This document shows positions 1 to 27,499 of a stretch of DNA of 27,499 nucleotides, piece by piece. The stretch comes from a virus. The DNA lies in IMG/VR virus record IMGVR_UViG_3300010379_000044, positions 1 to 27,499 of that record; one strand, written 5' to 3'. The notes under the pieces are model-generated. The model searched no databases, was not told the origin of the DNA, and saw only the letters and a list, made by a program, of their open reading frames with translations. Made by a program: the position numbers and the translations under genes. Each line of letters begins with the position of its first letter. Position 1 is the first letter of the stretch.

Positions 1-672
1 CCCCCTCAGCTTGCTGCGCCCGGCCTTCCGCTGGGCCAGGTAGCGCCCGAAGGACACCGAGCCGCCGCTGGCGAAGTTCCGGACGCGTGGCCCGTCGGAG
101 TGATCAGACCCGCGCGGCTTGCGCCCCGCCGGCTGGTGCCGGCAGACGCCGCCCGCGGCGAGGTGGCTGCACTCGGCAGGGTTACTGTGGACGCCGTCCA
201 CCTTGCCGGACCCGTCCACCCGGGCGGCGTCGCCGGAACCAGGTGGGTAGTCCGGGGCCCGCCCGCCGCTGGCGAAGGCGTACGCCCTCGGCTGCTTCTC
301 CTTCGGCGTCACGGCTGGCCGCTTGTCGGCGGTGGGCGCGAGCTGGGACGCCATGCGCTGGTACTCGGCGTCCTCCTCGTCGCGGTCCGCCTGGTGGTGC
401 GGGGACAGGCTGTCGTCCACCGCGCCCCCCTCGTCGTACCGGCGGACACGGCCGCCGCGCGCGAAGCCCTTCTCGCCGTCGCCGTAGTAGTGGCGGAATT
501 CCCTGTCGTACTTCCGGGTGCGCTCGTCCGCCGAGAGCTCCTCCGCGTGCTCGCGGGCGTACTCCTTCTCGCCGTCGCGGCCGACGGCGCCGCCCTCGTC
601 GAAGCGCCTGGGCTTGGGTGCCTCGGCGCCCTTCATCCGCATCAGGCTTCTCTGGACTTGGAGTGAAGACAC
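1..672 (-). CDS. Gly-Gly-motif-rich probable virion protein, 3' end cut by the window edge
   Basis: This open frame runs off the left edge: 224 codons are visible with no stop. I place the start at GTG 672 because AGGGGAGG lies 9 bases upstream in the 24-base gap after the preceding gene; ATG codons at 642 and 636 are alternatives. The protein is very polar and probably disordered. It repeats an aromatic-x-x-Gly-Gly motif: FDEGGAV (24-30), FARGGRV (70-76), YDEGGAV (79-85), FASGGRA (133-139) and FASGGSV (200-206). The same motif occurs in the three large proteins encoded just upstream, which suggests that all four are virion or ejection components. A segment at about residues 168-180 has two Cys and two His. 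I do not recognise a catalytic domain. Function is inferred from position only. Confidence 0.7.
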   Translation of the reverse strand, partial: MSSLQVQRSLMRMKGAEAPKPRRFDEGGAVGRDGEKEYAREHAEELSADERTRKYDREFRHYYGDGEKGFARGGRVRRYDEGGAVDDSLSPHHQADRDEEDAEYQRMASQLAPTADKRPAVTPKEKQPRAYAFASGGRAPDYPPGSGDAARVDGSGKVDGVHSNPAECSHLAAGGVCRHQPAGRKPRGSDHSDGPRVRNFASGGSVSFGRYLAQRKAGRSKLRG

Positions 673-696
673 GGGGACGGCCCTCCCCTATGGCCC

Positions 697-3552
697 TCAG
701 GTTGTTCCCCCGCCGAGCGCCAGGGCGTTCTTCTCGCTCCCGGTGGCGAGGCGGTTGGCGGCCCTCGTCTGCACTTCCCGCGGCTTGCCCGCCGGAGCGG
801 ACTGGGTCTGCGGGGCCTGGGCGGGGGAGGCGTAGGCCTGCTGGGCGGCGAGGATGGCCTGCGGCGTCTGGGCGTGATCCAAGTCTTGCCCCAGCAGCAT
901 CCCGAGCCCCGCGCGGATGGGCATCGGGACGTGCTTCTTCTCCGTCAGGTGCTCAGACAGCTTGTCGGCGACGAGCTGCTGCGCCTCGGCGTGCAGCTTC
1001 GGGTAGAGGGCCTGCGAGGCGGCGACGTGGTCCTGGTGGAGCGTCCCCTGGGCGAGGTGCTCGAGCACCGCCACCGGCCCGCGGGAGGCTACGTCGTGGT
1101 GGCGGTTGTACTCGTGGAGCTCCGACGCCGACGGCTCGAATGGCGCGTCGAGGAGCTGGCGGTGGCCGCCGTCAGGGAGCTTTGGCGCCAGGTATCCGAC
1201 GACACGAGCCGCAAATGCGCGCGCCGCGTCGGCGGTGGCGGGGGCGTGCTGCTGGAGGGTAGACGTTTCCTGGCCCACCGTGTCAGCGAGCCGATCGAGA
1301 TTGCCACCAAGATCGCGAAGATGGGTGGAGACATCCGTGAAGTTCCCCTGCCCGACGACACCGCCGTGAGCGAAGCGCTCGGCGCCGGATGATGCCACTT
1401 CCCCCGCCACGGCGCCACCGGCCCCCGACGCGAAGAGCCCATCGGCGGCGCTGCTGAGCTTCGTCGTCGCCCTCTTGGAGAGTTTCTCGAGGCTGGACAG
1501 CACCCCCACCATCGCGGACGGCTGGCGCACCTTCTGGATCGTCCCGGCGATGTCCGAGGTGAGGCCGATGATGTGTCCAACCCCACCGGGGATGTAGCGC
1601 GCCGCCTTCAACGCCATCGCGTGTCCGGCCGGGATGGCCGGTCCAGAGGAGAGAATCTCGTGGCCCTGGAGCATCTTCACCAGCTGGGTAATCGTGCCTC
1701 GCTGCTGAATCTCCTTGGTGCGCTCGAGCACCTCGCGGAGCTTCTGCGAGATCTGCGGCGCATCCGGCACCCCGGACACCTCCATCTCCTTGGCGAGGTT
1801 CTGGGCGGCGGAGAGGTACTCGCCGAAGACCTGACTCTTGGCCTCGCCGCGGCCGTCCGCCATGAGGTTGATCCACGAGTTTACCTTCGTGGGCGCGGCC
1901 TCGAATGTCACCCGGCCGGTGGGCAGCGCCTGCTGCTGCATGAGGAGCTTCTGCAGCTTCGTGCGCGCGGTGAAGTACTGGTTCTGCGCGGCGTTGAAGC
2001 CCGCCTGTCGCTCGGCCGCCGGGCCCCACAGCTTCGCGTCCTCGAGCGAGGACTTCACCATGCCACGCAGGTCCTTGATTGCGGATGTGGCGTCGCGGTG
2101 CTCCGGGCCGGTCAGCTTCCCGAACTTCGCCAGCGGATCCATCTGCTGCTTGGCGTCGTTGAGGGCGGTGAAGATGGAGGCCGGATCCCCGGCCTGAATC
2201 TCCCGCGTCAGCCCGTCCCGGATCAGCTCGAGCTTGGCCGGGTACATCGCCGGGTAGAGGTCCGGCTTCGAGCGCATCGACGCCGCCAGGCGCTCCACCT
2301 CGCCGAGGACGCGACTTCCCTCAGCTTGCGCCGCCTCCGGCGGTGCCGCGCCAGTGAGGCCGCCCGTGGCGGGGTCCAGGAGGAACTTCGTCTCGGCCGG
2401 GCGCACCTCGCGGTTGGCGAGCTGGAGCCCGTCCTCGATTGAGGAGTAGGCGGACGTCACCGCCTGGGACATGGAGTTGCCCACGTCGATTCTGGCCTGC
2501 GGGTCCTTGAGGAGCTTCCCCCAGTTGTCGAGTATTTGCCCGGCGGTGTCGGGGGTGGCCCTCGACAGGATGTCCGTCAGCCCGGGGAATTCCCCCTCGA
2601 GCCTGGCGATCCTGCCCGAGTGCTGGATGATGAACTTCGCCGTCTCCGGCGTGGACGCGGAGATGGCGTCCGCCGCCCCCGGCGCGGCGGTTTCCAGGGC
2701 CTGAATCGTCCCCTTCTGCTTCAGCATCAGCTGGACGACTTCTGGATCCCCGCTGGCGATGCGCGCCCCGATGGACTCCAGGCCGGCCGTGGCCTTCTGC
2801 ATCATCCACCCGAGGCCTCTGGCCGCCCCCTGCGTGCCCGCTCCGAGCGCTCCGCCAAGGAGCCCGCCGAGCCCAATTTCCGAGGCCGCCTTCTCCCAGG
2901 TGAGCTGCGGATCCCCGAGCATGGCCTTCTCCACCACGTCGGAGCCCGCGTACAGCGCGCCCTCGGTGGCGGCGCCGGCGAGCGTCGGCGCCGCGCGCCC
3001 CAGCAGTCCGGGCAGCTCCGCGGCCTTCGCCAGGCCGGCCACAGCGCTCCCGGCCCTGGAGATGAGCCCCGGGGCCGTCAGCTCTGCCGCCGAGGCTGCC
3101 CCGGAGGCCCCGCCGGTGAGGAGCAGCGGTGCGGCGATTCCCAGCGCCGTCCCGACGCCGTGCGAGACGGGGTTCTCCTCCGCCCTGGCCCGGATGTCCT
3201 CGGCGGTGGTGAGTCCCGTCGCCGTCTCGAGCTTGGGTGCGAGCCCGAACGTCAGCGCGGATCCAGCCGCCTCCGCCCCGGTGGCCACCTGCTGGCCGAG
3301 CGTCCCGTACTTCTCGTGCCGCTCCGCCTGCGCGATGTCGGCGGGGCCGGCCACGCGGTAACCCTGGTTGAGCGCGTCGTGGACTCTCTCGGCCGGCATG
3401 CCGACGACGTCGCCGGACGGGTTCACCATGGACTGCGTGCCGCCGAGGGGCTTCGCCGAGGAGTCGAGCTGGATGCTCTCGCCGATGGCTGGCCCAGCCG
3501 GCCGAGCGTCGGGACTGAGCTGAATCGACTGCCCGATGGCTGGTCCGGCCAT
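697..3552 (-). CDS. large internal virion (ejection) protein, 951 aa
   Basis: This is a long Ala/Gly-rich, mostly helical protein, like the large proteins that short-tailed phages store in the capsid and eject with the DNA. The N-terminus holds a 17-residue tandem repeat (residues 2-18 and 19-35, each starting AGPAIG). Residues about 130-260 are hydrophobic and Gly/Ala-rich and could insert into a membrane. The middle (about 260-640) is helical and charged. A FAHGGVV motif at 727-733 matches motifs in the neighbouring proteins. I see no lysozyme or transglycosylase motif. The ATG shares one base with the TAA of the preceding gene (TAATG), with GAGGG upstream at good spacing, so the two genes are probably translationally coupled. 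The assignment rests on length, composition and position, not on a recognised family. Confidence 0.7.
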   Translation of the reverse strand: MAGPAIGQSIQLSPDARPAGPAIGESIQLDSSAKPLGGTQSMVNPSGDVVGMPAERVHDALNQGYRVAGPADIAQAERHEKYGTLGQQVATGAEAAGSALTFGLAPKLETATGLTTAEDIRARAEENPVSHGVGTALGIAAPLLLTGGASGAASAAELTAPGLISRAGSAVAGLAKAAELPGLLGRAAPTLAGAATEGALYAGSDVVEKAMLGDPQLTWEKAASEIGLGGLLGGALGAGTQGAARGLGWMMQKATAGLESIGARIASGDPEVVQLMLKQKGTIQALETAAPGAADAISASTPETAKFIIQHSGRIARLEGEFPGLTDILSRATPDTAGQILDNWGKLLKDPQARIDVGNSMSQAVTSAYSSIEDGLQLANREVRPAETKFLLDPATGGLTGAAPPEAAQAEGSRVLGEVERLAASMRSKPDLYPAMYPAKLELIRDGLTREIQAGDPASIFTALNDAKQQMDPLAKFGKLTGPEHRDATSAIKDLRGMVKSSLEDAKLWGPAAERQAGFNAAQNQYFTARTKLQKLLMQQQALPTGRVTFEAAPTKVNSWINLMADGRGEAKSQVFGEYLSAAQNLAKEMEVSGVPDAPQISQKLREVLERTKEIQQRGTITQLVKMLQGHEILSSGPAIPAGHAMALKAARYIPGGVGHIIGLTSDIAGTIQKVRQPSAMVGVLSSLEKLSKRATTKLSSAADGLFASGAGGAVAGEVASSGAERFAHGGVVGQGNFTDVSTHLRDLGGNLDRLADTVGQETSTLQQHAPATADAARAFAARVVGYLAPKLPDGGHRQLLDAPFEPSASELHEYNRHHDVASRGPVAVLEHLAQGTLHQDHVAASQALYPKLHAEAQQLVADKLSEHLTEKKHVPMPIRAGLGMLLGQDLDHAQTPQAILAAQQAYASPAQAPQTQSAPAGKPREVQTRAANRLATGSEKNALALGGGTT

Positions 3553-6002
3553 TACTGGACCCTCTTCCCAGTAGCGTCGAACACCATCCCCGGGTAGCGC
3601 GGGTCAGTGAAGCGCTGGCCCGCCGCCTGCCCGCGTGGAGCCTCCGAGCTGGAAACGTCGCCACCCTCTCGGCTCCAGGTGTGCTGGTTGACGAGGTTGC
3701 GGTGCTGCGTGTTTACCCACTCCCGCGTCGCCTTGAGCGGGTCCTCGGCGTAGAGCGTCGCCCACGTTCCGCCCATGCCCCTGATCTGCCCCTCCAGCGT
3801 CGACTCGTTGACTCTCCCGGCGGTCGCCTTCTCGATGGCGTTGCCGAGCTGGAACTGGAGGCCGGCGTACTCGCGGTGCGCGTCGGTGCCCGGAATCGCC
3901 ACCTTCGTACCGTGCTGCTGGCGGACCTGATCCATCCTGTCGAGCGTGTCCTGGGCGGCGTGCCACTCGGGCAGCTCCTTGTTGACGGCCTCGGCGTCCT
4001 GCTTGGAGCGGGCCACGCCGATGTTGCCCTGACGGTCGATGGGCACCGCGTCCACCAGGCCGAGCATCTGGGCCATCCGGATTTCTCTCGGGTCCATGCT
4101 GCTCAGGTCCCCGCCGTAAATCTTCTGCATGACGGACAACCTCAGCCTGGACATCTGCGCTTCGGTGGCCTGAATCTCCGCCTGCGGCGCCTTGAGCCGG
4201 GCCTCGGCCTCGAGCTGCGCCGCTGCCTGCATGCCCTGCTGGTACTGGACGCCGCCACCAGCTCGGATGGCTTGCGCCTTCACCTCGTTCGCCGTCACCT
4301 GGAGCAGATCGGCGTAGGCCCGCTGGTACGCCGCGTCGTCGTTCTGGTACTTGTCCTTGTAATACCCCAGCACGTGCTCCTTGATGCCGATGTTGGCGCG
4401 CTGGGCGTCGAGGTCGTGCTCGATGGCCTGGTGGATGTAGCCCATCGCTGCGTTCGGCTGGCCCGTCAGACCTGCCCCCATGCCGCTCAGGATCATGGAG
4501 GCTCCCAGGCGGATCTTGTCGCCGGTGCCCTTGTCTGCCCAGAAGTTGTTGGGATCCACCTTCTGACTCTCGAGGTCCCTCCCGAGCTGATCCAAGTGCT
4601 GGCTCTCGCGCGCGTGAACCTCCTGCACCCAGGCCTGGTAATTCTGAGCCTTCGCGTTGGCCGCCTCCAGGGCCCCGGCCTCCTGGTTGGCCTCGGCCTG
4701 CTTCTGCGCGCCAGTGGCCTTGGCTGCCTCGGCCTCCCGATGGGCGGCGCTGAGGTACCCGCCGGTGCCCGGCAGCGACGGAGCCGGTGCGCCCTGCGGC
4801 GACTGCGGTGCTGGCGCTCGAGCCTGGCCCTGCGACTGGGCCGGTGCGGGCACGGCGGCCTGCTGCGGAGGACCGCCAGCACCGCCAAGGGACGGCGCCT
4901 CCGCTGGGGCCGGCCCGAAGTTGGCTGGGTTCTGGAACGCCGCCTCGTGCGCCGGCGGAGGCGCGGTGTCGCCCGGCTTCGGCGCGTTGGCGATGAGCTC
5001 CAGATCCGCCTTCGACGCCGTGTGCTGCACCGTGATGGTGCCGTCTGGCTTGATGGTGGTGATTGGCACGCCGACGGGCATGGGGCCGGAGGGCGCTAGA
5101 TCCGGCACACCGCTCGCGTCCGCGTCAGCCTGGGCCGGCGCCGGCGTTCCACCGTCCGGCAACGTCGTGCCGCCACCGTCGAAGTGCTGCACCGGCTTCG
5201 TCACTGGCCGAGGCAGGGGCGGGCGAGCTCGGCCGCCTCGCGCCATCGTGGCTGGCTTCCCGTCGTCGTCGGCCGCCGGCGACGCGGCCTGGGCCACGGG
5301 CTGGGGCCTCTGGTCCACGGGCGACGGCTGCCTGGCCTGCTCGATGGCCGCCGGCGGCGGGTTGAAGCCCAGCGCCCTGGCGGTGTCCACCGTGGCTGGG
5401 TTGCTGGGGTCGAAGGTAATCGACTCGTCCGGGCGGATGCTGACGGGGGGGGCGGCGGCGGAGCTCGGGTTCTGTGGCGACGTGAGCTTCGCGGTGGCCC
5501 GGAGCTGCGGCGCGGCCGGCGGCTCGCCGTAGGCCCACTCCTCGGGGAGCTGCGTGGCCTTCGGCGCGTCCCCGTGCTGCCAGACGCGGAACGGCTCGCC
5601 GGTCTGCGAGTCGCGGTCCACCTGGAAGCGCTCGCCCGTCTTCTTGTCGTAGGCCCACTGCGAGCCCTGCTCCTGCTGCGGCTGCTTGCCGGCGACTTTG
5701 AAGGGCTCGCCGGTGCTGGTGTCCAGCGCCCACTCGTTGCCCTGGCCGTCCTTCCAGGTCGTCTTCGCCCAGGCGTCCCGCGGGCTGCCGGCGATCGCGC
5801 CCGTGTCGGGATCCACCTTGCCGCCGGCGGCCTTCTTCTCCAGCGGCTTGCCGCCGTTGGCCTTCTTGACCTTCCCGCCCCCAGCCAGGGCCTGGAAGCG
5901 CTCGATGGCCTTGGGAGACAGAGAGCCCTTGTGGATCCGGAAGACGCCGGCGTCCCCCTCGATGTGGAAGTGGTTGGCGGTCTCCTTCTGGACGTTCCAC
6001 AT
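3552..6002 (-). CDS. large internal virion (ejection) protein, 816 aa
   Basis: Start ATG 6002 is chosen because AAAGGAG lies 10 bases upstream and the preceding 36-codon gene ends 2 bases before it. An in-frame ATG at 6047 would overlap that small gene. Residues 1-60 resemble the N-terminus of a phage virion family: a short HFHIEGD segment followed by Gly-Gly/Lys motifs. Residues 90-140 hold imperfect repeats built on WA-x-D-x-x-TGE-x-F. A long Pro/Ala/Gln-rich linker (about 150-430) follows, then a helical C-terminal half (about 430-790) with coiled-coil character and a QYQQGMQ segment. The protein is probably ejected into the host with the 951-aa protein, whose gene it overlaps by one base. 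No enzymatic motif was seen. The role is inferred. Confidence 0.7.
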   Translation of the reverse strand: MWNVQKETANHFHIEGDAGVFRIHKGSLSPKAIERFQALAGGGKVKKANGGKPLEKKAAGGKVDPDTGAIAGSPRDAWAKTTWKDGQGNEWALDTSTGEPFKVAGKQPQQEQGSQWAYDKKTGERFQVDRDSQTGEPFRVWQHGDAPKATQLPEEWAYGEPPAAPQLRATAKLTSPQNPSSAAAPPVSIRPDESITFDPSNPATVDTARALGFNPPPAAIEQARQPSPVDQRPQPVAQAASPAADDDGKPATMARGGRARPPLPRPVTKPVQHFDGGGTTLPDGGTPAPAQADADASGVPDLAPSGPMPVGVPITTIKPDGTITVQHTASKADLELIANAPKPGDTAPPPAHEAAFQNPANFGPAPAEAPSLGGAGGPPQQAAVPAPAQSQGQARAPAPQSPQGAPAPSLPGTGGYLSAAHREAEAAKATGAQKQAEANQEAGALEAANAKAQNYQAWVQEVHARESQHLDQLGRDLESQKVDPNNFWADKGTGDKIRLGASMILSGMGAGLTGQPNAAMGYIHQAIEHDLDAQRANIGIKEHVLGYYKDKYQNDDAAYQRAYADLLQVTANEVKAQAIRAGGGVQYQQGMQAAAQLEAEARLKAPQAEIQATEAQMSRLRLSVMQKIYGGDLSSMDPREIRMAQMLGLVDAVPIDRQGNIGVARSKQDAEAVNKELPEWHAAQDTLDRMDQVRQQHGTKVAIPGTDAHREYAGLQFQLGNAIEKATAGRVNESTLEGQIRGMGGTWATLYAEDPLKATREWVNTQHRNLVNQHTWSREGGDVSSSEAPRGQAAGQRFTDPRYPGMVFDATGKRVQ

Positions 6003-6004
6003 AG

Positions 6005-6115
6005 TCAGGCCGCTCCTTTCTGAGACAACATGCGGCTTCGATCGCATCCGAATTCAGAGATCGGTTTTGGCTCGCCGCATCGACGACAGGTCTTGAGGTC
6101 AAGAAGGCAGCCCAT
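6005..6115 (-). CDS. 36-residue zinc-knuckle mini-protein
   Basis: A complete small frame fills the gap between two large genes: it starts 2 bases after the TAG of the 514-aa gene and ends with TGA 2 bases before the ATG of the 816-aa gene. The product contains KTCRRCGEPKPISEFG, in which C10 and C13 form a CxxC knuckle, with a further Cys at 24. This pattern is common at the start of phage HNH/endonuclease VII-type proteins and in free small zinc-finger proteins. Here no nuclease follows, so it is either a stand-alone mini-protein or the remnant of a nuclease gene. The ribosome-binding site of the downstream gene lies inside its last codons. It has no strong SD of its own and may depend on coupling. 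Existence is likely; function is unknown. Confidence 0.62.
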   Translation of the reverse strand: MGCLLDLKTCRRCGEPKPISEFGCDRSRMLSQKGAA

Positions 6116-6117
6116 GG

Positions 6118-7662
6118 CTACTCCGCCTCCTTGTACTTCCGCTCCTTCGAGGTGCTCATCCGGCGGCGACTCTCCTGGCGGCCGACGCCCCGGGCTGTGG
6201 CGCGCGACGCCGGCTTCGGCGAGTCCCCTTTCCTCGCCTGGGCCTCGCCGCCGCGGACGTAGCCGCCGCCGCTCAGGTCCATCACCTCCGCTGGGTCCGG
6301 CCCGGGCCCGGAAACTTGGCCGCCCATGGCGTGCCCTCGCCCGCCGCGCTTCACGAGGGACGCGACGAAGGACGAGGCGGCCTTGGCTGGATTCGCGGCG
6401 TTCACCACCGTCCTCGGCAGGACGATGCTCCCGGGCGTCAGCTTCGCGTGGACGGTGTCATTCTTCGGGGAGTTGCCCTGCACCTGGGCCTTGCCTGGCA
6501 CGCGCGGGGCCGAGCCAGCTCGAGCGGCAGCGCCCGACGGACTGGTGCCAGGCAGGAGCACCTTCTCCCCCGGGGAGAGCACCACCGGCACCTTGCCGCC
6601 GGCGTGGATGCTGCCGCCGTTGGCGTACATGGAGCCCGCGAGATGCTGGCCCTCGACCTTGTAGTAGGCGTCCTGGCTGCCCTGCTCGAGCGCCTGGCCC
6701 ACGCCGGGTGGTGGGCTGGACGCCTGCCCGCCGGAGCTCATGCCGCCCTGCGAGCTGCCGTGCAGGCCGTCCAGGTAGGAGTAGAGCGGCCCGCGGTCCG
6801 CCTGGCTCGGAACTTCCCCGCCCCCGCTGCCCATCAGCACCGGGGCGGCGACGTCCGCCACGGAGCTCGCGCCGCCCCCGCCACCGCCGGGGATGGACAG
6901 CGCGCCGCCGGCACCATTCAGCGCGCCGCCGATCAGCTGCCCCCACTGGCTCGCGTTCTGTGACGACACACCCGCGTTGATCTGCTGGGCCCCGAGGTTG
7001 AGGGCAGCGTTCTGCGCCCCGGTCTGCTGGTTGAGCCCCTGGGAGGACAAGTCGAGCCCGCCCGCAGTGCCCAGCAGGCTGGTCCCGGCCGCCTGCTGGC
7101 CGAGCTGCGCCCCGACGGTGCCCTGGAGGTTCTGCCCGAGCTGCTGGCGCGCGGCGATCTGCTGCTCAGCGCTCAGCGTGGCCGCCTGCCCGGCCGCGGC
7201 CTGGTTTTCAGAGCCCGCGGTGTCCACCGCCATCCTGGCGGCCAGGGCGGGGTTGACGCCCCGCGCGCTCGCGGCCATGCCCGCCGCGTTGTTGATGTTG
7301 CTGGACGTCGTCTGGCGGAGCTGCTCGAGGGCCGGGTTCGGCCCCTGGCCGTTCGCCGCAGCCTCGAGGGACTGCGAGAGCGCGGACATCTGGCCGATGG
7401 TCCCGGAGGCCGGGCCAGCCCCGCCGGCTGCCTGACTGTTGCCCTGCGCAAGCGTCCCGGCGGCGCTCGGCGAGGTGGATCGGAACGTGCTGTAGGGCGC
7501 ATTTGCCCGGAAGGTGTTGAGGCCCCACGTCGCCCCCTGCTGCGAGTTGGGATCCGCCATGGCCACGCCGCCGGAGTCGTAGCCCTTGGGCTTCGGCACC
7601 GCCTTCGGCTTGGGCTTCGGCGCGCGGTTGAGGCTGTCCATCCACCAGAGCTGAGCGGCCAT
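6118..7662 (-). CDS. virion-associated protein with Gly-Gly and VPGKA/KNDTV motifs, 514 aa
   Basis: The ATG follows the TAA of the gp10-like gene directly (TAAATG), with GAGGAG 7 bases upstream. The N-terminus is Lys/Pro-rich (residues 14-27) and followed by YDSGG. The middle (about 80-260) is Gln/Ala-rich and helical, with the segment AASARGVNPALAARMAV seen in phage ejection-type proteins. A poly-Gly stretch follows. The C-terminal part (346-450) holds YANGGSIHAGGKV, VLSPGEKVLLPG, VPGKAQVQGNSPKNDTV and PGSIVLPR. I recall this motif set from many phage structural proteins, where it lies near the C-terminus. The tail is basic. It probably forms part of the tail or ejection complex. The motif recognition is from memory and the exact role is inferred. 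Confidence 0.7.
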   Translation of the reverse strand: MAAQLWWMDSLNRAPKPKPKAVPKPKGYDSGGVAMADPNSQQGATWGLNTFRANAPYSTFRSTSPSAAGTLAQGNSQAAGGAGPASGTIGQMSALSQSLEAAANGQGPNPALEQLRQTTSSNINNAAGMAASARGVNPALAARMAVDTAGSENQAAAGQAATLSAEQQIAARQQLGQNLQGTVGAQLGQQAAGTSLLGTAGGLDLSSQGLNQQTGAQNAALNLGAQQINAGVSSQNASQWGQLIGGALNGAGGALSIPGGGGGGASSVADVAAPVLMGSGGGEVPSQADRGPLYSYLDGLHGSSQGGMSSGGQASSPPPGVGQALEQGSQDAYYKVEGQHLAGSMYANGGSIHAGGKVPVVLSPGEKVLLPGTSPSGAAARAGSAPRVPGKAQVQGNSPKNDTVHAKLTPGSIVLPRTVVNAANPAKAASSFVASLVKRGGRGHAMGGQVSGPGPDPAEVMDLSGGGYVRGGEAQARKGDSPKPASRATARGVGRQESRRRMSTSKERKYKEAE

Positions 7663-10600
7663 TTAAATACTCCTCGAGGAAGGAACTGGGTGGAGACCCT
7701 TGCCGGTTGCGCCCACGACGAAGGTGAGCCCGGAGATGGAGAGCCCCTCGCCGTACGTCGGGCCTGCCTGGCTCTCCTGGACGGACACCTGGATGCTGCT
7801 GCACTTCTGCCGGGCAACCTTCACCACGTACTCGAGCTGCGGGAAGGCGCCGTCACCCGGGTTGTCGGTATCCGCGATCGTCGAGTCACTCACTCCGCCA
7901 GGGTTGAGCGCGGTGGCGGACGAGACGTTCTCCACCTGGATCGGCGCGCCGTTCCCGTCAAAGGCCACCGAGACAGAGAGGCTGTGCGGGCTGCGGTAGT
8001 CCCCGAGGATCCCGAATCGCCAGACGCGCTGGAAGCCCTGGAGCCCGGCGAAGGAGAGGAAGGACGTGGTCCACCCGGTCAGCACCGGCGCCCCGTTGTC
8101 GGTGTAGCTGCCCGGCGTCTCCTGCCAGATCTGCCCGCCCGCCTTGAGGTACGTCAGGACGCCGTTGAATACAGCCGCGTCAGCCGCGCTGACGTTGGTC
8201 CAGACGCTCCACTTGTCGGCGAAGTAGTCGTACGCGAGGGCCACGCCGCCGGAGGTGAAGAAGACGACCCGCCGGCTGTTGGGCACCATCTGCGCGGAGG
8301 TGACGGTGAGGCCGTTGTACGCCTCCACCGGGGCGCCGATGTACGAGACGGACAAGTCACGCCCGAGCAGGTAGAGGCCCTTCCCGTTGGCCGCCTGGAA
8401 GATGACGCCGCGGGGGGTGAGCACTAGGCTGCGACGGTTGCTGCACCCGACGTCGGAGGGCACGTTCTGCTGGGAGGAGCCGTAGTCAGAGCCGGTGCCG
8501 TTCGCCGCGAGCCCGTCGCCCACCAGGTAGTAAATCCGCTTGGCCGTGAAGAGGACGTTCTTCTCGTCCATCTCGATGCCGCAGGTGAGCGGCCCGCCGT
8601 CCTGCGCCACCGACTGGTAGAGCTGCTGGGCGTTGAACTCGATGGGCACCCCGGCGACGAAGGCCTTCGAGTACACCCACGAGAAGGCATTCTCAGCTGG
8701 GATGAGGGCCACCCGGTTGCGGTACCGCCAGACGTGCAGCGGGGCCGGGGCGGAGAGGTTGGGCAGCTCCGCCGAGGAGTTGTCCGGGTTGAAGATGAGC
8801 TGCGCGTTGCCGGCGATGCTCGTGTCCGAGGCGGTGTCGTTGGGGAAGGCGACGGTGTCTGCGGAGGTGGAGTTGAGGACCGGGCTGGAGATGCTGGTGA
8901 TCCGGTAGAAGACTGAGAGGTTCGCCTGGGTCCGCCAGAGCACGCAGGCGATCACGTTGGTCTTCGAGGTGAGCCGGAGCGTGGGAGTGGTGACGGTGAC
9001 GCCCTGGTTGCTCGGGTTGACCGTGAGAACCGGGGACGGGGCGCTCTGGTGAATGAGCCCCTGGGCGTCCATCCACTCGTAGGTAACGACGTACTGGTAT
9101 GTGCCGGTGAGCCCAGTCGAGGCGAATGCGGAGGACACGTTCTCCGGGTAGAGGTGGAACCCGTGCTCGCAGACGCCCACGCCGTCGTACATCCAGAGGA
9201 TGCCTCCGGTGAGGTGGAGATCGTCCGAGAGCTCCACCGACGTCTGCGCCTGCGTGAAGTCGAAGGCCCCGGCCATCACGCCCGCCTGGGAGAAGATCAG
9301 GCCAGACTGCGCGCCGATCTCAGTGGTCTGCAGGTACGCCGTGGTGAACACGCCGGCGGACGGATTGCTCACCTCAGGGAGGATGCTCTTGGCGGTGAGC
9401 CCCCCGCCGACAGACGGCGCCAGCTTCGCGACCACCGTCGAGCCGGCGAGCAGGAAGTACGTGCTCTGGAGCGCGCTCTGGTAGGCGGCCAGGACGTGGA
9501 CGCGGCCGTTGTAGAGGAAAGGCTTCGATGCGAGACCGACAGAGCGCACCAGTGTGGTGGGCCCGGAGAGCAGCACCGTGGTGTTGACGGTGGGCATCGC
9601 GCCGGCAGGGGTGATGGATCCGCCGTCGAGGTAGGTGGTGACGCCGGCGCCGACCTGGGCGATGAAGAGCTCAGCACCAGTCGAGCGCCCGTAGATTTTG
9701 TACCCAGTGGCGTTGTTCACCGCGGCCCAGTTGACGTTGACGCCGTGGGCAGCCGCGATGGTGAGGGACGTCTCGACGGACGGCGTCGTCTCGCCGTTCG
9801 CGGTGAGCGCCGTCACCCGGTAGAAGTACGTCGAGGCGCCCAGCGTGCCGGCGCCCTGTGTGAATGTGGCGTTGACGGGCGGGTTGAGCCCGAGCGTCGC
9901 CGTCACCTGCTTGATGAGGTTGTTGTACGTTTGGGAGCCAGTCACCTCGTACAGCACCGTGGCCGTGGTGCCCGGGCAAAGGCCGGTGATGTTCCGCACC
10001 GTCCCGGGGGCCGCGTCCAGCGTCGTGAAGTCCAGGAGCTTGTTGGTGAGGATGTAGTCGTAGACGAATACCTTCACCGCTGAGCCCGAGTAGTAAGCCA
10101 CCCAGACGTTCTGCGCGGCGTCGGCGAAGACGGTGCAGCAGGTGGTGAATACCTCGGTGGTGGTGGGGATGAGCTCGGAGCCGACCACGAGCTGCGGCGT
10201 CAGCGCCTTCAGGCTGATCTTGTTGCTGCCCCCGCTGTTGGCGTAGGTGCAGACAATCTGGCCCTGAAGACCGCCAATCACCGTCGCGTCGAAGATCTGC
10301 GAGGTGGCCGGGTCCGTCGCGAAATCCGCCGCCGCGGTTGGACTCGCCGGCGTGGCGGTGGGGATGGCGATGAAGCGCAGGTGGTTGCTGGACGTGTCGT
10401 AGTACAGGATGACGACGTAGTTGCCGATCGCCAGCGGCTTAGGCTTGGAGGCGGTGGCCCCGAGGGAGACGCCGGAGACAATCGGCTGCCCGGTGGCCGT
10501 ATCGAAGACGCTGTACTGCGCCGCGACGCCAGAGGCGTTTGTCTCCCACGTGTAGACGGTGATGCCGTTGGGGTTGACCGCCGAGTCGGGCGTCGTCTCA

Positions 10601-10917
10601 ACGTAGGTGTCCCGGCGGACGGGCCGGGCCGACACGGTGAGGGCCTCGAGCACACCCTTGTCCACCAGGCCCGACGTCGCGAAGCTGTACGCCTCAGCGC
10701 CGGTACCGAGGAGGAGCTGGCTCTTGTAGGTGGCGAGCTGGGCGCCGGCCGGGGCCGCGCCGATCTGGCTGTACCCGTACCGCTTGTTCAGCTTCGGCCA
10801 GGCGTCGAAGCGCAGGTTCTGCGAGGCCACGAGATCGCCGGCCAGCACCCACCGTGGGTCGGTCTTGGTGTCCAGCTTTCCGAGCTTCAGCGGGACGCTG
10901 CGGGGAACGAGAGCCAA
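7663..10917 (-). CDS. gp10-like tail hub / DNA-stabilisation protein, 1084 aa
   Basis: This is a very long beta-rich protein. Its N-terminal segment (LKLGKLDTKTDPR, then LVASQNLRFD) is typical of P22 gp10-like packaged-DNA stabilisation or tail accessory proteins, which plug the portal after packaging. An FN3-like domain lies at about residues 350-440 (YFYRVTALTANGETTPS, then NATGYKIYGRS), followed by repeated blades rich in Tyr/Trp, and a second FN3-like segment further on. I prefer TTG 10917 as the start: GCGAGG lies 8 bases upstream, and the adaptor gene at 15598 starts with the same TTGGCTC behind the same leader. GTG 10950 would add 11 residues and put the leader hairpin inside the coding region. 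The gene heads its own transcription unit. P22 gp10 itself is about 470 residues, so this protein is about twice that length. Confidence 0.72.
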   Translation of the reverse strand: MALVPRSVPLKLGKLDTKTDPRWVLAGDLVASQNLRFDAWPKLNKRYGYSQIGAAPAGAQLATYKSQLLLGTGAEAYSFATSGLVDKGVLEALTVSARPVRRDTYVETTPDSAVNPNGITVYTWETNASGVAAQYSVFDTATGQPIVSGVSLGATASKPKPLAIGNYVVILYYDTSSNHLRFIAIPTATPASPTAAADFATDPATSQIFDATVIGGLQGQIVCTYANSGGSNKISLKALTPQLVVGSELIPTTTEVFTTCCTVFADAAQNVWVAYYSGSAVKVFVYDYILTNKLLDFTTLDAAPGTVRNITGLCPGTTATVLYEVTGSQTYNNLIKQVTATLGLNPPVNATFTQGAGTLGASTYFYRVTALTANGETTPSVETSLTIAAAHGVNVNWAAVNNATGYKIYGRSTGAELFIAQVGAGVTTYLDGGSITPAGAMPTVNTTVLLSGPTTLVRSVGLASKPFLYNGRVHVLAAYQSALQSTYFLLAGSTVVAKLAPSVGGGLTAKSILPEVSNPSAGVFTTAYLQTTEIGAQSGLIFSQAGVMAGAFDFTQAQTSVELSDDLHLTGGILWMYDGVGVCEHGFHLYPENVSSAFASTGLTGTYQYVVTYEWMDAQGLIHQSAPSPVLTVNPSNQGVTVTTPTLRLTSKTNVIACVLWRTQANLSVFYRITSISSPVLNSTSADTVAFPNDTASDTSIAGNAQLIFNPDNSSAELPNLSAPAPLHVWRYRNRVALIPAENAFSWVYSKAFVAGVPIEFNAQQLYQSVAQDGGPLTCGIEMDEKNVLFTAKRIYYLVGDGLAANGTGSDYGSSQQNVPSDVGCSNRRSLVLTPRGVIFQAANGKGLYLLGRDLSVSYIGAPVEAYNGLTVTSAQMVPNSRRVVFFTSGGVALAYDYFADKWSVWTNVSAADAAVFNGVLTYLKAGGQIWQETPGSYTDNGAPVLTGWTTSFLSFAGLQGFQRVWRFGILGDYRSPHSLSVSVAFDGNGAPIQVENVSSATALNPGGVSDSTIADTDNPGDGAFPQLEYVVKVARQKCSSIQVSVQESQAGPTYGEGLSISGLTFVVGATGKGLHPVPSSRSI

Positions 10918-10974
10918 GGGCAAAGCCTCGCGGAAGGGGACTACCGGCACTCCCAGCGAGGTTGCTCCAACCCG
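10918..10974 (-). promoter_or_regulatory. structured 5' leader of the gp10-like gene, hairpin over the ribosome-binding site
   Basis: On the minus strand, CCTCGC (10961-10956) can pair with GCGAGG (10931-10926). The latter is the SD of the TTG start at 10917. An inner pairing GGGA/TCCC lies between them. The leader is nearly identical to the one at 15599-15657. It contains GGAGCAACCTCGCT and AGTCCCCTTCC as conserved blocks. This suggests an RNA element that hides the ribosome-binding site until something opens it. The sequence and pairing are seen; the regulatory effect is inferred. Confidence 0.55.
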
Positions 10975-10985
10975 CTTATACCACG
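10975..10985 (-). promoter_or_regulatory. probable extended -10 promoter for the gp10-like operon
   Basis: The minus strand reads CGTGGTATAAG: TG, one base, then TATAAG (5 of 6 to TATAAT). No convincing -35 box stands about 17 bases upstream. Transcription would begin about 45-50 bases before the TTG start, so the transcript would begin with the structured leader. The same 11 bases occur at 15658-15668 in the same position relative to another leader and gene. Confidence 0.55.
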
Positions 10986-11006
10986 TAGTCGGGCTGACGT
11001 GGTATA
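10977..11006. repeat. perfect 10-bp inverted repeat between divergent promoters
   Basis: TATACCACGT (10977-10986) and ACGTGGTATA (10997-11006) are exact reverse complements separated by 10 bases. Each arm is the -10 region of one of two divergent genes: the gp10-like gene on the minus strand and the lipoprotein on the plus strand. The symmetry could come simply from two copies of one promoter core placed head to head, or could form an operator for a dimeric regulator. Confidence 0.7.
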
Positions 11007-11009
11007 TAG
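10998..11009 (+). promoter_or_regulatory. probable promoter of the lipoprotein gene
   Basis: The plus strand reads CGTGGTATATAG, sharing the 9-base core CGTGGTATA with the two minus-strand promoters. It lies about 20 bases before the start codon, leaving a short untranslated leader that contains AGGAGG (11020-11025). Unlike the other two copies, it is not followed by the hairpin leader. Confidence 0.5.
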
Positions 11010-11030
11010 GGCCACCTTCAGGAGGCAGTC

Positions 11031-12203
11031 ATGAATAGGCTCGCGGCGGTGTTGGTGGTGGGGTTGGTCGTGGGGTGCGGGTCGCAGACGCCGCAGTCCG
11101 TCACACTCGACGGCCTGGCCCAGAAGGGGCCACTCGTCCAGGGCTCCTCGGTGGTGATTTCCGGACTCGACAACGGTCTCAACTCCACCGGATCCGCCTT
11201 CTCCACCCAGACGGCGGATAACCTGGGCAGCTTCACCGCGGTGATCGCCACCGCCACGCCAGCGCTGGACCTCCACGCGAGCGGCTACTACATGGACGAG
11301 GTGTCCGGGGCCATCTCCAGCGGCCCGGTGGACCTCCACGGCGTGGTGAGTACCTTCGCCTCGCACCCGAAGGTGAACCTCCTGACGACGCTCCAGGCGC
11401 CCGTGCTGCGCACCAACGTGGCGGGGGGCATGACGCTCGGCGACGCTGGAACAGCCTCGGCCGCCCAGGTGCTCTCTGCGCTGGGCGTGAATCTGGCCTC
11501 CGTCCAGGGCTTCGCGTCCTTCTCGAGCATGCAGATCAACGGTACCGGCGACCAGGACGCGGTGCTGCTGGCGATCTCCGCAGTGCTGTCGCAGGCGGCG
11601 CACAACCGGGCCGCGCAGAACGGGTCCTCACCCGCCGGCGAGCTCGCCTTCCTCATCAATCGCTTTGCCTCGGACGTGCAGGCAGGCACGCTGGCCACCG
11701 ACACGGCGTTCCAGTCAGCGTGGCGGGGCGGATCCGCTGGGTTGGACCTCGCCGCGGTACGGGCCAACGTCCAGGGCTACTACGCCAACGTCGGGGTGGC
11801 GGTGACGCCCCCCGCCTTCGAGGACTGGGTGGACAAGGACGGCAGCGGGGTGCTGCCCCGGCGCACCGAGGTAGTGCCGAGCCCCATCTCCTTCACGGAC
11901 GTCCTGGACGCAGGATACGGCCAGACGTACACCGCCACCGCCACGGTGAGCGGGCTGGACGCTGGCGTAGCGGCCTTCGTTGCCTTCGAGAGCGACGCCA
12001 GCACCTCGGCCGTTTCACTGAGCTTCGGCCTCTCGAAGAACGGCACTCCGGTCCAGACCAACCAGTTCATGCCGATCTACTCCTCGGCGCAGAACGGCGA
12101 CACGCTCACCGCCACTGTGACTGCCTCGCAGTCTGGGACGACGCAGCACGCCGTCCTCCAGGTTGGGGCCAGCCAGTTCCCCTGGACGATCCAGACTCCT
12201 TAG
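11031..12203 (+). CDS. secreted lipoprotein, probable phage moron
   Basis: This is the only convincing plus-strand gene. The first 16 residues are a lipoprotein signal peptide: a short basic N-terminus (MNR), a hydrophobic stretch and the lipobox LVVGC with the lipidated Cys at 16. Residues about 24-75 (AQKGPLVQGSSVVISGL and following) look like a carboxypeptidase-regulatory-like beta domain. The segment ASGYYMDEVSG and the helical region after it (about 120-250) match a lipoprotein family I associate with myxobacteria. The C-terminus (about 290-390) is a beta domain rich in Thr/Ser/Val. The gene has its own promoter and a strong SD (AGGAGG, spacing 5). It converges with the tail-fibre gene, overlapping by 4 bases. 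The likely site is the host outer membrane or periplasm. A role in lysogenic conversion or superinfection exclusion is speculation. Confidence 0.8.
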   Translation: MNRLAAVLVVGLVVGCGSQTPQSVTLDGLAQKGPLVQGSSVVISGLDNGLNSTGSAFSTQTADNLGSFTAVIATATPALDLHASGYYMDEVSGAISSGPVDLHGVVSTFASHPKVNLLTTLQAPVLRTNVAGGMTLGDAGTASAAQVLSALGVNLASVQGFASFSSMQINGTGDQDAVLLAISAVLSQAAHNRAAQNGSSPAGELAFLINRFASDVQAGTLATDTAFQSAWRGGSAGLDLAAVRANVQGYYANVGVAVTPPAFEDWVDKDGSGVLPRRTEVVPSPISFTDVLDAGYGQTYTATATVSGLDAGVAAFVAFESDASTSAVSLSFGLSKNGTPVQTNQFMPIYSSAQNGDTLTATVTASQSGTTQHAVLQVGASQFPWTIQTP

Positions 12204-13420
12204 TTCACCGGGAATACGATGTTGCCGAGATCCACGACGTCGTTTAGCGCGTGGCCCGTGCCAGACGAAGCACCGACGACCGAAACCACGCCGGACGAGT
12301 TTACGTTCACCCAGACGGTGGCGTTGGTGACGCCTCCGCTAGTCTGCCCGTAGCAGGCGAAGATGCCCTGGCCGGTTGCGGATGGGCGGGAACCCACCGG
12401 CAGCGTGCCGATCGTCGCGTTGGACCCGCTGTTGACGAATGGCTGACCTGCGAGCTTCACCCACTGGCCAACCTTGATGAAGTTGCCACCGAGCCAGCTC
12501 GCCCCGTTGCTCAGGCTCGTCCACGTGAAGCCGGAACCGAAGGTGTCCACGTAGTTCTTCGTGGCCGCCATCTGCGCGGTGGTTGGGTCCGTCACCCCGC
12601 TGATCTGCCCACCCACCGACACCGCCCCGGACGCCGCGATGGTGGTGACGCCGGTGAGGGCCCCGCCCATCGCCAGCGAGGTGACGCCGCTCAACGAGCC
12701 TGCGACGGTGAGATTACCTGGCAGCGTCAGGTTGCCGCCAGAGATGCCGATGCCGGCGAAGGTGCCCACCACACCGCCAGACGTCAGGCTGAGCAGCGAG
12801 AGGGAACCTGGCAGAGCCGCCGGCAGCGTCAGGTTGTAGTTGGCCGCGAGCCCGCTCGGCACCTGCAGCGTGGCCGCCTTCCCTCCGGAATTCTGCGCGT
12901 CGGTGACGCTCACGGGGCCGCACGACAGGTTGGCCGCGAAGCCGGATGAGCTGGTGAGGCTGAAGAGCTTCGAGGCTGACGTGTACGTGGCCGCAGCTGG
13001 AGACACCAGGCCGCCGATGGCGCCCGGCGTCCCGGCCACTGCGCCGCCGGAGGTGATCCGCACCTGGTTGCCAGCGGTGTCCACGAAGTAGAGGTCCGCC
13101 CCGGACACCAGGAGGCAACCGAGATCCGACGAGCCGAGGGATCCGAGAGAAATAGCCCCGAAGCGCGCGCTGCGGAGGGCGGTGAGGTTGTTGCTCCCCC
13201 AGCTCACGTCCGCATTGATGTTGAGGCCGGACGAAGGCACCTGGGCGCCGAAGCCCGGAGCGTGGTTGTGGGCGTCGACGGTGGAGAGCGAGCCGTTCAG
13301 CAGCTCCATCCAGCTGGTGCCGGCCGGCTCCACGCCGAGCGCCCCGCAGACGCCAGGCGTCGGGAGGCGGAGCCCGAGGTTGTTCGTCGTGCTGTAGTTG
13401 GTACCGCTACCCGTTCCCAT
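12200..13420 (-). CDS. tail fibre protein, 406 aa
   Basis: The protein is beta-rich with low Lys content. The N-terminal segment (residues 50-75: DAHNHAPGFGAQV, then GLNINADVSW) is like the His-containing motif found near the start of many phage tail spikes and fibres. The middle holds repetitive Gly/Ser/Thr/Leu strands (SLSGVTSLAMGG, ALTGVTTIAASG). Residues 273-293 (ISGVTDPTTAQMAATKNYVD) are a hallmark of trimeric tail fibres. The C-terminal 110 residues form a probable beta-sandwich tip that may bind the receptor. The start is well supported by AGGAGGAG 6 bases upstream. The gene overlaps the end of the small 64-codon gene by 14 bases and converges with the lipoprotein gene. No chaperone or depolymerase motif is visible. 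Confidence 0.82.
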   Translation of the reverse strand: MGTGSGTNYSTTNNLGLRLPTPGVCGALGVEPAGTSWMELLNGSLSTVDAHNHAPGFGAQVPSSGLNINADVSWGSNNLTALRSARFGAISLGSLGSSDLGCLLVSGADLYFVDTAGNQVRITSGGAVAGTPGAIGGLVSPAAATYTSASKLFSLTSSSGFAANLSCGPVSVTDAQNSGGKAATLQVPSGLAANYNLTLPAALPGSLSLLSLTSGGVVGTFAGIGISGGNLTLPGNLTVAGSLSGVTSLAMGGALTGVTTIAASGAVSVGGQISGVTDPTTAQMAATKNYVDTFGSGFTWTSLSNGASWLGGNFIKVGQWVKLAGQPFVNSGSNATIGTLPVGSRPSATGQGIFACYGQTSGGVTNATVWVNVNSSGVVSVVGASSGTGHALNDVVDLGNIVFPVN

Positions 13421-13601
13421 TCGCGTCTCCTCCTGCTGGCGGCAGCGGCGGCGCGGCCAGCGGCCCCAGCTCCGCGAGCGCCTCGAGCCGCTGCACCCCC
13501 TTCGCCACCTCGGCGTACGGCCGGCTCATGAGGTACCCGAGGATGTCTTTGCGAAGGTCCTCGGGCATGAGGAACAGCTTCGGAGCTTTGGGGGTGTCCA
13601 T
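13407..13601 (-). CDS. small hypothetical protein, 64 aa
   Basis: I chose ATG 13601, which leaves 5 bases after the preceding stop. An upstream in-frame start at 13631 would overlap the C1q-like gene. The first half is helical (MPEDLRKDILGYLMSRPYAE); the C-terminal third is Pro/Gly/Ala-rich and probably disordered. Its place between two appendage genes suggests a small tail accessory or assembly factor, but I recognise no family. The SD is weak, so translation may depend on the upstream gene. Confidence 0.6.
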   Translation of the reverse strand: MDTPKAPKLFLMPEDLRKDILGYLMSRPYAEVAKGVQRLEALAELGPLAAPPLPPAGGDANGNG

Positions 13602-13606
13602 TAGGT

Positions 13607-14338
13607 TTATCCGTTCACGTTGGAGGGCCACTTCGAGATCCTGACGTAGTTGCCGTTCGCGTTCCCGCTCTCGGTGGTGATGGTGCCGCCGCTGTTCTGG
13701 AAGATGGTGACGCGGATGAGGTCGTTGGCGTTGAGGACGATCGTCGTGCTGCCGGTGAGCATGATGATGCGGTTTCCGGAGGCGAAGCCCTCGCCTCGCG
13801 CCAGGTAGTCGATGTCAGAGTAGCTGGAGCCCCCGTTGGTGCTCTTGTTGAGGAGCAGAATGGCATCGCACGCCGCCGTCAGCGTCAGCCCGAGGCTTGC
13901 CTGGATGAGGTACTTGCCCGCGACAGGCGCCTTGAAGTTCCACGTTGCCCCCGTCGTAACGAGCGGCGTGCCGCCACCGGAGTCATAGTCTTGCGTGACG
14001 TAGTTGATGACGGTTTCGGCGTTGTTGGCTGACGACGTGGACGACGCGGTACGGTAGGCCGCCCCGACGAAACTCCAGGCCTCCATGGTGGCGACCTGGC
14101 CCTGGAGCGTGGCGATGTTGGCCTCGTCCGTCGTCCTGGAGGCCTTGAGGCTGGCGATGTCGGTCAGGTTCGTCGCGGTCTGTCCCTGGAGGACCGTTGT
14201 CGACGAGTGCAGGCTGGAAATGTCTTGCGCGTTCGACCGTAGCACCGGGTTGAGCTGGTCCGCGATGAGGGCCAGATGTTTGTCCGTGGCCGGGTGGCCC
14301 GTCTGCGCCTTCGGCAGCTGTCTCAGCGGGACGGACAT
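13607..14338 (-). CDS. appendage protein with C1q-like C-terminal domain, 243 aa
   Basis: Residues about 20-90 are a helical, heptad-like stretch with repeated Leu/Ile/Thr spacing, suggesting a trimeric coiled coil. Residues about 90-240 look like a C1q/TNF-type jelly roll: AYRTASSTSS, then WNFKAPVAGKYLIQASLGL, in which the F-x-A-P-x-x-G-x-Y pattern is characteristic, then a closing strand ending NYVRISKW. Such proteins form trimeric tips or head fibres on phages. It follows the adaptor gene by 3 bases and precedes the tail-fibre gene, so it is probably a second adhesin or a neck appendage. The SD is weak. The fold assignment is by motif memory. Confidence 0.72.
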   Translation of the reverse strand: MSVPLRQLPKAQTGHPATDKHLALIADQLNPVLRSNAQDISSLHSSTTVLQGQTATNLTDIASLKASRTTDEANIATLQGQVATMEAWSFVGAAYRTASSTSSANNAETVINYVTQDYDSGGGTPLVTTGATWNFKAPVAGKYLIQASLGLTLTAACDAILLLNKSTNGGSSYSDIDYLARGEGFASGNRIIMLTGSTTIVLNANDLIRVTIFQNSGGTITTESGNANGNYVRISKWPSNVNG

Positions 14339-14341
14339 GGC

Positions 14342-15598
14342 TCAGTAGAAGCCCCCGCCCCATGCGCCCATGCCCGGCAGCCCGAGTGGCCCCATGGACT
14401 CCGTCTCCGTCTCGACGACGGTGTTGGGCTCGCCGATGACGCGGTTGGCAATCTCCTTGTCCAGTTCCTCCACCAGCGTGTTCTTTCTGGCGATCTGCGT
14501 CGAGGCGTCGCGCTCCTGCTTCGAGAGGCACTTGATGGTGACGTCCACCACCGGCAGCTCCAGCCACCCGTTCCAGTCCGCAGCGACGTCGTAGGAATTC
14601 ACCAGCGGCGCGAGCTGCGGCACGTACCAGAGGTTGCAGACGAGACCCGCGGCGGGCGCGGTGGGCGTGAAGACGACGTTGCCGTCCATAATTCGCCAGC
14701 GGGGGAACATCCCTGGTACGGCCAGCATGGAGTAGGGCCGGGTGTAGCGGTTCTTCTCCCGGAGCATGAAGGGCAAAAGGGTGATGGGGGCGTTGGGGGA
14801 GATGTTGCCGCCGGCCACCACCTCCAGGAGCTGCTCCTTGAAGAACGCTGGGGCCCCACCGTAGTTGACGCCGTTGGGGAGGGGGAACTGGCTGCTCACC
14901 CCGTCCGTGGTGAATTGGTTCTGCACGGAGAAGTAGTCGTCGCCGAAGCTGGTGGCCATCTTTCCGTAGAGTCGGAGCCGGCTCTGATTCAGGTAGCCGG
15001 TAATTTCCGCGTCGGAGATGTGCGGATCATTCTCGATGTCCGCCTCCTGTCGGATGAGCGCGATCAGCGCGGCCAACGTCATCGCCCCGCCGATGCCCTG
15101 CGTGGCGGACGGCGCCGCCAGCACCCCCGACAGCGACACGCCGTTGAGCGTCAGCCCGTACTCGATGGCCGTCGTCCCTGCAGGGAAGACGGCGTCGAAG
15201 AAGTACGTCCAGCCCGGCACCGCGCTCGCGCTCACGGCTGGCGGGGTAATCGCCGCCTTCGTCGTCTCGTCTCGGTACCAGGTGAAGGTTGGCGGAGTGC
15301 GCTGGCCGTTGGTGGCGCCGAAGTCCAAGAAGAAGCGCGTCTGCTGGAGCCCAGGCTGGAGCAGCACCCCGGACAGCGAGGTGCCGTTCAGCGTGAGGCC
15401 GTAGTCCACCTGCTTGGTGCTGAGGGACGTGGGGATCGGCCACAGCGAGTCGAACTGGTACGTCCAGCCGGCGCCGCCAGTCTGGGAGACGGTGGGCGCA
15501 GGCAGCGCGGCGTGGGTGGAGGAGTCTCGGTACCAGGTGAAGGCCGGGGGCGTCAGGCTGCCGTTGGCGCTACCGAAGTCGAGGATGGTACGAGCCAA
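14342..15598 (-). CDS. head-tail adaptor (gp4-like) fused to two N-terminal repeat domains, 418 aa
   Basis: Two regions are visible. Residues 5-79 and 89-160 are tandem copies of one domain; both contain LDFG, TPP-x-FTWYRD, GWTY-x-FD, YGLTLNG and SLSGVL. Residues 173-418 begin MTLAALIALIRQEADIEN and continue with DAEITGYLNQSRLRLYG and DDYF. This is the pattern of a widespread short-tailed-phage neck protein that bridges portal and tail. In the relatives I recall, the protein begins near the position equivalent to Met173, so the repeat domains are an added N-terminal extension. The start is TTG 15598, with GCGAGG 7 bases upstream inside a hairpin shared with the gp10-like gene. An internal start at 15082 could make the adaptor alone. 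The C-terminus is Gly-rich. Confidence 0.75.
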   Translation of the reverse strand: MARTILDFGSANGSLTPPAFTWYRDSSTHAALPAPTVSQTGGAGWTYQFDSLWPIPTSLSTKQVDYGLTLNGTSLSGVLLQPGLQQTRFFLDFGATNGQRTPPTFTWYRDETTKAAITPPAVSASAVPGWTYFFDAVFPAGTTAIEYGLTLNGVSLSGVLAAPSATQGIGGAMTLAALIALIRQEADIENDPHISDAEITGYLNQSRLRLYGKMATSFGDDYFSVQNQFTTDGVSSQFPLPNGVNYGGAPAFFKEQLLEVVAGGNISPNAPITLLPFMLREKNRYTRPYSMLAVPGMFPRWRIMDGNVVFTPTAPAAGLVCNLWYVPQLAPLVNSYDVAADWNGWLELPVVDVTIKCLSKQERDASTQIARKNTLVEELDKEIANRVIGEPNTVVETETESMGPLGLPGMGAWGGGFY

Positions 15599-15657
15599 GG
15601 GAGCGCCTCGCGCGGGAAGGGGACTGCCGCACTTCCAAGCGAGGTTGCTCCAGGGCC
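15599..15657 (-). promoter_or_regulatory. structured 5' leader of the adaptor gene, hairpin over the ribosome-binding site
   Basis: On the minus strand, CCTCGC (15644-15639) pairs with GCGAGG (15611-15606), the SD of the TTG start at 15598. An inner stem GGAAG/CTTCC lies between. Compared with the leader at 10918-10974, the outer stem is identical, the inner stem uses different bases, and the loop differs by small indels. That pattern suggests conserved structure, although two copies are too few to prove it. Confidence 0.55.
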
Positions 15658-15668
15658 CTTATACCACG
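15658..15668 (-). promoter_or_regulatory. probable extended -10 promoter for the adaptor/tail-fibre operon
   Basis: The minus strand reads CGTGGTATAAG, identical over 11 bases to the promoter at 10975-10985 and at nearly the same distance from the start codon (59 versus 57 bases). It begins immediately after the stop codon of the 80-aa gene, so this gene boundary is a likely start of a new transcript. No -35 box was recognised. Confidence 0.55.
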
Positions 15669-15911
15669 CTACCGCTCATATGCGCGAGGCGGCCCTAAAA
15701 CACTCGCGGGCCGGTACGGTTCGAACCTGTCCATGATCCACTGGAACAGCTCGAACCGGGCACCGAAGCACTCGACACACAGGGGTTCGGCGAGGTCCTC
15801 GGTGTCGGCCAGCATCGGCACCTGTCGCCGGCAGAGCGAGCACCGCCAGCCGTTCGGATTGTAGGCCGTGCAGGCCGGCGTGCACTCGTCGGCGGCGGAG
15901 TGGGTGTGCAT
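15669..15911 (-). CDS. small Cys-rich putative zinc-binding protein, 80 aa
   Basis: The protein has six Cys: C10 and C14 near the N-terminus, CSLC at residues 24-27 and CVEC at 45-48. The last two CxxC pairs, 21 residues apart, fit a zinc ribbon or treble-clef knuckle. The C-terminal part is helical (FELFQWIMDRFEPYR). The SD (TAGGAC close to the ATG) is poor. The gene follows the 39-codon frame after 28 bases and ends exactly at the promoter of the adaptor operon. I do not recognise the family. It could be a small DNA- or RNA-binding regulator. Confidence 0.6.
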   Translation of the reverse strand: MHTHSAADECTPACTAYNPNGWRCSLCRRQVPMLADTEDLAEPLCVECFGARFELFQWIMDRFEPYRPASVLGPPRAYER

Positions 15912-15939
15912 GTCCTACGGTAGCGCCCGGGGCTGACGT

Positions 15940-16059
15940 TCAGTGCCTCCGGTGGATGCGGTAGCCCACCGCCCTGGCCACCAGCTTCCGCTCGCCGTTC
16001 CGTCGGAAGTGAAACCAGACCGCCACAACCACCCAGGCCTCTTCCCGGCGCGCCCTCAT
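15940..16059 (-). CDS. 39-residue basic hypothetical protein
   Basis: A short frame begins with an ATGA overlap on the stop of the metallopeptidase-like gene and has GGTGGAG 7 bases upstream, which makes translation plausible. The product is basic (many Arg and His) with a hydrophobic stretch, WVVVAVWFHF, at residues 9-18. No family is recognised. It may be a real small gene or a non-functional short frame. Confidence 0.4.
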   Translation of the reverse strand: MRARREEAWVVVAVWFHFRRNGERKLVARAVGYRIHRRH

Positions 16060-16469
16060 TGTGGAGCTCCACCGGGCGCGGCGGTGATGAGCCGGCACGC
16101 CTCGTCGAAGGCGACGGGGTGGCCGTACAGCGGCCCGGAGAGCCTCTGGGCGATGAAGGTGAGGAATCTGGCCCGCCCGCGGGTGTACGCCTCGCAGAAC
16201 TTCGCGTACTCGGCGCGGTGGGCTGCCAGCTCCTCGTCGAGGAGGAAGCGCCGGTCCACCAGGTAGCGCTCCCACCACGACGCGACGCCCATGGCGAGCT
16301 GCCGCCGGCCGTGCTCGAGCTCGTGGGCGAGCAGCTCGTGGCCCGGATCCCCGCCGTCGGGCACGTACAGCACGTCGCCCCAAGCGAAGAGGACGCCGAG
16401 CTTGTCGGCGCACGGGAAGCGACGGAGGACGGCCTCGAAGTTCGGCGGCCTCTCCTGGAGAATTCTCAT
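16056..16469 (-). CDS. putative zinc metallopeptidase-like protein (HExxH), 137 aa
   Basis: Residues 49-53 read HELEH, a classic HExxH zinc-binding and catalytic motif, within HELLAHELEHGRRQ. A following acidic cluster (LLDEELAAHRAEY, about 76-88) could supply a third ligand. The length fits a minimal zincin, such as small M48- or SprT-like domains. It has no signal peptide. It lies in the slot between scaffold and adaptor where other phages may carry a maturation protease, but head proteases are usually serine-type and lie before the scaffold. A role in head maturation, host takeover or lysis cannot be told apart here. It starts by ATGA overlap with the 132-aa gene. Confidence 0.6.
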   Translation of the reverse strand: MRILQERPPNFEAVLRRFPCADKLGVLFAWGDVLYVPDGGDPGHELLAHELEHGRRQLAMGVASWWERYLVDRRFLLDEELAAHRAEYAKFCEAYTRGRARFLTFIAQRLSGPLYGHPVAFDEACRLITAAPGGAPQ

Positions 16470-16864
16470 TGCAGCGTCTTCGAGGGCTCGGGCTCCGGCG
16501 GCGCCTCCTGGGCCCCGACGAGCTCGAGGAACTTCACCTCCCAGGCGTCGTCGGGCGGTGGATCCTCATTGAGCGGCCTGAGCACCCATGGTTCCGTCGG
16601 CGAGTAGGGGACGCATCCAGGGTGGAAGAAGTAGACGTGGAGCTCGCCCCAGGGGTTGCGCCGGACCGCCCACACGACGCTCTCGACGGGGTGCTTGAGC
16701 CTCAGCATCTCCTCGCGCAGCCCGGTGAGTACCTGCATCACCTGATCGCGGTTGCCCACCGGGTGGTTGCTGTGGCCGAGGTTGCCCGGCGGCCACGGCA
16801 GCTGAATCTCCGTGGCGCGCTTGCTCGGCCGCGCGCCATTCATCGTCCCTGGGAATTTCGGCAT
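16466..16864 (-). CDS. hypothetical protein, 132 aa
   Basis: The gene has a strong SD (AAAGGAG, 5 bases before the ATG). The protein has a polar N-terminus, a predicted helix (QVMQVLTGLREEMLRL, about 42-58), two strands (VESVVWAVRR and WGELHVYFF) and an acidic Pro-rich C-terminus. The mixed alpha/beta order and size are compatible with a small globular factor. I do not recognise the family. It shares an ATGA overlap with the metallopeptidase-like gene, so the two products may act together. Confidence 0.6.
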   Translation of the reverse strand: MPKFPGTMNGARPSKRATEIQLPWPPGNLGHSNHPVGNRDQVMQVLTGLREEMLRLKHPVESVVWAVRRNPWGELHVYFFHPGCVPYSPTEPWVLRPLNEDPPPDDAWEVKFLELVGAQEAPPEPEPSKTLQ

Positions 16865-16901
16865 GTCGTCTCCTTTGGAATTGCTGCGTGGCCCTGTCGG
16901 A

Positions 16902-17132
16902 TTACTCCCTGCTCCTCAGCGCGGAGTGGCTGGCCAGGCGCCACCAGCGCTTCTCCATGGCCCACTGCATCCGGTAACCGACGCCGTACACGGCGACGGC
17001 CCACGGGATGCCGAACGCGAAGAAGAAGGCCCAGTCGCGCGCGTACCAGGCGTGCACGAGCAGCGCGATCCCGAGCCACTCGTCCAGGAATAGAAACAAC
17101 CGGCTCCAAGTCGGCGTGTAGTCCACCCTCAT
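16902..17132 (-). CDS. small two-helix membrane protein, holin-like candidate, 76 aa
   Basis: Two hydrophobic helices are visible: about residues 11-29 (LFLFLDEWLGIALLVHA) and 33-52 (DWAFFFAFGIPWAVAVYGVG). A basic, Trp-rich C-terminal tail of about 22 residues follows. The size, two helices and charged tail fit a class II holin, but no endolysin gene lies in the window to support that. The SD is good (GAGGAG, spacing 5), and the gene follows the scaffold-like gene after 12 bases. It could equally be a membrane anchor or a morphogenesis factor. Confidence 0.58.
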   Translation of the reverse strand: MRVDYTPTWSRLFLFLDEWLGIALLVHAWYARDWAFFFAFGIPWAVAVYGVGYRMQWAMEKRWWRLASHSALRSRE

Positions 17133-17144
17133 CGTCGCTCCTCG

Positions 17145-18230
17145 CTACCTGAGGCTGCCGCCGCCTCGGCGCTTTATCTCCTCCAGCTGGGCGATGACGC
17201 GGCTCCGCCTCTCCGCCTCCGTCTCGACGCGCTCCGGCTCGGCCGCCCGCCGCTCTGGTGTCGCCGTCGGCCGGCGCTGGGGCGCACCGTTGGTGAGCGT
17301 CTGCGGCCGGCGCGGGGCCGGGCTCGGGGCCAGGCCGAGCTCCGCGTTCAGCTCCTCCACCTCCTTGCGGGCCTGGGCCTCCAAGTCGGTGACGAAGCGC
17401 TCAATCACCTTCGTCGTCACCTGCGGGCGCCGGCCCGTCTTCTTGAGCTCGACGTCGGACCAGTCGGCGATGGCCTCGAAGACTGCGGCCGCGGCGGCCT
17501 TCGACTTGGCGAGGATGGGGAAGGAGTCCTTGCCCCCGACGATTACCTCGCCGATGTCGGCGTGGAGCTCCTCCACCGCGGACTGCTCGGCCGCCTCCTC
17601 CGCCTCCTTCGCCTGGCGCTCGGCCTCGGCGTCGCGCTCCTCGAGCTGTTTGGCCTGCTCATCGCGGATGGCCTGCAGCTCGGCCTGCGTCTTCTCGCGC
17701 TCGGCGGCGAGCTGCTCGTCCAGGCGCAGCGCGGCCTCCTGCTCGGGAGTGAGCTTCCCGTTCTGCACGGCCACCTGCAGCGCCGCCTCTGGCGAGTACC
17801 CGTAGTCGCGGAGCGCCCTGATCGGATCTCTCCGGCGCTCGGCGTCCCTGGCCTCCCACTCAGCGATTCTGGCCTCGCGGGCCGCCAGCGCCTCGTCGCG
17901 CGCCTTCTGGGCGGCCTCGGCCTCTGACGCCTGTCTGATGCGCTCCCGGGCCCGCCTGTCCTTCTCTGCCACCAGACCCAAGCGCTTCGACAAGTCCGCC
18001 CGCTGGGCCATTTCCTCCGGCGCTACCTCCTCTTCGCCCGGAGCCTCGCCGGCGGTGGCCGGCGCCTGGGGCGCGCCGCGAAACTGGACGGGTTTGTCGG
18101 CGCCAGGGATGGGGGCGGTGCTACTGCCCATGCTCGGGCTGGTGCGCACAGGCCTGTAGGACACAGCCGGCCGCTCGCTGGTGGCCTCCTCAGTGGGGCC
18201 TCGGTTCGCTGGGGTGAAGTCCATCGCCAT
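17145..18230 (-). CDS. scaffold-like head assembly protein, 361 aa
   Basis: The protein is dominated by charged helix. Residues about 70-225 are rich in Glu/Ala/Arg/Gln with coiled-coil periodicity (SEAEAAQKARDEAL, EKTQAELQAIRDEQ). A short ordered segment (GGKDSFPILAKSKAAAAAVF) and a helix (TTKVIERFVTDLEAQA) follow, then a disordered basic C-terminus. This matches scaffolding proteins of short-tailed phages, which fill the procapsid and bind coat protein through a basic C-terminal region. It directly follows the portal gene, as in P22- and T7-like phages, and has a good SD (GAGGAG, spacing 5). The expected coat gene does not follow. An alternative is another helical head protein. Confidence 0.72.
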   Translation of the reverse strand: MAMDFTPANRGPTEEATSERPAVSYRPVRTSPSMGSSTAPIPGADKPVQFRGAPQAPATAGEAPGEEEVAPEEMAQRADLSKRLGLVAEKDRRARERIRQASEAEAAQKARDEALAAREARIAEWEARDAERRRDPIRALRDYGYSPEAALQVAVQNGKLTPEQEAALRLDEQLAAEREKTQAELQAIRDEQAKQLEERDAEAERQAKEAEEAAEQSAVEELHADIGEVIVGGKDSFPILAKSKAAAAAVFEAIADWSDVELKKTGRRPQVTTKVIERFVTDLEAQARKEVEELNAELGLAPSPAPRRPQTLTNGAPQRRPTATPERRAAEPERVETEAERRSRVIAQLEEIKRRGGGSLR

Positions 18231-18242
18231 GGTGTCTCCTCG

Positions 18243-19271
18243 TCAGATCGCGCCCGTGGCGCCTTGTGGTGGAAGCATCGGTGACACCGGCGGTGCCGCG
18301 CCGCGGCCCATCGGCGCGCCACCAGCAGCACCGCCGGCCGTGGCAGCCATCGCCGCGGCGGCCTGCTGCTGCAGCTGCGCCTGCTGGGCCTTCTGCTCGA
18401 GCCTGTCGCACCCCGCGAGCCAGTTCCGCAGGAGGCCGAGCTTCTCCTCCTCCATCCCGTTGGCCGCGCCCAAGGCGAATTCCTGCAGCCCCAGCTTGCG
18501 CGCCATGGGGATGGGCATGAATGGATCCGGCTGCTGGGGCTTGCCGTCCTCGACGATTTTGTCCAGGCACATGGTTACCCAGTCCTCGAAGGCCCCGAGG
18601 AGGGACTGGGCCTGGGCGAGGTCCGGAAAGTTGAGCAGCTTCCGGCCCAGCTCTGCGTCGATGAGGCCGGCGCGCATCCAGTCCGTCACCGTGGCCGTCT
18701 TCCCCGCAGGGGTGCTGGGCAGCGCGGAAATGGAGTACCCGCGCAGGACGTACTCGTCCTCCTCGAGCTTCACCGCCTTCCAGTCGAGGCTGCGCAGGAA
18801 GCGGTGCCCGGGCAGCGCCGAGGAGGAGACGGGCGCCCGCAGCTTGTAGCCCTTCTCGCGCTCGAAGATGTCCCTGACGGCGTCAATTTGGCAGCGAGTG
18901 ACGTCCAGGCGGAACTCCTCGTAGCCCTTCTGCGCGTACGAGAAGCCCTCCGACTCGATGTCGTGCTGCATCCGCTTGGCCTCGCCCGATTCCAGCTTCG
19001 GGTTGTCCTGGCCCGTCCCCGACAGCTGAGAGAGGCGAGCAATCTCGAAGGCGTTGGCCTTGATTTCCGCGCGGTGCCGGAAGTACTGCTCGTTGAGGGC
19101 CGGCGGCGTGAGAAATTGCGGCACCATGCCGCCGCGCGGGACGTGGAGGATGGTGCCGATTTTGTCCTGGAAGTGCTGATCCGGGACGGTGCCATTCTCC
19201 ACGGCGATGCGGAAGGCGGCCATCATCCGGAAGGCCCGCTGAAACATGATGTTGAGGTGGTTCATCTCCAC
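18243..19271 (-). CDS. portal protein, C-terminal part (separate frame)
   Basis: This frame continues the portal started at 20259. Its first ATG (19271) begins MEMNHLNIMFQRAF, but the protein-like sequence in the same frame already starts at TGG 19295 (PETSGSQVE), which follows naturally from the end of the upstream part. Visible features are helical stem and wing segments (EFRLDVTRCQIDAVRDIF, ALPGHRFLRSLDW) and a Gln/Ala/Pro-rich C-terminal tail from about residue 300, typical of portal barrels in short-tailed phages. If joined at 19296-19299, the complete portal would be 671 residues. Translation of this part alone from ATG 19271 is possible, with GGTGGAG just upstream, but would lack half of the portal. 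Confidence 0.72.
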   Translation of the reverse strand: MEMNHLNIMFQRAFRMMAAFRIAVENGTVPDQHFQDKIGTILHVPRGGMVPQFLTPPALNEQYFRHRAEIKANAFEIARLSQLSGTGQDNPKLESGEAKRMQHDIESEGFSYAQKGYEEFRLDVTRCQIDAVRDIFEREKGYKLRAPVSSSALPGHRFLRSLDWKAVKLEEDEYVLRGYSISALPSTPAGKTATVTDWMRAGLIDAELGRKLLNFPDLAQAQSLLGAFEDWVTMCLDKIVEDGKPQQPDPFMPIPMARKLGLQEFALGAANGMEEEKLGLLRNWLAGCDRLEQKAQQAQLQQQAAAAMAATAGGAAGGAPMGRGAAPPVSPMLPPQGATGAI

Positions 19272-20259
19272 CTGGGAGCCTGAGGTCTCGGGCCAGGGGA
19301 ATGCCGTGCCACCCCGCGGTGTCCTTCTTCCAGCGGTACACTGAGAAGGGGAAGCGCTTCTTCTTCCAGACGCGCTCCTCGGGCGGCGTGAGGATGCAGT
19401 TGGAGAGGAAGAGGACGTGCCGGCCGTCGTCCGTCGTCTCGCCGTCCTCGTCCACGCCCGAGGGGAGGCGCCAGGCCTCGCCGACGTAGACGATGTCTGA
19501 GAGGCCCTGGTACTCGCCGAGCCCGAGCGGATCCGTGTCGTGGTTGGACTTGATGGCCTCGGCCACCTTCTTGTCGTCGCCCCACGCGTCGAGGACGACT
19601 TCCCTGTCCATGGCCTTTATGCGGAACACCTGGCGGGGCTCGCCGTAGAAGCCGTCGGCGTAGTCGACGAACATCTCCAGCCCCATCACACGCTCGGACT
19701 TCACCCGCTTGGTGGCCCAGTCGGCGAAGGTGTGGACAATCCCGCACGGGGTGAGGAGCGCGTCCCGCAGGACGTCGGGTCCGATCTCGTCCATGCGCGT
19801 CTCGTAGTTGACGCCGTCGCCGAACTGGCTGAGCTTCTTTGCGCGCCGTTGCTGCCGGTAGTCCCCGCCGTTGGTGAGGAACTGGGTGGAGAGGTTCTCC
19901 TTCGTCAGCTTCGACACCAGCGCGTCCACCACAATGCCGATGACGTTATACGTGAGCCGCCCGGACAGCGACGGGTGCACGCCGTGCGCGGCGTGGTGGT
20001 GCGGCACGCCGAAGGAAGAGCCAGGGACGCGCCCGGCGTAGAGGCCGGAGCCGATGAGGCTCTCCTGGTCCAGCTGGCTCTGGTTGTCCTTGATGTGCTT
20101 GATGGTGGACATGAGCGCGCCTGGCACCTGCTCGTCCGGCAGCAGGTGCCACTTCTGGCCGGGTGGCGTCTCCTTCCGGCTCGCGCGCTTCGGCGCACCC
20201 TTCTCGCTCATGCTCCCGAGCTTCCCGCCGCTCGAGCGTCTACCTTTGCTGATCGCCAC
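18883..20259 (-). CDS. portal protein, N-terminal part (real sequence ends near 19297)
   Basis: Residues 1-321 are portal-like: a basic disordered start, DNQSQLDQESLIGSGLYAG, a SGRLTYNVIGIVVDALVSK helix, QFGDGVNYETRMDEIG, and the domain ending FPFSVYRWKKDTAGWHGIP. After residue 321 the frame stays open to 18883, but the composition becomes Arg/Pro/His/Gly junk typical of a shifted frame. The real continuation is one base over, after CCCC at 19296-19299. Start GTG 20259 has GGAG upstream and overlaps the preceding gene by 20 bases; ATG 20211 is an alternative. Portals form the dodecameric DNA channel at one capsid vertex. The break is a programmed shift, a mutation or a sequence error. Confidence 0.72.
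   Translation of the reverse strand: MAISKGRRSSGGKLGSMSEKGAPKRASRKETPPGQKWHLLPDEQVPGALMSTIKHIKDNQSQLDQESLIGSGLYAGRVPGSSFGVPHHHAAHGVHPSLSGRLTYNVIGIVVDALVSKLTKENLSTQFLTNGGDYRQQRRAKKLSQFGDGVNYETRMDEIGPDVLRDALLTPCGIVHTFADWATKRVKSERVMGLEMFVDYADGFYGEPRQVFRIKAMDREVVLDAWGDDKKVAEAIKSNHDTDPLGLGEYQGLSDIVYVGEAWRLPSGVDEDGETTDDGRHVLFLSNCILTPPEERVWKKKRFPFSVYRWKKDTAGWHGIPLARDLRLPGGDEPPQHHVSAGLPDDGRLPHRRGEWHRPGSALPGQNRHHPPRPARRHGAAISHAAGPQRAVLPAPRGNQGQRLRDCSPLSAVGDGPGQPEAGIGRGQADAARHRVGGLLVRAEGLRGVPPGRHSLPN
19296..19299 (-). other. frame-change site in the portal gene (CCCC run)
   Basis: The minus strand reads GGC ATT CCC CTG GCC in the upstream frame. Skipping one C gives GGC ATT CCC TGG CCC GAG, which joins GIP to WPETSGSQVE and restores a continuous portal. 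Removing one base is the smallest change that does so. CCC-C is a known +1 slip-prone sequence for proline tRNA, but no stop codon follows to stall the ribosome, so a one-base indel is at least as likely. Confidence 0.6.
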
Positions 20260-20668
20260 GGTCTGACTCCGCCGGTGGCGCTACGTTCTCTTGGGAGCTT
20301 CGGTTGCCAACATTGTACGCCTGGCGATCCCACTCTTCCCACGTCTTGAATGCGCCCTCCGGGCCCACGCAGACCCAGCGACCGCGTGCTGGATCCAAGA
20401 AGGTGCCCTCCCAGAAGGAGTCTTCGTGCCTCGGCCGCCCGCAGGCGCACGGCAGCACCTCCGCCGCGACGATCTGCGCTGGCGTCTGACCAGGGCTCAG
20501 GCTCCGTCGAAACCGCTGCGACTCTGCGCGCCTGCGTTCGCCAGGCCAGTACCCAGGCCACATTCGGATCCGGAACCCGAACTCGAGATCCATGGTGCCG
20601 TCCTCATTCGGCCGGAGCGCACTCTCGGAGCCGCTCTCGCGACGGGCGTCTTTGAGGAGGACGATCAC
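20240..20668 (-). CDS. hypothetical protein with CxC motif, 142 aa
   Basis: GTG 20668 overlaps the preceding stop (GTGA), with GGGGAGG 8 bases upstream. The middle has CACGRPRHEDSFW and, further on, WVCVGPEG and FKTWEEWDRQAYNVG. The CxC plus later Cys and His could hold a metal, and the Trp/Tyr-rich core suggests a small folded domain. The C-terminus is polar. It lies directly before the portal and overlaps it by 20 bases if the portal starts at GTG 20259. No family is recognised. Confidence 0.6.
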   Translation of the reverse strand: MIVLLKDARRESGSESALRPNEDGTMDLEFGFRIRMWPGYWPGERRRAESQRFRRSLSPGQTPAQIVAAEVLPCACGRPRHEDSFWEGTFLDPARGRWVCVGPEGAFKTWEEWDRQAYNVGNRSSQENVAPPAESDRGDQQR

Positions 20669-20940
20669 GCCGGCCGCCTCCCCCGCGCCGTCTTCGGCGC
20701 CGGCGTGGCTGGCTTCCGCTCCCAGCTCGGGACGTAGGAGCCGTCGTTCCAGTTGAGGACGTCCTCGTCCGTGGGCTCAGCGCCGTCGAAGGCCTGAGTG
20801 AAGGCCGCCACGTCCTGGGCGGTGACGCCGGAACCGCCGAACTCGAGCTCGAGCTCGCCCACGCGGATGCGCCGGATGCCCTCCGCCTTGCAGACGGGGG
20901 TGAGCGCCCTCACCATGGCGGTGGCTTCCTCGGGCTTCAC
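20665..20940 (-). CDS. hypothetical protein, 91 aa
   Basis: The start is GTG 20940 (GTGA overlap with the gene before it, GAGG 6 bases upstream). An upstream in-frame ATG at 21087 would overlap two other genes and gives low-quality sequence. The protein has a helix (EEATAMVRALTPVCKAEG), a strand pair (IRRIRVGELELEFGG), an acidic segment (DGAEPTDEDVLNWNDG) and a basic Pro/Ala tail. I do not recognise the family. The balanced charge and the overlaps at both ends support a real gene. Confidence 0.62.
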   Translation of the reverse strand: MKPEEATAMVRALTPVCKAEGIRRIRVGELELEFGGSGVTAQDVAAFTQAFDGAEPTDEDVLNWNDGSYVPSWERKPATPAPKTARGRRPA

Positions 20941-21131
20941 TGGCGACCTCGCACGAATGCGTCCGGCGTGTTCCGGCTCGCCTCCAAGATCTCCTTGGCG
21001 ATCCGGGTGCGCGGATACCGCAGGACCCACCTGGGGCGCCGAGCCCACGCGCGCTGCTCCCGGAGGATACCGAGGAACTCGGCGCACGCGAGCAAGTACG
21101 CCCGCTTGCCCTTGGACAGCCTCCGGCTCAT
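20937..21131 (-). CDS. small basic hypothetical protein, 64 aa
   Basis: The start is ATG 21131 (ATGA overlap with the preceding stop; GGAG 8 bases upstream). The product is strongly basic and helical: MSRRLSKGKRAYLLACAEF, then a Trp/Arg-rich stretch (REQRAWARRPRWVLRYPRTR) and a C-terminal helix. It could bind nucleic acid or the acidic surface of another protein. No family is recognised. Overlaps on both sides argue for translation. Confidence 0.58.
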   Translation of the reverse strand: MSRRLSKGKRAYLLACAEFLGILREQRAWARRPRWVLRYPRTRIAKEILEASRNTPDAFVRGRQ

Positions 21132-21574
21132 GCGCGCAGCTCCGCGGCGATCCGGCAGTCCGGCTTGTGCCCGTCGGGCTGGGCGGCGCCGCACGCGGGG
21201 CAGGTGCCCACGAGCTGGTGGGACGGGTGCTGCATCTTAGGCCCTCCGAATTGGACGTCCCGGAGCACGGCCCGGAGCCGCGCCACCGCGTCGGGAGCGG
21301 ATGCGCGGGTGAGCGCCTCGAGGTCTCCGGCCGCGTAGGTGAGGGCGACGTTCAGCCTGGAGATCTCCGCGTTCGCGTCGGAGAGCGCCGCCTCGGACAT
21401 GGCCTTCGCCGTCCCGGCGGGGATCGCGAAGACGTCCGGCGGAAGGATGGGGAGCGGGATGGCCTGCGTCGTCCCGGATACCTGATCCGCGGTCTGGTGG
21501 AGCTCCGCGGTGGCGGCAGCTGGGAGGATGACCTGCGTGGTGTTGGGAATCGTCGTCGTGGTCTGGTCGCTCAC
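21128..21574 (-). CDS. hypothetical protein with C-terminal zinc motif, 148 aa
   Basis: I chose GTG 21574 because GAGGAA stands just upstream. TTG 21604, which overlaps the preceding stop (TTGA), is an alternative that adds 10 residues. The N-terminus is Thr/Ala/Pro-rich and disordered. A helical segment follows (about 60-110; AALSDANAEISRLNVAL). The C-terminus is CPACGAAQPDGHKPDC, in which C125, C128, H136 and C140 form a likely zinc site. I have seen this Cys-Cys-His-Cys tail at the ends of other small phage proteins. Function is unknown. Confidence 0.6.
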   Translation of the reverse strand: MSDQTTTTIPNTTQVILPAAATAELHQTADQVSGTTQAIPLPILPPDVFAIPAGTAKAMSEAALSDANAEISRLNVALTYAAGDLEALTRASAPDAVARLRAVLRDVQFGGPKMQHPSHQLVGTCPACGAAQPDGHKPDCRIAAELRA

Positions 21575-21600
21575 GTGTTCCTCGTCGTTTGGGGTTGGAG

Positions 21601-22044
21601 TCAAGGGTCGTACGCCTTCACGAGAATCCGGCCGACGGGGCCATGCAGCTCGAGCGTGTCGCCCGCGGCCGGGTACGCCTTCTCGCCCAGCTCGAGGCGG
21701 AGCAGCTCGAACTGCCTGCGCTCGAGCCCGACCAGCATCTGGCCCTTGGCGCCGTTCTCAGCCAGGGCGACGGCGAAGGCGTCCACCGCCTTGCAGAGCG
21801 GGCCATCCACTAGCTCCCACTCGATGCCGTCGGGGCACAGAACGATCGGGATCCGGTGCTTCGGCACCGCCTCTGGGTTCTTCGCCGCGATCTCGTGGAA
21901 CGCGCGGACGAGATTGTCCCGGAACATGCCGGCCGAGCCAGAGGCCAGGCGCTGATCATACCGGATGACGAGCACGTCCCCGGGCTTCGAGTTGGTGATG
22001 CTCATCAGGGCGCTGTCGATGGCGCCGCGCATCTCGTCCGTCAC
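21601..22044 (-). CDS. hypothetical protein, 147 aa
   Basis: GTG 22044 overlaps the stop of the endonuclease gene (GTGA) and has GGAGG 4 bases upstream. The protein looks globular and alpha/beta: a helix (DEMRGAIDSALMSI), a strand (GDVLVIRYDQ), a helix (MFRDNLVRAFHEIAAKN), a strand (RIPIVLCPDGIEWELV), helices (CKAVDAFAVAL, ERRQFELLRLELG) and a closing beta segment (DTLELHGPVGRILVKAY). No motif points to an enzyme. No family is recognised. Confidence 0.6.
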   Translation of the reverse strand: MTDEMRGAIDSALMSITNSKPGDVLVIRYDQRLASGSAGMFRDNLVRAFHEIAAKNPEAVPKHRIPIVLCPDGIEWELVDGPLCKAVDAFAVALAENGAKGQMLVGLERRQFELLRLELGEKAYPAAGDTLELHGPVGRILVKAYDP

Positions 22045-22589
22045 GCTGCCTCCGAGGCTGGCTTGTGCTTGAAGAGGTACTCAGCCACGGCCAGTGCGAT
22101 TGCCGGGTCCTCCCGTACATAGCCGACGGCTGAGTTGCAGTGCCCGCAGAGGATTGCCCGGACGCGCCCGGTCGCATGGTCGTGATCTATGAAGAAACGA
22201 CCAGACGGAGTGCCGGGCCTGTCAGAACGGCAAATCGCACAGCGCCGACCCTGGGTCTCGAACATTGCCTCGAATTGGTCACGAGAGATGCCATATTTCT
22301 TCCGCAAGTCGTTCCAGTACACGCGCTCACGGTTGGCGGCGTTCCATGCCCTGCAATGCGCATTTCTCGCCTCTCGGTTCTCCGCGTACCTGCGACGATC
22401 GTAGGCGCGTACAATCTCGAGGTTCTTCTGACGCCATGCCCGCGCCCTGGCAGCCCTCTCCTCTCGGTGCTTGGCGTGGCTCCGCCGATTGGACTCGAGA
22501 ACCCTCTCGTAATTGTCGCGGCGCCATTGCCTGGCCGCCTCGGCTCCGCGTCTCTTCCGCTCCTCTTCTGAAAGCCGGAGGCGCTTCAT
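22041..22589 (-). CDS. endonuclease VII-like HNH nuclease, 182 aa
   Basis: The C-terminal half has the recombination endonuclease VII signature. C117-x-x-C120 and C148-x-x-C151 form the zinc site, and FFIDHDHATGRVRAILC carries the DHDH catalytic motif (135-138) with N152 following. The N-terminal 95 residues are very basic helical repeats (REERAARARAWRQKN, YAENREARNAHCRAWN), typical of free-standing phage members. Such enzymes cut branched DNA, which clears junctions before packaging; others act as homing endonucleases. Placement between the terminase and the portal fits either role. The stretch looks less G+C-rich than its neighbours by eye, which suggests transfer. The ATG overlaps the FmdB-like gene (ATGA). 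Confidence 0.85.
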   Translation of the reverse strand: MKRLRLSEEERKRRGAEAARQWRRDNYERVLESNRRSHAKHREERAARARAWRQKNLEIVRAYDRRRYAENREARNAHCRAWNAANRERVYWNDLRKKYGISRDQFEAMFETQGRRCAICRSDRPGTPSGRFFIDHDHATGRVRAILCGHCNSAVGYVREDPAIALAVAEYLFKHKPASEAA

Positions 22590-22882
22590 GGCTTCTGCAC
22601 CCCAACCCGGGTGGACATGATCTGGCTCATTGATGGGTTCTTCCTGCGTCCCCCCAGACCATGGCCCCGGCCGATGGTTTTTGGCTTCCGGTTGCCCTTC
22701 GTCGTGGTGGAGGTGGCCGCGGAGTAGATGTCATTCCCTCCGCGGGTGCGGTGGCCCAGCATGGCCGTCCCGAGTTGGCGCTCCATGGGCTGGCCGCAGT
22801 GCGTGGGGGCCGGATCCGACACCCGGCGGATCTCTTCCTGGAGGTGGCCACAGGCGGTGCAGAGGTCCTCGTAGAGGGGCAT
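22586..22882 (-). CDS. FmdB-like zinc-ribbon protein, 98 aa
   Basis: The start MPLYEDLCTACGHLQEE matches the FmdB-type zinc ribbon: Pro-x-Tyr-Glu, then CxxCG (C8, C11), followed by a second knuckle THCGQPMERQ with one Cys (C29) beside His28 where relatives often have two Cys. Many phages carry such a small protein near the structural genes, usually with a Gly/Lys-rich C-terminal tail like the one seen here (residues 55-98). Function is not established; it is probably a nucleic-acid-binding or assembly accessory protein. It begins 4 bases after the stop of the 83-codon gene. Confidence 0.75.
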   Translation of the reverse strand: MPLYEDLCTACGHLQEEIRRVSDPAPTHCGQPMERQLGTAMLGHRTRGGNDIYSAATSTTTKGNRKPKTIGRGHGLGGRRKNPSMSQIMSTRVGVQKP

Positions 22883-22886
22883 GGCG

Positions 22887-23138
22887 TCAGAACATCCGTT
22901 CGATGGTGACCGAGCTTCCGAGTTTGAATGCGCTGATGTCTTCCCGCCCGAACGCCCGGTCCAACTCCGGATTGCGCTGAATTACTCGGCGGTCGACGGA
23001 CAGCACCCTCCAGCCGATACAGCCGGGCGACCACGGCTCTACGTGGTGGGTGTTGACCGGGTCTGCCAGCGTCTCGCCGACGCTCACTTTGGCGATCTGC
23101 TCCGGCGGCAACCAGACTGTGCGGCGCTCGTGCGGCAT
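22887..23138 (-). CDS. hypothetical protein, 83 aa
   Basis: ATG 23138 shares one base with the TGA of the preceding gene (TGATG). The protein looks like a small beta-rich domain: TVWLPPEQIAKVSVGETL, WRVLSVDRRVI and AFKLGSSVTIERM. The SD is weak, so translation is probably coupled. The family is not recognised. The gene's tight fit between two coding regions and its clean composition support it. Confidence 0.58.
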   Translation of the reverse strand: MPHERRTVWLPPEQIAKVSVGETLADPVNTHHVEPWSPGCIGWRVLSVDRRVIQRNPELDRAFGREDISAFKLGSSVTIERMF

Positions 23139-23737
23139 CAGGGCAGCACCGTGATCTGCACGTTCGCGCGACCGCCGAGCTTCCGGAGCGACCAGTAGGC
23201 CGCGCTCAGCACCCACGCCGCGAGCTGGCCGCGCCAGTGGTCTAGCCGGATGTAGACGACCCACGGACGGACCTTCGCCTGGTCTGGCTCCGCGACGAGG
23301 TCTGGGAACTCCTTCCTCACCTCGGCGAGCGCCTCGTCGAAGCTGGGAAGCGGCTGGCCGCGGACCGCCTTGACGAGCTGCTTGTCGTAGAAGCGCTCCA
23401 TCCAGTTCCAGATGCGGTCGATCTTCCTGGCCACCCGCAAGCGCTTCTCCTCCTCCGTCTCGGCTGGCGGCTGGCGCACGGCGGAGCCGTACCCGTCGAA
23501 CGGGCGCGTCTTGATTGCGGACCGCTGCAGCGAGGTCAGGAACCTGGGGGCGGCAGCGGCGGCGATGGGATCATGGTCTGCGTGGACGTGCGTCGCCCCA
23601 TACGTGCAACCGCACCGCTCGCACGGTGTGCCAGGCGGCAAGGCGCCCACGTCCGGCATCGGCGTCGGCTCGAGCCGGAAGAATTGGCCCTCCTCGTTGA
23701 CGCCCAGCCCATCCTTGATGAGATCTTCCGGAGTCAC
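23138..23737 (-). CDS. hypothetical protein with Cys/His motif, 199 aa
   Basis: GTG 23737 is the start (GTGA overlap with the 58-codon gene; AAGGAGG 7 bases upstream). The longer frame from 24040 would run antiparallel to terminase composition and reads as Arg/Gly junk. Residues 39-55 (CERCGCTYGATHVHADH) hold three Cys and three His, a plausible metal site. A helical basic region (about 95-125; RLRVARKIDRIWNWMERFYDK) follows, then a C-terminal stretch with several aromatic residues (HWRGQLAAWVLSAAYW) that could be a buried or membrane-associated helix. The family is unknown. Confidence 0.62.
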   Translation of the reverse strand: MTPEDLIKDGLGVNEEGQFFRLEPTPMPDVGALPPGTPCERCGCTYGATHVHADHDPIAAAAAPRFLTSLQRSAIKTRPFDGYGSAVRQPPAETEEEKRLRVARKIDRIWNWMERFYDKQLVKAVRGQPLPSFDEALAEVRKEFPDLVAEPDQAKVRPWVVYIRLDHWRGQLAAWVLSAAYWSLRKLGGRANVQITVLP

Positions 23738-23910
23738 GCCTGCGCCTCCTTCGCTTCGCCACCGAAGACGCGGCCCCAATTGGACACGTACTCGGCGCTG
23801 TTGGCCTTCGTGGCGGCCTTCTGGGCGCAGTCGCACCCGCGCAGGTGGACTTCCCCGCCGCGCACCTGCACCGGCAGCACCACCACCAGGTAGCCCTTGC
23901 GCGCCTTCAT
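23734..23910 (-). CDS. small Cys-containing protein, 58 aa
   Basis: This complete short frame starts by ATGA overlap with the terminase stop and has GGGGAGG 6 bases upstream, inside the terminase Gly-rich tail. The product begins MKARKGYLVVVLPVQV, a strong strand, then VHLRGCDCAQKAA with a CxC pair, and an acidic C-terminus. It ends by overlap with the next gene (GTGA). The unusually good ribosome-binding site and the overlaps make it a real gene. No family is recognised. Confidence 0.6.
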   Translation of the reverse strand: MKARKGYLVVVLPVQVRGGEVHLRGCDCAQKAATKANSAEYVSNWGRVFGGEAKEAQA

Positions 23911-25409
23911 TGCCCACCTCCCCAGAAACTCTCCTCGCCAGTGCCGCCGCCCCAGTCGTCCATGCCCCCGCCGAAGTCGCCCAGCTCGTACTCCTGCTTG
24001 CGCGCCTTCTCGCGCTGGACGCCGGCCTGGGCGGCCTCAAACATCTTCCGCTGCACCTGGTCCGCCCACTCCTTGGTGCCGCGCGGCACCTCCTTGGGCG
24101 CCTCCCGGTGCAGCCAGTGGAGGGACTCGCGGAAGGCGTACAGCACGGCGTCGCAGATGTCGGAGTGGAACTTGTCGGAGACGACGAGGTGCTCTCCGAC
24201 GGACTTCTCCCTGTCCCACTCCAGCTTCAGCGCGTCCGAGGCGAAGCGGCTGCCTGGCTTGGCGTAGAAGCGGCCCGAGCGGAGCGCGTCGTTGAGCAGC
24301 TCGATGAATTCAAACTTCCGCGCCTTCTCCGCTGGCTGGAGCGGCAGGCCGGTGCGAGAGCCGACCTCCTCGGCGATCTTCTTCCCGAGACCGCCGGTGT
24401 CCACCACGATTGCCTGCGGGCGGTACTGCGCCACCATCTCCTGGAGCCGATTCGCCAGCTTGGAGATGGTCTGCTTCGGCAGCACCGACTCCTCGACGAG
24501 GAAGGCGGCGGGGTGGCCGGGGTTGAAGGCCAGCACCGCGATCGCGTCCGCGTCGTCGAAGCCGAGGTCCACGCCGATGACGTGCTGCCAGGCCTCCACC
24601 ATGTGGAGGGACTTCAGGTCTCCGCCGAAGACGTTGCGAGCTGGGTCAAACTTGAAGACGAGGGCGTCGGGATCGAAGGCCCACTCGCCGAACCACTCCC
24701 GGCGGATGCTGGGGTGCTCCACCGTCACGCCCCGCGTCTCGAGCACCTTGGCCAGCATCGCCCGCTTGTTCTGCTCAGGGATGTGCGGGTTCTCCCAGAC
24801 AGTCCAGTGGTGGTGGCCCCACAGCTTCGAGTGCGCCACGCCGTGGAAGAAGCCCGCCGGGACGCTGCCGGGCGTGCCTGTCAGCCGGAGCTGGCCGCCG
24901 TGATCCATGAAGGACGGCATGAGCACGTCCTCGGTGAGGTCCTTCATGTACTCTGGCAACGTCTGCGCCTCGTCGCCGGCGGCGCGCCCCCAGGCGGTGC
25001 CGCGGAGCTTCTCAATCTCGTTCCGGTTGTCGACGCCCGTCAGGTAGACGGCGCCCACGCCGTTCCGCTTGAGGACGAGGTCCGCCTCGTTGGGCACGTA
25101 GCCGAGCGCGTGCTCGCGGTTGAGCTCCAACAGCGTCGGCCAGATAATTCGCTTGGCCGAGCCGCGGGTGATGGTGAAGTACACCGACGGCGCCGACGGG
25201 TTGAGGACGGGCCCCTCGAGCAGCCAGGCCGCCACGCCCACGGACTTGCCAGCCCGGCGTGAACAGATCGCGGTGGCGAAGGTGGCCGGATCTCTCGCAA
25301 AGGCCAGCTGCGGCCCAAAGAGGACGCGCTCGAGCGCGAAGCGGTTGCGCTGGTGCTTCGCCACACGCTTGGACAGCCAGGCCTCGGCGTCGGCCAGGGA
25401 GGTGCTCAC
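23907..25409 (-). CDS. terL: terminase large subunit, 500 aa
   Basis: This is the packaging motor and headful or cos nuclease. The ATPase half has a Walker A-like CSRRAGKS (49-56), a Walker B with catalytic Glu in AAGDEAQ (D146, E147) and a coupling-type segment LRLTGTPG (174-181). The nuclease half is RNase H-like: IGVDLGFDDADA (D281), IVVDTGG (D337) and HSDICDAVLYAF (D417, D420). The length is typical. The C-terminus is a Gly-rich tail (GGGMDDWGGG) that is not part of the core fold and whose codons also supply the ribosome-binding site of the next gene. GTG 25409 overlaps the small-terminase stop (GTGA). It works with the small subunit and docks on the portal. Confidence 0.95.
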   Translation of the reverse strand: MSTSLADAEAWLSKRVAKHQRNRFALERVLFGPQLAFARDPATFATAICSRRAGKSVGVAAWLLEGPVLNPSAPSVYFTITRGSAKRIIWPTLLELNREHALGYVPNEADLVLKRNGVGAVYLTGVDNRNEIEKLRGTAWGRAAGDEAQTLPEYMKDLTEDVLMPSFMDHGGQLRLTGTPGSVPAGFFHGVAHSKLWGHHHWTVWENPHIPEQNKRAMLAKVLETRGVTVEHPSIRREWFGEWAFDPDALVFKFDPARNVFGGDLKSLHMVEAWQHVIGVDLGFDDADAIAVLAFNPGHPAAFLVEESVLPKQTISKLANRLQEMVAQYRPQAIVVDTGGLGKKIAEEVGSRTGLPLQPAEKARKFEFIELLNDALRSGRFYAKPGSRFASDALKLEWDREKSVGEHLVVSDKFHSDICDAVLYAFRESLHWLHREAPKEVPRGTKEWADQVQRKMFEAAQAGVQREKARKQEYELGDFGGGMDDWGGGTGEESFWGGGQ

Positions 25410-25765
25410 GACTCCTGCCCTCCAGCAGCTTCCTGGCGTCGCCGGTGCACCTCAGCGAGCAGCTCCTCATCCGAAGCGTCGGCGATCGTCTTTTCCAGGC
25501 GCTGCAGCTTCGGGATGAAGTGCTCGGCCATCCGCGTGAGGATGTCGGCGGCCTTGCCAGGGTTCTTCTCGAGGTACGGCACCTTCTTGCCGTCGGCGAG
25601 AATGTGCACGGCAGGGAAACCGTCGCCCGTCTCCTTGATCCACCTATCCAAGTCGACGACGCGGGCCTCGTAGATGAGCTGGAACGCGCGGCGCACGTCG
25701 GACGTCACCTTGTTGGGCGTGCCCTTCTTCCGTCCGCCGGACTTCGGCTGTCCCCTCCCAGCCAC
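25406..25765 (-). CDS. terS: probable terminase small subunit, 119 aa
   Basis: The N-terminus, GRGQPKSGGRKKGTPNKVTSD, is the basic start seen in many phage small terminases. It is followed by helical DNA-binding and oligomerisation segments (VRRAFQLIYEARVVDLDRW, GKAADILTRMAEHFIPKLQ) and a charged C-terminal helix (DEELLAEVHRRRQEA). Small terminases recognise the packaging site and regulate the large subunit. Its position directly before terL, with a 4-base overlap, supports the call. The start is GTG 25765, directly after the TAG of the previous gene. Confidence 0.78.
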   Translation of the reverse strand: MAGRGQPKSGGRKKGTPNKVTSDVRRAFQLIYEARVVDLDRWIKETGDGFPAVHILADGKKVPYLEKNPGKAADILTRMAEHFIPKLQRLEKTIADASDEELLAEVHRRRQEAAGGQES

Positions 25766-25975
25766 CTACGCCACCCCAGTGGGCTGCGTCGCGCTCGACA
25801 GCGCGGTGGTGGTGGCGTCCAGGTTTTTCCGGGCGCTGTCGTAGGCGTCCATGGCGAGGCGCAGGTAGTCCTCGCGCCGCACCCCGACGATGACGCCCAG
25901 CATGGCGCCCTGGCTCAGGGTTGCGCCGACGATGACGAACAGCCCGGTGCGGGCGATGTCCTGGCCGTCGATCAC
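25766..25975 (-). CDS. small single-helix membrane protein, 69 aa
   Basis: GTG 25975 overlaps the preceding stop (GTGA), with GAGGGG upstream. One hydrophobic helix (about residues 11-32, LFVIVGATLSQGAMLGVIVG) is followed by a charged Arg/Glu/Asp segment and a Thr/Ser-rich tail. It is a possible holin or a membrane-anchored accessory protein. No spanin or endolysin lies nearby to help decide. The family is not recognised. Confidence 0.58.
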   Translation of the reverse strand: MIDGQDIARTGLFVIVGATLSQGAMLGVIVGVRREDYLRLAMDAYDSARKNLDATTTALSSATQPTGVA

Positions 25976-26364
25976 GGACCCCTCATCGCTTCCGTCAGCA
26001 CCGGGGCGAGCAAAGCGTCGGCGATGGCCTCCGCCAACCGCCTGGCGTACAGATCGATCAGGCGATCGCGGTCATGGCTTTGGAGACGCTCGAGGTTCGT
26101 CACCTGTACCTCGGTGGAGAACTCCTGCCCGTTCAGCATGAAGGCGAGCTTCGTGGTGGGGCCGTCGCCGGTGGGATCCTGGACTTGCAGCACACGGAAA
26201 GGCCCCAGCTTCGTGTCCACCAACAGTGAGCGGAGGACTTCAGTCCGCGCCTTCTCGAGCATCTCGCGGTACAGCCGGATTGATTCATCCGTAGGCGCCC
26301 GGTGCTCGTGCACGTCCACGCGCTCAGGCCCGACGCGGATCACCTCCTGGTAGGAGTCGAACAC
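25972..26364 (-). CDS. hypothetical protein, 130 aa
   Basis: Start GTG 26364 has AGAAGGAG 8 bases upstream, overlapping the end of the previous gene. The protein is a mixed alpha/beta fold: a helix (ESIRLYREMLEKARTEVLRS), beta strands (FRVLQVQDP, TKLAFMLNGQEFSTEVQV) and a C-terminal helix (DRLIDLYARRLAEAIADAL). It has no Cys, so no metal site. It could be a head or DNA-packaging accessory protein by position. The family is unknown. Confidence 0.6.
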   Translation of the reverse strand: MFDSYQEVIRVGPERVDVHEHRAPTDESIRLYREMLEKARTEVLRSLLVDTKLGPFRVLQVQDPTGDGPTTKLAFMLNGQEFSTEVQVTNLERLQSHDRDRLIDLYARRLAEAIADALLAPVLTEAMRGP

Positions 26365-26369
26365 GCGCG

Positions 26370-26828
26370 CTACTCCTTCTCCGGCGTCGGGCCCTGGCGC
26401 CGCCGCTTCGGCTGGAAGCGGGGCGCGTTCTCCGCCGCCGTCCGGGCCTCCACCTCGGTACCCACCTGCGCCGGCTTCGGGCGGGAAAAGACGCCGTGCG
26501 CGTCCATGACGATGCCCTCGTCCCCCGTCGGCCGCATCAGGACGGGCCCGGGCTCAGTCGGCTTCTGGAACTGCGTCACCTCGACGGGCGCTGGCTTCGG
26601 CGCGGGCGCCTCGGCGTCTGCGTCCACCAGCTCGGCGCACTCGACGTGCTCGTTGTGGATGAGAAAGCGACGCCCATCCATCCGGGTGACAACGTAGCCC
26701 TTCGGGTGGGGCTGGATGTCCCTCATCGGCTCGGGACCGCCCTCGACGCGGCCGAAGGACACGGACACCTTGCCGCCGAGCTGGGGGATACCCTTCGTGA
26801 AGTGGAGGATTTTCGGGATGTCGGCCAC
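26370..26828 (-). CDS. hypothetical protein, 152 aa
   Basis: I chose GTG 26828 because GGGAG lies 5 bases upstream and the preceding 59-codon gene ends 2 bases before it. The longer frame from 26975 overlaps that gene and reads as Arg/Gly-rich junk. Residues 1-60 form a compact beta region (ILHFTKGIPQLGGKVSVSF, then KGYVVTRMDGRRFLIHNEHV). The rest is Pro/Ala/Glu-rich with a basic C-terminal end (FQPKRRRQG), probably disordered. No family is recognised. Confidence 0.6.
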   Translation of the reverse strand: MADIPKILHFTKGIPQLGGKVSVSFGRVEGGPEPMRDIQPHPKGYVVTRMDGRRFLIHNEHVECAELVDADAEAPAPKPAPVEVTQFQKPTEPGPVLMRPTGDEGIVMDAHGVFSRPKPAQVGTEVEARTAAENAPRFQPKRRRQGPTPEKE

Positions 26829-26830
26829 GG

Positions 26831-27010
26831 TTACTCCCACCTCTCTGCGCAGCGTCGTGTTGCCCGCTCGTAGGCGATGACGGCCCTTTCGCTGGGCTCC
26901 ATCGGCAGCGGCGGAGCCAACGGCTGGGCGTCGCGCGCCCGGTGCTTGGCCATCAGCTTGAGGACGGCCGCCCACTCCTTGAATGTCGGCCGCTTCTTGA
27001 GCTTCCTCAT
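26831..27010 (-). CDS. small basic hypothetical protein, 59 aa
   Basis: This complete short frame opens with an ATGA overlap on the stop of the repeat-protein gene and ends 2 bases before the next start. The product begins [20 protein letters not shown], a basic amphipathic helix. A Pro-rich middle ([10 protein letters not shown]) and a second helix ([20 protein letters not shown]) follow. It could be a DNA-binding or assembly peptide. No family is recognised. Confidence 0.58.
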
Positions 27011-27483
27011 GCGGCGTCGTCCTTGAGCGCCAGCATCCTATCGAGCAACTCGAGCGCCGACTTCTGGAGCCGCTTCACGGTGGGATCGAGAGCCTTCTCG
27101 GCGGCGCTCTCGGCGGCGCTCCTGGCGGCGCTCCCGGCGGCGCTCCAGGCGGCGCTCCAGGCGGCGCTCTCGGCGGCGCTCCAGGCGGCGCTCCTGGCGG
27201 CGCTCCAGGCGGCGCTCTCGGCGGCGCTCTCGGCGGCGCTCCAGGCGGCGCTCCCGGCGGCGCTCCAGGCGGCGCTCCCGGCGGCGCTCCAGGCGGCGCT
27301 CACGGCGGCGCTCCTGGCGGCGCTCCTGGCGGCGCTCCAGGCGGCGCTCACGGCGGCGCTCCAGGCGGCGCTCCTGGCGGCGCTCTCGGCGGCGCTCCAG
27401 GCGGCGCTCTCGGCGGCGCTCCAGGCGGCGCTCTCGGCGGCGCTCTCGGCGGCGCTCCAGGCGGCGCTCTCGGCGGCGCTCAA
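27007..27483 (-). CDS. Ala-rich tetrapeptide-repeat protein (5' end may lie beyond the window)
   Basis: The protein is 32 perfect copies of Ser-Ala-Ala-x (residues 2-129) followed by a 29-residue helical, charged tail ([19 protein letters not shown] and following). The variable position is Trp 12 times, Glu 10, Arg 5, Gly 3 and Val 2. TTG 27483 is the first start codon visible, but the frame is open to the right edge, so the true start may be outside. Such Ala-rich repeats probably form a long helix, with the x residue drifting around it because the 4-residue period exceeds 3.6. I recall similar Trp/Ala repeat proteins of unknown role in phages and high-GC bacteria. Function is not known. The gene overlaps the next by ATGA. 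Confidence 0.65.
27097..27480 (-). repeat. 12-bp tandem repeat array, 32 in-frame units
   Basis: The unit on the minus strand is AGCGCCGCCNNG. Nine bases are constant in all units; the last codon is TGG, GAG, AGG, GGG or GTG. The array is in frame with the gene that carries it and ends exactly where the non-repetitive tail begins. It has no spacers and is not a CRISPR. Long arrays of this kind can gain or lose units by slippage. Confidence 0.9.
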
Positions 27484-27499
27484 AGATCCATGCGCGCGC

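Follow-up and report, generated by a model that had tools for sequence, protein, structure and literature searches.

The duplicated unit and the genes that follow it

The window analysed here is the whole of the 27,499-base virus record IMGVR_UViG_3300010379_000044 (positions 1–27,499), which derives from an uncultured podophage and is probably a fragment of its genome. On its minus strand are two similar units, at 10985–10915 (copy 1) and 15668–15596 (copy 2), which share 82.3% identity over 79 columns (E 1.5e-14) when copy 1 is searched against the whole window, and 81% over 54 nt with an ungapped repeat finder. An earlier note on this DNA had described twin units of about 70 bases at these positions and on this strand, each with a promoter, a leader, a hairpin covering the SD and a UUG start; both units are indeed present, and this anatomy is recognizable in each from the sequence and the predicted fold. 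Each copy consists of the promoter-like core CGTGGTATAAG, a 51–53-nt leader, GCGAGG and the UUG start, with CGTGGTATAAG, TGGAGCAACCTCGCT, AGTCCCCTTC, GCGAGG and CCCTTGGCTC common to both. The similarity extends no further than the start codons of two genes whose products are unrelated, and the duplicated element is thus a regulatory unit rather than a gene.

Copy 1 leads into the tail nozzle gene (a gp10/gp12-like hub; 7663–10917, minus strand), and copy 2 into the gene for a head-to-tail adaptor (14342–15598, minus strand). The nozzle model (pLDDT 81.5) matches virion and tail chains of SU10, the tail and muzzle assemblies of crAss001, P22 gp10-gp26 and the T7 tail complex, and the adaptor model (mean pLDDT 64, confident in the core only) matches portal-tail chains of VP1, SU10, GP4 and KHP30. 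These fold matches bear out the earlier assignment of the two products as a podophage adaptor and a P22 gp10/T7-type nozzle. The adaptor carries an N-terminal extension of about 150 residues containing two similar repeats; in the related 57,992-base contig G001 a domain related to it opens a separate 538-aa protein, and the length of the extension varies among relatives.

The UUG starts also hold (TTG at 10917–10915 and at 15598–15596). Nozzle proteins of relatives align from the residue encoded at 10917, and the G001 nozzle, which is 56% identical to that of the window, opens with GTG-GCA-CTC, giving the same M-A-L. A GTG at 10950 was considered as the hub start and rejected, as homology begins at TTG 10917, and in copy 2 the corresponding GTG and TTG 15598 are in different frames; a leader peptide starting there is likewise unconserved, for the same reason of frame.

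Promoter-like core and predicted leader hairpin

The cores of copy 1 (10975–10985) and copy 2 (15658–15668), both on the minus strand, match each other in sequence and are of the extended −10 type with no −35; that is, TGGTATAAG resembles an extended −10 element standing by itself. The last base of the −10 is G rather than T, which is atypical for sigma-70, and a consensus scan found no sigma-70 type site. A motif scan identified a third core, CGTGGTATATA, at 10998–11008 on the plus strand, which is divergent, has no hairpin leader and lies ahead of a lipoprotein-like gene at 11031–12203. When up to one mismatch is allowed, CGTGGTATA has three sites in the window (the third beginning at plus-strand 10998), all three of them exact and each just 5′ of a gene on its own strand, an arrangement like that of a phage late promoter set. 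Shuffled windows contain a mean of 0.92 such sites and at least three in 7/100 shuffles; the motif count alone is therefore modest evidence, to which position and exactness add. Because the two divergent cores are inverted repeats of each other, we considered a palindromic operator, which we rejected since copy 2 has one half only.

The six bases 3′ of TATAAG differ between the copies (CGGGTT versus GGCCCT), the T at −1 excepted, and the identical block GGAGCAACCTCGCT begins exactly at the expected +1, position 10968 in copy 1 and 15651 in copy 2. This coincidence is the best argument that the sequence offers for a conserved transcript end, with the +1 itself being a predicted position. A T7-like polymerase, if used, would start about 7 nt earlier; PF00940 (T7-type RNA polymerase) was not found in six relatives, in a search whose positive control also gave no match.

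From these starts the predicted leader of the nozzle gene is 51 nt long (10918–10968, minus strand) and that of the adaptor gene 53 nt (15599–15651, minus strand), and each is predicted to fold as one hairpin, at −22.3 and −26.6 kcal/mol respectively. The 5′ arm CCTCGC lies at 10956–10961 in copy 1 and 15639–15644 in copy 2, and the SD-bearing 3′ arm GCGAGG at 10926–10931 and 15606–15611, all on the minus strand; as had been noted earlier, the two arms are exactly complementary, and GCGAGG stands 8 nt (copy 1) and 7 nt (copy 2) from the TTG. In both predicted folds GAGG is paired with a probability of at least 0.99 (unpaired at most 0.01), and these two SDs are the least accessible among the 16 window genes with an SD of at least 4 nt. 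The predicted structures thus resemble cis-acting RBS-sequestering hairpins in that the SD is paired.

It is possible that only a promoter whose initially transcribed sequence is conserved, or the site of a regulator, has been duplicated, and that the hairpin is incidental in a genome of 69% G+C. Leaders whose ends are set exactly at the predicted +1 and the start codon have z-scores of −1.9 (13/200 shuffles) for copy 1 and −3.0 (0/200) for copy 2; longer windows give −0.7 and −0.4 and fold no better than shuffles, so that the significance of the hairpin hinges on boundaries chosen from the predicted +1. When the upstream part is shuffled, 81/1000 (copy 1) and 21/1000 (copy 2) sequences hide the SD equally well, i.e. 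2–8% of shuffled leaders, and both arms are kept about 10% of the time in simulated divergence; these statistics are further limited by the two leaders being duplicates and not independent. The loop bases AGUCCCC are as conserved as those of the stem. Against an incidental fold, the leaders cut at +1 fold end to end in both copies despite differences in their 3′ outer strands, and the exceptional inaccessibility of both SDs points the same way. We regard this explanation as doubtful, if far from negligible.

Relatives and accessory genes

A nozzle profile search recovered 80 related loci, and a covariance model of the leader was run on 1.36 Mb from 85 sources, namely 84 loci plus the window. 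It found only the two copies in the window, with the next match at E 2.3. The earlier note had taken a lack of leader conservation or covariation upstream of homologous genes in relatives as refuting its proposal of a switch; in the closest relatives (48–56% nozzle protein identity) the leader is absent at both genes, a pattern with which a lineage-specific switch is still compatible. In G001 the adaptor gene directly follows the previous gene; some 48 nt separate the nozzle gene from a divergent gene, and a hairpin of this kind is absent. The nozzle of L015 is about 48% identical, and its start overlaps the stop of the gene before it. Across the related loci, about 10 nt or less usually separates the nozzle start from the preceding gene. 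The leader is thus not an ancestral feature of these genes. One candidate for a hub promoter in G001, GTGGGATAAG, was rejected as it overlaps the hub start codon.

Wider searches added no members. Scanning viral contigs for leader patterns yielded nothing, or matches judged to be chance that lacked the promoter-leader-start context; single-protein searches of viral contigs with the whole hub, adaptor and terminase yielded zero relatives, and no relative was found among genome contigs. With tblastn against phages the adaptor had no match, the terminase one (23.6% identity), and the hub a domain match of 10% coverage.

Several relatives have promoter-like repeats of their own, seen at loci L080, L031, L033, L032 and L089. 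G002 contains TAATACGCTATATTA four times, exact and all on one strand, L089 has a shared 53-nt block, and different ones occur in L031/L033 and in L032; they precede a decoration-type gene, the gene after the nozzle, and later genes. The likeness to the window is that several genes of the structural cluster are preceded by exact repeats of a short promoter-like core (e.g. TAATACGCTATATTA in G002 and the L089 block), although both the sequences and the genes differ, and in the window the conserved segment runs on through the leader to the start codon. The window core is most readily understood as the counterpart, in this phage, of such genome-specific elements. We also note that terminator-like hairpins are present just 5′ of the adaptor gene in L042, L050, L082, L084 and others, so that transcription in the group may be controlled at this junction.

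Both copies are preceded by accessory genes, and relatives have other content at those places. Next to copy 1 is the divergent lipoprotein-like gene (11031–12203, plus strand; 390 aa), which lies between genes that are adjacent in relatives and has a promoter core, as a moron would, with no clear terminator and with a composition that does not set it apart, its G+C matching that of its neighbours (window G+C 0.688). In moron insertions in structural operons (PMC4378225), too, two genes that adjoin each other in relatives are separated by an additional gene that has a promoter of its own; the window differs from them in that the inserted gene opposes the operon, lacks a clear terminator and has the G+C of its surroundings, and in that the hairpin leader serves the downstream phage gene and not the inserted one. 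Opposite-strand genes precede the nozzle in G001 as well, and one of them encodes a HEIGH-motif protein. In both the window (11031–12203, plus strand) and G001 (L014:1-948) the opposite-strand genes directly before the nozzle have lipoprotein- or signal-like N-termini, with the genes themselves being unrelated, and this site is a possible hotspot for accessory genes.

Upstream of copy 2 and the adaptor gene are small genes without structural homologues (15669–17132, minus strand), one of whose products has a HELLAHELEH stretch and another of which is Cys-rich; G001 has the major capsid gene and two more genes at this position. No major capsid gene is present between scaffold and adaptor in the window, by comparison with L095 of G001, and with the G001 capsid gene unmatched here, that of this phage may lie beyond the fragment. 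Two further features of the window are of note. First, the portal gene (18243–20259, minus strand) is divided between two frames that overlap near 19271, compared with one open 663-aa frame in G001, which may reflect a sequencing or assembly error, a frameshift signal or real decay. Secondly, a repeat search shows that 27004–27493 contains a 12-base repeat array of about 26 overlapping copies, with a minus-strand Ala-rich repetitive protein (SAAWSAAE...).

Readings of the duplicated unit

We favor the explanation, at a probability of roughly 0.55, that the unit is a lineage-specific late promoter-leader cassette which has been copied to two restart points of the tail operon beside accessory genes, with a conjectural role for the hairpin. 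A promoter and its short 5′ leader would have been duplicated, with each copy directly following accessory genes, and since both copies are so placed, their positions make sense as transcription restarts: copy 1 would restart transcription after the divergent lipoprotein-like gene and into the nozzle, and copy 2 after the small genes and into the adaptor. RNA polymerase would initiate at GGAGCAACCUCGC..., about 7 nt past TATAAG, and the 51–53-nt leader would form one hairpin, extending from its first base to the base before the UUG, or one before that, with the SD inside it. A ribosome-binding site that is both weak and partly closed (a 4-nt SD, a UUG, and pairing) would give modest constitutive output of adaptor and nozzle, and the hairpin may lower or standardize translation of these UUG-started genes, or protect the 5′ end.

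The closest parallels are hairpins of T-even phages that sequester the RBS, described for I-TevI, segB and Aeh1 mobE and for T4 soc, e, 25 and 26 (PMC2988022). As in those, a phage gene has a promoter directly upstream and an RNA stem predicted over its SD. In the T-even phages, late transcripts start such that the hairpin cannot form (PMC2988022), whereas the core in the window precedes both arms and the hairpin is expected on its own transcripts; the genes here are also tail structural genes, and the unit is duplicated.

The earlier note proposed an RNA switch or operator in which a trigger (a virion protein, a small Cys-rich protein or an antisense RNA) opens or locks the hairpin and so matches the amounts of adaptor and nozzle. 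The same SD-covering hairpin does precede both genes, and its conserved loop could serve as a binding site. The inner stems, however, which had been described as built from different bases, are not: the 3′ arm CUUCC is the same in both and the 5′ arms are GGGAG (copy 1) and GGAAG (copy 2), with one pair differing between them (G-U versus A-U) through a substitution in the 5′ arm. The stem that holds the SD is the same in both, and between the two copies, which have zero further members, there is no compensatory (double-sided) change. Rfam gives no match in the window at gathering scores and none around copy 1 up to E 5, no trigger was found, and the leader is absent from these genes in the 84 related stretches. 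As the nozzle gene abuts the preceding gene in most relatives, matched control through leaders of this kind is not generally required. Joint translational control of this kind is thus unsupported, and we consider it improbable. A kindred proposal, of a portable cassette whose hairpin spans the stretch between +1 and the start codon, copied before structural genes so that one trans-acting factor coordinates adaptor and nozzle, seems to us just as unlikely.

We attach similarly low weight to the 5′-terminal hairpin being an mRNA stabilizer or a nuclease-processing site with little effect on translation. The predicted first base of the leader is paired, which would place the hairpin at the very 5′ end in both copies, but this leaves unexplained why the SD itself forms the stem, and a processing site was not identified. 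Lastly, T4-type timing, in which the hairpin forms on upstream read-through transcripts only and transcripts from the gene's own promoter start inside it with the SD free, has precedents in T4 late genes and in homing endonucleases (PMC2988022) and would also fit a promoter-like core directly upstream, yet it is very improbable here, as in each copy CCTCGC comes after both the core and the predicted +1, so that the unit's own transcript would carry the whole hairpin, and the gene upstream of copy 1 is on the opposite strand.

A late promoter-leader cassette at two restart points suggests that a podophage may keep its tail genes transcribed after the entry of accessory genes by duplicating a promoter along with its leader, and that in this phage group the sequences of late promoters change more quickly than the genes they drive. 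If the hairpin is functional, the two copies in one genome would be a natural pair for testing leader-hairpin control of neck protein ratios.
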